The notes under the pieces: generated by a model
Seen by the model: only the letters and a program-made list of their open reading frames with translations
The model's database searches: none
Told to the model about the DNA's origin: nothing
NCBI GenBank assembly: GCA_015472025.1
Contig: BNHL01000001.1
Coordinates: 2,778,001 to 2,842,000 of the forward strand
DNA from: Cytophagales bacterium WSM2-2
Lineage (GTDB): Bacteria > Bacteroidota > Bacteroidia > Cytophagales > Cyclobacteriaceae
Direction: 5' to 3'
DNA: 64,000 nt
Shown here: in pieces, positions 1-64,000 of the stretch
How positions within the stretch are numbered: position 1 is the first letter of the stretch
How the letters are laid out: each line of letters opens with the position of its first letter
Program-made: the position numbers and the translations under genes

Positions 1-168
1 ACCAGGATGGTTTTAATTACTGACTCCCCCGAGAAGTTGTTCGACAGAGCACTGAAAGCCGGAGCTTCTCAAATATTTCCTGTGAGCACCGCTCATGGTT
101 GGAAGCTTGGGAGGGTGGTTGACCCCTTTGGACACCATTGGGAAATTGGACATCCGGTAGAGAATTAA
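1..168 (+). CDS. VOC (glyoxalase/PhnB-like) protein, C-terminal part
   Basis: The last 55 codons of a gene that enters from the left edge. The segment WKLGRVVDPFGHHWEIG is the typical closing strand of glyoxalase/bleomycin-resistance (VOC) proteins of the PhnB-like type, where the Glu of HWEIG sits at the metal or ligand position. Substrate and function cannot be inferred from this end alone. It reads in the same direction as the SRPBCC and DoxX genes that follow; VOC, AHSA1 and DoxX proteins are commonly found together as small stress or co-regulated genes. Confidence 0.75.
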   Translation, partial: TRMVLITDSPEKLFDRALKAGASQIFPVSTAHGWKLGRVVDPFGHHWEIGHPVEN

Positions 169-278
169 GAATAATGTCGCAATCGCACCGCTAATATGTC
201 GTTTTCCAGCACCATCAGTTTATAATTTTCAATCCACCTTTACATCGTAATCAAAATCACAACAAAACATTAAAAACT

Positions 279-701
279 ATGGAAACTGCACTTAAAACCA
301 TCACAGTAGAGAACACAGTAAAAGCTTCTGTCGAAAAAGTATGGAAGTTCTGGACCGAACCCCAGCACATCAAAAAATGGAACAATGCCTCTGACGACTG
401 GCATACTCCTGCTGCGGAAAATGATGTGAGGACTGGAGGTAAATTCAATGTAAGAATGGAAGCTAAGGACGGAAGCTTTGGATTTGATTTTGGAGGCGTT
501 TATGACGAAGTAAAAACACACCAAGTGATTGCATACACCATGGGCGATGGCCGTAAAGTCAATATCAAATTTGCTGCGAACGGAAATGAAACAAAAGTGA
601 CTGAGACATTTGAACCAGAGACGCAGAATTCGATTGAGATGCAACGAGGCGGCTGGCAGGCTATACTTGACAATTTCAAAAAATATACGGAAGCCAATTA
701 A
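279..701 (+). CDS. SRPBCC (AHSA1-type) protein
   Basis: A 140-residue protein with the START-like helix-grip layout of the AHSA1 family: an N-terminal strand and helix (ENTVKASVEKVWKFWTEP, then HIKKWN), a central beta sheet around GGKFNVRMEAKDGS, and a C-terminal helix ending in GGWQAILDNFKKYTEAN. These proteins form a hydrophobic ligand cavity; the ligand is unknown for most bacterial members. The length is normal for the family. It lies 11 bp upstream of the DoxX-like gene, with which it probably forms an operon. The start ATG follows a long A-rich leader, usual for genes without a clear Shine-Dalgarno site. Confidence 0.85.
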   Translation: METALKTITVENTVKASVEKVWKFWTEPQHIKKWNNASDDWHTPAAENDVRTGGKFNVRMEAKDGSFGFDFGGVYDEVKTHQVIAYTMGDGRKVNIKFAANGNETKVTETFEPETQNSIEMQRGGWQAILDNFKKYTEAN

Positions 702-712
702 TCTTCGTCACC

Positions 713-1081
713 ATGAAAAGGACAAACATTATTTACTGGATTGTTACGGGACTCTTCGGTGCTTTCATGATGGTCTCAGCCATTCCTGATATACTCCTGT
801 TCCCCGATGCGAAAGAATTCATTGGCCGCCTCGGTTATCCCGATTATTTCATCCAAATGATCGGCATTTGCAAAGCGCTCGGTGTGATTGCCATTCTTGT
901 TCCTGGCTACCCGAGAATAAAAGAATGGGCTTATGCCGGATTGTTTTATGACCTTCTTGCGGCAGTATGGTCACAAGTTGCGACTGATGGCTTTCAACCA
1001 CAGATTTTCGGGATGATCCTTCCGCTAGGGTTTGCAGCAACATCGTATATATTCTATCATAAAAAATTGAAAGGAGCTTAA
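713..1081 (+). CDS. DoxX-like membrane protein
   Basis: A 122-residue hydrophobic protein with four predicted membrane helices: about residues 7-25, 46-65, 71-92 and 96-115. The order and the phrase IGICKALGVIAILVPGYPRIKEWAYAG are characteristic of the DoxX/DoxD-like family of small inner-membrane proteins. The biochemical role is not established for most members. It is adjacent to an SRPBCC gene, a frequent pairing. Its stop codon lies within the loop-proximal part of a strong terminator hairpin (1069-1097), so this operon ends here. Confidence 0.85.
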   Translation: MKRTNIIYWIVTGLFGAFMMVSAIPDILLFPDAKEFIGRLGYPDYFIQMIGICKALGVIAILVPGYPRIKEWAYAGLFYDLLAAVWSQVATDGFQPQIFGMILPLGFAATSYIFYHKKLKGA

Positions 1082-1097
1082 TCCGCTCCTTTCTTTT
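1069..1097 (+). terminator. Rho-independent terminator after the DoxX-like gene
   Basis: A perfect 9-bp stem (GAAAGGAGC at 1069-1077 with GCTCCTTTC at 1085-1093), a 7-nt loop and a following T-run. The left arm overlaps the last codons of the DoxX-like gene. Confidence 0.85.
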
Positions 1098-1336
1098 ACT
1101 ACACGTTCGCGAATTTGGTTTCTTATTCTATTCGTATTTGCAGAATTGGCTAATTTTTTTTCCTCAAATGAAGTAGTGCAGTATTTTTTTCAATTGTTAC
1201 TTACTCAGGTAGCCTGATTTCTTATTCTTTAGCATTGACTTCTTAACTGATTATAGTCACTTTTGAATCCCTCTATTAGAATTTGCCAAAGCATCTTATA
1301 TCTTCCGTTATAAAAACTAAAAGGAGTTTGATTTAC

Positions 1337-2050
1337 ATGTTTAAGAAACGATTTCTATTGCTGTCAATATTATTCTGTACGCTTTACTTTAACAGTGGTG
1401 CGCAGCACCATACAGATAAACCATCAACACATGGCATGTTGCTGATGGGAAGCGAAAAAATATATGCTTCGCACTTGCCGATGTTTCATTCACCTCACGA
1501 CTACCAGGTGCTAGTGACCTTAATCTTCGATGAGAATAGCAGAAAGAAATACATAGATGACCGGAAAGCTCACCCGGAGGAATTGATTTACACTATCGAA
1601 CCAGAGGTCTTTGTGTTGCCCGAGATGATTAATCATACCAGGAAATTCCAGGCGTCCGTTTATCGCGGGCATTTCGAACGGGGTGGAATGGTAATAGCAA
1701 AAGACGTTACTGTTACCATTGAGCAGGTTATTTACTTTGGCCAATTCAAGACAGGTGCGACAAAGCCTTGTAATCTCCAGTATTTTCTATTTGGCAACGA
1801 TAAGGAGCAATTTCTGGTACACGTCATTAATGCGAAACCCGATTTTGATGAAGTGATTAAGGTGCAGCAGAAAACCTTTAACCCTAAAATATTTGAGAAC
1901 TCACCCTTCAGGATATTGGAGTTTAAAGAGGCGGATAAGCGCTCCGGGCTATCTTGGAAAACCAATCGCTCCCAAATTCTTCAAGACCATACCAATATAG
2001 AATTCGAGACTCATCAACAACTATATATTGAGTTTGGTGATTTGAATTGA
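1337..2050 (+). CDS. Conserved secreted protein of unknown function
   Basis: A 237-residue protein. I chose the ATG at 1337 because an AAGGAG site lies about 10 nt upstream and the protein then begins with a clean signal peptide (MFKKRFLLLSILFCTLYF, cleavage near SGAQ). The frame is open further upstream to 1283, but that extension looks like leader. After the signal peptide comes THGMLLMGSEKIYASHLPMF, followed by HSPHDYQVLVTLIF, a His-rich conserved-looking block that could be a ligand or metal site, then a beta-rich region. I do not recognise an enzyme motif. It is alone between a terminator and another secreted unknown protein. Confidence 0.65.
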   Translation: MFKKRFLLLSILFCTLYFNSGAQHHTDKPSTHGMLLMGSEKIYASHLPMFHSPHDYQVLVTLIFDENSRKKYIDDRKAHPEELIYTIEPEVFVLPEMINHTRKFQASVYRGHFERGGMVIAKDVTVTIEQVIYFGQFKTGATKPCNLQYFLFGNDKEQFLVHVINAKPDFDEVIKVQQKTFNPKIFENSPFRILEFKEADKRSGLSWKTNRSQILQDHTNIEFETHQQLYIEFGDLN

Positions 2051-2087
2051 TCAAGTAGTTGCTGTTCGTAATATTAGATATTTTGAT

Positions 2088-2684
2088 ATGCGTCTTTTAA
2101 TAATCTCAATATATCTGATTCTTGGCCTCGCGTGTACTATAGCTAGTGCTCAATCAAAAACTGACTCTGTTAAAATAAAAGAGCTCAGTGTCAAAAAAGA
2201 TGCAATTGCTCATTGGATTTCCAGCCTTTCTCAAGTGTCGTACCAGGAAAGACATGAATTGTATAAAAAAGGTGTAATTGTGCGCTATGTAAAAACGAAC
2301 AAAGGCGCTACTGTAGAGCAAGAGATTGAAAAGAGTCACGACCCAGAACATTACGTTCTCTTGTACAAGGATGAAGCCGGACGCGTTCTCTATACCGAAG
2401 AGAGCACGTGCTACGAAAAAACAAAATGGTCACTTTATTTACGCCACTATTTTACTACGGAAGGCAAAACATTTCTGTTTGAGATGACCGGAGTTCAATC
2501 TCTCGGTGGTGACAATTTTGATGAAGGCTCGCTTGTTAGCTATTACGATGATAGTTTAAAACTACTTCACTCGGGCAAAAAATGCACAGGTCAGAGCATG
2601 ACATGCGCCGGGTTTGATCAACTTCCTTTTGCCCCGTCTCTGACACTGAAAGATTTTTTGCAGAAAAAGAAAATTAAATATTGA
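2088..2684 (+). CDS. Secreted protein of unknown function
   Basis: A 198-residue protein with an N-terminal hydrophobic signal (MRLLIISIYLILGLACTIAS) ending in ASAQ; cleavage by signal peptidase I after ASA is likely, though LGLAC could be a lipobox. The body is polar and Lys/Glu rich with the conserved-looking segment EQEIEKSHDPEHYVLLYKDE and two C-terminal cysteines near CTGQSMTCAGF. No family recognised. It starts 37 bp after the preceding secreted protein, so the two may be cotranscribed. Confidence 0.6.
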   Translation: MRLLIISIYLILGLACTIASAQSKTDSVKIKELSVKKDAIAHWISSLSQVSYQERHELYKKGVIVRYVKTNKGATVEQEIEKSHDPEHYVLLYKDEAGRVLYTEESTCYEKTKWSLYLRHYFTTEGKTFLFEMTGVQSLGGDNFDEGSLVSYYDDSLKLLHSGKKCTGQSMTCAGFDQLPFAPSLTLKDFLQKKKIKY

Positions 2685-2740
2685 ATCTGTTTCCAATTTG
2701 AACTTATCTGGTTTGGAAAATTCAATACGTTGATCGTAGC

Positions 2741-2786
2741 TGCCTGCCGAAGTAGCAACGCAGGCAAGGGATAGCCCGCCCGGCTA
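2741..2786. repeat. Pair of small hairpins in the intergenic region
   Basis: Two adjacent inverted repeats: TGCCTGC (2741-2747) with GCAGGCA (2760-2766), then TAGCC (2772-2776) with GGCTA (2782-2786). There is no T-run after either, so this is not a classical terminator. It is GC-rich against an AT-rich intergene and resembles the palindromic units scattered in Bacteroidota intergenic regions; the sigma-factor promoter must lie between here and 2858. Confidence 0.35.
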
Positions 2787-2857
2787 CCCAGCAACTGCAT
2801 TTTTGTAACTTAGCCTTTGTAACATCTCAACTACCCCACCGTCTTGCCTTTGAAACG

Positions 2858-3367
2858 ATGAACCTCGAAGACTTTCAAACCCGCGTTTTGCCGGCCAAAA
2901 ACAAGCTTTTTCGCTTTGCTTTGCGACTTTTGGGCAGCACGGAAGAGGCTAAAGACGTGGTGCAAGAGACGATGATCAAGGTGTGGAACGGGCGCGATAT
3001 GGCCGAAGTGCAGAACATGGAAGCCTGGTGTATGCGCATCACAAAGAATCTGTCGCTGGACAAGCTCCGGAGCCGCCAGCGCAAATCTACAGGCCCGATC
3101 AGCGAGAATTTTGAAATTGCGCAGGAGAGTTTGTCGCCACATGAGAAAACCGAAATTCATGAAAGCATGAAAAGAATTGACGAAATGATGGCTGCACTGC
3201 CCGACAAACAACGGCAGGTGATGCACCTGCGCGACATTGAGGGTTACAGTTACAATGAAATTTGCGATATACTGGAACTGGATATGAACCAGGTGAAGGT
3301 GAGTTTGTTTCGCGCCCGGAATGCCGTGCGTGAGAAGTTACTTAAACTGAATGCTTATGGACTCTAA
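2858..3367 (+). CDS. ECF RNA polymerase sigma factor (sigma-70 family)
   Basis: A 169-residue ECF-type sigma factor with region 2 at about residues 10-75 (LRLLGSTEEAKDVVQETMIKVW, core-binding and -10 recognition) and region 4 at about 108-160 (LPDKQRQVMHLRDIEGYSY, then the recognition helix MNQVKVSLFRAR). The linker lacks region 3, as expected. The stop overlaps the start of the next gene, a membrane-anchored protein that is the likely cognate anti-sigma factor, followed by two DUF4252 proteins. The cue to which it responds is unknown. Confidence 0.93.
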   Translation: MNLEDFQTRVLPAKNKLFRFALRLLGSTEEAKDVVQETMIKVWNGRDMAEVQNMEAWCMRITKNLSLDKLRSRQRKSTGPISENFEIAQESLSPHEKTEIHESMKRIDEMMAALPDKQRQVMHLRDIEGYSYNEICDILELDMNQVKVSLFRARNAVREKLLKLNAYGL

Positions 3368-3884
3368 AAATATTGAAGCGCTTCTGGAAAAATACTGGAA
3401 CGCTGAAACTACACTGGAAGAAGAACGCGAGCTGCAGGAATTTTTCAAAGAATCTAATTTCCCCGAAAACCTGGCTGACACCGCTGCGCTCTTCCGTTAT
3501 TTCGAAGCAGAGAAGGCCAAGAAATTAAATGAAAATTTTGACACAACTGTAACAAAGCAAGTGCAGGCGCGTCATGGAGGAAAGATCGTAGATATGACAA
3601 ATTGGTTTCGAGTAGCGAGAATAGCAGCCGGAGTAATCGTGGTTGTAGCATCGATTTACCTGGTGGGTCAGGAAGTACGCAAGTCAGGAAAGAATATTGA
3701 CGATACGGAAAGCGACCCAAAACTGGCTTTCGAAGAGACCAAGAAAGCATTGCTGATGATCTCGAAAAATTTCAATAAGGCACAACGTGAAGCGAGCCGG
3801 ATCAACTTGCTGAACGAGGCAGAACAGAAAATTCAGCGCAAGCCAATTGAAAATGAAAAAGAACAAAAAAAAGTAAGCATCTAA
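3351..3884 (+). CDS. Putative membrane-anchored anti-sigma protein
   Basis: A 177-residue protein whose start overlaps the sigma-factor stop by 17 bp (ATG at 3351; a second ATG at 3357 is equally plausible). The N-terminal half is a helical cytoplasmic segment of the type IEALLEKYWNAETTLEEERE, common in Bacteroidota anti-sigma-like proteins. One membrane helix spans about residues 84-102 (IAAGVIVVVASIYLVG), and a charged, probably periplasmic, helical tail follows. I see no HxxxCxxC zinc-binding ZAS motif, so the anti-sigma role rests on the gene overlap, topology and gene order. Confidence 0.7.
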   Translation: MLMDSKNIEALLEKYWNAETTLEEERELQEFFKESNFPENLADTAALFRYFEAEKAKKLNENFDTTVTKQVQARHGGKIVDMTNWFRVARIAAGVIVVVASIYLVGQEVRKSGKNIDDTESDPKLAFEETKKALLMISKNFNKAQREASRINLLNEAEQKIQRKPIENEKEQKKVSI

Positions 3885-3915
3885 AAGACATTAAAAATTT
3901 AAAATTAAACGAGCT

Positions 3916-4443
3916 ATGAAAAAGTTAATGATTGGAGCGGTGATGATGGTGTTGTCGGTAGCAGCTAATGCCCAGGGTGACGGGATTTCAAAGTTCTTCA
4001 CCAAATACCAGGACGATGAAGCATTCACCAATGTGAAAGTGAGCCAGAAGATGTTCGGCCTCTTCACCAACATGGACGTGGAAAAACCGGAAGACAAAGA
4101 AATACTTGACGCCATAAGCAAAATTCAGGGATTGCGTGTGCTGGCGAAACACGAAACGCGCGATTCGCGTGCGCTCTACAAAGAAGCGCTGACTTCGGTG
4201 CCTGGCAGCTACGAGGAGTTGATGAGCGTGCGTGACAAAGACAAAGACATGAAGTTCTTTATTAAAGAAATAAGCTCAGGGAAAATCGGTGAACTGATCA
4301 TGGTGATGGGTGGCAATGATGAATTTATGTTGCTGAGTTTATTCGGAGAAATTGACCTGAAGAAAATCGGAAGCATCGGCAAGAAAATGAATATTGATGG
4401 CTTGGATAAGCTGGACAAAATCAAAGACAATAAAAAGCATTAA
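3916..4443 (+). CDS. DUF4252 secreted protein (first copy)
   Basis: A 175-residue protein with a signal peptide (MKKLMIGAVMMVLSVAANAQ). The body has the DUF4252 pattern: an N-terminal FFTKYQDDEAFTNVKVSQKM, then a block around GLRVLAKHETRDSRALYKEA and a C-terminal MVMGGNDEFMLLSLFGEIDLKKIG. Function is unknown in this family, which recurs next to ECF sigma factors in Bacteroidota. It is 31 bp after the anti-sigma-like gene and is followed by a strong terminator, so it ends the sigma-factor transcript or limits read-through to the second copy. Confidence 0.85.
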   Translation: MKKLMIGAVMMVLSVAANAQGDGISKFFTKYQDDEAFTNVKVSQKMFGLFTNMDVEKPEDKEILDAISKIQGLRVLAKHETRDSRALYKEALTSVPGSYEELMSVRDKDKDMKFFIKEISSGKIGELIMVMGGNDEFMLLSLFGEIDLKKIGSIGKKMNIDGLDKLDKIKDNKKH

Positions 4444-4460
4444 GAGAATAGAATTCTGAA

Positions 4461-4512
4461 TTGCGAGTTTTGGGTTGTAACATTTTTGCAGCCCAAAACT
4501 CGCAACTCTTTT
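4461..4512 (+). terminator. Rho-independent terminator between the two DUF4252 genes
   Basis: A perfect 14-bp stem (4461-4474 with 4492-4505), a 17-nt loop and CTCTTTT directly after. It lies between the stop of the first DUF4252 gene and the second, so the second copy may be expressed at lower level or from its own promoter. Confidence 0.85.
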
Positions 4513-4539
4513 CATCCCTCACCGTAAAGAACAATAAGC

Positions 4540-5088
4540 ATGAAAACAATTGCCGGTATTTTGCTCCTCGCCATTTCAACTGTGGCAGCAGCGCAGACTA
4601 AAACCACAGAAGAACTTGATAAGAAGTACGAAGGTCTCTCGCTGTATTTTTACAAGAACACACTGCGGATGTTCAATCAGAGTGATAACAAGGATTTTGA
4701 TGAACTGATTAAGGACATCGAGAAGATGAAGTTCATGATGATCGACAAAACGAAGACTGCATTTGAGGGAGATGACTTCAAGAACCTGGTGAAAAGCTAC
4801 CAAGGTGAGAAATATGAAGAAATGATGACGAGCCGATATAAAGGAAAAAACCTGGGAGTTTATATTCAGCAGCAGGATGGCCGGGTAAAGGGCACCGTGA
4901 TCTTAGTGAATGATTCCTCTAGTCTTTACATTCTGGATATTCTGGGTAGGGTAGCACTGGACAAAGCATCAACGCTCTTTAAGACACTGGATGAAAGCAC
5001 TGACATCGGTCAGAGAATAAAGAACTTTACCGGTGTCAATGACAAGGTAAAGGCTAAGAAAAAAGAGCACGGTGTCAAAATCGACTAA
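4540..5088 (+). CDS. DUF4252 secreted protein (second copy)
   Basis: A 182-residue paralogue of the preceding gene. It has a signal peptide (MKTIAGILLLAISTVAAAQ), then charged helices, and the family signature near the C-terminus (LVNDSSSLYILDILGRVALDK matches the first copy's position of NDEFMLLSLFGEIDLKK). Sequence is clearly diverged from copy one, so the duplication is not recent. A terminator separates the two, and an ABC transporter ATPase gene begins 19 bp downstream. Confidence 0.82.
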   Translation: MKTIAGILLLAISTVAAAQTKTTEELDKKYEGLSLYFYKNTLRMFNQSDNKDFDELIKDIEKMKFMMIDKTKTAFEGDDFKNLVKSYQGEKYEEMMTSRYKGKNLGVYIQQQDGRVKGTVILVNDSSSLYILDILGRVALDKASTLFKTLDESTDIGQRIKNFTGVNDKVKAKKKEHGVKID

Positions 5089-5107
5089 CCCATAAAATTT
5101 CTCTCAT

Positions 5108-6019
5108 TTGGAAACAGTTCTTTCAACCAACAAGCTGACCAAGAATTTTGGAAAGCTTTGTGCAGTAAACCGCCTCGACCTGGAAGTAATGAAAGGGCAG
5201 GTGTTTGGTATGCTTGGCCCCAATGGCAGTGGGAAGACCACTACGTTGGGAATGCTCATGGGTGTGACCAACCCGACTTCAGGAAGTTTCACCTGGTTTG
5301 GCGAGCCGTCCACGAATATCACCCGGAAAAAAATTGGTGCCGTACTTGAGCATCCGATCTTCTATCCATACCTGAGCGGTCAAAAGAACCTGGAGCTGAA
5401 TGCCATGATCAAAGGCGCTGACCCCTCGAATATTCCCAAGGTTCTGGAAATAGTTGAACTTAGTACACGTAAAGACGATAAGTATAAGACATACTCGCTG
5501 GGTATGAAGCAACGTCTGGCCATTGCCTCTGCGCTGGTGAGCGACCCGATTATTCTGATCCTCGATGAACCGACCAATGGACTTGACCCGATGGGTATTG
5601 CTGAGATTCGTGAAATTGTAAAACGGATCGCAGCTGATGGAAAGACCATCATACTCGCCAGTCACTTGTTGGATGAAGTTCAGAAAGTATGTACGCACTT
5701 TGCAATTCTGAGAAAGGGCAACCTGGTGCACTCCGGACCTGTCGATGATGTTGGCAAGGGTGAGGAGACTGTGGAAGTGGTAGCTTACCATGATGACTTG
5801 TCACATATACTGCACGAATTCCGCGGAGCGCTTTCTGTAAAATCAGAGAACGGCAAGTTCAGCGTGCGCATGCGCGAAAGTTTTCACGCGGTGGATCTGA
5901 ATAAATTCCTTTTCGAAAAGGGAATTATAGCATCGCATATCCTCACTCAGAAAAAGAGCCTGGAGAAACAGTTTTTGGAAATCTTGTCGGAGAGCGCCAG
6001 CCAACCTATAAAAAATTAA
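5108..6019 (+). CDS. ABC transporter ATP-binding protein
   Basis: A 303-residue ATPase subunit with Walker A GPNGSGKT (37-44), signature SLGMK (130-134, where LSGGQ is usual), Walker B ILILDEP (149-155) and the switch His of LASHLLDEV (about 186). The C-terminal 80 residues form the extension typical of CcmA/NatA-type exporters. The start is TTG at 5108. The permease follows 4 bp after its stop, so they act as a pair at the inner membrane. Substrate unknown; the DUF4199 proteins downstream may be partners. Confidence 0.93.
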   Translation: METVLSTNKLTKNFGKLCAVNRLDLEVMKGQVFGMLGPNGSGKTTTLGMLMGVTNPTSGSFTWFGEPSTNITRKKIGAVLEHPIFYPYLSGQKNLELNAMIKGADPSNIPKVLEIVELSTRKDDKYKTYSLGMKQRLAIASALVSDPIILILDEPTNGLDPMGIAEIREIVKRIAADGKTIILASHLLDEVQKVCTHFAILRKGNLVHSGPVDDVGKGEETVEVVAYHDDLSHILHEFRGALSVKSENGKFSVRMRESFHAVDLNKFLFEKGIIASHILTQKKSLEKQFLEILSESASQPIKN

Positions 6020-6023
6020 GGTC

Positions 6024-6827
6024 ATGTTACACTTACTGAAAGTTGATTTAAAGAAGATGACAAGCTACCGCACCTTCTGGGTGGTGTGCGGCTTGTATTT
6101 TATTACGCTTGCATTCACTACTGCGAGTGGAATGGAATTCTTAAAGTGGCTAGCTTCTTTTATTGGAGGGTTCGGCCAGAAAATAAATATCGACAGGATT
6201 CCTCTTTATCATTTCCCGGATGTTTGGCAGAACCTGGTTTACGTCAGCGGACTGTTTAAAGTAGTGCTGGCAATAATGGTGGTGATCTCTATCACCAACG
6301 AATTTCAATATCGCACCATTCGTCAGAATATCATTGATGGAATGAGCCGTTGGGAATTTCTCTTTTCAAAGATTCTGACCAACGTACTGTTAAGTCTCAT
6401 GAGCGTAACGATGATCTTCCTGATAGGTATGGTCACAGGAATGATCTACTCCCCGGAAGTTGTATGGTCTGATGTTTTCACGGACCTGGAATTTTTCCCG
6501 GCATACTTTCTTGAAATTTTTGAATTTCTCTCTTATGCGTTGATGCTCGGCATCCTCGTACAGCGTTCAGGTCTAACTATAATCCTGTTACTCCTATCGC
6601 ATATGATTGAGGCAATCCTAAAAGTGAACCTGCCGGACGATCAGGATTGGCTTGGCCAGTTCTTCCCGATGCAATCCATCACTAACCTGGTGTCGCTCCC
6701 TTTTGCCAGGTATGCCTTGCAGCAAATTCAGGATTATGTTTCGTTGAGTGCAGTTGCCATTGCCCTAACCTGGACTTTTCTCTTCAACTATTTTTCATAT
6801 CTCAGGCTGAAGAAATCAGACATTTAA
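6024..6827 (+). CDS. ABC transporter permease (ABC-2 type)
   Basis: A 267-residue inner-membrane protein with about six membrane helices. The segment ISITNEFQYRTIRQNIIDGMS after the second helix is the hallmark of ABC-2/NatB-like permeases, as the region that contacts the ATPase. It forms one unit with the ATPase gene immediately upstream (4-bp gap). A 10-bp inverted repeat (6822-6852) overlaps its stop codon. Confidence 0.88.
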   Translation: MLHLLKVDLKKMTSYRTFWVVCGLYFITLAFTTASGMEFLKWLASFIGGFGQKINIDRIPLYHFPDVWQNLVYVSGLFKVVLAIMVVISITNEFQYRTIRQNIIDGMSRWEFLFSKILTNVLLSLMSVTMIFLIGMVTGMIYSPEVVWSDVFTDLEFFPAYFLEIFEFLSYALMLGILVQRSGLTIILLLLSHMIEAILKVNLPDDQDWLGQFFPMQSITNLVSLPFARYALQQIQDYVSLSAVAIALTWTFLFNYFSYLRLKKSDI

Positions 6828-6852
6828 TGCATCGAACCCGGTTGCATTAAAT
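6822..6852. repeat. Inverted repeat at the end of the ABC permease gene
   Basis: Perfect 10-bp arms ATTTAATGCA (6822-6831) and TGCATTAAAT (6843-6852) around an 11-nt centre. It overlaps the permease stop and lies 25 bp before the first DUF4199 gene. Without a T-run it is more likely an operator or an mRNA-processing/stability hairpin than a terminator. Confidence 0.5.
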
Positions 6853-6876
6853 AAGCAGAATGGCTTTCTTGCGCGG

Positions 6877-7410
6877 ATGTTTCGACACCCGTTGTTCAAA
6901 GTACCGTTTAGTTACGGCCTCATTGGTGGCGTAATCGGTTGTATCGTAATTGCCTCACTTTTTTACATGGGGCAGCACCCTTTTTTAATGCCGGTGATCT
7001 TTGATTTTCGAATTGTCATTTTCTCTGTCTTTATTTTTATCAGTTTAAAGGAGTTGCGGGAGTATCATCAACAGGGGACTTTACTATTCTGGCAGGGGAT
7101 GATCGGGAGCTACGTATTTATAGGAACCTCAGCAATTATCGCATCGATTTTTACTTTTTGTTTTGCCTTGTGGAACCCTTCCTTCCTTCCTTCGTATATC
7201 GAAAAGGTTCAGGAGCGAATGACGAAATACCAGAAAGAGTTTGAAGAAGGGATGGGTGTGGAGGCTTACCGGGAACAACTGGCGAAATTACCGGGCACTT
7301 CACCCTTTGACATGGCAAGCGACTACTTTTTGAAAAGTTTGATTATCGGTCTATTTTTGACAATAATAATCTCGGTAATTCTCAGAAAACAACCTTCACA
7401 AACCAATTAA
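6877..7410 (+). CDS. DUF4199 membrane protein
   Basis: A 177-residue membrane protein with four hydrophobic segments (about 11-28, 36-55, 73-95 and 152-169) and a charged loop between the third and fourth (VQERMTKYQKEFEEGMGVEA). This is the DUF4199 layout: the fold MTxKYQKE-type soluble insert precedes the last helix. Function unknown. It stands only 2 bp before a second DUF4199 gene and after an ABC exporter pair, an arrangement that suggests cotranscription but not a shown interaction. Confidence 0.75.
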   Translation: MFRHPLFKVPFSYGLIGGVIGCIVIASLFYMGQHPFLMPVIFDFRIVIFSVFIFISLKELREYHQQGTLLFWQGMIGSYVFIGTSAIIASIFTFCFALWNPSFLPSYIEKVQERMTKYQKEFEEGMGVEAYREQLAKLPGTSPFDMASDYFLKSLIIGLFLTIIISVILRKQPSQTN

Positions 7411-7412
7411 TT

Positions 7413-7952
7413 ATGGAAGAAAACCAAACAGCACCCGCAGTGACCACTAGATCGGCTGGTATTCGTTACGGCTTGATCATGGGTATCGTTTCGATTGCCT
7501 ATTTCTTGATTTTGAACGTATTGGGCGTTGATATGACGCAAGGCCCTGGCAGTTGGGGACGCTACATCTATTGCGGTGTCCTTATTTTCCTAGGACAGAA
7601 ATACTACAAGGACAATGGTGATGGTTTCATGGCTTATGGCCAGGGAATCGGGATTTCATTCTGGATGGGTTTGATCTCCGTTGCCATTTCCAGTGTGTTC
7701 ACTTACATCTACGTGAAGTTCATCGATAAGTCATTTATTCAGCAGATTTTGGATCGCACCCGTGAGGGGATGGAAGAAAAAGGCAATCTTTCTGACGAAC
7801 AAATCGACCAGGCAATGACAATGACATCCAAGTTTATGACTCCCGAGCTCATGCTCGTATTTGGAATCGTATTTGGAATCATCGGGACAGTGGTCATTGG
7901 TCTGATTGTGACCATCTTCACTCAGAAGAAGAACCCTGAAGCTTTCGTTTAA
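7413..7952 (+). CDS. DUF4199 membrane protein
   Basis: A 179-residue member of the same family as its upstream neighbour: four membrane helices, a short GDGFMAYGQGIGISFW segment after the second, and the soluble insert FIQQILDRTREGMEEKGNLS before the last helix (LVFGIVFGIIGTVVIGLIV). The family is largely restricted to Bacteroidota and has no known activity. It ends 12 bp before the GT2 gene; a third DUF4199 gene occurs at 33992. Confidence 0.85.
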   Translation: MEENQTAPAVTTRSAGIRYGLIMGIVSIAYFLILNVLGVDMTQGPGSWGRYIYCGVLIFLGQKYYKDNGDGFMAYGQGIGISFWMGLISVAISSVFTYIYVKFIDKSFIQQILDRTREGMEEKGNLSDEQIDQAMTMTSKFMTPELMLVFGIVFGIIGTVVIGLIVTIFTQKKNPEAFV

Positions 7953-7964
7953 ATCATCTGGACG

Positions 7965-8918
7965 TTGGATATATCACTGATCATTCCCGCTAAGGACGAG
8001 GAAGAATCTATACCGGAATTGATACAATGGATAAGCCGTGTGATGCAATCGCACGGCTTTTCATATGAAATTATTTTTATTGATGACGGAAGTACAGATG
8101 GCACGTGGGATCAGATCAAAAAAGCTGCTGAGGCAAATCCTTCCGTTAAAGGGTTAAAATTCAATCGCAACTTTGGGAAATCTGCTGCATTGCACATGGG
8201 ATTCAAGGCGGCACAGGGCGAAGTAGTCATCACGATGGATGCGGATCTGCAAGACAGCCCAGATGAAATACCGGAACTTTACAAATTAATCAAGGAGCAG
8301 AAATTTCAGTTGGTCAGTGGCTGGAAAAAGAAACGGCATGATCCGATTACCAAAACGCTTCCTTCGCGGTTTTTCAACTATGTGACCCGGAGAATTTCAG
8401 GAATAAAACTCCATGATTTTAATTGTGGTTTGAAAGCTTACGAGTCTGAAGTAGTGAAGAATATTACGGTGTATGGCGAGATGCATCGCTACATACCGGT
8501 GCTGGCCAAGTGGGCTGGGTTCACACGAATTACGGAGAAGGTGGTGGAGCATCGGGAACGCAAATATGGCTATAGTAAATTCGGTTGGGAACGCTTTGTT
8601 AGAGGTTTCCTGGATTTACTCACGATTACGTTCGTTGGTCGTTTTGCCAAAAGGCCAATGCATTTTTTTGGAGCCTGGGGAATAGTTTCTTTTTTGTTAG
8701 GATTTGCCTTTACTATAAAAATTCTGTGGGATAAAATGGATTCTGTATTCATATCCAAAATTCCGCTCAAGCGGGATGTAACAGAACAACCAATCTTCTA
8801 CCTGGCGTTAGTTGCTGTGGTGATCGGTGTGCAGCTTTTTCTTGTCGGGTTCTTAGCTGAACTGCTGGCAAGTCAATCAGTATCTAAGAAAGATTACCTG
8901 GTTATTGAGAAGGTCTGA
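7965..8918 (+). CDS. GT2 glycosyltransferase (polyprenyl-phosphate hexose synthase type)
   Basis: A 317-residue protein starting at TTG 7965. The N-terminal GT-A domain has LIIPAKDEEESI, FIDDGSTDGTWD and the metal-binding DADLQD (92-97); the C-terminus has two membrane helices (about 231-250 and 273-300). This is the DPM1/ArnC/GtrB type, which transfers a sugar from a nucleotide donor to polyprenyl phosphate on the cytoplasmic face. The sugar is unknown. It is the last gene of the ABC/DUF4199 run and precedes the tmRNA gene. Confidence 0.9.
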   Translation: MDISLIIPAKDEEESIPELIQWISRVMQSHGFSYEIIFIDDGSTDGTWDQIKKAAEANPSVKGLKFNRNFGKSAALHMGFKAAQGEVVITMDADLQDSPDEIPELYKLIKEQKFQLVSGWKKKRHDPITKTLPSRFFNYVTRRISGIKLHDFNCGLKAYESEVVKNITVYGEMHRYIPVLAKWAGFTRITEKVVEHRERKYGYSKFGWERFVRGFLDLLTITFVGRFAKRPMHFFGAWGIVSFLLGFAFTIKILWDKMDSVFISKIPLKRDVTEQPIFYLALVAVVIGVQLFLVGFLAELLASQSVSKKDYLVIEKV

Positions 8919-9010
8919 TTCTCACTGAACTTTTTTTCCACTACTTTTGTCACCCATTTACTCCCATTCTTACACGAATTTTGAAATCGTGACTTAGAAT
9001 TTTTAAAACT

Positions 9011-9403
9011 GGGGCTGACCGGTTTTGACAGGATGTTCGGGGGTGTATGCCAGCATGCAAGCTCATGAGGGTAGAGCTTTGAACACTGCTCTCAAACCAA
9101 TAAGTGGCGAGAATACTTACGCCATGGCTGCTTAATCTGACCTAAGGTTAGACAAGCTTATCTACTGATAAGATCGGTAGAAGCCATCATCGCCCACACT
9201 TCTGTTTAGCGGGTGTGGATCAGCGGTGTCGACAGCATAAACTGGGCCCCGTTGTTGTTGCGCAACGATGTCGAGATAACAGTAACTAAGGAGTCAATCA
9301 GGCTGTTGATAGCCTTGTGATTCCCGACAATCAAAATCAACTAAGCATGTAGAACGTACACGTTCGTCTTCTCTGGACCAGGGTTCGATTCCCTGCAGCT
9401 CCA
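9011..9403 (+). ncRNA. ssrA: tmRNA (transfer-messenger RNA)
   Basis: Begins GGGGCUGACC and ends GGUUCGAUUCCCUGCAGCUCCA; the 5' GGGGCUG pairs over 7 bp with CAGCUCC (9396-9402) to form the acceptor stem, and the T-arm is intact. The 3' CCA is not encoded (ACTC follows), so it must be added. The tag reading frame is at 9106-9135. The RNA is charged with Ala, rescues stalled ribosomes with SmpB and marks nascent chains for proteolysis. Length (393 nt) is normal. A terminator follows at once, and the 3' end is duplicated 346 bp downstream. Confidence 0.97.
9106..9135 (+). other. tmRNA proteolysis-tag reading frame
   Basis: From GGC at 9106 to TAA at 9133-9135 the frame encodes GENTYAMAA. Together with the charged Ala this gives the tag (A)GENTYAMAA. 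The common Bacteroidota form is GENNYALAA, so the differences are Asn to Thr and Leu to Met. Confidence 0.88.
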
Positions 9404-9438
9404 CTCGGCCGCCATAGCTTTAGCGAAGGCGGCCTTTT
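9392..9438 (+). repeat. Direct repeat, left copy: tmRNA 3' end plus terminator
   Basis: A 47-nt stretch starting CCTGCAGCTCCAC (the tmRNA 3' acceptor strand) and running through the GGCCGCC...GGCGGCC hairpin and T-run. It matches 9738-9784 with only two mismatches (9406 and 9419). The hairpin arms at 9407-9413 and 9428-9434 followed by TTTT are the terminator of the tmRNA gene. Confidence 0.9.
9407..9438 (+). terminator. Terminator of the tmRNA gene
   Basis: Perfect 7-bp GC stem GGCCGCC / GGCGGCC with a 14-nt loop, followed by TTTT. It begins 4 nt after the mature tmRNA end. Confidence 0.8.
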
Positions 9439-9466
9439 AATTTAAGCTTAAATAAACTCTCAGAAA

Positions 9467-9704
9467 ATGTGGTATGTGTACGTCTTACTTCTAAGCAATG
9501 GAGATTATTACAAGGGATGCACCAATGATTGGGAGAGAAGATTGAGCCAGCATCAGAATGGGCAAGTTGAATCAACAGCCGGAATATCAGCCGCTCGATC
9601 TTGTCACCTACGTTGCATTTACTGACAAATCGAAAGCTTTTGAGTTCGAAAAGTACTTGAAAAGCGGTTCGGGCAGAGCGTTCTTAAAACGACATTTTGT
9701 TTAA
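9467..9704 (+). pseudogene. GIY-YIG nuclease family gene, frameshifted
   Basis: From ATG 9467 the frame reads MWYVYVLLLSNGDYYKGCTN, then DWERRLSQHQNGQVEST, the start of a small single-domain GIY-YIG (UPF0213-type) protein, then runs into a stop. The +1 frame continues the protein from YQPLDLVTYVAFTDKSKAFE to KYLKSGSGRAFLKRHFV and a stop at 9704. The total of 238 bp is one base too many, so a single-base insertion near 9595-9605 breaks the gene, unless it is a sequencing error. It sits exactly between the two copies of the tmRNA-end repeat. Confidence 0.85.
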
Positions 9705-9737
9705 TTCTCTGCCTTCGCTGAAGCTTCGGCAGATGAA

Positions 9738-9784
9738 CCTGCAGCTCCACTTGGCCGCCATAGCATTAGCGAAGGCGGCCTTTT
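9738..9784 (+). repeat. Direct repeat, right copy of tmRNA 3' end plus terminator
   Basis: 47 nt matching 9392-9438 at 45 positions, including the tmRNA acceptor-stem 3' strand (CCTGCAGCTCCAC) and the terminator hairpin (9753-9759 with 9774-9780) followed by a longer T-run. It is not attached to any RNA gene here: the sequence upstream (CTTCGGCAGATGAA) lacks the T-arm. It therefore looks like a detached copy generated by insertion or duplication. Confidence 0.9.
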
Positions 9785-9883
9785 TATTTTGGAACAACTC
9801 AGCTCGTCACAAATTTCTCATTGCCTAACAAATTATTATTTACATTTACCATCAATAAGTTCTTTGTTTAATTTCTTATCAAC

Positions 9884-10053
9884 CGAAAAAGGTTTTGCTT
9901 AACTGCGAATTAATAGGGAATCGTGTTTAAATCACGAGCTGTCGCGCAACTGTAAGTAACATTTTGGTTTCATCACGTAATAAGCCCACTGTTCCTGCAA
10001 AGGAATGGGAAGGGCGATGAAGCTGTTACAAGCCAGGAGACCTGCCTGTTTCG
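9884..10053 (+). promoter_or_regulatory. Cobalamin (adenosylcobalamin/B12) riboswitch
   Basis: Contains the conserved blocks in order: AATAGGGAA (9912-9920), GCGCAACTGTAAG, GCCCACTG, GGGAAGG and the B12 box AGCCAGGAGACCTGCC (10031-10046). P1 can form between CGAAA (9884-9888) and TTTCG (10049-10053). It lies upstream of metE. B12 binding is expected to switch off the B12-independent methionine synthase when the B12-dependent enzyme can work. A possible upstream promoter is TTG (9821) and TACATTTA (9841-9848), but its 17-nt spacing is short. Confidence 0.95.
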
Positions 10054-10239
10054 ATCTGCCCGCAAGGGCAGAAGTTGACAATGCTTTCGCGATCTGAAGC
10101 AACTGTCAGGAGACATGCAAAGAAGACCAGCCTGGTTTTTCGTGCGTCAATCCTTTCTGTTATTTCATTTCGTGCCGGCATTGTGAAGTTTCTGCAAAAG
10201 AGCTTTTAACTCATGTTCAACTAAAACAGTTAAAAGAAA
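10054..10239 (+). promoter_or_regulatory. metE leader / riboswitch expression platform
   Basis: Between the aptamer and the metE start. It holds a TCTGCCC/GGGCAGA hairpin with a GCAA loop (10055-10072), a near-copy of the B12 box (GTCAGGAGACATGC, 10105-10118) and a weak AAGACCA/TGGTTTTT hairpin near 10121-10141. No strong terminator or clear sequestered ribosome site is obvious, so the switching mechanism cannot be assigned. There is no open reading frame of note here. Confidence 0.5.
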
Positions 10240-12561
10240 ATGCAAACGCACAATCTTGGCTACCCGCGCATTGGTAGTCATCGAGAACTCAAGAAGGCCA
10301 GCGAGCAATTTTGGTCAGGAAAAATCACGGTCGAAGCCCTGATAAAAACAGGAAGTGAAATCCGAAAGCACAACTGGCAATTTCAAAAGGATGCCGGCAT
10401 AGACCTGATCCCATCCAATGATTTTTCATTCTACGACCAGGTACTCGACACCTCTTTCATGGTTGGTGCAATACCAGAACGTTACCATGATGTAATCCTT
10501 GACAAAAAGAATTCAGAACTCGATCTCTATTTTGCTATGGCACGCGGATATCAAAAGGACGGTCTTGATATCACCGCCATGGAGATGACGAAGTGGTTCG
10601 ATACCAACTACCACTACATTGTGCCTGAGTTTACGAGAGATCAGAAGTTCAGATTGTTCTCAGATAAGGTGGTGATTGAGTATGCAGAAGCAAAAATGAA
10701 TGGATTCAGTACCAAGCCGGTCATCGTAGGGCCAGTGTCCTATTTGTTGCTTGGCAAGGAAAAGGAAAACGGCTTTGACCGGATTGACCTGATCAAAAAT
10801 CTGCTGCCTGTTTACATCGATGTGTTGAAGAAACTCGAAAAACAAAATGTAGAATGGGTGCAGTTTGATGAGCCGTTCCTGGTGATGGATTTAGAAGACA
10901 AGGTCAGGGAAGCATTCAGTTATGTCTATTCAACTTTAAAAAAGGAATTCCCTTCCATCAAAATAATGGTGGCGACTTATTTCGATGGACTTAGGAATAA
11001 CCTGGATACGGCCACAGCTTTGCCAGTTTCAGCACTCCACGTTGACCTGGTTCGTTGCCCGCAGCAATTGGATGAAGTATTGAAAGCCCTTTCTAAAAAC
11101 ATGAAGCTTTCATTGGGCGTAGTGGAGGGAAGAAATGTATGGAAAAATGACTTTCATCAATCCCTGGAGTTGATCAACCGGGCTGTAGATAAAATCGGTT
11201 CGGATCGCGTATTCATTGCACCCTCTTGTTCATTGCTGCACTCCCCATGCGACCTTGAACTGGAGGAAAGCGAAAACCTGAGCGATGAAATAAAACAATG
11301 GCTCTCCTTTGCAAAACAAAAAATTGCAGAGGTGGTTTCACTGAAACAACTCGCCTCACCGGAAGAGAGCAAACTGGCCATGCCCAAATTAGCGGCAAAC
11401 CAACTGGCAATCGAAAGCCGGAGAGTGTCGAAGAAGATCCATAATGATTTAATAAAAAAACGAGTTGGATCGATCACCGATGCTGATGCGAAAAGGACAA
11501 GTGTTTTTGCCATTCGGAAAAAGAAACAACATGAAGCTCTTCGCCTCCCGATGTTTCCGACAACGACCATCGGTTCGTTTCCTCAAACCACCGAGGTACG
11601 CGCAGCTAGGGCGAAATTGAAGAAAGGTGATATTACCGAAGGGCAGTATGACACTTTCATCAGGCGTGAAACTGAAAGCGCCATTCGTTGGCAGGAAGAA
11701 ATTGATATTGATGTTCTGGTACACGGAGAGTTTGAGCGCAACGACATGGTGGAATATTTCGGTGAACAAATGAGTGGATTTGTTTTTACACAAAACGGGT
11801 GGGTTCAGAGTTATGGAAGCCGGTGTGTTAAACCTCCGATTATTTACGGAGACGTTTCACGTCCGGAACCAATGACAGTCGAATGGTCAGCGTATGCGCA
11901 GTCATTGACAAAAAAACTGGTGAAGGGAATGCTCACCGGGCCTGTAACGATTCTTCAGTGGTCTTTTGTGCGCAATGACCAGCCACGTTCTCAGACTTGC
12001 GCCCAGATAGCCCTGGCGATCCGCGATGAAGTAATTGATCTTGAGAAAGCAGGTATTCGCGTCATTCAAATTGATGAACCTGCTATCCGGGAAGGTTTGC
12101 CGTTGCGAAAATCAGACTGGCAGGAATATTTGCAGTGGGCAGTAAGATCGTTCCGGATTTCAAGCAGTGGAGTGAAAGATGAAACACAAATTCACACACA
12201 CATGTGCTACTCGGAATTCAACGACATCATCGAGAACATTGCCGCAATGGATGCAGATGTGATAACCATAGAATGTTCCAGATCTCAAATGGAGTTGTTG
12301 GATGCGTTTGCCGACTTCAAGTATCCGAATGAGATCGGACCCGGTGTTTATGATATTCATTCACCCCGTGTACCATCGAAAACCGAGATGGTGAGTTTGA
12401 TGGAGAAAGCAGTAGCGGTTGTCCCTGCAGATCAGCTTTGGGTCAATCCGGATTGCGGTCTCAAGACTCGTCATTGGGATGAAACAAAGAAGGCGCTGAT
12501 TGAAATGGTGGCAGCTGCCCGCGAACTCCGTGAATCGATCAAGGAACCATCGATTATTTAA
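10240..12561 (+). CDS. metE: Cobalamin-independent methionine synthase
   Basis: A 773-residue protein matching MetE length. It transfers a methyl group from 5-methyltetrahydropteroyl-triglutamate to homocysteine. The N-terminal half starts HNLGYPRIGSHRELKKA, and the catalytic half begins FPTTTIGSFPQTTEVRAAR. Zinc ligands are present: H654 and C656 in HTHMCYSEF, and C739 in NPDCGLKTR (equivalent to E. coli H641, C643 and C726). Expression is controlled by the B12 riboswitch upstream, and a terminator follows. No anomalies seen. Confidence 0.97.
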   Translation: MQTHNLGYPRIGSHRELKKASEQFWSGKITVEALIKTGSEIRKHNWQFQKDAGIDLIPSNDFSFYDQVLDTSFMVGAIPERYHDVILDKKNSELDLYFAMARGYQKDGLDITAMEMTKWFDTNYHYIVPEFTRDQKFRLFSDKVVIEYAEAKMNGFSTKPVIVGPVSYLLLGKEKENGFDRIDLIKNLLPVYIDVLKKLEKQNVEWVQFDEPFLVMDLEDKVREAFSYVYSTLKKEFPSIKIMVATYFDGLRNNLDTATALPVSALHVDLVRCPQQLDEVLKALSKNMKLSLGVVEGRNVWKNDFHQSLELINRAVDKIGSDRVFIAPSCSLLHSPCDLELEESENLSDEIKQWLSFAKQKIAEVVSLKQLASPEESKLAMPKLAANQLAIESRRVSKKIHNDLIKKRVGSITDADAKRTSVFAIRKKKQHEALRLPMFPTTTIGSFPQTTEVRAARAKLKKGDITEGQYDTFIRRETESAIRWQEEIDIDVLVHGEFERNDMVEYFGEQMSGFVFTQNGWVQSYGSRCVKPPIIYGDVSRPEPMTVEWSAYAQSLTKKLVKGMLTGPVTILQWSFVRNDQPRSQTCAQIALAIRDEVIDLEKAGIRVIQIDEPAIREGLPLRKSDWQEYLQWAVRSFRISSSGVKDETQIHTHMCYSEFNDIIENIAAMDADVITIECSRSQMELLDAFADFKYPNEIGPGVYDIHSPRVPSKTEMVSLMEKAVAVVPADQLWVNPDCGLKTRHWDETKKALIEMVAAARELRESIKEPSII

Positions 12562-12573
12562 AATGTTACTTTT

Positions 12574-12608
12574 AGCAGGCTTGCCGTCATTGGTTAGCCT
12601 GCTTTTTT
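12574..12608 (+). terminator. Terminator downstream of metE
   Basis: AGCAGGCT (12574-12581) pairs with AGCCTGCT (12596-12603), an 8-bp stem with a 14-nt loop, followed by a run of T. It ends just before the start codon of the next gene at 12614. Confidence 0.85.
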
Positions 12609-12613
12609 AAAAC

Positions 12614-13300
12614 ATGTCAGCATACAAAACTTATTTCAACTGGAGCACCGGAAAAGACTCTGCATTGGCACTGTATCATTTGCTTCAGAATAAATCATAC
12701 AGGGTAAAGCACCTGGTCACTGCTGTCAATGCATTTCACAATCGCGTGACTATGCACGGAGTTCGCCGGGAATTATTGGTCAAACAATTTGAATCAATTG
12801 GTATTCCTTTTAGTACAGTCGAATTGCCTGAGATGCCATCGAATGTTGTCTATGAGAAAAAAATGGATGAAAGTATCAACCGGTTGAAGCTGGATGGTTT
12901 TGAGTGTGCAGGATTTGGGGACATTTTTTTGGAAGACCTGAAAGCCTATCGCGAAACCCAACTTAAAAAGCACGGCATTGCTGCGATCTTCCCATTGTGG
13001 AAAAGGGATACACGTGAACTTATCGATGAATTCCTTTCATTGGGATTTAAGGCCATTGTTGTTTGTGTCAATGCAAAACTACTTGATCGCTCCTTTGCAG
13101 GCAGAATGATAGATCACTCTTTTGTAAAAGAATTGCCTGACAATGTAGACCCATGTGGAGAGAATGGTGAATTTCATACGTTCTGTTTTGATGGCCCGGT
13201 TTTCAAGACAGCCATTGACTTCAACCTTGGCGAAGTGGTTTATAAGGAATACAATTCAGCGAGTGGATTTTGGTTCTGTGACTTATTGCCGGGAAAATGA
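12614..13300 (+). CDS. PP-loop ATPase, Dph6-like (diphthine-ammonia ligase family)
   Basis: A 228-residue protein with the ATP-pyrophosphatase P-loop STGKDSALAL (about 11-20), then a family pattern including YRETQLKKHGIAAIFPLWKRD and VDPCGENGEFHTFCFDGPVF, which is the Dph6/MJ0570 signature (ENGEFHT). In eukaryotes Dph6 amidates diphthine; bacteria have no diphthamide, so the bacterial substrate is unknown. The next gene starts inside its stop codon region (ATGATGA), implying translational coupling. Confidence 0.85.
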   Translation: MSAYKTYFNWSTGKDSALALYHLLQNKSYRVKHLVTAVNAFHNRVTMHGVRRELLVKQFESIGIPFSTVELPEMPSNVVYEKKMDESINRLKLDGFECAGFGDIFLEDLKAYRETQLKKHGIAAIFPLWKRDTRELIDEFLSLGFKAIVVCVNAKLLDRSFAGRMIDHSFVKELPDNVDPCGENGEFHTFCFDGPVFKTAIDFNLGEVVYKEYNSASGFWFCDLLPGK

Positions 13301-13533
13301 TGATCAAGCATGAGATAAAATATTGCCCCAGGTGCAAGGGCTCATTCGAATGCAAAGTGGGTTCGATCCTGGATTGCCAATGCACCAAAGTGAAACTAGT
13401 CGACGAAGAACGGGACTGGCTAAAGGAAAAATTTGACGATTGCCTGTGCCTGGCTTGCATGAGAGAAATGAAATCAGACTATCGCAATGAGAAGCTGACA
13501 ACAAGTCTGAACAAGCTTTTGCGAAAGTTTTAG
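13297..13533 (+). CDS. Cysteine-rich CWC family protein
   Basis: A 78-residue protein with cysteines arranged as CPRCKGSFEC, then DCQC and CLCLACM, the pattern of the small CWC (cysteine-rich) family thought to bind zinc. No activity is known. Its start overlaps the stop of the Dph6-like gene by 4 bp, so the two are probably made together. Either of two adjacent ATG codons (13297, 13300) could be used. Confidence 0.8.
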   Translation: MMIKHEIKYCPRCKGSFECKVGSILDCQCTKVKLVDEERDWLKEKFDDCLCLACMREMKSDYRNEKLTTSLNKLLRKF

Positions 13534-13576
13534 CGGCTAATTTCCTTTGACTATATTCGGCTCAAATCAATTTCAG

Positions 13577-14083
13577 ATGAAATACCTGATATTATTATCT
13601 TTTCTTTTTGTGGCGGCATGCAATTCAAAAACCAACCAATCAGAAGCAGAGCAAAAAGCGAGTGATTCAACTTCTATTGTCGCGGTCGAATATGAATACT
13701 ATGGCGGAGCTACAGATGACGGCTATTTGTATCATAAACTTTCATTGAATCAAAACGGAAACGAGATATCCGGAACCATTTTCTCCGGCACTTATCTTGG
13801 TAAATCTGAGCAAGGATTTTATACCATGCCTGCGGCAACAATTACTTGCAATCTGACAGGCAAGGCAGGCGCTAAAGATGAAATAATGATGTATTTAGGA
13901 TCGATCTCTGACACTTCCCGAATGGATTATTCGTACACCTATCCTGATCAACGTAAACTTTTTGGAGAGGATGCGAATGGAGATGCGGTGCAGGCTATTT
14001 ATAAAACGGGTAAAGATTTTCGTTGGGTCATTAATGGAGACACGCTTCTCTTCTCGAAAATTCAGGCAGCGCCAGCAAATTGA
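13577..14083 (+). CDS. Lipoprotein of unknown function
   Basis: A 168-residue protein. The ATG at 13577 was chosen because it gives a clean lipoprotein signal, MKYLILLSFLFVAACNSK, with lipobox VAAC; the upstream in-frame ATG at 13547 would add a polar extension. After the lipidated Cys comes a Ser/Gln-rich linker and a beta-rich domain with repeated Gly and Tyr. No motif recognised. It faces the DUF502 gene tail-to-tail with no gap. Confidence 0.7.
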   Translation: MKYLILLSFLFVAACNSKTNQSEAEQKASDSTSIVAVEYEYYGGATDDGYLYHKLSLNQNGNEISGTIFSGTYLGKSEQGFYTMPAATITCNLTGKAGAKDEIMMYLGSISDTSRMDYSYTYPDQRKLFGEDANGDAVQAIYKTGKDFRWVINGDTLLFSKIQAAPAN

Positions 14084-14647
14084 TCAGCTTTCCGTAAAAC
14101 CAGAAACTCCTCCCGATATAATAAACTTCATCGCTACTGCTCCCGGAATGTTGAGCGGTTTGACGTTCTCTTTCGGAACTACGTAGTGGTCACCGGCTAC
14201 AGCATAAGATTGCGGAAAATAAACCACCACCATGTCTTTTAAACCAAGTTCAGTCAGATCTAATTGAGTAATAAATCCGATGCGATGAAGTTGATTTTCT
14301 TTATTAAGAGTGACCAGCACAGGACGATCGAATTTTTTCTTGTCACCTACAAACGCAGCCAGCAAGTCCTTGATAGATGAATACACCAACTTGACCAGGG
14401 GAATGCGGTTGACCAGGTGATCGAACCATTCCCCAAGCCTTCTGAAGGCGAAGATGGATGAAAAGTACCCGAAGATGGTGATCCCGGTAAGGATGATCAC
14501 GAACCCCAAACCCGGATAAGGCAAATTAAGCCGGCTGTCAAGCCAGATGAAGGAGATGTAAATAAAGTAGACAGTGGCAATGAGAGGGACAATGAAAATT
14601 GTGCCCCCAAAAAAGTAACGAATTACCCTGCGTATAAAACCTTTCAT
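14084..14647 (-). CDS. DUF502 family membrane protein
   Basis: A 187-residue protein. I place the start at 14647 (MKGFIRRVIRYFFGG), because the longer frame to 14698 would overlap miaA and adds a polar tail. Two membrane helices (about 13-33 and 43-65) are followed by a soluble region with RIPLVKLVYSSIKDLLAAF and VVYFPQSYAVAGDHYVVPKE, both characteristic of DUF502. The family is broadly conserved with no assigned role. It is downstream of miaA on the same strand. Confidence 0.87.
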   Translation of the reverse strand: MKGFIRRVIRYFFGGTIFIVPLIATVYFIYISFIWLDSRLNLPYPGLGFVIILTGITIFGYFSSIFAFRRLGEWFDHLVNRIPLVKLVYSSIKDLLAAFVGDKKKFDRPVLVTLNKENQLHRIGFITQLDLTELGLKDMVVVYFPQSYAVAGDHYVVPKENVKPLNIPGAVAMKFIISGGVSGFTES

Positions 14648-14670
14648 CTGTCTTTTTGTCCTGTTAACAA

Positions 14671-15579
14671 CTAGAGCCCGTGGGTTTGTTCCAGCCACCG
14701 GATTATTCCCCCTTCTGTTTCAAACCAGTTTACTTCATTATCCCGTTGAAACCAGGTAAGCTGTCGCTTGGCATATCTCCTGGAGTTCCTTTTTAATAAA
14801 CGAACCGCTTCTTCGTAATCGTATTGTTGGTCGAGGTAATCAAAAATTTCACGGTATCCAACGGTTTGAAGAGCGTTCAGCTCTCTGAATTCATAGAAAG
14901 ACTTGGCTTCATCAAACAAACCGGTCTCAATCATATCATCCATCCGGGTGTCTATCCGTCTGTATAGCTCTTCCCGCGACACATTCAGACCAATCTTGAT
15001 AACCTCGAAAGGATGTTCCATTTTCTTTTTCACCCGAAGGTCGCCCATTGATTTATCTGTGGATCGTAGAAGCTCAAGTGCGCGCATTAACCGCTGAGGA
15101 TTTTGCTTATCGACTGAAGAAAAATAATCAGGGTCAGCTTTTTCGACCTGCTCTTGCAACCAACTCAATCCTTTGTCAAGAAACTCTTTAGTGATTTCCT
15201 CACGAAGGCCTTGCCGTACTTCTGGCATGTCGTCAAAACCTTCAAGTGCTGCTTTGATATAAAGCCCGGAGCCGCCCACCATGACCAGATGTTCAAACCT
15301 CGTGAACAGGCTTTTAATTAAAGCAAGAGCCTCCCTACCGTATTTTCCGGCATCAAAGTCATCATGTATTGATTTATTGCTGATAAAATGGTGAACCACT
15401 TTTCTTAATTCATCAGTAGAAGGCTTAGCCGTTCCGATATTCAATTCCTTGAAAACCTGCCGGGAATCAGCCGAAACGATTTCAGTACCCAGTTTTTCGG
15501 CAACGGAGATGGCGGCAGCCGTTTTTCCAACAGCCGTTGGCCCTACAATTACAATTAATCTCTTCGTGGCAGAACTCAA
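14671..15579 (-). CDS. miaA: tRNA dimethylallyltransferase
   Basis: A 302-residue MiaA. It transfers a dimethylallyl group to N6 of A37 in tRNAs that read UNN codons. The P-loop is IVGPTAVGKTAAAI (near the N-terminus), followed by EIVSADSRQVFKELNIGTAKP, which includes the catalytic Asp and the Gln that binds A37; the C-terminal half has NALQTVGYREIF and RNSRRYAKRQLTWFQRD, both family hallmarks. Length is normal. DUF502 follows on the same strand. Confidence 0.97.
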   Translation of the reverse strand: MSSATKRLIVIVGPTAVGKTAAAISVAEKLGTEIVSADSRQVFKELNIGTAKPSTDELRKVVHHFISNKSIHDDFDAGKYGREALALIKSLFTRFEHLVMVGGSGLYIKAALEGFDDMPEVRQGLREEITKEFLDKGLSWLQEQVEKADPDYFSSVDKQNPQRLMRALELLRSTDKSMGDLRVKKKMEHPFEVIKIGLNVSREELYRRIDTRMDDMIETGLFDEAKSFYEFRELNALQTVGYREIFDYLDQQYDYEEAVRLLKRNSRRYAKRQLTWFQRDNEVNWFETEGGIIRWLEQTHGL

Positions 15580-15671
15580 AGCTAGATTCTTAAGCCCAAA
15601 AGTACGCGGGCATCACCGATTTTGAATATTGAATCTGAAATTTTGAATACCTAACTTGCACCCCAACCACT

Positions 15672-15950
15672 ATGTTTATGATTAAGTATACCAATCAGTT
15701 TCTGGCAAAACTGGAAGATGTAATTGCCGAATCGGATTATATTTTAAGGTACGAGAAGGGGAATTTCAAGGCCGGCTATTGCCTGTTGAAAGAGCAGAAG
15801 ATCGTAATTGTGAATAAGTTCTTTACCATGGAAGGTAAGATCAATGCGCTGCTGGACATTCTCAAAACAGTGCCATTGGACACGTCCAAATTTTCCGAAA
15901 AGAACATGAAACTCTATGAGGAGCTCACCAAAGCAGAGGTGAGTATCTAA
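15672..15950 (+). CDS. Conserved small protein of unknown function
   Basis: A 92-residue protein, MFMIKYTNQFLAKLEDVIAE at the N-terminus, predicted to have a helix, a beta hairpin (YCLLKEQKIVIVNKFF) and C-terminal helices. No signal peptide, membrane segment or catalytic motif. It lies 10 bp before the MBL-fold gene and on the opposite strand from miaA. The close spacing suggests it is cotranscribed with the hydrolase. Function unknown. Confidence 0.7.
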   Translation: MFMIKYTNQFLAKLEDVIAESDYILRYEKGNFKAGYCLLKEQKIVIVNKFFTMEGKINALLDILKTVPLDTSKFSEKNMKLYEELTKAEVSI

Positions 15951-15960
15951 AAATCCGAAC

Positions 15961-16728
15961 TTGAAAGTTACATTCCTCGGCACCGGTACGTCACAAGGTG
16001 TGCCCGTGATCGGGTGCGAATGTGAAGTATGCCGCTCGCTGGATTACCGCGACAAACGACTGCGTGTTTCCGTCCATATTGAAATTGAAGGTAAGAGTTT
16101 CGTCATTGATACAGGCCCCGATTTCAGACAACAAATGCTTCGGGAAAGAATAAACCGCCTCGATGCAGTTCTGCTCACCCACTCACATAAAGACCACATT
16201 GCCGGCTTAGACGATGTCCGAGCTTTCAACTTCCTTCAAAAGACCGAGATGCCGGTTTACGGAACATGGGCAACATTGGAACACCTGAAAAAAGAATTTT
16301 ACTATGCTTTCGAAGGAGAGAAGTATCCGGGTATCCCCGTATTAAGTCTCCGTGAAATTGACCAGGCCGACTTTGAAATAAATGGAGTCAGGATTGTCCC
16401 TTTGCCAGTGATGCACCTGCGAATGCCTGTACTTGGTTTTCGTATAGGTGATTTTAGTTACATCACTGACGCCAATCACATTCCCGAGGAGACCTTTGAA
16501 AAATTGAAGGGTACGAAAATCTTAGTGTTAAATGCACTTCAAAAGGAAAGTCACGTTTCTCATTTTACACTGAATGAAGCAATTGAGCAGGCACAACGAA
16601 TCGGAGCAGCTCAGACTTATTTTACTCACATCAGTCATAAGATGGGACTTCACAATTTCGTGAGCAAAGAGCTACCTCCCTCCATAGCTTTGGCACATGA
16701 TGGTCTGATTGTTCGCTGTACTCCATAG
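15961..16728 (+). CDS. MBL-fold metal-dependent hydrolase (PhnP-like)
   Basis: A 255-residue protein from a TTG start. It opens with TFLGTGTSQGVPVIGCECEVC, the PhnP-like N-terminus with a cysteine cluster, and carries the metal site THSHKDHIAGLDD (H74, H76, D78, H79), further His residues in VMHLRMPVLGF and THISHKMGLH. It is probably a phosphodiesterase; the natural substrate is not known. It is preceded by the 92-residue protein with a 10-bp gap. Confidence 0.9.
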   Translation: MKVTFLGTGTSQGVPVIGCECEVCRSLDYRDKRLRVSVHIEIEGKSFVIDTGPDFRQQMLRERINRLDAVLLTHSHKDHIAGLDDVRAFNFLQKTEMPVYGTWATLEHLKKEFYYAFEGEKYPGIPVLSLREIDQADFEINGVRIVPLPVMHLRMPVLGFRIGDFSYITDANHIPEETFEKLKGTKILVLNALQKESHVSHFTLNEAIEQAQRIGAAQTYFTHISHKMGLHNFVSKELPPSIALAHDGLIVRCTP

Positions 16729-16755
16729 CTCCTCTTGAAGTAGTACCTTTGACAC

Positions 16756-18300
16756 GTGCACAATAATTTTTATTTCCTGCGACAGTTGAGTGCTAAGCTC
16801 AACGATAAAATTACCGGGTATAGCATAGTATCGTGTTTCAGTCAGAATAAAGATGAGCTAGTAATAGAGCTTAACAACTCAAAAGAATCTTTTTTTATAA
16901 AAGCCAATCTCGAACCTGATTTCTGCTGCCTTTCTTTTCCTGATGAATTTCATCGCGCCCGGAAAAACAGTATTGACCTTTTTAATTCAGTTATCCTCAA
17001 GGGGGTTGTCAAAGTCAGGCAGATTGAAAACGAACGGAGTTTTTCGTTTGATCTGGAAGGGGATATATCATTGATCTTCAAAATGCATGGCAATTTTGCC
17101 AATGTAGTTCTGACGAAAGAAAACCGTGTTGAAGAAATTTTCAGGAACCATTTGCAAACCGATCTTACGAATGAGAACCGTGACAAACCCATCGATATCA
17201 GCAAGGATAATTTTTTCAGGAATATTAATAATCTGCCGGCAACTTTTTTTACGCTTGGAAAAGTAGTCTTTGAATATTTGCACGAACAAAATTTTGAACA
17301 ACTTGACCCCGAAGCAAAGTGGCAGTTATTTAATCAGACAATTCAGATGCTTGAGAAGCCAGTGTACTATATCACTGAATTGCGCGGGAGGCTTATCTTC
17401 AGTCTGCTTCCGATGGGGAAGATCATTCACAAACACAGCGATCCAATTCAGGCCATCAATGCCTTTGCAGGCCAAACTCTCCGTGATAAAGTTTTTCTGA
17501 ATGAAAAGAGAGAGGCTCTAAGCTATTTACAGACGCGTTTGAAAAACAATGAAGCATACGTATCTAAGAGCAGTCAAAAACTGAAAGAATTGGAACAAGA
17601 TCATCACTACCAACTTTGGGCGGACTTGATCATGGCTAATCTTCATACCCTTGCACAAGGGCAGGAAAAAATATCACTGGAAAGTTTTTATGATGGTAAG
17701 CCAGTAGAGATAAAGCTGAAGAAGGAATTGAGTCCTCAAAAGAATGCTGAGGTGTTTTATCGCAAGTCGAAAAACCATCAGATCGAAGTAACTAAACTCA
17801 GGGATGCTGTTAATCAAAAGGAGCAGGAGATCAGCAAACTCAAATCATGGATTACGGAAGTTGACGAAACCAGCGATGTAAGAGCATTGCGTGAACAGCT
17901 CGAGTGTACCGGAGCTGTCAAAAAAACTTCGGTTCAGTCAGAACCGCTACCGTATCGTGAGTTCGAGTTTAAGAATTATAAAATCTGGGTAGGAAAAAAT
18001 GCAGAGGCCAATGACAAACTCACGCTAAAATATTCTTTCAAAGAAGATCTTTGGTTGCACGCTAAAGATGTAGCCGGTTCGCATGTACTCATTAAACATC
18101 AGGCCGGAAAAAATTTTCCCAAGGATGTAATCGAATATGCAGCGGGTCTTGCTGCATATTATTCGAAACGAAAGAACGAATCATTGTGTCCTGTAGCCAT
18201 TACTCCAAAGAAATTTGTCCGTAAAAAGAAGGGCGATCCTGCAGGCATGGTTGTGGTTGACAAGGAAAACGTAATTCTGGTGCCACCTGCTCAACTCTGA
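16756..18300 (+). CDS. NFACT RNA-binding protein (RqcH/Rqc2-like, DUF814)
   Basis: A 514-residue protein from a GTG start with the family opening HNNFYFLRQLSAKLNDKITG. NFACT-N lies at about 1-130, a helical coiled-coil region at about 240-390, and the C-terminal NFACT-R domain contains NYKIWVGKNAEANDKLTLKY and DLWLHAKDVAGSHVLIKHQA. RqcH homologues bind stalled large subunits and add Ala tails. Family membership is clear; whether this divergent version does that is inference. Confidence 0.88.
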   Translation: MHNNFYFLRQLSAKLNDKITGYSIVSCFSQNKDELVIELNNSKESFFIKANLEPDFCCLSFPDEFHRARKNSIDLFNSVILKGVVKVRQIENERSFSFDLEGDISLIFKMHGNFANVVLTKENRVEEIFRNHLQTDLTNENRDKPIDISKDNFFRNINNLPATFFTLGKVVFEYLHEQNFEQLDPEAKWQLFNQTIQMLEKPVYYITELRGRLIFSLLPMGKIIHKHSDPIQAINAFAGQTLRDKVFLNEKREALSYLQTRLKNNEAYVSKSSQKLKELEQDHHYQLWADLIMANLHTLAQGQEKISLESFYDGKPVEIKLKKELSPQKNAEVFYRKSKNHQIEVTKLRDAVNQKEQEISKLKSWITEVDETSDVRALREQLECTGAVKKTSVQSEPLPYREFEFKNYKIWVGKNAEANDKLTLKYSFKEDLWLHAKDVAGSHVLIKHQAGKNFPKDVIEYAAGLAAYYSKRKNESLCPVAITPKKFVRKKKGDPAGMVVVDKENVILVPPAQL

Positions 18301-18312
18301 ATTGGAAAGCCG

Positions 18313-19743
18313 TTATTCCCTTGTTCTGAAACTGTATTCTTTCTGCGATATCATGTAGCCTTCAGTGGACCTGAGCGACCAGGGTAGAAGAGTGAATTCG
18401 TAATCCCAGCCTGGTTTGAGTGCAGTCTTTAGTTGCAAGGACTTTCCATCTTCTGACCATTTCACTGCGTCTTTTTCTCTCAATAATGGGAAATGATCGA
18501 TTCCTTTTTTTCCAAGACCAATGGAAATACCTTTGCCCATGGGCCTGTCAAAATAAATAATCATCTCTGTAAGGTTGCTATCGATCTCCGCATTGGAAGA
18601 AATGGGTTCAATTCTGACAACCTGTGGTCGCATCTTTTCGAAGTCAGCCACTAACTGATTAACATCTCCAAGGGACTTATAAAACTTAATGACTTCAGGA
18701 ATGAATGATTTGAACGTAGGATAGGTTTGCCGATTAGCATTGTATTTCTCAAGCAGGTCGTGCAGCTTATCCATCCACACCCATCCTCTTCCTTGCTCAT
18801 CCCTGATTCTGTTGATTATCCCTTTGTCAGATGCACCGTGCATTTTGGCATATTGTATTTCACCTTCTCTCACCAGTGATTCGTTGACCATGATTTCCCA
18901 TCGGCTGTATGCCATATTTTTCATGGGCTTGCTCACAGCTGAAAAGACGCTCTTGACTTCGGGAGTAAACTCGCTTGCCCTGGCATAAACGAGATAATTA
19001 ACAAAGGAATGGTTGTATTCATGGATGATAGTAGACTGAATATGTTCGGGTTTAAAAGTGGCGAAACCGAGACTATCTGGTAGTGCGTTGCTAATGATAG
19101 GGTATAAATCTTCCCGGCCATCAGGGAAAACTACCTTGGAACCATAATTAGCTCCACCATTGCCAAGACCTATGATCAGGTTAAATATCCCTTTTGGCTT
19201 TTCCCCATAGAATTTTTCAAACCACGAAACATCAACAGTTCCCATGGAAGCCTTAAAATTTTTCTGAGCTCTTTCATAATACTCCCGATGCGCAGAAAAG
19301 AATTCTTCACATTTCGCATCGCGATAAAAATCACGCAAAAGGACAATGAATTTGTCGGCATTGCTTTTCCCCCATCTTTCTTCCGGGATTTGCTTAGTGA
19401 AAGTAACGACTGGTTTAAATTCAGGAGGAGCACTTAAATGGACAGCCAAGTCCATTGGCCCATTGTATCCCATTCCCCGGGTACGGACCAGTTTCCTGGC
19501 GAACTGAACGGCTGCGTGATTTTTATATGGGCCAAAATGTTTCTCAATATCTTCTACATACCGGTTTAACTGTTTCATGGTATAACCTGTACCCTCCGCC
19601 AGCCTGAAAATGATACTGACGGTCTCCACGCGTTGATCAACCACAGGTTCCGGAGAAGACTGCGCCTGAAGCTTCAGCGTCAGGATACTGCAAAGGAAGG
19701 CCACATAAAGACCTCTTACTAAAGACTGGCTATAAAATCGCAT
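18313..19743 (-). CDS. DUF4932 secreted protein with HEXXH motif
   Basis: A 476-residue protein with a signal sequence (about residues 9-27, ending LKLQAQS) followed by a domain resembling DUF4932 and the zinc-peptidase motif IIHEYNHSFVNYLVY at about residue 240. A downstream Glu-rich helix could supply the third ligand. After this the C-terminal 100 residues look like a small beta domain (SNAEIDSNLTEMIIYFDRPM). The motif predicts a metallopeptidase, but activity is unproven. It is monocistronic, facing the NFACT gene. Confidence 0.8.
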   Translation of the reverse strand: MRFYSQSLVRGLYVAFLCSILTLKLQAQSSPEPVVDQRVETVSIIFRLAEGTGYTMKQLNRYVEDIEKHFGPYKNHAAVQFARKLVRTRGMGYNGPMDLAVHLSAPPEFKPVVTFTKQIPEERWGKSNADKFIVLLRDFYRDAKCEEFFSAHREYYERAQKNFKASMGTVDVSWFEKFYGEKPKGIFNLIIGLGNGGANYGSKVVFPDGREDLYPIISNALPDSLGFATFKPEHIQSTIIHEYNHSFVNYLVYARASEFTPEVKSVFSAVSKPMKNMAYSRWEIMVNESLVREGEIQYAKMHGASDKGIINRIRDEQGRGWVWMDKLHDLLEKYNANRQTYPTFKSFIPEVIKFYKSLGDVNQLVADFEKMRPQVVRIEPISSNAEIDSNLTEMIIYFDRPMGKGISIGLGKKGIDHFPLLREKDAVKWSEDGKSLQLKTALKPGWDYEFTLLPWSLRSTEGYMISQKEYSFRTRE

Positions 19744-19803
19744 AGGACTTTTTTATACAAAAGTGGAGTATCGGAAAATCAGAGTATTGTAAAAATCGGA
19801 CAG

Positions 19804-20622
19804 CTATCGAACTTCGAAGATGATTTTATTGTCTACGCACTCGAAATTAGTTGAAAATTTGGATGGACTTTTGCCGGTAAAGAACTGGAACTCACGAATC
19901 AGGTGACTTTGATCGAAATAATCAACTCCATTTGCCAGATGCTGAAACGCGAATGACCGGTGATGATTCAAATTCCACAATACCTTTCTGAAGCGTACGA
20001 TCCTTGAATAGTCTTTGGGTGAAACATCAAAGTAATTAGTGAATAGTCGGTAAATCTTTTTTTCTGAGCATCTCATTTTCCGGCTTATTTCATGAAGTTT
20101 CGTTTCGTCATGACTGTAATCAAAATGATGTAGTGTCTCAGCCAGGAATGGATTTTCATTGGCCTGTAATTTTTTCAGAAGGAAATTTTCAATCATCTGA
20201 CCACGCTTGGTAAAATCAGTTTCGTTAAAGACTGACTCAAAGAAAAAATGACTTCCAGTGCCAAGGATATCGTCAAGGTGGTCACCGGCTATAAATGTTT
20301 TTGCATTGAAAGGGAAGAATGAGTAAAAACCGGCTGGAGTGAAATCAATACAAATTTCATCCTGACAACCTTCCTGTGAAAATTCGCAGGGTTTCATATA
20401 CATCCCTGTAAAATAGAAAGTAATTCCCCGGTGAGCCTCCATTTGCATAGCATCATCGCCGAGTTTTTTTATTTTTTTTCCTCTAATGATGCCAAGACAA
20501 ATATTATTGTTGGCAAATGCGGTGATACATCGCTTGTCCTGCGGGTCAGCTGAATGATTGAAAATTATGTATTGTACACAAGGCCTCAGGTGTCTGGAAC
20601 TGATGCTGTAGGTACTGATCAT
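19804..20622 (-). CDS. AraC-family transcriptional regulator
   Basis: A 272-residue protein. The C-terminal two-helix-turn-helix domain is at about 165-265 (MRCSEKKIYRLFTNYFDVSP, then YSRIVRFRKVLWNL and YFDQSHLIREFQFFTGKSPSKF). The N-terminal 150 residues are of the AraC effector/dimer type with no ligand motif I can name. Gene order gives no target. It is divergent from nothing and lies 181 bp before the DUF4932 gene's start on the same strand. Confidence 0.9.
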   Translation of the reverse strand: MISTYSISSRHLRPCVQYIIFNHSADPQDKRCITAFANNNICLGIIRGKKIKKLGDDAMQMEAHRGITFYFTGMYMKPCEFSQEGCQDEICIDFTPAGFYSFFPFNAKTFIAGDHLDDILGTGSHFFFESVFNETDFTKRGQMIENFLLKKLQANENPFLAETLHHFDYSHDETKLHEISRKMRCSEKKIYRLFTNYFDVSPKDYSRIVRFRKVLWNLNHHRSFAFQHLANGVDYFDQSHLIREFQFFTGKSPSKFSTNFECVDNKIIFEVR

Positions 20623-20681
20623 AGTGACAGCTTATTAGCGTGCTAACGGCTGTCAATTCAAATGGTTTAGGCAGCAGTCAG

Positions 20682-22106
20682 CTACTTCACCACATTCACT
20701 TTAATTGTATTGGTCTTGCCGCGTTCATTGATTGGCATGCTAGCGAGTACGATGAAAATATCTCCACTTTGCACATGACCATCACGCTTCAGAATTGCCT
20801 CAATGTCGGCAATGGTGTCGTCAGTGCTTGCAGCTTTGTCGTAGTGGTAGGCACGCGTGGCCCACACCAGATTCATCGTATTGATTATTTCTTTATTGCT
20901 TGTAAATGCAAAAATATTGACGTTCGGTCTGTGTGATGATGCCTTGTAGGCGCTATATCCAAATTGAGTCAAACCCACAATCGCCCTGGCGTTAACATCT
21001 TTTGCGAGCTTACATGCGGTGAGAATCAAATTATCATTGAGGAAGTCTTTTGTGTTTTGCTCTGGATGGAATTTGTAGAAGATGTCGCCACTTTTTTCTA
21101 CAGAACCTATTGTTCGCACCATACTTCGAATTACTTCGAGTGGATATTTACCTGCGGCTGTTTCCGCTGAAAGCATTAGTGCATCGGCACCATCCATCAC
21201 GGCATTGGCAACGTCATTCGTTTCAGCGCGTGTAGGACGTGGATTTTCGATCATACTCTCCATCATTTGTGTGGCAACGATCACTGGCTTTGCAGCTTTG
21301 TTACATTTATCCACAAGCATCTTCTGCACCATCGGAACCTCTTCCATCCAGATTTCCACTCCGAGATCTCCCCGGGCTACCATCACCGCATCTGTAGCTT
21401 CAATAATTGCATCGATGTTGTCAAGCGCTTCAGGTTTTTCGATTTTGGCAACGACCCGTGTGGTCGCTTTATGCCTCCGGATGATGTCTTTGATAATCTC
21501 AATATCGGTGGCTTTGCGAACAAAAGAGAGCGCTACCCAGTCCATGTGGTTTTTTAAACCAAACTCCAGGTCTTCAAGGTCTTTGTCCGTAAGCGATGGA
21601 GCGGTAACTTTTGTTTGTGGCAGGTTGATTCCCTTACGTGGTTTCAAAGGTCCCCCATAGATTACTTTACAGACAACATCCGTATCCCTTACTTCTGTTA
21701 CGGACAATTCAATTTTTCCGTCATCGATCAAAATCATTTGCCCGACCCTTACATCTCGTGGAAGGTTTTCGTAAGAAGTGCTTACAAGTTCATTATTGCC
21801 TACCACTTGTTTGGTAGTGATGATAAGTTCTTGACCGGCTTTAAGTTCTACGCCCGGTTGTACATCGTTCACCCTGATCTTCGGTCCTTGCAAATCCTGA
21901 AGCAGAGCAACAGTGGTACCCATCTCTGCATTGAGTTCACGCACAAAGTTGATTACCTTCTGATGGTCGTCATGAGTGCCATGTGAAAAGTTCAGACGAA
22001 ATACATCCACACCTTCTTTAATGAGTGCCTGAAGCATTGCTTTTGAATTGGATGCGGGGCCGATGGTGGCCACAATTTTGGTCTTGTTGTAAGAGATACG
22101 TTCCAT
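20682..22106 (-). CDS. pyk: Pyruvate kinase
   Basis: A 474-residue glycolytic enzyme that converts phosphoenolpyruvate and ADP to pyruvate and ATP. It has TKIVATIGPASNS, FRLNFSHGTHD, the active-site block MVARGDLGVEIWMEEVPMVQ, and the C-terminal domain. The signature KPVIVATQMMESMIENPRPT is complete. Length is normal. The IPExxxVDY gene is directly upstream, with the acpP promoter region beyond it, as in many Bacteroidota genomes. Confidence 0.97.
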   Translation of the reverse strand: MERISYNKTKIVATIGPASNSKAMLQALIKEGVDVFRLNFSHGTHDDHQKVINFVRELNAEMGTTVALLQDLQGPKIRVNDVQPGVELKAGQELIITTKQVVGNNELVSTSYENLPRDVRVGQMILIDDGKIELSVTEVRDTDVVCKVIYGGPLKPRKGINLPQTKVTAPSLTDKDLEDLEFGLKNHMDWVALSFVRKATDIEIIKDIIRRHKATTRVVAKIEKPEALDNIDAIIEATDAVMVARGDLGVEIWMEEVPMVQKMLVDKCNKAAKPVIVATQMMESMIENPRPTRAETNDVANAVMDGADALMLSAETAAGKYPLEVIRSMVRTIGSVEKSGDIFYKFHPEQNTKDFLNDNLILTACKLAKDVNARAIVGLTQFGYSAYKASSHRPNVNIFAFTSNKEIINTMNLVWATRAYHYDKAASTDDTIADIEAILKRDGHVQSGDIFIVLASMPINERGKTNTIKVNVVK

Positions 22107-22125
22107 TCAGAGTAGGGAAATTGGA

Positions 22126-22548
22126 TTAGAAAATAAAATGCTCCTTTGATTTGATAGCATCCAAAGGTATGAAAGCAACCAATTCAACGGAAGGAATTTT
22201 TCTCAAGAGTTCCTGCAAACGATTGTTATCAGCATAAGTCTCACCTCGAGCCAGCAGGATGAAGTCAAATCGTGGAAGTTCGGGCAACAAAAGATTCCGA
22301 TCATCACTTTCTTCAAGTGGCTTATTCTTTAGAAGCTTTAACAGGCTAAAGGGCGTGTCGTGAGAATAATGCAGGTAGTTGTTGACAGATTTATTTTTAT
22401 GCATCACTTCATAGTCTTCCGATTTAATGAGATTAACATTCAGCGCATGATTGAGTTCCCACGCCATTTTATAAGACTTGATCGTTGAAATGATGCCGTA
22501 CACATCAAAGTCGACTGTGTACTCAATATCCAGACGTTTTTTCTTCAT
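22126..22548 (-). CDS. IPExxxVDY family protein
   Basis: A 140-residue protein of the Bacteroidota-specific family named for its IPExxxVDY motif. Family features present: DIEYTVDFDVYGIISTIKSY near the N-terminus, YSHDTPFSLLKLLKNKP, and a C-terminal block RKIPSVELVAFIPLDAIKSK. The canonical motif is not an exact match here: IPSVELVAF in place of IPExxxVDY. Function unknown. Located between pyk and acpP, its standard context. Confidence 0.85.
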   Translation of the reverse strand: MKKKRLDIEYTVDFDVYGIISTIKSYKMAWELNHALNVNLIKSEDYEVMHKNKSVNNYLHYSHDTPFSLLKLLKNKPLEESDDRNLLLPELPRFDFILLARGETYADNNRLQELLRKIPSVELVAFIPLDAIKSKEHFIF

Positions 22549-22633
22549 TTAAGCGTAAAGAACCGGAAGTTAAGGAGATGATTTTGTAGTGATTTTCATC
22601 AAATTTCAGGATTGGGAAGGCAAAACCAAAAAG

Positions 22634-22665
22634 TTTGACAATTTGCACTCAAATCCCTTTCTTTG
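22634..22665 (+). promoter_or_regulatory. Promoter of acpP (-33 TTTG, -7 TTTCTTTG)
   Basis: TTTG at 22634-22637 and TTTCTTTG at 22658-22665, separated by 20 nt, fit the Bacteroidota primary-sigma consensus (TTG, 19-21 nt, TAnnTTTG) with one mismatch. It lies just upstream of the acpP leader and supports the start codon at 22698 over the earlier in-frame ATG at 22635, which falls inside this promoter. Confidence 0.55.
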
Positions 22666-22697
22666 CATCGTTTTTTGAATCTCTAAACCTTACAATC

Positions 22698-22937
22698 ATG
22701 TCTGAAATTGCACAAAAAGTAAAGCAGATCATTATCGACAAGCTTGGCGTAGAAGAATCGGAAGTTACGCCTGAGGCAAGCTTCACCAACGATCTTGGCG
22801 CTGACAGCCTTGACACAGTAGAACTCATTATGGAGTTTGAAAAAGAATTTAATCTCTCCATTCCTGACGATCAAGCTGAAAATATTGCTACTGTGGGTCA
22901 GGCGATCTCTTATCTGGAAGAGAACGTGAAGAAATAA
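22698..22937 (+). CDS. acpP: Acyl carrier protein
   Basis: A 79-residue acidic protein, [20 protein letters not shown] at the start and the phosphopantetheine site [15 protein letters not shown] (Ser in DSL). It carries growing acyl chains for fatty acid synthesis. The start at 22698 gives the normal length; an upstream ATG at 22635 would extend through the promoter region and was rejected. fabF and rnc follow on the same strand, an arrangement conserved in many bacteria. Confidence 0.97.
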
Positions 22938-22958
22938 TCATTTACAGCACGCCTTCGC

Positions 22959-24209
22959 ATGAGTTTCAAACGAGTAGTGATTACGGGCGCGGGCGCGCTC
23001 ACCCCCATTGGAAATACGCTCAATGAATATTGGGATGGATTGAAGAATGGAAAGAGTGGCGCAGCCCCAATTACGAAGTTTGATACCACCAAGTTCAAAA
23101 CCAAGTTTGCCTGCGAGGTAAGAGGTTTTGATCCTGAAAAATTCATCGACCGGAAAGAATCCCGGAAGATGGATCCATTTACTCAGTATGCGATGGCCGT
23201 GGTGGATGAAGCCATAAAAAATGCGAACCTTCCGCTGACCGACTTAAACCCTGACCGCGTAGGTGTGATCTGGGGATCGGGCATCGGGGGGTTGCTTACT
23301 TTTCAGGAAGAAATGCGCTCCTATGCTGCCGGGGATGGCACTCCGCGTTTCAACCCGTTCTTCATTCCTAAAATGATCCCCGATCTTAGCGCAGGGCACA
23401 TCTCCATCAAATACGGATTTCGCGGACCTAACTATGTTACGGTATCCGCTTGTGCTTCTTCCACCAATGCGATATATGATGCTTACACTTACCTGAAACT
23501 GGGTAAAGCAGACATTATTGTGTCAGGTGGCTCCGAAGCAGCAGTTTGCATTGCCGGTGTAGGAGGTTTCAATGCTCTAAAAGCATTATCGGAAAGAAAT
23601 GATTCACCGGAGACGGCATCCCGCCCTTATGACAAGGATCGTGATGGATTTGTTCTTGGCGAAGGTGCTGGTGCATTGATTCTGGAAGAATACGAGCATG
23701 CAAAAAAGCGTGGAGCGAAAATTCTGGGAGAAATCATCGGTGGTGGTATGAGTGCCGATGCGTATCATATTACCGCTCCGCATCCGGAAGGAGCCGGTAT
23801 CATCAAAGTGATGGAATATGCCCTTGAAGAAGCCGGCATCAAACCTGAACAGGTCGATTACATCAATACACACGGGACATCAACTCCACTTGGAGATGTA
23901 GGTGAAATCAGAGCCATCCAGAAAGTTTTCGGTGAGCACGCCTACAAAATGAACATCAGTTCCACAAAAAGTATGACAGGCCACCTATTGGGTGCTGCTG
24001 GTGCGATAGAGACGATAGCTTGCTTACTTGCGTTGAATGAAGGTATTGTTCCACCAACCATCAACCATTTCACTGACGATCCGGAGCTGGATTCCAAACT
24101 CAATCTTACGTTTAATAAAGCCCAACAACGCAAAGTGAACATTGCATTGAGCAACACTTTCGGTTTTGGTGGCCATAATTTCTCTCTCATTATTAAAAAA
24201 GCTGAGTAG
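22959..24209 (+). CDS. fabF: Beta-ketoacyl-ACP synthase II
   Basis: A 416-residue condensing enzyme of the elongation cycle. It has the Cys-His-His triad: TVSACASSTNAIYDA (active-site Cys), INTHGTSTPLGD and SMTGHLLGAAGAIE. The N-terminus RVVITGAGALTPIGNT is typical. It lies 21 bp after acpP and 6 bp before rnc, so the three genes likely form one operon from the acpP promoter. Confidence 0.97.
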   Translation: MSFKRVVITGAGALTPIGNTLNEYWDGLKNGKSGAAPITKFDTTKFKTKFACEVRGFDPEKFIDRKESRKMDPFTQYAMAVVDEAIKNANLPLTDLNPDRVGVIWGSGIGGLLTFQEEMRSYAAGDGTPRFNPFFIPKMIPDLSAGHISIKYGFRGPNYVTVSACASSTNAIYDAYTYLKLGKADIIVSGGSEAAVCIAGVGGFNALKALSERNDSPETASRPYDKDRDGFVLGEGAGALILEEYEHAKKRGAKILGEIIGGGMSADAYHITAPHPEGAGIIKVMEYALEEAGIKPEQVDYINTHGTSTPLGDVGEIRAIQKVFGEHAYKMNISSTKSMTGHLLGAAGAIETIACLLALNEGIVPPTINHFTDDPELDSKLNLTFNKAQQRKVNIALSNTFGFGGHNFSLIIKKAE

Positions 24210-24215
24210 TTTCTT

Positions 24216-24935
24216 GTGTGGAACTTACTGACTTTCCCGAAGTCCAGCAGTAAAGAAGACAAGAAGATTGTTGCAGCCATTCAAACCATAGCCGGGTTTG
24301 CGCCTTCCAATTTGGCTATCTACAGACTCGCGACTATCCACAGCAGTAAAGCGAAAGACATCTCGGGGTTTCGCGAATCCAACGAGCGACTGGAATATCT
24401 CGGAGACGCTATCCTTGGAGCTGCCGTTGCAGATTACCTCTTTAAAAAATACCCCTTCAAAGACGAAGGGTTCCTTACAGAAATCCGGTCACGCATCGTT
24501 AACCGGGAATCGCTCAATAACCTGGCAAGAAAAATCGGGATAGCTACTATTGTGCAATACGATCATCGCAATACACAATTGCAAAAAGTAATTCTGGGAA
24601 ATACACTTGAGGCGCTGGTCGGTGCAGTTTATCTTGACAAAGGATACTTGCGCTGTAAAAAATTTGTGATCGATAAATTGATCCAGCCACATTTCGATCT
24701 GGAGGCGGTTGTTAACTCTGATACAAACCATAAAAGCCGCGTTATTGAGTGGGCACAGCGCAACTCGAAGGAAATTAAATTCGAGATCAATGAAACACGC
24801 CATGGCAGGCAACGCGAATTTTCAGCACAGGTGATTATTGATGGCAAGCCGTTTGGTAAAGGATATGGCCTTACCAAAAAGAAGGCAGAGCAGGATGCCG
24901 CGGAAAAATCCTGTGTTCAATTGGATATCGACTGA
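24216..24935 (+). CDS. rnc: Ribonuclease III
   Basis: A 239-residue endonuclease for double-stranded RNA, from a GTG start at 24216. The RNase III signature is NERLEYLGDAILGAAVADYL (about 61-80), with the second acidic cluster at LGNTLEALVGAVYLDKG; the C-terminal dsRNA-binding domain ends GYGLTKKKAEQDAAEKSCVQ. It processes rRNA and other structured transcripts. It follows fabF by 6 bp in the acpP operon. Confidence 0.96.
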   Translation: MWNLLTFPKSSSKEDKKIVAAIQTIAGFAPSNLAIYRLATIHSSKAKDISGFRESNERLEYLGDAILGAAVADYLFKKYPFKDEGFLTEIRSRIVNRESLNNLARKIGIATIVQYDHRNTQLQKVILGNTLEALVGAVYLDKGYLRCKKFVIDKLIQPHFDLEAVVNSDTNHKSRVIEWAQRNSKEIKFEINETRHGRQREFSAQVIIDGKPFGKGYGLTKKKAEQDAAEKSCVQLDID

Positions 24936-25016
24936 CGACAGTCCCGCCTGATTTTTTCGATCGACAAAGCAACGAACATACGATAAAGCGAATCTATAGG
25001 TAAGTCGTGGTTCGCT

Positions 25017-26081
25017 ATGAAAAAAAGTCTTTTTATCGCTTTGATGTTGCTCAGCACGAATGCATACTCCTGCTTTATGCTGTTTATTGTTAATGAAAAA
25101 CACATAAGCCCTCTCGATTCAACGGGCAAACTTAGGCTGACGGGCAAAGTCATAGACAGTAAAACGAAATCACCGATAGCTTTTGCCAATATTGGCCTGT
25201 TCGAAAGAAACATCGGTACACTCTCTGATCCGGATGGTAGTTTCGAATTGATAGTTCCGCGAAGCTTAATCAATGACTTCATCATTTTTTCAGCGATTGG
25301 ATACGAACGACAGGAAAAACCAGTAGGACAAATTCTTTCGGAAGGAATTATAATAGAGTTGAAGCCATCCGGTCAATTGCTTAATGAAGTTGTAGTTACC
25401 GGAAAGAGAACGTATCAAAAAGTAGCGCGATTAGGCTGGATGGGTGGTAACGATGGTGTACTTCCATTTGACACTATTCAGGGAGGAGGAACTATCGCGC
25501 TATTGGTTGAGTCACCTTCCGTTCCTTTCGACATCGAGAAACTTCAGGTGCGACTCTTGTACAATTCAAAGGAGACGTTAATGCTTCGACTTCATCTCTT
25601 TACTTATGATACTGCTCGGCAAATTCCAGGGGAGGATCTGTTGACCAAAGAGATTATCCTGAAGGAAGAGAAGCGATTTGGCTGGCTGCGATTCGATCTC
25701 AGTGAGTATCAAATTACGCTTATGCGGAAGAAATTTTTTATCGGATTTGAATGGATTGATGATCGTGAAACACGTAACTCTCTCCTTAAAGGGCTCAAAG
25801 AATGGGAAAAGTGGAAACGAGATCAATACAATTCTGGAAATGAAAAAGTAGAGCGTCTTGTGGTGAAGACTCCCGAAGGCGAGCATGAGGAATATAAGTA
25901 CCGCGCGAACATGATGAACTGGCCTGGGTTCAAAAGTCTTCCGCCTTTTACCGGGCTGATGGTTCAAAGTGGCAAGAATGGAAAAACTGTTCGTCTGAAG
26001 ACGTTCGAGCGCAAGACAAGTATGGGTAAGTGGAGCGAGCTCAATAGCACACTAAACGTGATCGTCACAATAAAATATTGA
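25017..26081 (+). CDS. Carboxypeptidase-regulatory-like domain protein
   Basis: A 354-residue secreted or outer-membrane-associated protein with an N-terminal signal (MKKSLFIALMLLSTNAYS). The CarboxypepD_reg-like domain spans about 40-125 (LTGKVIDSKTKSPIAFANIG, then SDPDGSFELIVP), as in the N-terminal extension of SusC/TonB-dependent proteins, followed by LLNEVVVTGKRTYQKVARLG. The remaining region is a beta-rich domain that I do not recognise. A similar protein is encoded at 59404-60441 on the minus strand. Confidence 0.8.
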   Translation: MKKSLFIALMLLSTNAYSCFMLFIVNEKHISPLDSTGKLRLTGKVIDSKTKSPIAFANIGLFERNIGTLSDPDGSFELIVPRSLINDFIIFSAIGYERQEKPVGQILSEGIIIELKPSGQLLNEVVVTGKRTYQKVARLGWMGGNDGVLPFDTIQGGGTIALLVESPSVPFDIEKLQVRLLYNSKETLMLRLHLFTYDTARQIPGEDLLTKEIILKEEKRFGWLRFDLSEYQITLMRKKFFIGFEWIDDRETRNSLLKGLKEWEKWKRDQYNSGNEKVERLVVKTPEGEHEEYKYRANMMNWPGFKSLPPFTGLMVQSGKNGKTVRLKTFERKTSMGKWSELNSTLNVIVTIKY

Positions 26082-26135
26082 GATCCCAGCGTACGAATCC
26101 GCCAATCCATTTCGTTTTGGGGCAAAACCCAACCC

Positions 26136-26642
26136 ATGAAGCATTTAGCATTAATCACCTTATGCCTTGTCGTCATTTCTATAAATTCCAACGCGCAATA
26201 TTATCAAGCCGATAAAAACCACCACCCTAAGCAAGTCCTTGTTGCGTTAAGCCCGATAGCAATTGAGAACAGAACATACTTTTATGATGGTAAGAGAGTC
26301 AATTTTGAAAATCTGGTTTTTCCATTGATCTCGATTCATGATCAGCAAGTAGACCGAAATCTTAAAACCATTCGCAAGCTGAAATTTATCCACAATTCTA
26401 TTCGATGGATTCCAACACTTTATGCGCTTCAGTTTTTGACGGGTAGAGCTAACCCTCAAAAAAATCTGGATACTTTTTTAACGGTCTTCTGGGGCGTAGT
26501 AGCGGTTGATTTGGGATTAGAAATAGCTATTAACAGAGTAAAAAGAAAAGCAATAAATAAATACAACGAAATCGTACTGTCACCAACTACGTCATATGCA
26601 CCAGACAGTGGGCTTAACTTTGGCTTAAAGATGAAGTTTTAG
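26136..26642 (+). CDS. Secreted protein of unknown function
   Basis: A 168-residue protein with a signal peptide (MKHLALITLCLVVISINSNAQ) and a possible membrane-embedded hydrophobic stretch at about 108-130 (FLTVFWGVVAVDLGLEIAIN). The N-terminal region after cleavage is basic and His-rich (KNHHPKQVLVALSP). No recognised domain. It lies 54 bp after the carboxypeptidase-regulatory-like protein and converges with the exonuclease gene. Confidence 0.65.
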   Translation: MKHLALITLCLVVISINSNAQYYQADKNHHPKQVLVALSPIAIENRTYFYDGKRVNFENLVFPLISIHDQQVDRNLKTIRKLKFIHNSIRWIPTLYALQFLTGRANPQKNLDTFLTVFWGVVAVDLGLEIAINRVKRKAINKYNEIVLSPTTSYAPDSGLNFGLKMKF

Positions 26643-26645
26643 GGC

Positions 26646-27407
26646 TTAGAATTTTATCCCCACAGGGCAATGATCAGAACCGTGATATTCATTGTAGATC
26701 ATGGCGTTCTTCACATTGGATAAGAATTTTTGATTGACTAGAAAATGGTCAATGCGCCAGCCGATGTTTTTCTCCCTTCCACTGATCACAAAATTCCAAT
26801 AGGTGTATTTCACTTCGGCTGGATAGAAATGACGGAAAGTGTCAACGAATCCTGCGTTCAGTAAATTTCCAAATCCATCAATTTCCTGCTGAGTGTAGCC
26901 AGCGCTTTTGTTATAATTTTCTTTGGGTCTGGAGAGATCGATAGGTTGAAAGGCTACGTTGAAATCTCCGCAAGCGATCACGGGTTTTCTTCGTACCAGC
27001 CATTGGAGATATTCACGAAAAGCCACATCCCAGGTCTGACGATAGTCCAGTCGCTTCAATCCTTCTCCACCATTCGGAGTGTAAACGGTGACCAAAAAAT
27101 AATTCGGGTACTCGGCAGTAATCACCCGGCCCTCCTGATCGTGCTCCTCAAGTCCTAAGTCATAGGAAACATGGATCGGTTCTTCCTTAGTGAGAATGGC
27201 AGTACCGCTGTAGCCTTTCCGTGCCTTGGATGAATTCGCGTAAACCTTGTATTCGGGAAGAAGCTCGCAGGTAGAGAAAACTTCATCGGTAGTAGCCTTT
27301 GTCTCCTGCAGGCACAGGACATCCGGAGCCATCTCACGCACATTGTTGATAAATTCCTTTTTGATAATAGCGCGAATACCGTTGACGTTCCAGGAGACGA
27401 GGTGCAT
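26646..27407 (-). CDS. xth: Exodeoxyribonuclease III
   Basis: A 253-residue AP endonuclease/exonuclease of the ExoIII-ExoA family for base-excision repair. Motifs include HLVSWNVNGIRAIIKK, LCLQETKATTDE with the metal Glu, ACGDFNVAFQPIDLSRP with the catalytic Asp-Asn, and GSDHCPVGIKF at the C-terminus. Length is normal. It is the only minus-strand gene between two plus-strand units. Confidence 0.95.
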   Translation of the reverse strand: MHLVSWNVNGIRAIIKKEFINNVREMAPDVLCLQETKATTDEVFSTCELLPEYKVYANSSKARKGYSGTAILTKEEPIHVSYDLGLEEHDQEGRVITAEYPNYFLVTVYTPNGGEGLKRLDYRQTWDVAFREYLQWLVRRKPVIACGDFNVAFQPIDLSRPKENYNKSAGYTQQEIDGFGNLLNAGFVDTFRHFYPAEVKYTYWNFVISGREKNIGWRIDHFLVNQKFLSNVKNAMIYNEYHGSDHCPVGIKF

Positions 27408-27464
27408 AAATTTATTTTACTTTTAAAAATAGATACTTTTACTGAATTGCTTCTTACTTTTTAG

Positions 27465-28445
27465 ATGAAAGAATTCCGCACAGAACTGACACCGAAAGGA
27501 TCATCTTCCCCCATTGGACTGAAAGATAAAATTTTCACCATTGGTTCTTGTTTTTCTGATGAAATCGGGCAGCTCCTCATTGAAAATAAATTCACGGTTC
27601 GTAAAAATCCGTTTGGCACGGTCTACAATCCAATTTCTATTCATGACTTGTTGTTGTTTGGATTGAATAGGACTTCTCCTTCAGCTGGAAGCTATTCGAA
27701 GAACGATGAGATTCACTTTAATTATTATTTTCATTCCTCATTTTCCTCACTCACGAATTCTGATCTGGAAAGCAAGGTTCAGAACTCAATAACTGATTCG
27801 AACCTCTTTTTGAAAAATGTGAATCGAATTATCATCACTTACGGGACCTCCTTCGTATATCAATTAAGGAGTAATGAGACAGTTGTTGCCAATTGCCATA
27901 AGATGCCTTCCTCAAATTTTGAAAAGCGGTTACTTTCAGAAACAGAGATTGTAAAGTCATTTGGAGGATTTTATTCGACACTAAAATCGATAAACCCTTC
28001 GGCCAGGATCATTCTGACTGTCAGCCCGGTCAGGCATTTGAAGGATACCCTTGAGTTGAATGCCGTAAGTAAATCGATCCTACGACTGGCTTGTCATTCA
28101 ATCACGAATCAATTTTCCAACGTAGAATACTTTCCCGCTTACGAGATTTTATTGGACGACCTCCGTGATTATCGTTTTTATAAGACAGATCGACTGCATC
28201 CGACTGAAGAAGCAGTGGGGTACATTTGGGAGAAATTCATCGAGACTAACGTTGATGACCCCGCAAGAAAATTTATTTCCGAATGGGAGAGAATTAAACA
28301 GGACCTTGCACACAGACCTCTCTTATCTGACTCGGTGAGCTATTTCAAATTCCTCAATGCACTTTTAGCGAAGCTTGAAAGCCTTCAGTCGCAAGCTGAT
28401 GTATCAGAAGAGGTTTCCAGTATTAGATCAAAACTCAAATTGTAA
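27465..28445 (+). CDS. GSCFA domain protein (SGNH-like)
   Basis: A 326-residue protein with the family's defining motif [20 protein letters not shown] (about 26-45) and a C-terminal [16 protein letters not shown], whose DRLHP recalls the catalytic Asp-x-x-His of SGNH hydrolases. GSCFA proteins are Bacteroidota and proteobacterial relatives of SGNH esterases/acyltransferases; substrates are unknown. It is the first gene of a closely spaced run ending with the GtrA gene. Confidence 0.9.
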
Positions 28446-28474
28446 TTCGTACTTCTAAATTTTTGCTTGAAAAA

Positions 28475-30463
28475 ATGCCTAACAAACTCATTCATTCCAC
28501 TTCACCTTACCTGCTTCAGCATGCTCACAACCCGGTAAACTGGCAAGAGTGGGGAGCAGAGGCACTGAACGAGGCGGCAAAAACGGATAAGCCGATAATT
28601 GTAAGCATAGGGTATTCTTCATGCCACTGGTGTCACGTGATGGAACGCGAATCTTTCGAAAGCAAGGAGGTGGCAGACATCATGAACGAGTATTTTATTT
28701 GTATTAAAGTCGATCGTGAAGAGCGGCCTGACATTGATCACATCTATATGGAGGCGGTACAGGCGATGAGCTCTCATGGAGGCTGGCCTCTAAATGTTTT
28801 CCTGACACCAGATCAAAAACCTTTTTATGGAGGTACTTATTTCCCTGCTCATCAATGGTCGAAGCTGCTGCTGCAAGTAGCACAAACGTTTAAAGTAAAG
28901 CGATCGGATATCAATGTATCTGCGGAGGAACTGGTAAGTCATTTGCAGACCAGCGATCTTCAACGTTTTGCAAGGAATTCCGTGAGAGGAGATTTTTCCC
29001 GTGAGCAGCTGGATTCCATGTTTGGAATTTTACAGAGCAAGTTCGATACAAAATGGGGCGGTATCGACAAGGCGCCAAAATTTGTTATGCCCACCGTATG
29101 GCTTTGGCTGCTGCGATATTACTTCATCTCGAAAAACAAGAATGCGCTTGAAATGGTAACACTCACACTCCGGCAAATGACTCGAGGAGGATTGTACGAT
29201 CAACTGGGTGGAGGCTTCTCGCGCTACTCTGTGGATAGTGAATGGTTTGCTCCTCATTTTGAAAAAATGCTTTATGACAATGCGCAACTTTTAAGTTTGT
29301 ATGCAGAAGCCTTTGCCATAACGGGAGACAAATATTTCGAAGAAATTATCTACGCGACCAAAGGTTGGCTTGAACGGGAAATGACAAGCCAGCAAGGCGG
29401 GTTTTATTCTGCTTTGGATGCCGATAGTGAAGGAGTAGAGGGGAAATTCTACGCCTGGACTTTTGATGAGATCATTGAGGCGGTCGGAGATAAGAACTCC
29501 CCGGTCCAGGATTATTTTCAGTCAACAAAAGAAGGCAATTGGGAACACGGATTGAATATCCTCCAACCTAAAGATGCCGGCATAGTAAAAGACACGGTGC
29601 TTACCGCTGAGTGGAAGAAGAAAATGTTCGACTATCGTGAGAAAAAACCTAGGCCATTACTTGATGATAAAATTCTAACCGGCTGGAACGCGATGACCAT
29701 CCGAGGACTTGTAGATTGTTACAAATCATTTGGTGACAGTTCTTTCCTCAAATTGGCATTGAAGAACCTGTTATTTATTGAAGCAAATTTGATTTCTGAC
29801 GGAAGAGTGTTCAGAGCCTTCAAAAATAAACGGTCTACTACGGAAGGTTTTTTAGAGGATTATGCTTTTTTGATTCAGGCGTATCAATCTCTTTACGAAG
29901 TTACTTTCGATGAAAGTCATTTGACAAAAGCAACTCAATGGATGGAATACGTCTTAGAAAACTTCTTCGATCCTCACGAAAAATATTTTCACTTTACATC
30001 AGTCCAGGCCGAAAAATTAATCGCCAGGAAAAAAGAAGTTTTTGACAATGTAATACCTGCTTCAAATTCGGTGATGGCCCGGTGTTTGTTTCACCTCGGG
30101 ATATTATTGGATAAGGATGATTGGAAAGAGATGGCATTGGACATGACTTCGAAGTTGTCGGCAATTATTGTTTCAGAGCCGGTGTATATGTCAAACTGGG
30201 CGATTCTGTTTTCGGAGATTTTGCAAGGCATGAATGAAGTTGTTATTACTGGCAACGAACTCGAGGAAAGCCGGAGGTCCATTCAAAAAAAATTTCTCCC
30301 CTTTTCAGTTTATGCAGGGGCAAAATCAAAAAGCAATCTTCCTTTACTGAGTGGAAGGGAGTCGATGGATGGGGAAACAAAAATCTACGTTTGTCGCAAT
30401 AAAGTTTGCAAATTGCCTGTGACAAAAACAGAAGAGGCTGTCAACCAGATTTTATCGGAATGA
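28475..30463 (+). CDS. Thioredoxin-like DUF255 protein (YyaL/spermatogenesis-associated 20 family)
   Basis: A 662-residue protein from ATG 28475; TTG at 28463 would add four residues. Motifs are [18 protein letters not shown] and the redox-like CxxC in [16 protein letters not shown], then a long (alpha/alpha)6 barrel with [20 protein letters not shown] and [17 protein letters not shown]. This is the DUF255 (YyaL) architecture: a thioredoxin fold followed by a glycosidase-like toroid. Substrate is unknown. The stop overlaps the next gene's ATG by 4 bp. Confidence 0.92.
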
Positions 30464-31899
30464 AAAAAATTGCATTCATCTTCATTGTATGTTGCATCGC
30501 CTGCAAACAAAAAGATGTTTTGCCGCCCAAACCGTTACTGCCTGTTCCCGATAGCGCGCAACTGGCCTGGCACGGCATGGAGATGAACGCCTTTGTTCAT
30601 TTTTCTATAAACACCTTTACTGACAAGGAGTGGGGTTATGGAGATGAGGGCGAAAAAAAATTTAACCCGATTGCATTTGATGCAAGACAATGGGTTTCGG
30701 TTCTAAAAGAGACTGGATTCAAAGCGCTCATCCTGACATGTAAGCATCATGATGGTTTCTGTCTTTGGCCAAGCAAATACACAAATCACTCGGTAAAAAA
30801 CAGCCCGTGGAAAAATGGCAAAGGAGATATCGTTCTTGAAGTTGCCACGGCATGCAAAGAGGCAGGATTAAAATTTGGGATTTATCTTTCACCGTGGGAC
30901 AGGAACCACAAAGACTATGGCACTCCCGCTTATATTGAATATTATCGCAACCAACTGAAAGAACTGTTCACTCTTTATCCCTCCGTGTTTGAAATGTGGT
31001 TTGATGGTGCCAATGGCGGTGATGGCTACTATGGAGGAAAGCGTGAGACACGAAGAATTGATGGTAGAAATTATTACGACTGGCCTAACACGTTAACAAT
31101 GGTCAGGCAGTTCAATCCGAATATTATTTTCTTCAGCGATGCCGGGCCTGGCGTACGGTGGGTGGGTAATGAGAAGGGAGTGGCGGGAGAAACGAATTGG
31201 AATACGATCAGTGCTGACACACTATATGCCGGAAAGGCCGGCATTGAGAAGTTGTTGAATGAGGGAAATGAAAATGGCAACCGTTGGATTCCCGCTGAAT
31301 GTGATGTGTCGATCAGGCCCGGATGGTTTTATCATGCCAGGGAAGACACTCTGGTGAAGAGTCCGGAGCAACTTCTTGAAATTTATTTGAAATCGGTTGG
31401 TCACGGATCACTATTGTTGCTGAACGTTCCACCTGACAGGCGAGGGCTTTTTCATGAAAATGATATCAAGGCATTGAGAGGGTTTAAAAGCTTGTTAGAT
31501 AAAGAATTCAAAACAAACTATGCGTTGAACGCCTTGACAAAGACTGAATCTTTTCGTGGTGATGATGAAAAATATTCACCTATGATGACCACGGACGGAG
31601 ACATGGAGACTTACTGGGCGACTGACGATGACAAGGTATCCGGAAGTATTGAAATCGATCTAGGCAAGACAGTTAATATTAAATATGTAGTTCTCCAGGA
31701 ATATATTCCTCTGGGCCAGCGAGTGAAATCATTTTCGGTAGATGTATGGAAGAATAATTCGTGGATGAATGTGGCTAGCGCGACTACCATCGGACGTAAA
31801 AGAATTCTGAAAATCGATTCAATGGAGACAAATAGAATTAAGGTGACTATCTTGGATTCAAAAGCGTGCCCAATAATTTCTAACATTGAAGTTTATTAA
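30460..31899 (+). CDS. Alpha-L-fucosidase (GH29) lipoprotein with F5/8 type C domain
   Basis: A 479-residue protein from ATG 30460, which overlaps the preceding stop (ATGA) and gives a lipoprotein signal ([19 protein letters not shown]). GH29 features: KHHDGFCLW (95-103) and the nucleophile region [12 protein letters not shown] (D182). The C-terminus, about 355-479, resembles a coagulation-factor F5/8 discoidin carbohydrate-binding domain ([20 protein letters not shown]). It should remove alpha-linked fucose at the cell surface or in the periplasm. No SusC/D pair lies nearby. Confidence 0.92.
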
Positions 31900-31902
31900 G
31901 AC

Positions 31903-33459
31903 GTGCAGGACAATCAGGTAAAAAAGTCACTGTGGATACTCATAGTAGTTGCTACTGTGGTGCGATTGGTTCTCGCCTCGCAGCTTGAACTTGGCAATGA
32001 CGAAGTTTATTATTGGACCTATGTGCTTTATCCCGATTGGAGCCATTTCGATCACCCTCCCGTGGTGGGGATCGTTGCACAAATAGCCTCACTCAATCTG
32101 TTTCTGAGCGATGATTTCTTTCTCCGTCTCGGCCCTATAATTTTATCTGCACTAAGTACCTGGATTGTTTTTTTGATCGGAACAAAAATCAAAAACCAGA
32201 AGACAGGGTTATATGCGGCATTCCTTTTTACGGGCTCAATTTACTGTTCTATCATCAGCGGTTTTTCTCTTACTCCGGATGCACCCCTGATTTTCTTTTG
32301 GGTACTGGCAATGAACCTGATGATGGATTTTCTTGCTTCAACAGAAATTACAGGTGTAGAGCGGAAGAAAATTCTATGGTTCGGATTAGTAGCGGGTTTT
32401 GTGATGATATCGAAATACCAGGGGGCTTTTTTATGGATTGCTGTTTTTGCATATGTGTTGATCTACAACCGGAATTGGCTCAAGGAGTTTTCATTTTACC
32501 TGGCAGGTGTTATCTCAGCTGTTGTTCTGCTTCCGTTGGTGTTATGGAATGTCAATAACGATTTCATCAGTTTTACATTTCATACTGCACGTGTAGCACC
32601 GGCATGGGAATTCCGGCTGGATTATTTTCTCACAGAAATCTTAGGACAGGTAGCGTACAACAATCCCGTTAATTATGTGTTGATCGTGATTGCGGTTGTC
32701 GCCTTTTTGAAACGAAGGAATTTTATTGAAGTACAGTGGGCAAGAATTTTGATAGCAATTACTCTTCCACTTTGGATCGTGTTCACCGGGTTTTCTATAT
32801 TCCGGGCCACGCTTCCCCATTGGACTGCTCCCGCATTTCTGCCTCTGATATTACTGGCAGCTGCATTTTGGTCGGAGAAAAATAAAGAGCAATCAGGCAC
32901 GCCATTTTGGATAAAATTTCCACCGCTTTTTCTGGGAGGTTTGTTGCTGATTGCGTTGTGGCTGATCAACTATTCACCGCTGCAACTGGGGAAGAAATCA
33001 GAGGTACGTAATTTTGGTGAGGACGATTTTACCCAGGACTTGTATGGCTGGGACCAGGTGGCCGATGCCTTTACAAAAATTGCGGAGCGGGAAGAGAAAA
33101 ATGGCACGATGCCTGTACAGGCCGGAATAGTTTCGCATAAATGGTTTCCTGGCGCACACATTGATTTTTATGTTGCTCAACCGCTCCACCGGAAAGTATT
33201 TTTACTGGGCGAGATGAATGACATTCACAAGTATGCGTGGATAAACAAATATCGGGGCGGCTTGCAAAAAGGACAGGACTATTATCATATTGCAGTGACC
33301 AACGTTTACAAAGATCCTGCGGAGTTATTTGGAAAATATTTCAGCGAGATAACACCTACAGACACCGTTGAAATAAAACGTGGAGGAGTAACGATGAGAT
33401 TTGCATTCATTTATCGGTTAAAGAATTATCAGGGTAATTACAGTAACCCGCTGCCATGA
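31903..33459 (+). CDS. GT39-family glycosyltransferase (PMT/ArnT-like)
   Basis: A 518-residue integral membrane protein from GTG 31903, with about 10-12 membrane helices and the periplasmic-loop motif ELGNDEVYYWTYVLYPDWSHF followed by DHPPV, the Asp-Glu of the PMT/ArnT family. It uses polyprenyl-phosphate sugars to modify protein or lipid on the outer face. It begins 3 bp after the fucosidase stop and overlaps the GtrA gene by 4 bp, so it fits into the same operon. Confidence 0.88.
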   Translation: MQDNQVKKSLWILIVVATVVRLVLASQLELGNDEVYYWTYVLYPDWSHFDHPPVVGIVAQIASLNLFLSDDFFLRLGPIILSALSTWIVFLIGTKIKNQKTGLYAAFLFTGSIYCSIISGFSLTPDAPLIFFWVLAMNLMMDFLASTEITGVERKKILWFGLVAGFVMISKYQGAFLWIAVFAYVLIYNRNWLKEFSFYLAGVISAVVLLPLVLWNVNNDFISFTFHTARVAPAWEFRLDYFLTEILGQVAYNNPVNYVLIVIAVVAFLKRRNFIEVQWARILIAITLPLWIVFTGFSIFRATLPHWTAPAFLPLILLAAAFWSEKNKEQSGTPFWIKFPPLFLGGLLLIALWLINYSPLQLGKKSEVRNFGEDDFTQDLYGWDQVADAFTKIAEREEKNGTMPVQAGIVSHKWFPGAHIDFYVAQPLHRKVFLLGEMNDIHKYAWINKYRGGLQKGQDYYHIAVTNVYKDPAELFGKYFSEITPTDTVEIKRGGVTMRFAFIYRLKNYQGNYSNPLP

Positions 33460-33854
33460 GCGAAATCAATCAAGTGCTGCTTTACAAGTTTTTGAAATTC
33501 GGAGCTGTGGGAGTTTCGGGCATGGCTGTCGATTTTGGGATTACGTATTTTTTCAAGGAGAAAATTAAGGTGAACAAATACCTGGCTAATACATTGGGTT
33601 TTTTTTCGGCCGCCAGTAGCAACTATGTTCTCAACCGAATCTGGACATTTGAAAGTGATGATCCGGCCGTTGCATTTCAGTATTTAAAATTTCTATCGCT
33701 TTCGACCGTAGGTGTTTTGTTGAGCAATGCTATCATTTATCTGTTGCATGATCGCTGGCGATGGAATTTTTATTTCGCGAAGCTGGCTTCGATCGGTATC
33801 GTTTTGTTCTGGAATTTTTCAGCTAGCTATTTCTTTACTTTTGCTGTGAGATAA
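33456..33854 (+). CDS. GtrA family membrane protein
   Basis: A 132-residue protein with four predicted membrane helices and the GtrA pattern FLKFGAVGVSGMAVDFGITYF at the start, then SSNYVLNRIWTFES. GtrA proteins are proposed flippases for undecaprenyl-phosphate-linked sugars. The ATG overlaps the GT39 stop (ATGA), a strong hint of coupling: GtrA would supply the lipid-linked sugar that the GT39 enzyme uses. Confidence 0.93.
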   Translation: MSEINQVLLYKFLKFGAVGVSGMAVDFGITYFFKEKIKVNKYLANTLGFFSAASSNYVLNRIWTFESDDPAVAFQYLKFLSLSTVGVLLSNAIIYLLHDRWRWNFYFAKLASIGIVLFWNFSASYFFTFAVR

Positions 33855-33991
33855 TCTTTCTGGGTCCATGGTTTGTAGCCCGCGGATCGTTGAGAAGAGA
33901 GGCTTAAAGTGGGAAATATTTGCCTCTTAAAAATTGGATGTCAATGCAAAAATTTCAAAATTAGGGGAAGCTAAAACCCTAATTATACACT

Positions 33992-34447
33992 ATGAGTTTC
34001 TTTGACAATCCTAATCGCATTCCTGAAAACTACGGCTTGCGCATAGCGGCCGGACTGATCGTGTACTTTTTGATCATGCATTTTTGCGGGCTCGGCAACG
34101 TTGTGGAGCTTCGCCTGCTCAATCTTCTCATCCTGATGGCAGGAATTTACTTTGGATTGAAAAAATTCAAAGAATCTCACGGAGGACATATAAATTACTT
34201 CCGTGCCTTGATTACCGGCGTTGCCACGGGGGCAGTCGGATCTGTGCTGTTTGGAGTGTTCATGTTCCTTTACATGAAGATTGACGACAGTATGATGCAA
34301 TGGATTATAACCAACGAACCCATGGGCCGTTACCTCAACGCATACATGGCATCTTTTATCGTTGTGTTGGAAGGTGTCTTCTCAGGCCTGCTCGTTACGT
34401 TCGTGTTAATCAACTACCTCACAACTGACGAAGTGGGGCAATCATAA
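33992..34447 (+). CDS. DUF4199 membrane protein (third copy)
   Basis: A 151-residue protein with four membrane helices (about 15-32, 37-52, 70-93 and 121-143) and the family segment HGGHINYFRALITGVATGAV. It lacks most of the long soluble insert seen in the copies at 6877 and 7413. A DUF5329 gene follows 4 bp downstream. Function unknown. Confidence 0.8.
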   Translation: MSFFDNPNRIPENYGLRIAAGLIVYFLIMHFCGLGNVVELRLLNLLILMAGIYFGLKKFKESHGGHINYFRALITGVATGAVGSVLFGVFMFLYMKIDDSMMQWIITNEPMGRYLNAYMASFIVVLEGVFSGLLVTFVLINYLTTDEVGQS

Positions 34448-34451
34448 TTTA

Positions 34452-34808
34452 TTGAAAAAATTAACGATCATATTTTTATGGATTGGCTTGTGCCAATCCA
34501 TTTTTGTTTTCGCCCAAATGGATGTGGAAACCAGGAAGATTGAATTTTTACTCAAGGAAGTGGAGCAATTGAAGGGCGCAAAATTCTGGCGTAACGGAGC
34601 ATCTTATTCACCTCGACAGGCGGCTGAACATCTGAGGTCGAAATGGAAGAGAGCAGGTAAACAGATCAGGACTTCAACGCAGTTCATCGACAATATTGCA
34701 TCAAAATCTTCGGCTAGTGGAAAGGCTTACGAGATCGAGCTCATGGATGGGACTAAGGTGCAAACCAGTGCATTTTTGTATGGGAAGTTGAAAGAATGGA
34801 AGGAATAA
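34452..34808 (+). CDS. DUF5329 secreted protein
   Basis: A 118-residue protein with a signal peptide (MKKLTIIFLWIGLCQSIFVF, cleavage near VFAQ) from a TTG start, and the DUF5329 pattern KIEFLLKEVEQLKGAKFWRN, then SPRQAAEHLRSKWKRAG, and a C-terminal VQTSAFLYGKLKEW. The family is periplasmic or secreted, and its activity is not known. It is 4 bp from the DUF4199 gene and 67 bp upstream of ileS. Confidence 0.82.
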   Translation: MKKLTIIFLWIGLCQSIFVFAQMDVETRKIEFLLKEVEQLKGAKFWRNGASYSPRQAAEHLRSKWKRAGKQIRTSTQFIDNIASKSSASGKAYEIELMDGTKVQTSAFLYGKLKEWKE

Positions 34809-34875
34809 CGAGACTGAATTCTCGTTTTAAAACCCCTCAATAAATTCATAACTTGCCCCCTCATTTTTTTATTTT

Positions 34876-37800
34876 GTGGGCAAATACAACGAATTCAAAG
34901 AACTCAACCTATCCAAGGCAGCTTCAGAAATACTGGAATTCTGGAAACGTGACCAGATTTTCGAAAAATCGGTAAGTTATCGCGAGGGTAAGAAGCCATT
35001 TACTTTTTACGAAGGGCCTCCTTCGGCCAACGGAACTCCCGGCATTCACCACGTGATGGCGCGTAGTGTCAAAGACATTTTCTGTCGCTATAAGACGCTT
35101 CAAGGCTTCCAGGTAAAACGCAAAGGCGGCTGGGATACGCACGGTCTTCCCGTGGAGCTGCAGGTGGAGAAACAACTGGGCATTACCAAAGATGACATCG
35201 GCAAGACGATATCGATAGAGGCATATAATCAGAAATGTCGCGAGACCGTGATGATGTATAAAGACCAGTGGGATGAACTTACTGAGAAAATGGGCTATTG
35301 GGTTGACCTTGAAAACCCCTACATCACCTACAACAATGAATATATCGAAACGGTATGGTGGATTCTTAAGCAATTCTATCAAAAGGGATTGCTGTATAAG
35401 GGATACACCATTCAGCCTTATTCGCCATCCGATGGCACAGGCTTAAGTTCACACGAGTTGAATCAGCCTGGCTGTTACAAAAATGTGAAAGACACTTCTG
35501 TCGTTGCTCAATTCAAAGTGATTCGTGACGCGAAGTCAGAGTTTTTGTTCAGTGGAGCAAAATCAGATTTGTATTTCCTCGCATGGACGACTACGCCATG
35601 GACGCTTCCGTCAAATACAGCGCTGACAGTTGGAGAAAAGATCACTTATATACAAGTGAATTCGTTTAATCCATATACTTTCAAACCGATTAGTGTCGTG
35701 TTGGCCAAAGATCTTGTAGGAAAGTATTTTTCCGAAAAGAACAAAGACCTCAAACTCACCGACTACAAGCCGGGTGACAAGGCAATACCTTTTGAAGTTG
35801 TGTGTGAGTTTAAAGGCAAGCAAGCCGTTGGTATTCGTTACGAGCAACTGATGCCCTACTTGCAACCCATGTACGATGCAGACAAAGCATTTCAAGTGGT
35901 CGCGGGTGATTTTGTAACTACTGAAGATGGAACCGGAATAGTACACACCTCACCAACCTTTGGTGCTGATGACTTTCGCGTAGCAAAACAAAATGGAATA
36001 CCACCGCTCACTTTAAAAGATGAGTTGGGTAATGAAGTACCCGTTGTAGATCGCAAGGGGAAATTCATAAAAGAAATCGGGATAAAGCTGAAGGAGGGAG
36101 TGGAGCGCTTTAAAATCAAAACGCACAGACCTTTGGGTGAAAATGATTTCTATGTAAAAAATTATACTGATGAAGACGAAAATAATCCGGATTACAAAAA
36201 CACGGATGTCATCATCTCCATCATTCTGAAAGAAGAGAACAAGGCATTTAAAGTTGAGAAATACGAACACACGTACCCACATTCATGGCGTACGGATAAA
36301 CCGGTATTATACTATCCGCTGGATGCCTGGTTCATCAAGACAACTGCGTTAAAAGACAGATTGGTTGATTTGAACAAGACGATCAATTGGAAGCCAGAGA
36401 GTACGGGTACAGGCCGCTTCGGCAACTGGCTCGAAAACCTGGTGGATTGGAATTTGTCACGCTCTCGCTTTTGGGGAACACCACTTCCGATTTGGAGAAC
36501 AAAGGATGGGAAGGAAGAGATTTGTATTGGATCGATCGAGGAATTAGAAAATGAGATCGGGAAAGCCTCAAAGGCCGGAATCAAGAATCCGGAATCCGGA
36601 GTGAATGACCTGCATCGCCCTTTCGTTGACAATATCACTTTAGTCAGCCCCTCGGGTCAACCCATGTATCGTGAACCTGACCTCATTGATGTTTGGTTTG
36701 ATTCTGGTGCCATGCCCTATGCTCAATGGGGTTTGAACAAAGAAAAGCTCAAGGCAAACGACCGCATGCCTTTTGGCGAAGGTTGGATAGGCGCGTTCCC
36801 TGCAGACTACATTGCAGAAGGCGTAGACCAGACCCGCGGATGGTTTTTTACTCTGCACGCAATCGCTGGACTGCTCTACGATAGTGTTGCATTTAAAAAT
36901 GTGATCTCCAATGGCCTTGTGCTTGACAAGGATGGCAACAAGATGAGCAAGCGCAAGGGTAATGTTGTTGATCCTTTCAAAACACTGGAGAAATACGGCC
37001 CGGATGTTGTGCGCTGGTACATGATCGAAAATGCACCTCCGTGGGATAATCTCAAGTTTGACATCAGTGGAATCGAAGAAACACAGCGAAGGTTTTTTGG
37101 GACATTACAAAATACATATTCATTTTTCGCCTTGTATGCGAACATCGATAGTTTCGTCAAGGATGAAATGAATAATGTTCCTTATGAGAAATTGACGCAC
37201 CTTGATCGTTGGATCGTGTCCAAACTACAGTCGCTGATCGTTGAGGTGACTGCCGCGTATGAGGATTACGAACCGACCAAAGCGGCAAGAGCTATTCAGG
37301 AATTTGTGAATGACCATCTGAGTAACTGGTACGTACGCCTCAACCGGAAAAGATTCTGGCAACCGAACCTACGTGGCGAACTTCCGGAAAATAAAAAAGC
37401 AGCTTACGAGACATTGTATGAGTGCTTGTTAGTGACAGCCCAGTTGATGTCACCTATTGCGCCTTTCTTTGCTGACTGGTTGTATAAAAATCTGACAGAC
37501 AACATTCGCGACCTGGCGAAGAAAAATAATACACCGCTGAAACCGGAATCCATTCACCTGACTGACCTCGTGAAACCGGAAACGAATCGTATGAACAGCG
37601 AACTTGAATTGTCTATGGAATATGCTCAACGTATTTGTTCGTTGGTGCATTCGATACGTAAAAACAGCAAGATCAAAGTTCGCACTCCATTACAGCGCGT
37701 CCTGCTTCCTGTACTGGATGAGAAATTCTCCAACCGTATCAAAGGCGTGGAAGACATCATCAAGTCAGAAGTAAATGTGAAGTCAATTGAATATATCGAT

Positions 37801-38331
37801 GATGCATCAGGCCTCCTGGTAAAAAGTGTAAAACCCAATTTTGCAAAACTGGGTAAGCAGTACGGACCGAAGATGAAAGAAGTATCAGCCGTGATCAATT
37901 CTTTTTCTAAGGAAGAGATCAATGAGATTGAAAAGAAAGGCACGTTAGTTAAGGGAGGTTTTGATCTGGTGTTAGAGGATGTATTGATCTCTTCACAGGA
38001 TATTCCAGGATGGTCGGTAGCCAGTGAAGCCGGTATTACGGTCGCCCTTGATGTAACGATTACACCTGAGTTGAAACGCGAAGGAGTAGCCCGCGATTTT
38101 GTGAATCGTGTGCAAAATATGCGCAAAGACATGGGCCTTGAAGTACTTGATAAAATAGACATTGAAGTGGAACAGGATGGCGAATTGGCCACGTCTTCAC
38201 TAAAAGAATTCAGAGACTACATCTGCTCCGAAACCCAGGCTCTTAGCTTAGAGTTAAAGGAGAAAGTTCAAGATGCAGTTGATGTGGATATGGACGAATT
38301 TGTGCTGAAAGTAAAAATCAAAAAGTTTTAA
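34876..38331 (+). CDS. ileS: Isoleucine-tRNA ligase
   Basis: A 1151-residue class I synthetase that charges tRNA-Ile; GTG start. HIGH-type motif GTPGIHHVMARSVKDI, KMSKR at 689-693 (KMSKRKGNVVDP), an editing domain between them, and a helical anticodon domain. The C-terminus lacks the paired CxxC zinc finger of E. coli-type IleRS, which together with the length points to the eukaryote-like form used by Bacteroidota and often less mupirocin-sensitive. lspA starts immediately after. Confidence 0.97.
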   Translation: MGKYNEFKELNLSKAASEILEFWKRDQIFEKSVSYREGKKPFTFYEGPPSANGTPGIHHVMARSVKDIFCRYKTLQGFQVKRKGGWDTHGLPVELQVEKQLGITKDDIGKTISIEAYNQKCRETVMMYKDQWDELTEKMGYWVDLENPYITYNNEYIETVWWILKQFYQKGLLYKGYTIQPYSPSDGTGLSSHELNQPGCYKNVKDTSVVAQFKVIRDAKSEFLFSGAKSDLYFLAWTTTPWTLPSNTALTVGEKITYIQVNSFNPYTFKPISVVLAKDLVGKYFSEKNKDLKLTDYKPGDKAIPFEVVCEFKGKQAVGIRYEQLMPYLQPMYDADKAFQVVAGDFVTTEDGTGIVHTSPTFGADDFRVAKQNGIPPLTLKDELGNEVPVVDRKGKFIKEIGIKLKEGVERFKIKTHRPLGENDFYVKNYTDEDENNPDYKNTDVIISIILKEENKAFKVEKYEHTYPHSWRTDKPVLYYPLDAWFIKTTALKDRLVDLNKTINWKPESTGTGRFGNWLENLVDWNLSRSRFWGTPLPIWRTKDGKEEICIGSIEELENEIGKASKAGIKNPESGVNDLHRPFVDNITLVSPSGQPMYREPDLIDVWFDSGAMPYAQWGLNKEKLKANDRMPFGEGWIGAFPADYIAEGVDQTRGWFFTLHAIAGLLYDSVAFKNVISNGLVLDKDGNKMSKRKGNVVDPFKTLEKYGPDVVRWYMIENAPPWDNLKFDISGIEETQRRFFGTLQNTYSFFALYANIDSFVKDEMNNVPYEKLTHLDRWIVSKLQSLIVEVTAAYEDYEPTKAARAIQEFVNDHLSNWYVRLNRKRFWQPNLRGELPENKKAAYETLYECLLVTAQLMSPIAPFFADWLYKNLTDNIRDLAKKNNTPLKPESIHLTDLVKPETNRMNSELELSMEYAQRICSLVHSIRKNSKIKVRTPLQRVLLPVLDEKFSNRIKGVEDIIKSEVNVKSIEYIDDASGLLVKSVKPNFAKLGKQYGPKMKEVSAVINSFSKEEINEIEKKGTLVKGGFDLVLEDVLISSQDIPGWSVASEAGITVALDVTITPELKREGVARDFVNRVQNMRKDMGLEVLDKIDIEVEQDGELATSSLKEFRDYICSETQALSLELKEKVQDAVDVDMDEFVLKVKIKKF

Positions 38332-38342
38332 TAGTGACTTCA

Positions 38343-39053
38343 ATGAAATTCCTGAAATATTTTCTCATTACCCTGTTCGTTATCCTGTGCGACCAAACGA
38401 GTAAGCTGTTGGTGCATAACAGCATGCAGATACACGAAGAGATCAACGTGCTGGGCGAGTGGTTCAGACTGCATTATTTATTAAACCCAGGGATGGCGTT
38501 CGGCATTAGATGGGATAATGAATTTGGGAAACTGGCACTCACTGTTTTTAGAATAGGAGCGATGTTTGGAATTGGCTACTACCTGATGCTCTCCGTGAGC
38601 AGAAAGGCCCACTCCGGTTTCCTGATTTGCCTTGCGTTGATTTTAGGAGGAGCAATCGGCAATGTCATCGACAGTACTTTTTATGGTGTTTGGCTCGACA
38701 ACGCTCCGATGGGTTCACCTACGAGATGGTTTCATGGCCAGGTAATTGATATGCTCTTCTTCCCGATCGTAGAATTCAACTGGCCGGATTGGGTACCCGG
38801 TGTAGGCGGAGAGTACTTTCTATTTTTTAGCCCCGTATTCAACATTGCAGACTCATCTATTTTTATTGGTGTGGTATCGATATTGATTTTTCAACGCAGG
38901 TTCTTCCCTCACCTGGAGCACAAGGAGATTTCGTCTGAAGGTCCTTCCTCCATTGACAGAGTGAGTGGAGAGAATGCCCCATCGGTTGTCGCGAGTGAAT
39001 CATCCGAACCGACTCCTGAGTCTGGGAACAATTCGACCAACGATATCGTTTAG
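38343..39053 (+). CDS. lspA: Lipoprotein signal peptidase
   Basis: A 236-residue inner-membrane aspartyl protease (signal peptidase II). I chose ATG 38343 because it gives the usual MKFLKYFLITLFVILCDQTS; a GTG nine bases upstream is also possible. The catalytic Asps are in GNVIDSTFYGVWLD and FNIADSSIFIGV. The C-terminal 35 residues (SSEGPSSIDRVSGENAPSV onward) are a polar tail beyond the enzyme core, common in this phylum. It lies 11 bp after ileS. Confidence 0.95.
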   Translation: MKFLKYFLITLFVILCDQTSKLLVHNSMQIHEEINVLGEWFRLHYLLNPGMAFGIRWDNEFGKLALTVFRIGAMFGIGYYLMLSVSRKAHSGFLICLALILGGAIGNVIDSTFYGVWLDNAPMGSPTRWFHGQVIDMLFFPIVEFNWPDWVPGVGGEYFLFFSPVFNIADSSIFIGVVSILIFQRRFFPHLEHKEISSEGPSSIDRVSGENAPSVVASESSEPTPESGNNSTNDIV

Positions 39054-39059
39054 AATTTC

Positions 39060-39542
39060 ATGGCAGAAAATCTCATTATAGCTTCTACGACTGCGAAAGC
39101 AGAGCGCTACGAAACGTTGCTCCCGCAAATTGAATCGCTTATCGCAGGAGAGCCGGATGTGGTAGCAAACCTTTCCAACGTTGCAGCGGCACTCAAACAG
39201 ACTTTCAAATTTTTCTGGGTTGGCTTTTATCTGGTAAAAGGAAATGAGTTAGTGCTTGGGCCCTTCCAGGGACCAATTGCTTGTACCCGGATTGGTTTTG
39301 GAAAAGGCGTCTGCGGAACTTCGTGGAAAGAAGAAAAGACGATCCTGGTACCTGATGTGGAAAAATTCCCCGGACATATCGCGTGCAGTTCCGATTCCAA
39401 ATCGGAAATTGTTTTACCCGCTTTCAAAAACGGCAAAGTAGCCTTGGTGCTGGACGTAGACAGCGACATGCTCAACGACTTTGATGAAACAGATGCCGAA
39501 CACCTGGGCCGACTGATGCGGTCCATCGAGAAGTTCCTTTAA
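39060..39542 (+). CDS. Free methionine-(R)-sulfoxide reductase (GAF domain)
   Basis: A 160-residue single GAF domain. The three catalytic/resolving cysteines of fRMsr are in place: C75 (PIACTRIGFGKG), C85 (GKGVCGTSW) and C109 (HIACSSDSKSEIV). The enzyme reduces the R form of free methionine sulfoxide using thioredoxin. Start at ATG 39060, 6 bp after the lspA stop, so cotranscription with ileS-lspA is likely. A T-rich intergene follows. Confidence 0.9.
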   Translation: MAENLIIASTTAKAERYETLLPQIESLIAGEPDVVANLSNVAAALKQTFKFFWVGFYLVKGNELVLGPFQGPIACTRIGFGKGVCGTSWKEEKTILVPDVEKFPGHIACSSDSKSEIVLPAFKNGKVALVLDVDSDMLNDFDETDAEHLGRLMRSIEKFL

Positions 39543-39603
39543 CCACGATTAATTTTACTTTTTTTTGATTTTTTTAATGATTTGCACTCAAAATAAATAT
39601 TGT

Positions 39604-39633
39604 TTAATATGCACCTAAATAGGTGCATATTAA
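39604..39633. promoter_or_regulatory. Perfect inverted repeat, probable ArsR-family operator
   Basis: Two perfect 13-bp arms (TTAATATGCACCT and AGGTGCATATTAA) around the 4-nt centre AAAT. It ends 3 bp before the ATG of the SRPBCC gene of the SRPBCC-ArsR pair. The symmetry, length and position fit an operator bound by the winged-helix repressor encoded downstream; bound repressor would block transcription or initiation. Confidence 0.75.
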
Positions 39634-39636
39634 TAT

Positions 39637-40077
39637 ATGAAAAAGAACATTCGAAAAGAAAAATTCTACCCTTTGCGGCCTGAGGATGTTTGGGAGGCAC
39701 TCACTGATCCGAAGGAAATATCAGCTTGGCTAATGCCAACCACTGAGTTTGTTGCTACCGTTGGAGTTAAGTTTATGCTACAGGCCAAGCCTATGGGTAA
39801 ATGGGATGGAAAGATTTACGGAGAAATCCTGATCGCCGACAAACCCAGGGTTTTGTCATACACCTGGAAAGGTGACCAGATGAAAAGCAACACCATACTC
39901 ACCTGGACTTTAGTACCTCAGGATAGTGGCACACTTTTAAAACTTGAGCACACCGGCTTCGAAGGGTTCAGTGATGTTGTCCTCGGACTATTCCATGCAA
40001 TGGGATGGGGCAAGTTTCTCCGCCAATTATATCAGCGACTTATAAACAAACAAAGCTATGCCAAGAAAGAAGTATGA
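39637..40077 (+). CDS. SRPBCC (AHSA1-type) protein, ArsR partner
   Basis: A 146-residue START-like protein: KEKFYPLRPEDVWEALTDPK, then GGKFMLQAKPMG-type strands, SYTWKGDQMKSNTILTWTL and the C-terminal helix GWGKFLRQLYQRLIN. Its 3' end overlaps the ArsR-type gene by 20 bp. Such SRPBCC-ArsR pairs are common, and the SRPBCC partner is thought to bind a small hydrophobic ligand or act on it. It is not a close copy of the other SRPBCC gene at 279. Confidence 0.88.
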   Translation: MKKNIRKEKFYPLRPEDVWEALTDPKEISAWLMPTTEFVATVGVKFMLQAKPMGKWDGKIYGEILIADKPRVLSYTWKGDQMKSNTILTWTLVPQDSGTLLKLEHTGFEGFSDVVLGLFHAMGWGKFLRQLYQRLINKQSYAKKEV

Positions 40078-40378
40078 TATTTTTAAAGCAATAGCGGACC
40101 CGAGTAGACGGAAAATAATCAGTCTCCTGACAGTGTCAGGTGCTTTGTCCATTACTGCAATTGCCAGTGATTTTAAATTGAGCCGGCAGGTCGTTACGCG
40201 GCATATCAACAAACTGGAGCAGGCCGGCCTCGTGCAAATTGAAGATGCAGGGCGTGAAAGGTATTGCCGGGTAGAATTTGGTCCGTTAAAAGAAGTATTT
40301 GATTGGGTATCCTTTTATGAAAAATTCTGGGATGAGAAATTAAATTCGTTAGAAGCCCACCTCTTAAAAAAAAACTAA
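40058..40378 (+). CDS. ArsR-family transcriptional regulator
   Basis: A 106-residue winged-helix protein: IFKAIADPSRRKIISLLTVS, then SITAIASDFKLSRQVVTRHI as the recognition helix-turn-helix, and QAGLVQIEDAGRERYCRVEF as the wing. There is no CxC metal site of ArsR/SmtB type, so it likely senses something else, perhaps through the paired SRPBCC protein. It overlaps the SRPBCC gene by 20 bp, and the inverted repeat upstream of the pair is its probable binding site (autoregulation). Confidence 0.92.
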   Translation: MPRKKYDIFKAIADPSRRKIISLLTVSGALSITAIASDFKLSRQVVTRHINKLEQAGLVQIEDAGRERYCRVEFGPLKEVFDWVSFYEKFWDEKLNSLEAHLLKKN

Positions 40379-40408
40379 TGCAAGGAAAAAATCTTAATTG
40401 CAAATACA

Positions 40409-40618
40409 ATGAAAAAGAATTATTGGGAAGTTTCGGATGAACAAGTAGTCGAAAAAACTGGTAAAGGAATTTCAGAATGGACGAAGATTCTTGACAAGTT
40501 TAAAGCGGCTGAAAAAAAATCGAATGATGTTGTGGCACACTTGCAGAACGAATACGAAGTCCCACGCTATTGGGCTCGGACACTTACAACACATTATTTG
40601 AAAGCGAGAAATTCTTAG
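40409..40618 (+). CDS. DUF4287 small protein
   Basis: A 69-residue protein with the DUF4287 pattern: EKTGKGISEWTKILDKFKA, then HLQNEYEVPRYWARTLTTHY. Function unknown. In many genomes this domain is fused to or adjacent to SRPBCC/AHSA1 genes, so its place 30 bp after the SRPBCC-ArsR pair suggests it belongs to the same regulated unit. Confidence 0.82.
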   Translation: MKKNYWEVSDEQVVEKTGKGISEWTKILDKFKAAEKKSNDVVAHLQNEYEVPRYWARTLTTHYLKARNS

Positions 40619-40678
40619 GCTTAGTGGACAAATCCAGCGGTTTACTGAATCACTTGGTTTTTGTAACTTCACTAGCCC

Positions 40679-41668
40679 ATGCATAAGGCGGTTGTCATAT
40701 TGACGTTGGTCTCAGGCACACTCTACGCACAAATCGGTGCGAAGGTGCAGTCGAAGATTTTTGGCGTCTGGCAGAATTCGCAACCGGGTTATCAAATGAC
40801 CCTGATTCTCAAGGAAGACAACACGGGCGAATTTGATGGTGAAGCAATTCAGTTTTTTATTTCCACAAATAAGCTTGCTATTACACAAGCAGGCGAAACG
40901 ACCAACTATACCTTTGTCCAGCAAAATAATTCCCTCACATTATCAGGAGGAGATATTGACGGCTCCATCATTTTTACCAGGAATGGCGCAGGAAATGAAA
41001 AGACAGTAGCGCAAAATGCGGGACCCGTAACGAAAACTTCCAAGGCTAGTGACATCATTGGCTTATGGTCTGGAGGTAACGAGAACATCGAATTTAAGAC
41101 TGATGGCACTTGTAATTATCTGGGTCAAACCTATCAATACCAGACCTCACCTGGGAATGTGACTCTGATCACCAGCCAGGGGAATCTGATGATGGGTTAT
41201 TCGGTTGCCAATAGTCAGCTGACATTGACCGCTAACGGAAGACAGCTGGTTTATTCAAAGGGAAATTCCAATGTTGATAGCACGAATAATTCCGGGAAGG
41301 GAAATGTTGCCCAGGAATTGGTGGGCAAGTGGTGTTACATAAACGTGAACAGTACTAACTCTGGCGGAAGCAGCAGCACTAAGTGCATTACTTTGAATGC
41401 GAATGGCTCCTACGAATATTACGGTGAAAGTTCACGAAGTGTAAATACTTCTGATTTATCGGGCGGCACTGCTTCTCAAAGTTCAGATCGTGGGACATGG
41501 TGGGTGCAAGGAGATCGTATATACTACAATTCACAGAGCAGCGGCCAGGGTTCGTATCAGTTGCAGAAACAGAACCACCCGAAGAACGGAGACCCGATGA
41601 TTATTCTTGATGGACAAACGTATGTTACTTACTATAATAAACCGCCTGGCACTAGAATTAAAACCTAA
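40679..41668 (+). CDS. Secreted protein with three lipocalin-like repeats
   Basis: A 329-residue protein with a signal peptide (first 18 residues, ending TLYAQ). Three tandem modules follow, each starting with a Gly-x-Trp strand: GVWQNSQPGYQMTLILKED (about 29), IGLWSGGNENIEFKTDG (about 128) and VGKWCYINVNSTNSGGSS (about 214). Each then has the Gly-x-(Tyr/Phe) hairpin spacing of small lipocalin-like beta barrels. A Ser/Asn-rich linker separates the second and third. No enzymatic residues recognised. Monocistronic. Confidence 0.75.
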   Translation: MHKAVVILTLVSGTLYAQIGAKVQSKIFGVWQNSQPGYQMTLILKEDNTGEFDGEAIQFFISTNKLAITQAGETTNYTFVQQNNSLTLSGGDIDGSIIFTRNGAGNEKTVAQNAGPVTKTSKASDIIGLWSGGNENIEFKTDGTCNYLGQTYQYQTSPGNVTLITSQGNLMMGYSVANSQLTLTANGRQLVYSKGNSNVDSTNNSGKGNVAQELVGKWCYINVNSTNSGGSSSTKCITLNANGSYEYYGESSRSVNTSDLSGGTASQSSDRGTWWVQGDRIYYNSQSSGQGSYQLQKQNHPKNGDPMIILDGQTYVTYYNKPPGTRIKT

Positions 41669-41673
41669 AAAAT

Positions 41674-42813
41674 ATGAAATCGAAATTTACACGCAGAGAT
41701 TGGTTTAAGTCGACTGTTGCACTGACAACAGGTTTGGCTTTTTCATCATCGGTACTTGATGGCTTGGCTGCTCCCATGAGCAAGGCTGAGGAAGATTTTT
41801 ATTCAAATCCCTACAACGGAAAAACCCGGTTGAACTCTAACGAGAATCCTTACGGACCGTCGGAGAAAGCAAAAAAAGCTGTGATGCAAATTTTATCAGA
41901 AGCCAACCGCTATCCGTTTTCTGCCATAGATGAGTTTAAGGAAATCCTGGCAAAAAAAGAAGGTGTATCAAAGGACTATATTCATGTTGGTGCAGGTTCC
42001 GGAGATTTATTATGCCAGTCGGGTGCAGCATTTGGAATAGAAGGCGGTCGCATTGTTTCCGGATATCCTACTTTCCCGGCACTCATGAATTATGCGCAGG
42101 TTTTCAATGCAACGTGGGATAAGATTGATCTGAATGAAAAGCTGGAATTCGATTATAATACATTGGCGGGCGCAATCAAGAGTGACACACGCCTGGTGTT
42201 TGTCTGCAATCCGAATAACCCGACGGGTACGGTTGTCGATCCAAATAAAGTGAGAGCGTTCTGTGAAGAAATTTCTAAAAAAGTGCCAGTGTATGCCGAT
42301 GAAGCCTACCTGGAATTTTTGGAACCCGCGCAACAAATATCAATGGTTGACTTAGTGAAGAAAGACATGAACGTGGTAGTGTCCCGCACTTTCTCAAAAG
42401 TGTATGGCCTTGCAGGACTCCGGATGGGCTATATCGTTGCCAGGCCCGAGCTCATTAAGAAAATAGCCAGGTATGGAGGAGGTATCCCCATCAATCAAAC
42501 CGCTATTGCTGCTGCAACCGCGAGCTTGGGAGACGAAAACTTCATGGCAATGGTGCGGAGCAAAAATGCTGTCGCGCGCAAAGTGATGACCGATTACCTA
42601 GATCAGAAAAAATATTCCTACGGCAAGACGCTCACGAACTTTGTATTCTTCCCGGCACCTAAAGATGGTAAATCGATTTTGAAAGGAATGGAAGATGCCG
42701 GATACCTCATGCGTATCTGGGATTACCAGCAAAAGGAATGGTGCCGTGTCAGTATCGGTACCGAGGAGGAAATGAAGGGCTTTGTCAAGGCATTTGGCGA
42801 TTTTGTTGCCTGA
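41674..42813 (+). CDS. Tat-exported PLP-dependent aminotransferase (HisC-like)
   Basis: A 379-residue fold-type I aminotransferase of the histidinol-phosphate aminotransferase group: LNSNENPYGPSEKAKKAV, CNPNNPTG (178-185), YADEAY (D209) and the PLP lysine in SRTFSKVYGLAGLRMGY (K242). Before the catalytic domain is an N-terminal twin-arginine signal TRRDWFKSTVALTTGLAF. That predicts export of a folded, PLP-loaded enzyme to the periplasm. The substrate is unknown. It stands 5 bp after the preceding gene. Confidence 0.88.
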   Translation: MKSKFTRRDWFKSTVALTTGLAFSSSVLDGLAAPMSKAEEDFYSNPYNGKTRLNSNENPYGPSEKAKKAVMQILSEANRYPFSAIDEFKEILAKKEGVSKDYIHVGAGSGDLLCQSGAAFGIEGGRIVSGYPTFPALMNYAQVFNATWDKIDLNEKLEFDYNTLAGAIKSDTRLVFVCNPNNPTGTVVDPNKVRAFCEEISKKVPVYADEAYLEFLEPAQQISMVDLVKKDMNVVVSRTFSKVYGLAGLRMGYIVARPELIKKIARYGGGIPINQTAIAAATASLGDENFMAMVRSKNAVARKVMTDYLDQKKYSYGKTLTNFVFFPAPKDGKSILKGMEDAGYLMRIWDYQQKEWCRVSIGTEEEMKGFVKAFGDFVA

Positions 42814-42854
42814 TCCCATTTTCAAGTTTCTTTTCTGTTGTTTACTTTCACCGA

Positions 42855-43955
42855 ATGAAAATATTTATTTCGGCAATACTAATTTTTTGTGTTGCCTGTT
42901 CGACTAAAAAGAAAAACGAAGCCATGGTGCAATCTTCTGTCAGCGATTCGCTCAAACTATTTTCCATTTCCAATGCCAATGGGATGAAGATGGATGTCAC
43001 CAATTACGGTGGCCGCATTATTTCCCTGTTTGTGCCGGATAAGAACGGCAAGTCGGGTGATGTCGTTCTTGGATACGATTCGCTTAAACAGTACCTGACT
43101 GGCAATTTGTATTTCGGGGCGATGATCGGACGTTATGGCAACCGGATAGCCCAGGGAAAATTCACACTGAATGGCAAAGCGTATCAGCTTGCACAAAATA
43201 ATGGAGTCAACGCATTACATGGAGGAACATCAGGATATCATGGAGTTTATTGGGACGTGACGCAATCCGGAAACAATTCGCTTCGCATGACTTATCGAAG
43301 TAAGGATGGAGAAGAGAATTATCCGGGCAATCTTGACGTGACTGTGACGTATACACTTACTGACGGCAACGAGTTGGTCATCGATTATGAAGCCGCGACA
43401 GATGCGGAAACGATTGTTAACCTGACACACCACTCCTTTTTTAACCTTGCGGGGGCAGGAAACGGAGACATCCTCAATCATGAGATGATGATAAACGCCA
43501 ATGAATTTACCCCTGTTGATGTAACGCTGATACCAACAGGAGAGTTGAGAAAGGTAAAAGGCACAAACTTTGATTTCACTACGCCTCATAGAATAGGAGA
43601 GCGGATTGATCAAAAAGATGAGCAACTTAGTTTTGGGAAGGGTTACGACCACAATTGGGTATTAAATAAAAAGGGAAATGAATTTTCACTGGCTGCTAAA
43701 GTTAGAGAGCCTCTGAGCGGTCGTACGATGGAGGTGTGGACAACCGAACCAGGGATTCAATTCTACTCTGGAAATTTTTTAGATGGCACGGATGTGGGAA
43801 AGGGAAACACACCCTATCCATTCCGGTCGGCTTTCTGCCTGGAGACACAACATTTCCCGGACTCTCCAAATCACGCTAATTTCCCTTCTACGATATTGAA
43901 GCCTGGTGAGACGTACAAGCAAAAAACGGTGTACAAATTTGGGGTAGTAAAATAA
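42855..43955 (+). CDS. Aldose 1-epimerase lipoprotein
   Basis: A 366-residue galactose-mutarotase-family enzyme. I chose ATG 42855 because it begins a lipoprotein signal MKIFISAILIFCVACSTKK; the frame is open upstream through the aminotransferase 3' end. Motifs are GRYGNRIAQGKFTLNGKAYQ, GVNALHGGTSGY, LTHHSFFNLAGAG and FCLETQHFPDSPNHANFPS with the catalytic His and Glu. It would interconvert alpha and beta sugars in the periplasm. A minus-strand gene follows tail-to-tail. Confidence 0.92.
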   Translation: MKIFISAILIFCVACSTKKKNEAMVQSSVSDSLKLFSISNANGMKMDVTNYGGRIISLFVPDKNGKSGDVVLGYDSLKQYLTGNLYFGAMIGRYGNRIAQGKFTLNGKAYQLAQNNGVNALHGGTSGYHGVYWDVTQSGNNSLRMTYRSKDGEENYPGNLDVTVTYTLTDGNELVIDYEAATDAETIVNLTHHSFFNLAGAGNGDILNHEMMINANEFTPVDVTLIPTGELRKVKGTNFDFTTPHRIGERIDQKDEQLSFGKGYDHNWVLNKKGNEFSLAAKVREPLSGRTMEVWTTEPGIQFYSGNFLDGTDVGKGNTPYPFRSAFCLETQHFPDSPNHANFPSTILKPGETYKQKTVYKFGVVK

Positions 43956-43966
43956 CAACGGGTAAG

Positions 43967-44545
43967 TCATTTGCTGTTGTGGAATTGTCGTGCTTGTTCG
44001 CCTGCAGTCTCCGCGCATTTTTTAGCGTAGCCGTAGTAAACGTCATAGCCGAACGTATCCAGAAATACTTTTGACATCGTCATTTTCAATCTCACCGTGG
44101 GCATTTTAACCAGGTTCTTTTTTTGATAGTCGTAAATCGTCCAGCTTCCAACGTATTCATTGACTAATAGATTTATGCTTGAATTGCCGCCACCAAGTTG
44201 GCCGTTTACCAACTCGTATCGTGCCATTCCTATCAATCTTATCTTCTTAAACCTCCTTTGATATTTGAATTCAGCGCTCCAGCCGGTTCTCCCTTGGTTG
44301 GTATAAAGCTGAAATCCTCTTTTCGTCAGTATAAGTCCAGTACGGCTCGATGCCTGTCCGAGTGCTTTACTTTCAATTCTTTTGAACCCCTGGCTGGATA
44401 ACGCGCATACTATTTTTGATTGCAGCGTGTCAATAAAGGTGGTATCAGGTTTGAGATCCCCGTCAAAGTCTGTGAGTAGTCGCGATTGCGTGTGTCCAAT
44501 GACAGTAATGGAAATGCAAGCAAAAATATTGAATATCGTTTTCAA
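43967..44545 (-). CDS. Secreted protein of unknown function
   Basis: A 192-residue protein with a signal peptide (MKTIFNIFACISITVIGHTQ). After it, the acidic LLTDFDGDLKPDTTFIDT resembles the calcium-binding FG-GAP/VCBS D-x-D-x-D signature. The remainder is beta-rich (RLIGMARYELVNGQLGGGNS). The family is not recognised. It lies 8 bp beyond the DinB gene and may be cotranscribed with it. Confidence 0.65.
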   Translation of the reverse strand: MKTIFNIFACISITVIGHTQSRLLTDFDGDLKPDTTFIDTLQSKIVCALSSQGFKRIESKALGQASSRTGLILTKRGFQLYTNQGRTGWSAEFKYQRRFKKIRLIGMARYELVNGQLGGGNSSINLLVNEYVGSWTIYDYQKKNLVKMPTVRLKMTMSKVFLDTFGYDVYYGYAKKCAETAGEQARQFHNSK

Positions 44546-44553
44546 AAAAGGGC

Positions 44554-45057
44554 TTAGTTATGAGCGCTCCGGCTTTGCACTTCTTCCGCTGTCAGTCCGA
44601 ACATCGGTGGAGTTTTCACCTGAAGTAGATTCAGATAAATATAAAGTTGTGCGCGATGATGAATTTCATGTTCCACCATAGCCCGCATCCATTTCCATAC
44701 GGTTATTTCTGTATTTCCCGGAGTGAAACATTTGGCGGTGAGATAGTCATCGGTGAACCCAGTCAATATGGCCACTGATTCTTGGTGAAGTCTATTGAAG
44801 TAATTCACCACATTTTCATATCCATCAGCCAGCTCCTTTCCACAACCTGGGTAAGTGCTTTTCTTTCCGGCAATGGTCTCTATAAACATGTAACGCTCAA
44901 TTGTAGCAATATGCCTTATCTCGTCACCGATGGTAAATTTTCCAGGCATGTAGGCAAAGTCCAGTTGATCTGCGGGAACAACTTTGACCAATCGATTCGT
45001 TCGCTCGCGGATGCTATTCCAATAGTCAACAAAAGATTTGATTGATCTTATTTCCAT
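44554..45057 (-). CDS. DinB family protein
   Basis: A 167-residue four-helix protein of the DinB/YfiT type with the metal-binding histidines: IGDEIRHIATIERYMFIE (His in helix 2) and MVEHEIHHRAQLYIYLNLL (paired His in helix 4). These proteins are metal-dependent and may be thiol S-transferases in some lineages; the substrate here is unknown. It is divergent from the pxpBCA operon, with 64 bp between starts. Confidence 0.88.
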   Translation of the reverse strand: MEIRSIKSFVDYWNSIRERTNRLVKVVPADQLDFAYMPGKFTIGDEIRHIATIERYMFIETIAGKKSTYPGCGKELADGYENVVNYFNRLHQESVAILTGFTDDYLTAKCFTPGNTEITVWKWMRAMVEHEIHHRAQLYIYLNLLQVKTPPMFGLTAEEVQSRSAHN

Positions 45058-45121
45058 TTATGTTTTTAGTTGTGTATGCTTGGTACTAAAATAGAGATAA
45101 TTTACCAGCCGCTAGCTCTGC

Positions 45122-45796
45122 TTGAATAAGACTTTTACGATATCACCCCTCAATGAAAACGCAGCTTTGGTCTCATTCGGAAATGTTATTGACATAGATG
45201 TTAACAACCGGATAATTGGGTTGCACAAATTTTTGAGACAAGACTCATTTTCAGGATTTACGGAGTCTGTTCCAGCTTATGCTTCACTGGCAGTGTTTTA
45301 CAAGGGAGTTTCCTTCAAATCGGTAAATAAATTTCTGATGAAGTCATTAGATGAATTGGATTTTAATGAGCCAGCGGTAGTCAGACCCACTCTGGAGATT
45401 CCGGTTTTGTACGATGGTGATGATCTTGACCTGGTTGCTGAGTTGCACCAACTCGCAAGGGAGGAAGTAATTGCTATTCATACATCCAGGTCATATCATG
45501 TATTTATGCTTGGATTCCTTCCCGGGTTTTCATACATGGGCACAGTTGACGACCGCATTGCTACGCCCCGAAAAAGTTCACCGCGCATCCTGGTTCCCGC
45601 AGGAAGTGTTGGTATTGCCGGATATCAGACCGGGATTTATCCGCAATCATCTCCAGGTGGATGGCAATTGATTGGGAGAACACCTCTTAAAATTTTTGAT
45701 GCCGGAAGAAGCAAGACTTGCCTTATCGATGCCGGTGATCAGGTCAAATTTTCTCCAATCAGTAAGACCGAATTCGAAAAACTCAATGAGTATTAG
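45122..45796 (+). CDS. pxpB: 5-oxoprolinase subunit PxpB (KipI-type)
   Basis: A 224-residue protein from a TTG start with the cyclophilin-like KipI signature LGFLPGFSYMGTVDDRIATP and VPAGSVGIAGYQTGIYPQSS, then GGWQLIGRTPL. PxpB, PxpC and PxpA together open 5-oxoproline (pyroglutamate) to glutamate with ATP. The pxpC start overlaps its last codons by 11 bp, so the subunits are translated in step. Confidence 0.94.
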   Translation: MNKTFTISPLNENAALVSFGNVIDIDVNNRIIGLHKFLRQDSFSGFTESVPAYASLAVFYKGVSFKSVNKFLMKSLDELDFNEPAVVRPTLEIPVLYDGDDLDLVAELHQLAREEVIAIHTSRSYHVFMLGFLPGFSYMGTVDDRIATPRKSSPRILVPAGSVGIAGYQTGIYPQSSPGGWQLIGRTPLKIFDAGRSKTCLIDAGDQVKFSPISKTEFEKLNEY

Positions 45797-46763
45797 AATT
45801 CTGAAGCCATCACTCCTGACAAGCCTTGTTGCTAACAGGCGAGAAGGTTTTCGCAGTTGGGGAATTGGTCCGGGTGGGGCTATGGACCATTTCGCATTTC
45901 ATGTGGCCAACTACCTCGTCGGAAATGAGAATGAAAGTGTGATCGAGTTTGGCTATTCTTCTGCAGAAATTTTATTCGAGAAGAACTACCTGGTTTGTGT
46001 TACAGGAAAGGGCTATACAGTTCAAGTTGATGGAATTGATTTCCCGCTGTGGAAGCCATTGAAAATTGCATCTGATTCAAAATTAAGCCTGACTAAAACT
46101 TCCAAAGGAGCATGGGCGTATATGGCTGTTCATGGAGGTTGGAGAGCGCAAGCGTGGCTCGGGAGTGAAACGACTAACCTGAGTGCCATCAGTGGAGGAT
46201 TTCAGGGAAAGCTTATCCAAAAGAATGATGTGATCGAAGGGAATCTTTCCGTACCAATTGCCAAATCACAAGCGTTGACCTGGGGAATCTCGACCAGGGA
46301 GTTGAACCAGGTATATTCACCAGTTGACGAAATTCGATGTATGTCGTCTATTGAAACTGACTTGCTTTCAGAAGTGACGGAACAGAAATTTTTTACTGAA
46401 GATTTTATTCTTTCAAGTCAAAGTAACCGGATGGGCTATCGAATGCAAGGCCCCAGACTTTCGCTGAAACAACCAGTTGAGTTGGTTTCGTCCCCCGTGG
46501 ATTTTGGAACGATTCAATTGTTACCCGACGGAAATATCATTGTGCTAATGGCGGACCATCAAACGACTGGTGGTTATCCGAGAATAGCTTCAGTTATCAA
46601 AGCGGATTTGCCCAGACTTGCTCAGGCCTTTCCGGGAGAGAAAATAAAATTCATAAGAATCGCCTTTTCGGATGCAGAAGATTTCATGAATTCTGAAAAA
46701 AATCGTCTTGCAGAGTTGAAGCGAAGTTGTCATCTTCAATTCAAAAATTCTATTCAGCTATGA
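45786..46763 (+). CDS. pxpC: 5-oxoprolinase subunit PxpC (KipA-type)
   Basis: A 325-residue protein. ATG 45786 was chosen because the family starts MSIRILKPSLLTSLVANRR, followed by GPGGAMDHFAFHVANYLVGN. The C-terminal half has SSQSNRMGYRMQGP and LMADHQTTGGYPRIASV, both typical of the carboxyltransferase-like A subunit. It pairs with PxpB. The start overlaps pxpB and its end overlaps pxpA by 4 bp (ATGA). Confidence 0.94.
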   Translation: MSIRILKPSLLTSLVANRREGFRSWGIGPGGAMDHFAFHVANYLVGNENESVIEFGYSSAEILFEKNYLVCVTGKGYTVQVDGIDFPLWKPLKIASDSKLSLTKTSKGAWAYMAVHGGWRAQAWLGSETTNLSAISGGFQGKLIQKNDVIEGNLSVPIAKSQALTWGISTRELNQVYSPVDEIRCMSSIETDLLSEVTEQKFFTEDFILSSQSNRMGYRMQGPRLSLKQPVELVSSPVDFGTIQLLPDGNIIVLMADHQTTGGYPRIASVIKADLPRLAQAFPGEKIKFIRIAFSDAEDFMNSEKNRLAELKRSCHLQFKNSIQL

Positions 46764-47509
46764 TGGGAAAAGCGATCGATCTAAATTGTGATGTGGCTGA
46801 AGGAGTCGGCAACGAAGAGTTATTAATGCCATGGATTAGCTCTGCTAATATTGCCTGCGGCTATCATGCCGGAGACGAAGATCTAATGAAACGTACAATT
46901 GATCTTTGCCTGAAATACAATGTTGCTGCAGGAGCTCACCCTTCTTTTCCGGACCGGAAAAATTTTGGGCGGACTAACATGAACTTACCGCCAGATGAAG
47001 TATTTCAAATTGTTTTAGAACAACTTACTATTATTGGAAAGATCGCCAAAGACCAAGGCGCCCGACTGCATCATGTAAAACCGCATGGAGCGCTTTATAA
47101 TATGGCTGCAAAAGATGCGATTCTTGCCGGGGCGATTGCAAAAGCGGTTAAGGTATTTGATGCCAGCTTAGTTTATTTTGGGTTGGCACAAAGTATCATG
47201 ATTTCGGAAGCTGGGAAATTGAACTTAAAAACGGCCAATGAAGTATTCGCAGACCGAACCTATCAATCCGATGGATCGCTTACGCCTCGGACAGAATCAA
47301 ATGCTTTGATTGCTAATGAAGCAGACGCGCTAAGCCAAGCCATTCGATTTGCTAAGGAAAATAAGGTCATAAGTTTATCTGGTGAAGAACTCTCCTTAAG
47401 AGCTGACACCATTTGCCTTCATGGCGATGGAGCGCACGCTGTCACTTTTGCGGAAGTAATTCATAAACGACTTATAAACGAAGGAATCAAAATCAAATCA
47501 ATTCAATGA
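46760..47509 (+). CDS. pxpA: 5-oxoprolinase subunit PxpA (LamB/YcsF type)
   Basis: A 249-residue protein. ATG 46760 overlaps the pxpC stop; a second ATG follows at once. The LamB/YcsF signature is complete: DLNCDVAEGVGNEELLMPWI, SANIACGYHAGDEDLMKRTI, GAHPSFPDRKNFGR and HVKPHGALYN. This is the hydrolase-like subunit of the complex. The Nramp-family gene overlaps its end by 4 bp, making it part of the same operon. Confidence 0.95.
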   Translation: MMGKAIDLNCDVAEGVGNEELLMPWISSANIACGYHAGDEDLMKRTIDLCLKYNVAAGAHPSFPDRKNFGRTNMNLPPDEVFQIVLEQLTIIGKIAKDQGARLHHVKPHGALYNMAAKDAILAGAIAKAVKVFDASLVYFGLAQSIMISEAGKLNLKTANEVFADRTYQSDGSLTPRTESNALIANEADALSQAIRFAKENKVISLSGEELSLRADTICLHGDGAHAVTFAEVIHKRLINEGIKIKSIQ

Positions 47510-48681
47510 AAAAATCCTTTTTGTCGGGGCCCCTTGCTGGAGCGGCTTTTTTAATGGCTACTTCCGCGATCGGACCTGGCTTCATTACACAGACTACAAA
47601 GTTCACAGAACAACTCAGGGGAAGTTTTGGATTTGTGATATTGATCTCTGTGCTGCTCGACATTGGAGCACAGTTAAATATCTGGCGATTGGTTAGTGTG
47701 AGTAAAATGTATGCACAAGACCTTGCCAACAAAGTGTTGCCCGGAGCAGGTCATTTTCTCACCGTTTTGATTCTATTGGGAGGCCTTGCATTTAACATCG
47801 GCAATATTGCCGGTGCCGGATTGGGCCTTCAGGTGCTCACAGGTTGCAGCGTGGAGACGGGAGCTATTATCAGCTGTGTTATTGCTGCCATTATTTTTTC
47901 TGTTAAAGAAGCTGGCAATGTCATGGATGTTTTCGCAAAAGCGCTCGGATTTATTATGATCGGTCTGACTTTGTATGTCGCGTTTAAATCGGATCCTCCA
48001 ATGGGAGAAGCAGTTATTAAAACCTTTGTCCCGGATCAAATCAATGAGTTGATCATTCTTACGATTGTCGGAGGTACAGTCGGTGGATATATCAGTTTTG
48101 CAGGTGCTCACCGACTGCTTGATGCAGGTATATCTGGCAAAGAGAATCTTAAAGAAGTTTCGAAAAGTTCGGTCTCAGCTATTCTGATTGCTTCAGTGAT
48201 GAGAGCTATTTTGTTCATCGCTGCGCTGGGTGTTGTGTGGCATGGAATTTCATTAGGAAATGACAACCCCGCAGCTGCCGTGTTCGAAAGCGCAGCCGGC
48301 AAAGTCGGTTATAAAATTTTCGGACTGGTGCTGTGGAGTGCAGCCATTACTTCTGTGGTAGGATCTGCATTTACTTCTGTTTCTTTCGCGAGGTCAATTC
48401 ACCCGGCGATGGAGAAGTACTTTCGTCAGATTATTATTGGATTCATCTTATTTTCAACGATCGTATTCCTCATCATTGGTCAACCCGTCAGGGTACTCAT
48501 TGCTGTTGGAGCAATCAATGGATTGATTCTTCCGTTTGCCCTTGCCATTATCCTGTCAGCGGCATGGAGGAAAAGTATTTATCCTGATTACAATCATCCG
48601 AGATGGTTGTCCGTGGTCGGATGGATTGTAGTAGTCGTAATGTCCTACATGGGCATTAAAGGTCTGGGAAGCTGGTTCTAA
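47506..48681 (+). CDS. Nramp-family transporter lacking the canonical metal-binding motifs
   Basis: A 391-residue inner-membrane protein with about 11 helices and the Nramp beginning GPGFITQTT. However, TM1 has TEQL at 34-37 where metal transporters have DPGN, and TM6 has GGY (193-195) in IVGGTVGGYISFAGAHRLL where MPH is expected. It therefore probably does not carry divalent metals. It overlaps pxpA by 4 bp, like ycsG beside ycsF in Bacillus subtilis. A role in 5-oxoproline or related amino acid uptake is inferred from context. Confidence 0.85.
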   Translation: MKKSFLSGPLAGAAFLMATSAIGPGFITQTTKFTEQLRGSFGFVILISVLLDIGAQLNIWRLVSVSKMYAQDLANKVLPGAGHFLTVLILLGGLAFNIGNIAGAGLGLQVLTGCSVETGAIISCVIAAIIFSVKEAGNVMDVFAKALGFIMIGLTLYVAFKSDPPMGEAVIKTFVPDQINELIILTIVGGTVGGYISFAGAHRLLDAGISGKENLKEVSKSSVSAILIASVMRAILFIAALGVVWHGISLGNDNPAAAVFESAAGKVGYKIFGLVLWSAAITSVVGSAFTSVSFARSIHPAMEKYFRQIIIGFILFSTIVFLIIGQPVRVLIAVGAINGLILPFALAIILSAAWRKSIYPDYNHPRWLSVVGWIVVVVMSYMGIKGLGSWF

Positions 48682-48725
48682 AAAAAGATCTGGTTGCAAT
48701 CACACTTGCAACCAGATCAATTCTA
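48681..48725. terminator. Bidirectional terminator between convergent genes
   Basis: A perfect 13-bp stem (GATCTGGTTGCAA at 48687-48699 with TTGCAACCAGATC at 48706-48718), a 6-nt loop, six A before it (the U-run for the minus strand) and an AT-rich tract after it. It separates the pxp operon from the minus-strand lipoprotein gene and can serve both. Confidence 0.88.
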
Positions 48726-48727
48726 TT

Positions 48728-49525
48728 TTATTTGCACGAATAACTAGCCTCAAGGTATTTCGCTCCCGAGCTCGCTTTGGCCGGCATGCCGTTTGAACCT
48801 GTAGTGATCGAATAAGTCTCTGTTGAAGCAACAACTCCGGAAGAATTTTTCACTGTGATCTTCGATCGAATATTCTTCATGGCAAAGAAATCAGGGCGGT
48901 CAGGAAAGAAAAGTCCGAACAGTGGATTGGGAGACGAACTTATTTCGTGAACTTCTGAGCTTAGCAGTATTGGAGTGTAAGAAGTGGGATTGCTTCCAAA
49001 TGCCAACGTGAAAAGAGCAACGATATCTACATTGATTTCCATTTTGGTAAAATTTCCACTACCGTCATAGGAAGAGAAGGCAAAGTGTGACACTTCGAAA
49101 AATGTGCCTGTTGAATTCGGTGACCAGCCTTGCACCTGCTGTACGGTGCCATCGCTGTTGTAAACTAGTCTGAATTCATCATCGGGACTTGCCAGCTTCG
49201 AAATTTTGGAATTCGTATAAGTCACAGTATAAGTTCTGGTAACTCCCGTTTTGACGATGGTCTGCTTTATTTGAGTCAACAAGCCAGCGTTGTAACTATA
49301 CGAGTAAGTGTAAGCAGAGTCTGTTCCATCGTATACCTTGACGGTGTTCAGAGAGGCCTTGTCATCGGCAATCGTGATTGCGAAGCGGGTGTATGCCCTG
49401 TCAAAGTAAGTTGCCGATTCAGGTAAACAAGATGCGTTTGATGGCTTCGGATCACTGCCTCCGCAGGAAATCAGAAACAAGAGTAGTGTTGAGAAGCCGA
49501 CTGATTGAAAAATTTTATTTTGCAT
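48728..49525 (-). CDS. Lipoprotein with YD-repeat-like strands
   Basis: A 265-residue protein. The start at 49525 gives a lipoprotein signal, MQNKIFQSVGFSTLLLFLIS followed by CGGSDPKPS. The body has hairpin repeats of the type VKVYDGTDSAYTYSYSYNAG, RTYTVTYTNSKISKLASP and FRLVYNSDGTVQQVQGWSP, similar to DUF4595/YD-type cell-surface lipoproteins of Bacteroidota. Two cysteines near each end might pair. Function unknown; a solitary gene. Confidence 0.75.
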   Translation of the reverse strand: MQNKIFQSVGFSTLLLFLISCGGSDPKPSNASCLPESATYFDRAYTRFAITIADDKASLNTVKVYDGTDSAYTYSYSYNAGLLTQIKQTIVKTGVTRTYTVTYTNSKISKLASPDDEFRLVYNSDGTVQQVQGWSPNSTGTFFEVSHFAFSSYDGSGNFTKMEINVDIVALFTLAFGSNPTSYTPILLSSEVHEISSSPNPLFGLFFPDRPDFFAMKNIRSKITVKNSSGVVASTETYSITTGSNGMPAKASSGAKYLEASYSCK

Positions 49526-49584
49526 AGATTGTTGGTTAAAAGATTTACATGATTTTTTTTTAACCACGTACAAACCTTATAGTA

Positions 49585-49614
49585 GCCGTGGCAGGTTCCG
49601 CATCTGCCACCGGC
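49585..49614. other. Hairpin in the intergene before the lone LytTR gene
   Basis: GTGGCAG (49588-49594) pairs with CTGCCAC (49604-49610), extended by GCC/GGC with one bulge. There is no clear T-run on either side. It lies in a 271-bp gap that holds no gene, between the lipoprotein promoter region and the end of the LytTR gene; I see no other feature there. Confidence 0.4.
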
Positions 49615-49796
49615 TTTGATTCACATTTGTTATTTGGCCTGCATTTATTTTGATTGTTTGATAGTTGGTGATCTTTTAGAAAGATGAGGATAAAACAAGC
49701 TTCGGCTCAATACACTTTTTGTGGGCTATTCGGTGTCCTTTGCCAACGACCTCTTTTTCTTTACCAGCGCCTTTGGGCTATAGAATCATCAGCAGA

Positions 49797-50111
49797 CTAT
49801 ATACAATGAATTGTCTTCAAGAATTGCGAACGATATGATGCACCAATAGGAAGTTCGTGTGACCCTATGAATATGTGTGACTGATCGAAGCTATCTATCC
49901 GGTTAGGATTTACGAGATACGATCGGTGAACACGAAGTAATTTTGTATGCGGGTTTTTTCTAATAAATTGACTGAGGTTCTGTGAAAGCGGAAACTCTTC
50001 ATTTTTTGTAACAAGCTTTAAATAGCTTCCGGCAGCTTCTGCATATTGAATATCATCAATTTGAATTTTTACGAAACGGCCATTCTTTCGAACAAAAAGG
50101 GGTGGGATCAT
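49797..50111 (-). CDS. Stand-alone LytTR DNA-binding protein
   Basis: A 104-residue protein that is only a LytTR domain: FVRKNGRFVKIQIDDIQYAE, then GSYLKLVTKNEEFPLSQNLS, and HTKLLRVHRSYLVNPNRIDS. It aligns over its full length with the C-terminal domain of the response regulator at 50218-50967 (IDDIQYAEAAGSYLKL versus CDDILFAEAAGSYVHV). No receiver domain precedes it: the 106 bp upstream do not encode one. It lies at the end of the same minus-strand cluster. Confidence 0.88.
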   Translation of the reverse strand: MIPPLFVRKNGRFVKIQIDDIQYAEAAGSYLKLVTKNEEFPLSQNLSQFIRKNPHTKLLRVHRSYLVNPNRIDSFDQSHIFIGSHELPIGASYRSQFLKTIHCI

Positions 50112-50217
50112 TTCCTGTCTTTTGGTTTCGGAAAGTCATAGATCGTGACGATTTTCTAAACCCTCATTTTGTCAACGGCACCAATGCTTTTGCATTGAAG
50201 GCTATTTTCTTTGAGAA

Positions 50218-50967
50218 CTACAAGAGGTGTATGCGGTCCATGAACTCTGCGCGATGTGCTTCACTAAGCGGGAGTTTATGGTTTTGAATGAAAACACTGG
50301 AATCATCGAAACTCTCCACGCGATGCAGGTTGATGATGTAGGAGCGGTGAATTCTGATAAGATTGGGGAGGGGAGATTTTTTCAGAAAATGAGCCAGATT
50401 TTGAGAAAGCGTGTAGCGCTGGTCAATAGTTTGTACATGAACGTAGCTGCCTGCGGCTTCCGCAAATAGAATATCATCACAATGAATTTTCTTGTACCGG
50501 TTATTGGCTTTAACGAACAGGAAGTCACCAACTACTATTTCGGAAGCTGGCAATTTGAAATTAGACCGTTCAATTTTTTCGAGTTCAATACCGATTGAAA
50601 AATTGTATAACGCCAGGTCCAACGCAGCGAGTAAATTGACAGGTGTAAAGGGTTTGATTAAAAAAGCATTAGGTCTAGTGCTTTTAGCAAGCTCGTAAGT
50701 AGCGTGATCCGAATTAGCAGTGATGTAGATAAAAGGTATTCGGATTTTTAATTGAAGTTCCTTTACCATTTGAATACCGTTCATTGAACCGGCCAGCTTT
50801 ATATCTACGAGAACAATATCAGGCTTCAGGCTGAAAAGAAATGGTAAAGCTGTTTCTCCATTATCAAAAGTTCCAATCACATCATATCCTTCTTCCTCCA
50901 GCTTGGTGCGGATGTCCTCAACAATGACAAATTCGTCTTCGATTATAACAATTTTAGGTTTTTCCAT
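50218..50967 (-). CDS. LytTR-type response regulator
   Basis: A 249-residue regulator. The receiver domain (1-120) has the acidic pair E10/D11/E12, the phospho-acceptor D55 in PDIVLVDIKLAG, T83 and K105 (FLIKPFTP). The LytTR DNA-binding domain occupies about 150-249. It overlaps the upstream kinase gene by 14 bp, which is the expected partner. A stand-alone LytTR gene follows 106 bp downstream on the same strand. Confidence 0.95.
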   Translation of the reverse strand: MEKPKIVIIEDEFVIVEDIRTKLEEEGYDVIGTFDNGETALPFLFSLKPDIVLVDIKLAGSMNGIQMVKELQLKIRIPFIYITANSDHATYELAKSTRPNAFLIKPFTPVNLLAALDLALYNFSIGIELEKIERSNFKLPASEIVVGDFLFVKANNRYKKIHCDDILFAEAAGSYVHVQTIDQRYTLSQNLAHFLKKSPLPNLIRIHRSYIINLHRVESFDDSSVFIQNHKLPLSEAHRAEFMDRIHLL

Positions 50968-53131
50968 TGAGTTGATGTGGAAATTGAATTTTAACCTTTG
51001 AACCTTGATCTATATTCAACTGCCACGTTCCCCCTAATTTTGATTTAACCAACTGATCCACGAAGCGAAGGCCAAAGGATTTAGAATTGCGCGGTGGATG
51101 ATGAGACGAATATTTTTGACCGTTATCTGATATAATCCATTGAATTATGTCTTTAGTGTTTATCAATTCCAGTTTTACTTTTCTCGCAAGCTGCTCCTCG
51201 GAGAATGCGTGCTTCATTGCATTCGTCAGCAATTCATTACAAATCAAACCGCAGGTCATAGTCCTCTCTACGTCCATTTCTACTACATCGCATTCCACTT
51301 CCAGGCTCAATGCTTGATTATCTGCGAACGACTGCACCAGGTATTGACTTAATTCTTCGAGGTACAAGTCAAGTCTTACACTTTGAATGCTCTCTTTCTG
51401 ATACAGTTTTTCGTGAATTAGCCCCATAGAATAAATCCGGCCATTAAGTTGGAGCAGCGTTTCACGCGTTTCACTAGTAGTGTGGTTAACTTTCAAATTG
51501 ATCAAACTGGAGATAATCTGCAAATTATTTTTTACACGATGATGGATTTCGGATAACAGAATCTCCTTTTCGCTGTTTTGAGTCGTAAGCTCCGTGTTTT
51601 GTTGCTCAATGATCTTGTTTTGATTTTCCAGTATTTCAGCTGAACGCTTCTTTTGCCTGAACCGCGAATAGTAAACAAACCCTGTCACTGATACACCCAA
51701 CACCACCGCAGCAGCCAGAATGATGAGGAGATTGCGGTTTTTCATCTCTGCCTCATGAAGCAATGATGCTTCTTTCAGTTGAAGGAGTTGCTTGTCTTTC
51801 CTTTCGCTTTCGTACAGGTAACTGAGTTTGGAAACGTTTAACCTCGCAGCGCCTTCCGTAAGCTTTTTATTCAACTCGTTAGCTTTTAAAAGAGCTTCAA
51901 GAGATTTATCAAATTGTTTTTCGTGCTGGTAAATTCGTTGCATGGCTTCGTATGAGCTGACCTGCTTGGGTAATGCCCCTATTTTGGTAGCCAGTTCAAG
52001 TGCTTGTGTAGCATATTGCAACGCTTCAGCGTACCTGCCATTTTTTTCGAGTACTCTGACGATTGCAAGTTTCGCCTGCGTGACTGGAAGTCGATTGTTC
52101 ATCAATTCATGCAGATCAAGAGCTTTTTTGTAGAACGATAATGACTCGTCAAATTTGTTTTGTTTGAAGTAGACTTTTGCCATCAGGGAATAGCAGGCAG
52201 CAAGTGTATTTTTTGTTCCGGTCTCGGCTTGCTTTACCATTCGCAGGCGATAGAAGTAAACGGCAGAGTCGAGGATTCCGAGCGCTTCGTATGCTTCACC
52301 GAGGTTCTCCAGGAAAGGATCGTAATTCGCCTCGGCATAATATCGGTTTGCGTTTCTAAGATAGGAAATGGCGAGTCGTTGATTGCCAAGGTTCATGTAG
52401 TCCATACCGACATTGCGAAGTGTTTGCGCAATGTTTAAAGTATTACCCTGTTTCGTTTCAAATTCAAGATCTGTCAGGTTTTTGTGAATTCGTGATCTGA
52501 AAAAAGCGGAGTCGCTAAGGGCATTTGCCGAAGCCACCTGGTAAGACCCACTGATGAACCCGGGAATCTTCTCCTGCATTTTCATTGACAAGATGACTTG
52601 ATTGATGGCGGCAGTATAGTCACCCATCTGATCGTAAAGCAGACCCGTGTGGTTTTCTACCCGTGAGACATAAGCGGTATCACCGGCGGATAGATATTCT
52701 TTTTTGGCCAATGTATAGTAGTAGAGGGCTGAGTCAAAATCTGCGGTATAGAAATAATTAAGTCCAATGTAATGATGCGCTTTCCCAGTCCAGAAGACAA
52801 GATTGTTTTTTCTTGAAATGGAAAGTACTTTTCTCTGGAGAGCAATTGACTTTGGATATTCCCCGTCTTCCCAATAGCGATTGGCAGCATTTTGAATAGC
52901 CCTGATTTGAATCACCGGGTTTGCGCCAGAATTTAAATAATTCAGCGACTCAAAGGCCAATTGTTTGGCAAGCTTCTGGTTGATCCCATAGTAATAGTCC
53001 GAGATCAGGAATTTTAAACGTAATCGTATCGAGTCATGCGTAGCCTTCTCAAATTGCTGTTTGAGCAATCCGATATTTTGCGCAAAAGTCAAGTTCGAGG
53101 CCAACGCCAGTATGCAACACAGTCGTTTCAC
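50954..53131 (-). CDS. Sensor histidine kinase with TPR region (HisKA_2)
   Basis: A 725-residue kinase with a signal peptide (about 1-18), tetratricopeptide repeats through about residue 435 (for example YHYIGLNYFYTADFDSALYY-type helices), one membrane helix at about 470-490 and a HisKA_2 domain containing the phospho-accepting His of LLSEIHHRVKNNLQIISSLI. The C-terminal ATPase domain has NELLTNAMKHAFSEEQ and ISDNGQKYSSH. TPRs sense from the periplasm. It overlaps the response regulator by 14 bp. Confidence 0.93.
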   Translation of the reverse strand: MKRLCCILALASNLTFAQNIGLLKQQFEKATHDSIRLRLKFLISDYYYGINQKLAKQLAFESLNYLNSGANPVIQIRAIQNAANRYWEDGEYPKSIALQRKVLSISRKNNLVFWTGKAHHYIGLNYFYTADFDSALYYYTLAKKEYLSAGDTAYVSRVENHTGLLYDQMGDYTAAINQVILSMKMQEKIPGFISGSYQVASANALSDSAFFRSRIHKNLTDLEFETKQGNTLNIAQTLRNVGMDYMNLGNQRLAISYLRNANRYYAEANYDPFLENLGEAYEALGILDSAVYFYRLRMVKQAETGTKNTLAACYSLMAKVYFKQNKFDESLSFYKKALDLHELMNNRLPVTQAKLAIVRVLEKNGRYAEALQYATQALELATKIGALPKQVSSYEAMQRIYQHEKQFDKSLEALLKANELNKKLTEGAARLNVSKLSYLYESERKDKQLLQLKEASLLHEAEMKNRNLLIILAAAVVLGVSVTGFVYYSRFRQKKRSAEILENQNKIIEQQNTELTTQNSEKEILLSEIHHRVKNNLQIISSLINLKVNHTTSETRETLLQLNGRIYSMGLIHEKLYQKESIQSVRLDLYLEELSQYLVQSFADNQALSLEVECDVVEMDVERTMTCGLICNELLTNAMKHAFSEEQLARKVKLELINTKDIIQWIISDNGQKYSSHHPPRNSKSFGLRFVDQLVKSKLGGTWQLNIDQGSKVKIQFPHQLNGKT

Positions 53132-53182
53132 ATACCGAAGTTAACTTTAAATATTTCCTCACGGGCAATTATTGAAAAGCAG

Positions 53183-55612
53183 TTATTCGCTTCGTAACGA
53201 CTTTACAGGATTGGCCAGCGCTGCCTGCATGGACTTGTACCCTACGGTGATCAATGCAATCGAGATAGAAATGATGCCTGCCAGGAGTATAATCACCGAG
53301 CCAATTTCAATGTGATAGGCGAAGGAGTTCAACCAGCTGCTTAGCGCAAAATAAGAAACGGGAATAGCAAACAAGAAGCCAAAAGACACCAATCGCAAGT
53401 ACTCTTTTGACAGCATTAAGGACACCTGACTAACAGAAGCCCCAAGTACTTTTCGGATACCGATCTCTTTGGTGCGTTGTGCAGTATTGAAGGAAGCCAG
53501 CGAGAATAATCCAAGACATGCCAACGCAATCGCTACAGCGGCAGCGCAAACAAACAACCTGCTTCTTTTCTGATCATTTTCGTAGAAGTTAGCCAGGCGT
53601 TGATCCAGGAAGTTGTACTCAAGCAGGTGTTTGTTATCCACCTTGTAAAATATAGCCTGCATCGCCTCAAGGTTCATGCTCAAATCTTTGACGGTCGAAC
53701 GAACGGTAAAATAATCGATGGCTTGTACGGGATTATTTTGATAAGCGATTATCATGGGAGCTATTTTCTGATGTAAGCTCTGAAAGTGAAAGTCTTTGAC
53801 AATACCGATCACATTTACTTTGAACGGCTGGTCAAGAGCTTCATCGGAGACAGCCATATTAACTGATGGTATGGTCATGGCATCACCCGGCTCGCGAATA
53901 CCCAGTAATGATGCAGCGGTCTCGTTGATCAGTATGGCACTGGAGTCAGCTGGAAAGGCCTCTCTGAAATTACGGCCTTTGAGCAAAGAGATTTCGAAAG
54001 TTCTTAAGAAGTCCTGATCAGCGCCAATGAAGTAACAATTCAAGCCGGTGGGCTCATTCGCTGTCACCGCTTTTACACGAGCCAGGTTTTTCCATTCACC
54101 AGGCACGCGTGAAGAGACGGTTACACTCTTCGTTGAAGGAAGTTTGCTGAGTTCCGTTTTAATTGTTTCAAATCCTCGCCTCACCGCTCTACTGTTAATG
54201 TCCAAAATGATAAGCTGATCCTGGTTGAATCCCAGGTTCTTATTGTTCACATATTCAATTTGCTGGCGGGCAGTAAGCGTAGCAATAATCAACGCGATAG
54301 ATAGAAAAAACTGAAATACAACGAGTCCTCTTCTCATCCAGGCGGAGCCGTATTTCATTTTGGAATACCCTTTGATGGCTTCCACAGGTTTCATACGCGA
54401 CAGGTAAAAGGCAGGATAACTTCCCGCCAAAAGGCCGGTAAAAAAAGTAAACGCAGTCAGGAAAATCGCAGTGGATGGTGTTACCAGGGTGCTCATGCTG
54501 ATTGTCTTTCCGGAAAATGTGTTGAAAGCTGGGAGCAGTGCGTTACAAATTCCGAGCGCAAGTATGACGGCAATGAAAACAACCAGGTTTGACTCGGCAA
54601 TAAATTGAAAGATAAGTTGACTACGATATGCTCCCGCAACTTTCTTGACACCAATTTCTTTTCCACGATTGATTGAAAGAGATGTGGAAAGATTTACATA
54701 GTTAACCAGTGCAATTAATAAAATGAACAGTCCGACCGCACCAAAAATGTAGACGTATGTAATTTCTCCAGAACGAGCGCTGAAGCCACCACGAATGGAG
54801 GCTGAATGGAAGTGAATATCTTTCAGTGGCTGAAGCCAGAAGTAAAATGGAGATGCCTTTTCTGCCCTGTTCTTTTTAGCTAACGATGTCAGCGTGGTAC
54901 TCACGGAGTTTGCATCTGCATCTGACTTCAAAAGATAGTAAGTTGAAAAATAATTGGATGACCAGTCGGATGTCTCGCTACGTTTATACCACTCCTGGCT
55001 GGCATTGCTCGCCATCGAAAAAATGATATTCATTTGTAAATGAGAGTTCGAAGGAAAATCTTCGAGCACACCTGTAATCGTGTAAGGCTGATTGCTGCGA
55101 TCACTAAGGAGGACTTTGCCTACTGCCTTTTCAGTTCCGAAAATTCGAATCGCTGAGGACTTAGTCAAAAGAACCGTGTAGGGTTTGCTTAACGCATTTT
55201 CCCGTTGACCTTCAATTAATGGAAAGTCAAAAATATTGAGCAGTCCCTGGTCGGCGAAATTCATGTCTTCATAAAAGACATTTGCATTTTCTGAATTGGA
55301 AATGTTGGCTCTGCCCAGGACCGTCATCTTTACCGTTTGCCCAACGGCAGGAATATCGTTTCTGATCTGGGCAGTTAGAAATGCCACACCGGCCATATCA
55401 GTCTCTTCACCCTTGTTATTCTTTTGATGTTCAATAACCCTGTAAATACGATCTGCGTTTGCGTGATTTCTATCGAAACTCAACTCATCAAATAAGTAAA
55501 GAGAAATAAAGAATACCGCCACCAGGCTTACCGCCAGACCTCCAATATTGATCAGTGAGTATTCCCGATGATTAAAAAGGAAACGGGATGCAATGATGAA
55601 ATGCTTTAACAT
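53183..55612 (-). CDS. FtsX/MacB-like ABC permease
   Basis: An 809-residue permease with two repeats of the MacB_PCD plus FtsX module: LKHFIIASRFLFNHREYSLI at the N-terminus, RGKEIGVKKVAGAYRSQLIF in the first FtsX half, then AQRTKEIGIRKVLGASVSQV in the second. It should have about eight membrane helices. No ATPase gene is adjacent. It lies 51 bp upstream of the kinase gene on the same strand, so the pair may be a sensing and transport module. A matching ATPase must come from elsewhere. Confidence 0.9.
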   Translation of the reverse strand: MLKHFIIASRFLFNHREYSLINIGGLAVSLVAVFFISLYLFDELSFDRNHANADRIYRVIEHQKNNKGEETDMAGVAFLTAQIRNDIPAVGQTVKMTVLGRANISNSENANVFYEDMNFADQGLLNIFDFPLIEGQRENALSKPYTVLLTKSSAIRIFGTEKAVGKVLLSDRSNQPYTITGVLEDFPSNSHLQMNIIFSMASNASQEWYKRSETSDWSSNYFSTYYLLKSDADANSVSTTLTSLAKKNRAEKASPFYFWLQPLKDIHFHSASIRGGFSARSGEITYVYIFGAVGLFILLIALVNYVNLSTSLSINRGKEIGVKKVAGAYRSQLIFQFIAESNLVVFIAVILALGICNALLPAFNTFSGKTISMSTLVTPSTAIFLTAFTFFTGLLAGSYPAFYLSRMKPVEAIKGYSKMKYGSAWMRRGLVVFQFFLSIALIIATLTARQQIEYVNNKNLGFNQDQLIILDINSRAVRRGFETIKTELSKLPSTKSVTVSSRVPGEWKNLARVKAVTANEPTGLNCYFIGADQDFLRTFEISLLKGRNFREAFPADSSAILINETAASLLGIREPGDAMTIPSVNMAVSDEALDQPFKVNVIGIVKDFHFQSLHQKIAPMIIAYQNNPVQAIDYFTVRSTVKDLSMNLEAMQAIFYKVDNKHLLEYNFLDQRLANFYENDQKRSRLFVCAAAVAIALACLGLFSLASFNTAQRTKEIGIRKVLGASVSQVSLMLSKEYLRLVSFGFLFAIPVSYFALSSWLNSFAYHIEIGSVIILLAGIISISIALITVGYKSMQAALANPVKSLRSE

Positions 55613-55802
55613 AGGTTGCGATTTATTCCCATGTTAAACGAACATCATGCCATAAATAGGAACCTTTAGTTTGCAATTTTTCACGCTTTTATGAGGGGAG
55701 CACCGTCCCTTTCCGGTCAGCAATGGTCGGGCGTGGTATTATTATAGCATTTTACAGCCTTTGAATTTTGTATGGATTTGTAACCGTACTTTTATATTTC
55801 AA

Positions 55803-56420
55803 ATGAGGATTCTCAGTATAGGTTTTTTCTTTTTACTTACTCTGAACAGTTATTGTCAGTATCGAAATGCACTATTCATTTCCGGGGGTATCGCTGATCC
55901 TGTTGGGAATTTCAGATCAAATGACGGAGGAGCTGCCCTTACCGGGGTAGGTTACAACATAGGGTACAATCGCCAGCTAACTAAGTCGCTTTACTTTGCT
56001 GTTTTGCTCGCAAACCAGTCGTTCAAAATAAATGAAACAGCAATCGTCAGCGGAACCAATTGGCGGACGTCTTCAATTCTTGTTGGTCCGATGTGGTCAA
56101 TATCAACGAGTGAGAGCAATAACGCATTTTTCCAGCCTCGATTTCTGATTGGACAGATGTCAGCGCGATCACCGAATGCAACGATTGGTGCCACCACGAT
56201 CCCGTCGGCCAGTGGCGATGCGTTTGCGTTTCTGATTGGAGCCGGCTTGAGACTGGATTTAACTAAACGCGCCAGCCTCTTTTTCAATCTCGATTACCTG
56301 ACAGCAAAACCGACATTCACACATAAGATTTTATATTCAAACGGTCAATCTGTTACAACAAGCTTTGATCAACAAATTAGTGCGATAAGTTTTTCTATCG
56401 GATTGGGCGTTCGCTTCTAG
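55803..56420 (+). CDS. Outer-membrane beta-barrel-like protein
   Basis: A 205-residue protein. I place the start at ATG 55803, giving the signal MRILSIGFFFLLTLNSYCQ; the open frame extends upstream to 55761 but adds no sensible leader. The body shows alternating-hydrophobic strands with aromatic girdles (GVGYNIGYNRQLTKSLYFAV, then FSIGLGVRF at the C-terminus ending in Phe), the pattern of small OmpW/OmpX-like barrels. Function unknown; it converges with the M23 gene. Confidence 0.75.
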   Translation: MRILSIGFFFLLTLNSYCQYRNALFISGGIADPVGNFRSNDGGAALTGVGYNIGYNRQLTKSLYFAVLLANQSFKINETAIVSGTNWRTSSILVGPMWSISTSESNNAFFQPRFLIGQMSARSPNATIGATTIPSASGDAFAFLIGAGLRLDLTKRASLFFNLDYLTAKPTFTHKILYSNGQSVTTSFDQQISAISFSIGLGVRF

Positions 56421-56442
56421 AAGAATAAAAATCAGTGGTGAG

Positions 56443-56484
56443 AAAAATAAAGGAACGAACTATGATTATTCATTCTTTATTTTT
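56443..56484. terminator. Possible AT-rich terminator between convergent genes
   Basis: AAAAATAAAG (56443-56452) can pair perfectly with CTTTATTTTT (56475-56484); the right arm overlaps the end of the M23 gene. It is AT-only apart from one G-C pair, so its strength as a terminator is doubtful. Confidence 0.35.
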
Positions 56485-57428
56485 TCTCCTTTGACAGGAG
56501 AATAATCCGTAACAACTTTCCCATTAACGATAATCTTTTCAAAAAAACACTTTGCGCCAATCGCAGAGTTGAAGTCTTCAATATTCTGAATATGGAAATG
56601 CAAGTGTGGTTCGGAAGAGTTTCCTGAGTTACCACATTGCCCGAGAAGATCGCCTTGCTTCACCTTCTGCCCTTGTTTCACTACAATCGAATTTTGCTTG
56701 AAGTGAGCGAAGAACAAGAATTCATTTTTGTCGGTCTTTAAGATGACGGTGTTGCCAGGGACATAAGTCGGGTTGAGTACGCCAGGCTTATTGTCTTTGA
56801 TGCCATCTACAGCCAAGACCACCTCAGCATCGCATGGTGCGATCAACTCCTGTCCGAAAGCATAGTAGTCTTCGTTGGCCTGACCATTGGTTTTAAAAGA
56901 TTTTCCTCCGTTGGTAATCAAAATGTCGAAAGCGTTCTTTTGTGCCGGGTATGCCACGTGGTAATTCTGCGCCTTGGTGTCGCCTCCCCAGAACACAGTC
57001 CACTCACCTTTGAAAGGCAGTTTCAATCGGGTCACGTTTCGCTCAAGCTTCGGCTGACTTTCGTCAACAAATTGCTTGACGTAAAACCCTTTGATTTTTT
57101 TGTTGTCGTCTATTGACAACTGTAGCGCCAGCGTAGCACTCTCGAACGAAGTCTTATATACTGCGTATGAATTCTGATAACTCGTAAATTGTTTTTTGGT
57201 GATTGAACCGACCTGTGATTTCAGTCCAGTGAGAAATTCCCGGGTCTTGTCCAGTGGCAATGCCTTCTTCATCTCTGGCGAGAACATGGCAAAAACGCTG
57301 TCGTATTGATCTTTGTTATAAGTTCGCTCAAAGGCATCTGCCACCGATTTACTTGCAGCCGACTCCTGTGCAAACGCTGATAAAGCACAGAATGAAATAA
57401 GTAACGACAAGAGCCTGTTTTTTTTCAT
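56466..57428 (-). CDS. M23 family metallopeptidase
   Basis: A 320-residue secreted protein; ATG 57428 gives the signal MKKNRLLSLLISFCALSAFA. The M23 (LytM) domain is in the C-terminal half: HVAYPAQKNAFDILITNGG carries the first zinc His and Asp, GNSGNSSEPHLHFHIQN contains HLHFH, and GQCG lies between. The N-terminal half is a DUF3887-type beta/alpha region (SVADAFERTYNKDQYDSVFA). It probably cleaves peptidoglycan peptide bridges. Confidence 0.9.
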   Translation of the reverse strand: MKKNRLLSLLISFCALSAFAQESAASKSVADAFERTYNKDQYDSVFAMFSPEMKKALPLDKTREFLTGLKSQVGSITKKQFTSYQNSYAVYKTSFESATLALQLSIDDNKKIKGFYVKQFVDESQPKLERNVTRLKLPFKGEWTVFWGGDTKAQNYHVAYPAQKNAFDILITNGGKSFKTNGQANEDYYAFGQELIAPCDAEVVLAVDGIKDNKPGVLNPTYVPGNTVILKTDKNEFLFFAHFKQNSIVVKQGQKVKQGDLLGQCGNSGNSSEPHLHFHIQNIEDFNSAIGAKCFFEKIIVNGKVVTDYSPVKGEKIKNE

Positions 57429-57468
57429 ATAACGAGTTTTGTTTAAAACATCGTAACCTGGCATTATC

Positions 57469-57900
57469 TTACCAGGTAATTCCGAAAAACCCTCGCTGGC
57501 TCATCGCAATTATAGCAATGACAATAACCAGGGCAATCGTGTTGAAAATAAACATGCGCTTATGTTTCGCATTGTCATCACTCAGTTTTTTGGAAGAAAT
57601 TCTGGCGACAGAAATCAGTACAATAGCAATCAACATTCCGGTGACGTGCTCCACAAGCCAGTAGCGTGCAACGGAATCCTTCATGGCTGCCCCACTGAAA
57701 ATAACGATAGGACTTACAAAATAGAGGATCAGGCCCAACAGCAATTGAGTGTGTGTTGAAATAAAGAGAAAAAGGCTCAGTTTGTTGTCGGTAGTGGTGA
57801 ATGAGGATTTATTCTGCCAGCTCATGAAGCTGCGAATAATAACGGTTAGCAAAAGAGCTAATAAAACAAATCGGTTAAGTGAGTGAAGTACTAAGATCAT
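57469..57900 (-). CDS. Four-helix membrane protein
   Basis: A 143-residue protein with four predicted membrane helices; the ATG at 57900 gives MILVLHSLNRFVLLALLLTV, with conserved His in helices 1, 2 and 3 (HSLNRF, STHTQLLLG, VEHVTGM). The arrangement resembles small cytochrome b-like or SdhC-like proteins, but haem binding is unproven. It precedes the M23 gene by 40 bp on the same strand. Function unknown. Confidence 0.75.
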   Translation of the reverse strand: MILVLHSLNRFVLLALLLTVIIRSFMSWQNKSSFTTTDNKLSLFLFISTHTQLLLGLILYFVSPIVIFSGAAMKDSVARYWLVEHVTGMLIAIVLISVARISSKKLSDDNAKHKRMFIFNTIALVIVIAIIAMSQRGFFGITW

Positions 57901-58008
57901 AGAATTTATTTTTTGGAAAATTACAACATCAAACGACACAAAACCACCACATTGAAACTTAAAATAGTATTGGCGAAATGACTGCTTGTTAGTTACTTTG
58001 ATGGAGAT

Positions 58009-58953
58009 ATGAAACGTTTAGGGATACTGATTTCTTTCATTGTGTTTGCCGGTTTGATACAGGCGCAGCCTGACACTGTAAGGGTCGGTACTTATGTAAT
58101 GAGTGTACATGATATTAACTTCCATGATCAGGAATATACGGCTCGCTTCTGGCTTTGGTTCCTGTATCGGGGGAGTGAATTTGATTTTGAAAAGCAGTTG
58201 GACATCACTAACGCAAAGTCTATCGACCCTCCCCAGTTGCTTGAAGACAGCCTTGAAGGGAAGAAGTATGTGATGATGAAGATGAAATGTGTGATGAAAG
58301 AGAATTGGAACGTGCTGGATTTCCCTTTCGACAGACAGCATTTGAAAATTCAGATTGAGAATTCACTCTTTGATAAAAAGAGCATGGTCTTCGCGCCAGA
58401 TGTTAAAGGGAGTAAATTTGATTCTGACGAGACGCTTGCCGGATGGGAGATCAAGAATTTTAAAGTCAGTGTAGCCGACAACCTTTATGAAACTGGTTTT
58501 GGAGACAACCGTCCCGGCCATGACAACCAGACTTTTTCTGCGTTTCTGATTGAGATGGATATTGAGCGAAATGCCTGGGGGCTTTTTCTAAAAATCTTTA
58601 TCGGGATGTACATCGCTTTCCTTATATCGATGGTGAGTTTAGCGCCACACCCGGAAGAGTTGGAACCCAGATTTGGGTTGCCGGTAGGCGGCCTCTTCGC
58701 TGCGGTGGGAAACAAATACATCATCGATTCAATCCTACCAGAATCTGCATCTTTCACTCTGGTAGACACACTCCATTCTCTTACCTTTTTCTCAATTTTT
58801 ACAACCCTCGTAGTGTCAGCTATTTGCCTTCGGATGAGTGAACGCGGCATGCACGAACAAGTCGTGAGGTTTAACAAAATCAGTGCACGAACGATTGCAG
58901 TAGTTTATATTTTGATCAACGTGATTCTCGTTGGCCTGGCCATAGGTGACTAG
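58009..58953 (+). CDS. Pentameric ligand-gated ion channel homologue (Cys-loop family)
   Basis: A 314-residue protein with a signal peptide (MKRLGILISFIVFAGLIQAQ), an extracellular-type beta domain (about 21-188) with the Pro-loop NVLDFPFDRQHLKIQIENS at 101-119 (FPFD at 105-108; the Cys pair is absent, as in bacterial members), and four membrane helices at about 190-211, 221-243, 249-274 and 292-312. This is the architecture of GLIC/ELIC-type channels. Ligand and ion are unknown. It is divergent in orientation from its neighbours and stands alone. Confidence 0.88.
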   Translation: MKRLGILISFIVFAGLIQAQPDTVRVGTYVMSVHDINFHDQEYTARFWLWFLYRGSEFDFEKQLDITNAKSIDPPQLLEDSLEGKKYVMMKMKCVMKENWNVLDFPFDRQHLKIQIENSLFDKKSMVFAPDVKGSKFDSDETLAGWEIKNFKVSVADNLYETGFGDNRPGHDNQTFSAFLIEMDIERNAWGLFLKIFIGMYIAFLISMVSLAPHPEELEPRFGLPVGGLFAAVGNKYIIDSILPESASFTLVDTLHSLTFFSIFTTLVVSAICLRMSERGMHEQVVRFNKISARTIAVVYILINVILVGLAIGD

Positions 58954-58954
58954 C

Positions 58955-59407
58955 TCAGACTTTATTCTTGGTGTCAATGACGATGGTGACGGGGCCATCG
59001 TTCAGTAATTTTACTTTCATGTCGGCACCGAACTCGCCTGTTTGCACCGGTTTTCCAAGTTGTGTCGCGAGCACAGATACAAATTTTTCGTAGAGCGGTA
59101 TTGCCACGTCAGGCTTGGACGCCTTGATGTGACTGGGCCTGTTTCCTTTTTTTGTGCTGGCGTGAAGTGTAAACTGACTCACAACAATAATGTCTCCAGC
59201 ATCATCTTTCACGCTGACATTCATTACCCCTTCGGCATCATTAAAAATCCGCAGATTCACAATTTTACCAGTCAGCCATTCGATGTCTTCGGCATTGTCG
59301 GCATCCTCAATGCCCAGAAGTACGAGAAGCCCTTTTTCAATTTTGGATTTTACGAGTCCTTCTATTGTTACAGAAGCTTCCGAAACACGTTGAATAACCG
59401 CAATCAT
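58955..59407 (-). CDS. dtd: D-aminoacyl-tRNA deacylase
   Basis: A 150-residue enzyme that removes D-amino acids and glycine from mischarged tRNAs. It starts MIAVIQRVSEASVTIEGLVK and has the two active-site signatures, VSQFTLHASTKKGNRPSH and LLNDGPVTIVIDTKNK. Length is normal. The ATG overlaps the stop of the upstream surface-protein gene by 4 bp (ATGA), so it is the last gene of a minus-strand operon. Confidence 0.97.
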   Translation of the reverse strand: MIAVIQRVSEASVTIEGLVKSKIEKGLLVLLGIEDADNAEDIEWLTGKIVNLRIFNDAEGVMNVSVKDDAGDIIVVSQFTLHASTKKGNRPSHIKASKPDVAIPLYEKFVSVLATQLGKPVQTGEFGADMKVKLLNDGPVTIVIDTKNKV

Positions 59408-60441
59408 TTTCTTTTTAAATTTTGAGTCGGTTGGTAACCCAGTGGAACCATTTCAGCAATATTGAAGCTCCAACCGAGGTATCCCTGGAAAGTCAGGCTG
59501 CGAAAGTCTTCGAAGTAACCATTTTCATAGACTTTCACTGGCGGACCATAAAAGACGATTTCTGAAGACTGAATTCCCCCCTTGTACCGGGGATAAGCAT
59601 TTTCAGGATATTCGTAAGCAAAGGACAAGTACAGAGTTCCTTTGAATCGGATCTCGCTGTCACTCATAATATCACTCTTCTTCAAAGGATTCAGTTGGCC
59701 ATCGTGAATCTCAAAGTAGTTTGCATAAAGCTGGTCGTATTTTAGTGCTAGTAAGAAATGTGGAATTGATCCAAAATATGCGCGATCTCTTTCCTTCATC
59801 CATTTTTCCTTTTGCCTGGGAGTCTGAGGTGTAAGCTCCTCATAGCGCGGAATGCCAGACATCCACACCTCATTAAGTTCGTCATTAAAACTGAACTCCT
59901 TCAAGTCGTAATGAATCAGGTACCCGAGCGCCTTATTTTCTACGATAATTGGTTTTCGGACTTCCGCCATGATTTTATTTTTTTCGCGGTAAACAAAGAT
60001 GTCCTGCGGGTTAAGGATTTTGCAGCGTGAGGCGTTACTCGTAGTGCCCAGAAAGTACTTTATAAATCGCGAATAATAATATTGATTTTGTTTTTCTCTT
60101 TGGGCTGTAACTGACACTGCATCGAATTGGATAGCAGAAGCACTCAACGCGATGATGAGCCCGGAAATGGAGTCCCCCGAGAATTGAATTGACTTGGAAT
60201 ATGAACTATAGCTAACCAGGGAAACAATCAAATCGTATTTTCCAGAGGGAATTTTATCCAATAAAAATGTACCACCTTCACCTGCCGAAACTCCGAGAGT
60301 CGTATTGGCAAGATACACGGTAGCGCCCGGCAGCCCTTCTTTCGTTTTAGTGTCAATGACTTTGCCGCTGAGCACTGAAAATTTTTGCGCAAAGCTTACA
60401 TGAAGGCTGCAGAGTAGAAGAAAGGCCACGAACGATTTCAT
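59404..60441 (-). CDS. Carboxypeptidase-regulatory-like domain protein
   Basis: A 345-residue surface protein. The start at 60441 gives the signal MKSFVAFLLLCSLHVSFAQK; the frame is open upstream for 77 codons but has no signal-like start and overlaps the next gene. The CarboxypepD_reg-like domain is at about 24-105 (LSGKVIDTKTKEGLPGATVY, then SAGEGGTFLLDKIPSGKYDL). The rest is beta-rich and resembles the protein at 25017. It precedes dtd with a 4-bp overlap. Confidence 0.82.
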   Translation of the reverse strand: MKSFVAFLLLCSLHVSFAQKFSVLSGKVIDTKTKEGLPGATVYLANTTLGVSAGEGGTFLLDKIPSGKYDLIVSLVSYSSYSKSIQFSGDSISGLIIALSASAIQFDAVSVTAQREKQNQYYYSRFIKYFLGTTSNASRCKILNPQDIFVYREKNKIMAEVRKPIIVENKALGYLIHYDLKEFSFNDELNEVWMSGIPRYEELTPQTPRQKEKWMKERDRAYFGSIPHFLLALKYDQLYANYFEIHDGQLNPLKKSDIMSDSEIRFKGTLYLSFAYEYPENAYPRYKGGIQSSEIVFYGPPVKVYENGYFEDFRSLTFQGYLGWSFNIAEMVPLGYQPTQNLKRK

Positions 60442-60448
60442 TGGCAGG

Positions 60449-61093
60449 TCAGTATGATTGCAGTTCGCCGGATTCGTGAACAAAACTTCCTTGTTGTCCT
60501 CTTTTTGCAAATGCGAGCATTGCCCTCGCGACTTTGATCGATTCAATTGCCTTATATTTCTTCGGAACAAGCCAACCAAATATTTTGAAGAATACTTTGG
60601 CTGCGTCTTCACCGCTTCTTTGTTCAGTACGTGGGCCAAACAATAATGATGGACGAAAAATATGATAACCATTAAAACCCATCTGTCCGATCAGCTCCTC
60701 TACTTCACCTTTTACCTGGTTATAAAAGACCGATGAGCGCTTGCTTGCACCTAGGGCAGAAATCAGAAGAAAGTTTTGGACTCCATTACTTTTGGAAATT
60801 TTGGCGAGTGCCAATGGCGCATCCAGGTCAATTGTTCTGAATGCCTCTTTTGAACGTGCTTGCTTCATCGTTGTACCCAGACAACAAAAGACATCGTCAG
60901 CTTTTAGCTCACTCGCCCGGTCGTTCAATTGGTTCAATTCACAAACAACATTAATCAACTTGGAGTTTTCTATCGAAAGTTTCCTCCTGCTGATGGCGAT
61001 CACCCGGGTGTAAGCTTCATCGTTGAGCAGCAACTGGAGAAGTTGATTGCCGATGAGGCCGGTACTTCCTGCGACTAATGCCGTTTTGGGCAT
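60449..61093 (-). CDS. NAD(P)-binding oxidoreductase (HTATIP2/NAD-epimerase-like)
   Basis: A 214-residue Rossmann-fold protein with the GxxGxxG site TALVAGSTGLIGNQLLQLLL, CCLGTTMKQARSKEAFRTID, and the Y-x-x-x-K of SSVFYNQVKGEVEELI. The layout matches the short-chain NAD(P)-dependent family that includes HTATIP2/CC3; the substrate is unknown. It lies 3 bp after the upstream 173-residue protein's stop and 7 bp before the surface protein, suggesting a single operon. Confidence 0.85.
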   Translation of the reverse strand: MPKTALVAGSTGLIGNQLLQLLLNDEAYTRVIAISRRKLSIENSKLINVVCELNQLNDRASELKADDVFCCLGTTMKQARSKEAFRTIDLDAPLALAKISKSNGVQNFLLISALGASKRSSVFYNQVKGEVEELIGQMGFNGYHIFRPSLLFGPRTEQRSGEDAAKVFFKIFGWLVPKKYKAIESIKVARAMLAFAKRGQQGSFVHESGELQSY

Positions 61094-61096
61094 GAA

Positions 61097-61618
61097 CTAA
61101 AAAGTTTGTTGAATTTCTTTTTTTAGTTCACTCAGTGCATGTCCGATCGGATCAGTCTTGCGATCCATCACCTGTTCGAAAATCTTTTTTGCAAGGTCAA
61201 TGCCCGTAGACTCATTACTCATCTGTCCTGCGGATTCGTTAATGAGCATGATGAGATCTTCTTTGCCATTTTTAACCTGGTTCCAAACTTCTTCCGACAT
61301 GTACACTTGCTGTGAAACATTGTGGTTGTACTCATTCCGGATTTCATCCAAAAGAATTTTCTGAAAGTCACGGGCGGTGTAAGCCGGATTATTAAGCCGG
61401 ATAAGCAGGTTCTGTGGCGAGATACGCTCTAATAGCAGTGTAATGCGTTCATAAGCCTGGAGTCGAGCAGGTAAGATTGTTTCAATACTGCGGGTACGTA
61501 CCTCCAGTTTTCTCAGTTCAATCTCCCGTGAGATGAACGCGCGTACCATCAGGTAGACAGCGTAAAGTACCACCGAAGCAGGAACCAGGATTTTGATAAA
61601 TTCGATAAGAGCGTCCAT
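61097..61618 (-). CDS. Membrane-anchored protein of unknown function
   Basis: A 173-residue protein with one N-terminal membrane helix (about 8-27, KILVPASVVLYAVYLMVRAF) and then an all-helical cytoplasmic part with repeated charged heptads (ELRKLEVRTRSIETILPARL onward). It resembles a family of short membrane-tethered helical proteins in Bacteroidota; no activity known. It is the first gene of the minus-strand unit that runs to dtd. Confidence 0.75.
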   Translation of the reverse strand: MDALIEFIKILVPASVVLYAVYLMVRAFISREIELRKLEVRTRSIETILPARLQAYERITLLLERISPQNLLIRLNNPAYTARDFQKILLDEIRNEYNHNVSQQVYMSEEVWNQVKNGKEDLIMLINESAGQMSNESTGIDLAKKIFEQVMDRKTDPIGHALSELKKEIQQTF

Positions 61619-61685
61619 AAAAAATATTTACTCGAAAATTAACTATTTTTCGCTGACGTTTGTTTCCAGTTTGTAATCATTCTGA

Positions 61686-62015
61686 ATGTTTGACAATCTC
61701 CGCCCAGTTTTACTTACCCCACTTGCAGCCGCTGAGGCACGCAAGATCATGCAGACCAAGAACATCCCTGCAGGTTACGGCTTGCGGGTAGGCGCACGCG
61801 GTGGACATGGATGCGGAGGGGTATCCCTTATTATTGGATTTGACAAGCAAAAGGAGTCAGACCTGTCTTATGAAGTTGAAGGGATAACTATTCTCATTGA
61901 TAAAAAGCACACCATGTACCTGATCGGCAAGGCTGTTGACTTCTATGAGGGAGCCGATGCCCGCGGATTTATCTTCGTGGAGCAAGAAGCCATTGAGCGT
62001 GGAGGATGGCATTGA
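61686..62015 (+). CDS. HesB/IscA-fold protein without C-terminal cysteines
   Basis: A 109-residue protein with the HesB/IscA core: LTPLAAAEARKIMQ, GYGLRVGARGGHGCGGVSL (C43) and the ISCA-type strand GITILIDKKHTMYLIGKAVD. In IscA the Fe-S ligands are one central and two C-terminal cysteines (CGCG). Here the C-terminus is RGFIFVEQEAIERGGWH with no Cys. So an A-type carrier role is doubtful: it may bind iron differently or do something else. Confidence 0.85.
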   Translation: MFDNLRPVLLTPLAAAEARKIMQTKNIPAGYGLRVGARGGHGCGGVSLIIGFDKQKESDLSYEVEGITILIDKKHTMYLIGKAVDFYEGADARGFIFVEQEAIERGGWH

Positions 62016-62159
62016 TTTTTGTTTCTGTGTTGCCGATTCCAGGCAATTGAATAATTAAGCTGTACCATTTAATAGAACAGACGGAATTGGTGGAGTCTGA
62101 GCGTTGCTTTATGTAACATCGGCCGTTTTGGTTTTGAATAAAAAGAAATTTAAAATCAA

Positions 62160-62705
62160 ATGAGGAAGTCAACAGCGCAAATTCTAAGCTTAGCTCTGAT
62201 TTCAATGACTCTTACCGGCTGTCAGGAAAAAGAAGAAATACAAGAACAAGATATGTCAAAAGCGACCCGGTTTTGGCTCGAAGCGCGTTCGAATCCACTT
62301 ATTATTGGTGAGATGCAATTTGGGGAGAGTTGGCAAGTCGTTCACGAAAGATATTCTTATACAGACAAAGGGGATATTAAAATAACTGACATAGACCTTC
62401 TTTCGGATCCCAAATATCATGCGTACAAGGAGTTCTGGATTTTTGGAAAAGACTCAGTACTACAATTTCACAGGGGCCAGTTATTTGGAAAAAAGGATGC
62501 TTATATGGCTAAATTCAAGATTCACCCGAATAGCGAATCAAACGTGATAACCATTGATTTTGTGTACGATGGCGGTGTCCAAATATTTCCGGAAGACTGG
62601 GAGATTACTTCACTTACCACGGAGCAGCTGATTTTGACTTGTACAACTCGAGATCAAAATCACTTCTACGAATACACGTTTCAAAAAAAAGGATGGCCGT
62701 GGTAG
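62160..62705 (+). CDS. Lipoprotein of unknown function
   Basis: A 181-residue protein with a lipoprotein signal, MRKSTAQILSLALISMTLTG, then CQEKEEIQEQD. The body is beta-rich with aromatic residues (ARSNPLIIGEMQFGESWQVV and WIFGKDSVLQFHRGQLFGKK) and no cysteine outside the lipidation site except near the end. Lipocalin-like is possible but unproven. It converges with folB. Confidence 0.7.
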   Translation: MRKSTAQILSLALISMTLTGCQEKEEIQEQDMSKATRFWLEARSNPLIIGEMQFGESWQVVHERYSYTDKGDIKITDIDLLSDPKYHAYKEFWIFGKDSVLQFHRGQLFGKKDAYMAKFKIHPNSESNVITIDFVYDGGVQIFPEDWEITSLTTEQLILTCTTRDQNHFYEYTFQKKGWPW

Positions 62706-62712
62706 CCTCAAC

Positions 62713-63072
62713 TCAATTTTGTTTATATACCACGACACTTGCTTTCTTGCAAACTCCTCCGATCGGAGGATTGAATTTTGAAATTTTTACTTCTGTATTT
62801 ACGGCACTCGGAAATTTCTGCAAGATCACTTCAGCAATATTATGAGCTACTCTTTCCAGTAGCTTGGATGGTTTCTCCATTTCTGCTTTTACCAACGCGT
62901 ACAAATCCTCGTAATTAATAGTCCCCGTAAGGTCATCCTGAAATGCAGAACTTTGAATTTCTGTTTCGACAATGACGTCTACTTCAAACTTATTTCCCGA
63001 AGAGCGCTCATGTGGATAGACTCCATGATAGGCATGAAACTCCAGGCCTTCCAGCGTAATTTTTCCCCTCAT
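62713..63072 (-). CDS. folB: Dihydroneopterin aldolase
   Basis: A 119-residue enzyme of folate synthesis that cleaves dihydroneopterin to hydroxymethyldihydropterin and glycolaldehyde. Signature residues include ITLEGLEFHAYHGVYPHERS (Glu and His of the active site), TINYEDLYALVKAEM, KLLERVAHNIAEVILQKF and the Lys of VKISKFNPPIGG. Length is normal for the octameric enzyme. The start overlaps the DivIVA-domain gene stop by 1 bp. Confidence 0.94.
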   Translation of the reverse strand: MRGKITLEGLEFHAYHGVYPHERSSGNKFEVDVIVETEIQSSAFQDDLTGTINYEDLYALVKAEMEKPSKLLERVAHNIAEVILQKFPSAVNTEVKISKFNPPIGGVCKKASVVVYKQN

Positions 63073-63791
63073 TATTGAATTTCGTCAAAGAAGGATCGTT
63101 GGGTTTTCATTGCTTCAGCCATAGAAGGCTTGGCGGGCTCTGGTTGCGGAACGGAAATCTGCTGTGGTGCAGGCTCAGTCTTTTTGATTTCGGCCTCTAC
63201 TTCCGCGTTAGGGAATAGAGATTTCTTGGTTTCACGTTTAGCAAGAGCGAGATGCTGGTCGGGATCGAAATCACGAGATGAAGCTTTTGCGCGTTCAACG
63301 CGATCGATTGTTTCAGAAGCAATACGCTTGAGGTCACCCAGCAGGTTTTCTTTATGCAGTTCCAGGTTTTTGTAATGCTGACCCAGGGTTTTGAGACGCT
63401 CCTCCATTTCAGCAAGCATTTGCCGAGAGCTCATTTCTGCTTCTTCAATGGTATTCTTCGCTTTCGATTTGGCTTCGTGCAAAAGGGCGTCAGCGTTGAG
63501 CTGGTTCTCGCGCAAAATCAACTCCGCAGTTTTATTGGCTTGTTCAATCACGTTGGCCCCGGTATCTTCTGCAGTCTTCAGAGTCTTGAAAAGAGAGCTC
63601 TCCACTTCGCGCAGCTTGTTCACTTCGCGTTCGGTAGCTTCCAGTTTTATTCGTAGCTCCTTGCATTCATCCAGCGCGCGCTCCCATTCCTGTGAAAGGG
63701 ACTGTAAGAACGCATGTACTTCGTCCTTATCGTAGCCACGGAGGGCACGCTCAAAGGACTTCTGACGGATTTCCAGGGGAGTGATTTTCAT
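63072..63791 (-). CDS. DivIVA-domain protein
   Basis: A 239-residue protein with an N-terminal DivIVA domain (MKITPLEIRQKSFERALRGY, then DKDEVHAFLQSL) and a long predicted coiled coil through about residue 180. The C-terminal tail is Pro/Gln rich. The domain is known for binding curved membranes and polar positioning in Gram-positives. In Bacteroidota its role is not established. It overlaps folB by 1 bp. Confidence 0.87.
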   Translation of the reverse strand: MKITPLEIRQKSFERALRGYDKDEVHAFLQSLSQEWERALDECKELRIKLEATEREVNKLREVESSLFKTLKTAEDTGANVIEQANKTAELILRENQLNADALLHEAKSKAKNTIEEAEMSSRQMLAEMEERLKTLGQHYKNLELHKENLLGDLKRIASETIDRVERAKASSRDFDPDQHLALAKRETKKSLFPNAEVEAEIKKTEPAPQQISVPQPEPAKPSMAEAMKTQRSFFDEIQ

Positions 63792-63885
63792 AATGCTCTT
63801 CGTTTAAAAGTTTAAAAAATAACTCGTTTCAGTTTAAAAAATTACCCTGAGGAGGGTGAAAAATAACAGTCTGTAATAGAACGTG

Positions 63886-64000
63886 TTACAAAAATAGTAA
63901 ATCCCAGGCAGAAATGGTACGGTCATCGCTGGCGCTTATCAACTGGTTATTGAACGAGGTCCAAAGCAGTTTGTTTACCGAAGTGCCATGTCCTGCATGT
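63886..64000 (-). CDS. WD40-repeat protein, C-terminal end
   Basis: The last 37 codons of a minus-strand gene that continues beyond the right edge. They encode a final WD40 repeat: SVNKLLWTSFNNQLISASDD followed by RTISAWDLLFL, with the Trp-Asp (WD) signature and the stop at 63886-63888. WD40 proteins are beta-propellers used as protein-interaction scaffolds. No more can be said from this fragment. Confidence 0.78.
   Translation of the reverse strand, partial: HAGHGTSVNKLLWTSFNNQLISASDDRTISAWDLLFL

Follow-up and report, generated by a model that had tools for sequence, protein, structure and literature searches.

The window, a stretch of 64,000 nucleotides from Cytophagales bacterium WSM2-2 (contig BNHL01000001.1, positions 2,778,001 to 2,842,000), contains on its forward strand a tmRNA gene (ssrA, 9011–9404), which is identified by ARAGORN with the tag GENTYAMAA and matched by Rfam RF00023 in the whole genome. 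The gene is uninterrupted and apparently intact, and it is probably the target of the element described here. Its final nucleotides (9392–9404, forward strand), comprising the 3' strand of the T-stem, the 3' strand of the acceptor stem and the discriminator of the working tmRNA, form copy 1 of a direct repeat of the tmRNA 3' half, with the same class of boundary as at other RNA genes; this copy is inferred to have come with the element. Directly downstream lies hairpin L (9407–9434, forward strand), GGCCGCC-ATAGCTTTAGCGAA-GGCGGCC followed by a T-run, with a folding energy of −9.9 kcal/mol (z −2.3), which most likely serves as the tmRNA terminator as well as the left hairpin of the element. Hairpins resembling it are found at the same spot in other phyla and also behind the tmRNA of element-free relatives. 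A GIY-YIG nuclease pseudogene (9467–9704, forward strand) follows, and behind it stands hairpin R, CTGCCTTCGCTGAAGCTTCGGCAG (9709–9732, forward strand), an inverted imperfect copy (17/20) of hairpin L. Hairpin R is the probable right end of the element, and the unit would thus also be bounded by inverted hairpins. The other matches to its palindrome pattern in the 5.5 Mb genome are only the two copies of hairpin L at this locus. The idea that the palindromes belong to a high-copy REP family was rejected, as the genome has only a handful of them; the pattern of hairpin R has three matches in total, all at this locus.

The displaced tmRNA 3' half, together with a second hairpin L, occupies 9738–9784 on the forward strand. 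Positions 9392–9438 and 9738–9784 differ by exactly two mismatches in 47 positions; when extended to 9392–9443 and 9738–9789, the repeat is identical at 49 of 52 positions with a spacing of 346, and 100 shuffles produced zero matches. The repeat has its start at the junction of the T-loop and T-stem, 12–13 nt short of the tmRNA 3' end. The whole inferred unit accordingly spans 346 bp (9392–9737, forward strand), as given by the repeat spacing and in keeping with tandem units of ~320–390 bp elsewhere, in the order RNA 3' half, hairpin L, GIY-YIG gene, hairpin R. An earlier sequence-only reading of this region had reported a 47-nt tmRNA 3'-end repeat with two mismatches around a frameshifted GIY-YIG gene; this held, and it is refined here by the start of the repeat relative to the tmRNA end and by the second, inverted hairpin at 9709–9732. 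The same reading had proposed a recent event or gene conversion, which remains possible, being neither supported nor excluded; the similar hairpin behind both window copies could also fit a site marked by an earlier insertion.

The nuclease gene is recognized by PF01541 through HMM matches in two frames, at 1e-6 for the 52-aa first part of the open reading frame and at 1e-11 when both frames are read through. Positions 1–40 and 39–73 of the GIY-YIG domain lie in different frames; therefore, a single frameshift near 9585 is real in the assembly, and the window copy of the element is decayed. By eye, the broken nuclease resembles the intact tmRNA-linked proteins (L034/L068) and the Ser(gga)-linked proteins, and it was left out of the protein tree. 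An assembly artefact at this locus was considered and is very unlikely, since the same layout with an intact gene is present in two other assemblies (L068/L180 and L034/L181). Further downstream, the leader at 9890–10140, before a metE-like open reading frame (10240–12561), looks by eye as if it might be a cobalamin riboswitch.

The 5.5 Mb genome contains six PF01541 matches, two of which are in long proteins (open frames of 648 and 456 aa), while the remaining ones are the window gene, a gene behind tRNA-His, and a gene with a second broken copy behind tRNA-Asn. These three small GIY-YIG loci are all located directly behind an RNA gene (tmRNA, tRNA-His and tRNA-Asn). The tRNA-His locus reads tRNA, terminator, GIY-YIG gene, palindromes, and a second tRNA 3' end with terminator; the tRNA-Asn locus contains an intact unit, then another that is broken, and additional tRNA pieces. 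Among all 42 tRNAs checked, a nearby copy of the 3' end exists for His and Asn alone, with no displaced copy at the other 40 tRNAs of the genome (0/40). Since only tmRNA, His and Asn show each feature, the RNA genes bearing a GIY-YIG gene and those with a displaced 3' end are the same three.

PF01541 genes are present in all 58 genomes of the genus that were searched, with 2–14 matches each, several of them in tandem with a period of ~320–390 bp. Genomic context was evaluated at 65 small GIY-YIG loci from 13 well-assembled genomes, including that of the window, which were not chosen by context. A same-strand tRNA or tmRNA gene called by ARAGORN lies within 250 nt of 45 of the 65 loci (39 at most 250 nt downstream of such a gene and 6 only upstream of one), and an opposite-strand RNA gene was near none of them (0/65). 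Beyond the GIY-YIG gene, a displaced piece of the RNA gene was detected at 31 of the 45 RNA-linked loci versus 8 of 234 with swapped loci; a significant displaced copy was absent at 14 of the 45. For 20 of the 65 loci, no RNA gene was found within reach. Some of these are at contig ends or reflect genes missed by ARAGORN, and many constitute a separate clade among palindromic repeats; one locus (L068) adjoins a tmRNA that ARAGORN missed, which adds at least one further RNA-linked locus. Rfam gave no other relevant non-coding RNA beside the GIY-YIG genes without a tRNA.

RNA-linked GIY-YIG units elsewhere measure ~330–400 bp with GIY-YIG as the sole gene, and their tandem arrays, consisting of 2–3 near-identical units, contain no integrase. 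At some loci, the GIY-YIG reading frames extend into the displaced RNA sequence. Of 46 displaced copies, 40 have their start 11–31 nt away from the RNA end, which places it within or next to the T-arm, and the exact position is typical of the target or lineage. The loci of the upstream type are mirror images, in which a displaced tRNA 5' half is followed by the GIY-YIG gene and then by the complete tRNA; mirror-image elements were noted at L017, L023, L024, L032, L037, L067, L072, L074, L086, L105 and L161. Separately, palindromes such as CCTGCCTGCCGGCAGGCAGG were observed inside displaced tRNA pieces (L032, L037, L043, L074, L086 and L001), where they interrupt the pseudo-tRNA at the D-loop, anticodon loop or T-loop and, in arrays, are present in each unit.

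The presence of such units was compared at orthologous sites. Relatives in which both flanks of tRNA-Ser(gga) are readable were sorted by eye on printed sequences, and of these 22 sites, 9 are empty, 5 are occupied by lineage A, 3 by lineage B, 2 lack the gene but retain a displaced 3' half, and 3 retain hairpins only. At the empty sites, the downstream gene region starts 10–154 nt behind the tRNA. Lineages A and B belong to different branches of the protein tree; the displaced halves of lineage A mostly start at TCGAATCC in the T-loop, and those of lineage B 13–15 nt from the tRNA end. As in the window, inverted hairpins are situated at both ends of the element at the tRNA-Ser(gga) sites. In four genomes (L243, L246, L247 and L248 in G011, G050, G012 and G042), the tRNA-Ser(gga) gene is inverted with respect to the conserved flanking genes, and recombination between the inverted hairpins could conceivably account for such inversions.

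At the tmRNA site, an upstream glycosyltransferase gene is common to 22 loci, and of about 47 genomes only 3 have a GIY-YIG gene behind tmRNA, i.e., that of the window and two close relatives, in both of which it is intact. The metE-like downstream gene of the window was unmatched at the tmRNA loci of relatives within the fetched stretch; as no empty tmRNA site with this flank was available, the borders of the element were defined at tRNA-Ser(gga). In several relatives, the tmRNA 3' end is repeated in tandem or present as one displaced copy, with no gene alongside (e.g., L128 and L141), and at L114, L117, L122 and L128 it recurs in short repeats together with a hairpin but no nuclease gene (~36-nt period in L128). 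The gene-less copies may be scars or, alternatively, non-autonomous derivatives. In one genome (L008:1580-2033, G011), the tmRNA is followed by an apparent CRISPR array with a repeat of ~47 nt, GTTGTGATTTGCTTTCAGATTGTGTTCTTTGATAGATTGCATACAGAC.

Behind a tRNA-Leu (L014), three tandem units share one terminator, and the last displaced tRNA 3' end has another; thus, both the RNA 3' half and the terminator arrive with the unit. At L029 as well, the displaced copy carries a terminator unlike that of the upstream copy. No recent DNA-level transfer between distant genomes was found. Two candidates for such transfer were rejected: the near-identical elements of G007 and G041 have similar flanks too, and the genomes look like sister species, while L215 and L217 represent one contig binned into two MAGs. 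The latter pair shares 5.2 kb (99.98% identical), one MAG being labelled Curtissbacteria and the other Spechtbacteria, which reflects a binning error in the public collection.

Across 47 related proteins, the catalytic residues Y5, Y15, G17, H29 and E61 are invariant. Most of the nucleases comprise 78–95 aa, which is essentially the GIY-YIG domain of 72–78 positions alone, and a separate DNA-binding region such as that of I-TevI, a typical though not a defining trait of free-standing GIY-YIG homing endonucleases, is absent from these proteins; the choice of target is therefore unexplained by a bare catalytic domain. By sequence profile, the closest solved relatives are UPF0213 (1zg2 at 1e-18, and 1ywl) and SLX1, ahead of I-TevI. 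No intron family was detected in the loci scanned with Rfam, among which the window was not included.

A tree of 176 proteins was built from few alignment columns, and many of its forks are unresolved. It nevertheless contains clades tied to one RNA, namely Met(cat), His, Phe, Leu(caa), Pro(cgg), Pro(tgg/agg), Lys, Asp, Val, Gly and Arg(acg), plus a cluster in which tmRNA and Ser(gga) elements are frequent, and several target clades extend across families of the phylum. When each locus is represented by a single row, the tree requires 39 target changes versus 71 ± 2.3 under label shuffling (the lowest of 300 shuffles being 63), and within the genus alone 29 versus 42 ± 1.0. Each nuclease lineage thus appears mostly to keep to one RNA gene, which is the likely reading. 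The match between clade and target supports target recognition without proving it alone, since vertical descent at fixed sites adds to the same signal. A separate clade of ~35 small GIY-YIG genes lacks a nearby RNA gene, and many of its members are found among interspersed palindromic repeats (e.g., L025, L027, L038, L041, L046, L050, L071, L080, L154, L157 and L160), which include CACCCTGAGCTTGTCGAAGGGC and GGCTTCGACAAGCTCAGCCTGACA. The arrangement of this clade is suggestive of REP/RAYT with a GIY-YIG enzyme, an assignment that remains tentative.

The layout is also not confined to the phylum. A search with one intact tmRNA-type protein as the query matched 62 loci in named genomes, including the genus members G007 and G041. 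The matches in Bacteroidota fall in Flavobacteriales (including Flagellimonas and Christiangramia strains), Cyclobacteriaceae and Roseivirga, and further matches were obtained in Verrucomicrobia, Planctomycetes, Acidobacteria, Alphaproteobacteria, Lentisphaerae and candidate phyla. Within 250 nt upstream and on the same strand, 18 of the 62 loci have a tmRNA and about 16 more a tRNA, others being cut by contig ends. At many loci, a CCTCCGAAGC..GCGAAGG-type hairpin stands at the start of the leader, at the RNA 3' end, and is followed by a GTGGAC..GTCCAC hairpin and then the gene. Displaced halves are visible at some cross-phylum loci (L183); at L191, L193 and L204, none is visible, and the RNA 3' end is itself the point where the repeat starts. 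No relative was found in the viral contigs scanned for phage carriage, and the relatives in phages and plasmids (19 phage records and 6 plasmids) are only distant (<60% identity).

Taken together, the window interval is best explained as a decayed minimal mobile element that colonizes tRNA/tmRNA 3' ends in a homing-like, RNA-gene-specific manner; this reading is likely, with cleavage and copying being inferred. The unit, ~330–400 bp, comprises the 3' half of the target RNA from the T-arm to the end, a terminator-capable hairpin, a GIY-YIG protein of ~80–95 aa and usually a second hairpin. Comparison shows its anatomy, its occupied, empty and scarred sites, its target-specific clades, its tandem units and its intact relatives in several phyla. 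At orthologous RNA genes, some relatives have the unit and others lack it; where present, it leaves the RNA gene complete and a 3' half displaced. In the proposed mechanism, the nuclease would cut within or close to the T-arm of the target RNA gene, and double-strand-break repair from an occupied copy would install the unit, i.e., homing. The incoming 3' half would rebuild the RNA gene, which would therefore stay usable, and the native 3' half would be pushed downstream as a fragment; tandem units may arise by unequal recombination or repeated insertion. The mirror-image elements, with their displaced 5' half, are outside the direct reach of a model based on a T-arm cut.

The sequence-only reading had suggested that the unit might be a mobile or homing-type element of minimal size, aimed at RNA 3' ends or carrying them, which is supported by further units of like layout in the same genome (tRNA-His and tRNA-Asn), in the genus and in other phyla, and by the comparison with insert-free relatives, which revealed empty, filled and scarred orthologous sites. 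It would have been refuted by an arrangement fixed at one place in all relatives without other copies, or by an artefact, and neither is the case. Its alternative, a decayed island with att-like repeats, held only for the decay, as intact units without an integrase occur elsewhere.

Several rival explanations must be weighed against this reading. A SegB-like local amplification, in which a cut beside the RNA gene and short-homology repair duplicate the RNA 3' half plus the gene, would make the nuclease an amplifier rather than a traveller. It is favored by the arrays of 2–3 near-identical units, by the published SegB amplification through tRNA/segB microhomology (PMC13096335) and by the GIY-YIG frames that run into displaced RNA sequence; however, the empty sites and the two lineages at one tRNA-Ser gene require a gain step, the terminator of the displaced copy can differ from that of the upstream copy (L014 and L029), and the tmRNA layout is common to unrelated phyla, leaving this explanation unlikely. 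Also unlikely as a whole is a structure-specific nuclease of the SLX1/UPF0213 type, acting on hairpins or cruciforms including the T-arm and mobilizing hairpin-bounded DNA in the manner of REP/RAYT without sequence-specific homing. It gains support from UPF0213 proteins and SLX1 as the nearest solved relatives ahead of I-TevI, the missing DNA-binding domain, the inverted hairpins at both ends, the palindromes at loop positions in displaced tRNA pieces and the sister clade among interspersed palindromic repeats. Against it, clades largely specific for one isoacceptor are unexpected from pure structure recognition, and palindromes are rare genome-wide in the genome of the window. For the choice of target alone, recognition of DNA structure is a serious alternative because of the UPF0213/SLX1-like profile and the palindromes at unit ends and in tRNA pieces.

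The direct repeat of the tmRNA 3' end is the classic att layout and would suit the remnant of a conventional integrative island at tmRNA. However, the intact units are 330–400 bp with GIY-YIG as the sole gene, tandem units lack an integrase, and the target is tracked by the GIY-YIG proteins and not by a recombinase, making such a remnant very unlikely. An ordinary host DNA-repair gene of the UPF0213/YhbQ type, placed behind RNA genes by chance, has in its favor the domain similarity to UPF0213, but it is all but excluded by the 45 of 65 loci beside same-strand RNA genes with none opposite, the displaced copies, the presence or absence at orthologous sites, the pseudogenes and the arrays.

The homing-like element therefore remains the preferred reading. 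A bolder version, advanced here only as a possibility, is a cross-phylum class of elements, each made of one bare GIY-YIG domain in ~350 bp at tRNA/tmRNA ends and rebuilding the RNA gene, that recognizes DNA hairpins or T-arm structure and not sequence alone, and whose enzyme family is also responsible for spreading the palindromes interspersed in Bacteroidota genomes. The homing-like element, if confirmed, would represent an integrase-free way to colonize tRNA/tmRNA genes, which are among the commonest bacterial insertion sites, and the elements would be among the smallest candidate autonomous mobile elements. A set of bare GIY-YIG nucleases with one RNA gene each would provide natural material on how an 80-residue domain finds its target, and the elements may account for the RNA 3'-end fragments, hairpin terminators and small GIY-YIG genes scattered in many bacterial genomes. 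No prior description of such elements was found in the open-access literature searched, which left most subscription papers and preprints uncovered; this is no proof that a description does not exist.

Among known systems, tyrosine-recombinase islands and prophages target tRNA/tmRNA 3' ends, where the incoming 3' half restores the gene and direct repeats result. The present element shares with these islands the RNA 3'-end target, the restored gene and the flanking direct repeat of the RNA 3' end; unlike them, it has no integrase, measures ~350 bp instead of kilobases and encodes a nuclease only, the units of 320–390 bp having room for GIY-YIG alone. REP/RAYT systems combine short palindromes with one small enzyme gene, a Y1 transposase. 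The likeness lies in the short palindromes with one small enzyme gene and in the sister GIY-YIG clade among interspersed palindromes, whereas here GIY-YIG, the only gene in the unit, replaces the Y1 (HUH) transposase, which is absent, and the element is tied to RNA genes. UPF0213 and SLX1 are closest in solved structure by sequence profile, yet they are treated as host proteins, in contrast to the present nucleases, which behave as mobile, target-linked genes.

The nearest tested case for the proposed homing is SegB of phage T4, a GIY-YIG homing endonuclease with its target in a tRNA region (PMC2988022). The SegB of T6, located beside tRNA genes, drives tandem amplification of tRNA-Tyr plus segB in experiments, which requires the SegB active site and recombination functions (PMC13096335), and the cleavage sites of free-standing phage enzymes are hundreds to thousands of bp away from the gene of the enzyme (PMC2988022). 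Like SegB and other free-standing GIY-YIG homing endonucleases, the present nucleases are encoded outside introns and beside tRNA genes, form tandem units of RNA plus nuclease, and are inserted between genes conserved in relatives. The traits of a free-standing homing gene are met, namely a GIY-YIG active site that is intact in relatives (frameshifted in the window), no intron or intein, and both occupied and empty sites. Although cleavage and transposition are inferred and neither has been observed, the element is thus likely to be classed with the free-standing homing endonuclease genes as a variant. Unlike SegB, a phage gene, this variant is chromosomal, encodes ~80–95 aa, keeps mostly to one RNA gene, and carries and rebuilds the RNA 3' half within a hairpin-bounded unit.
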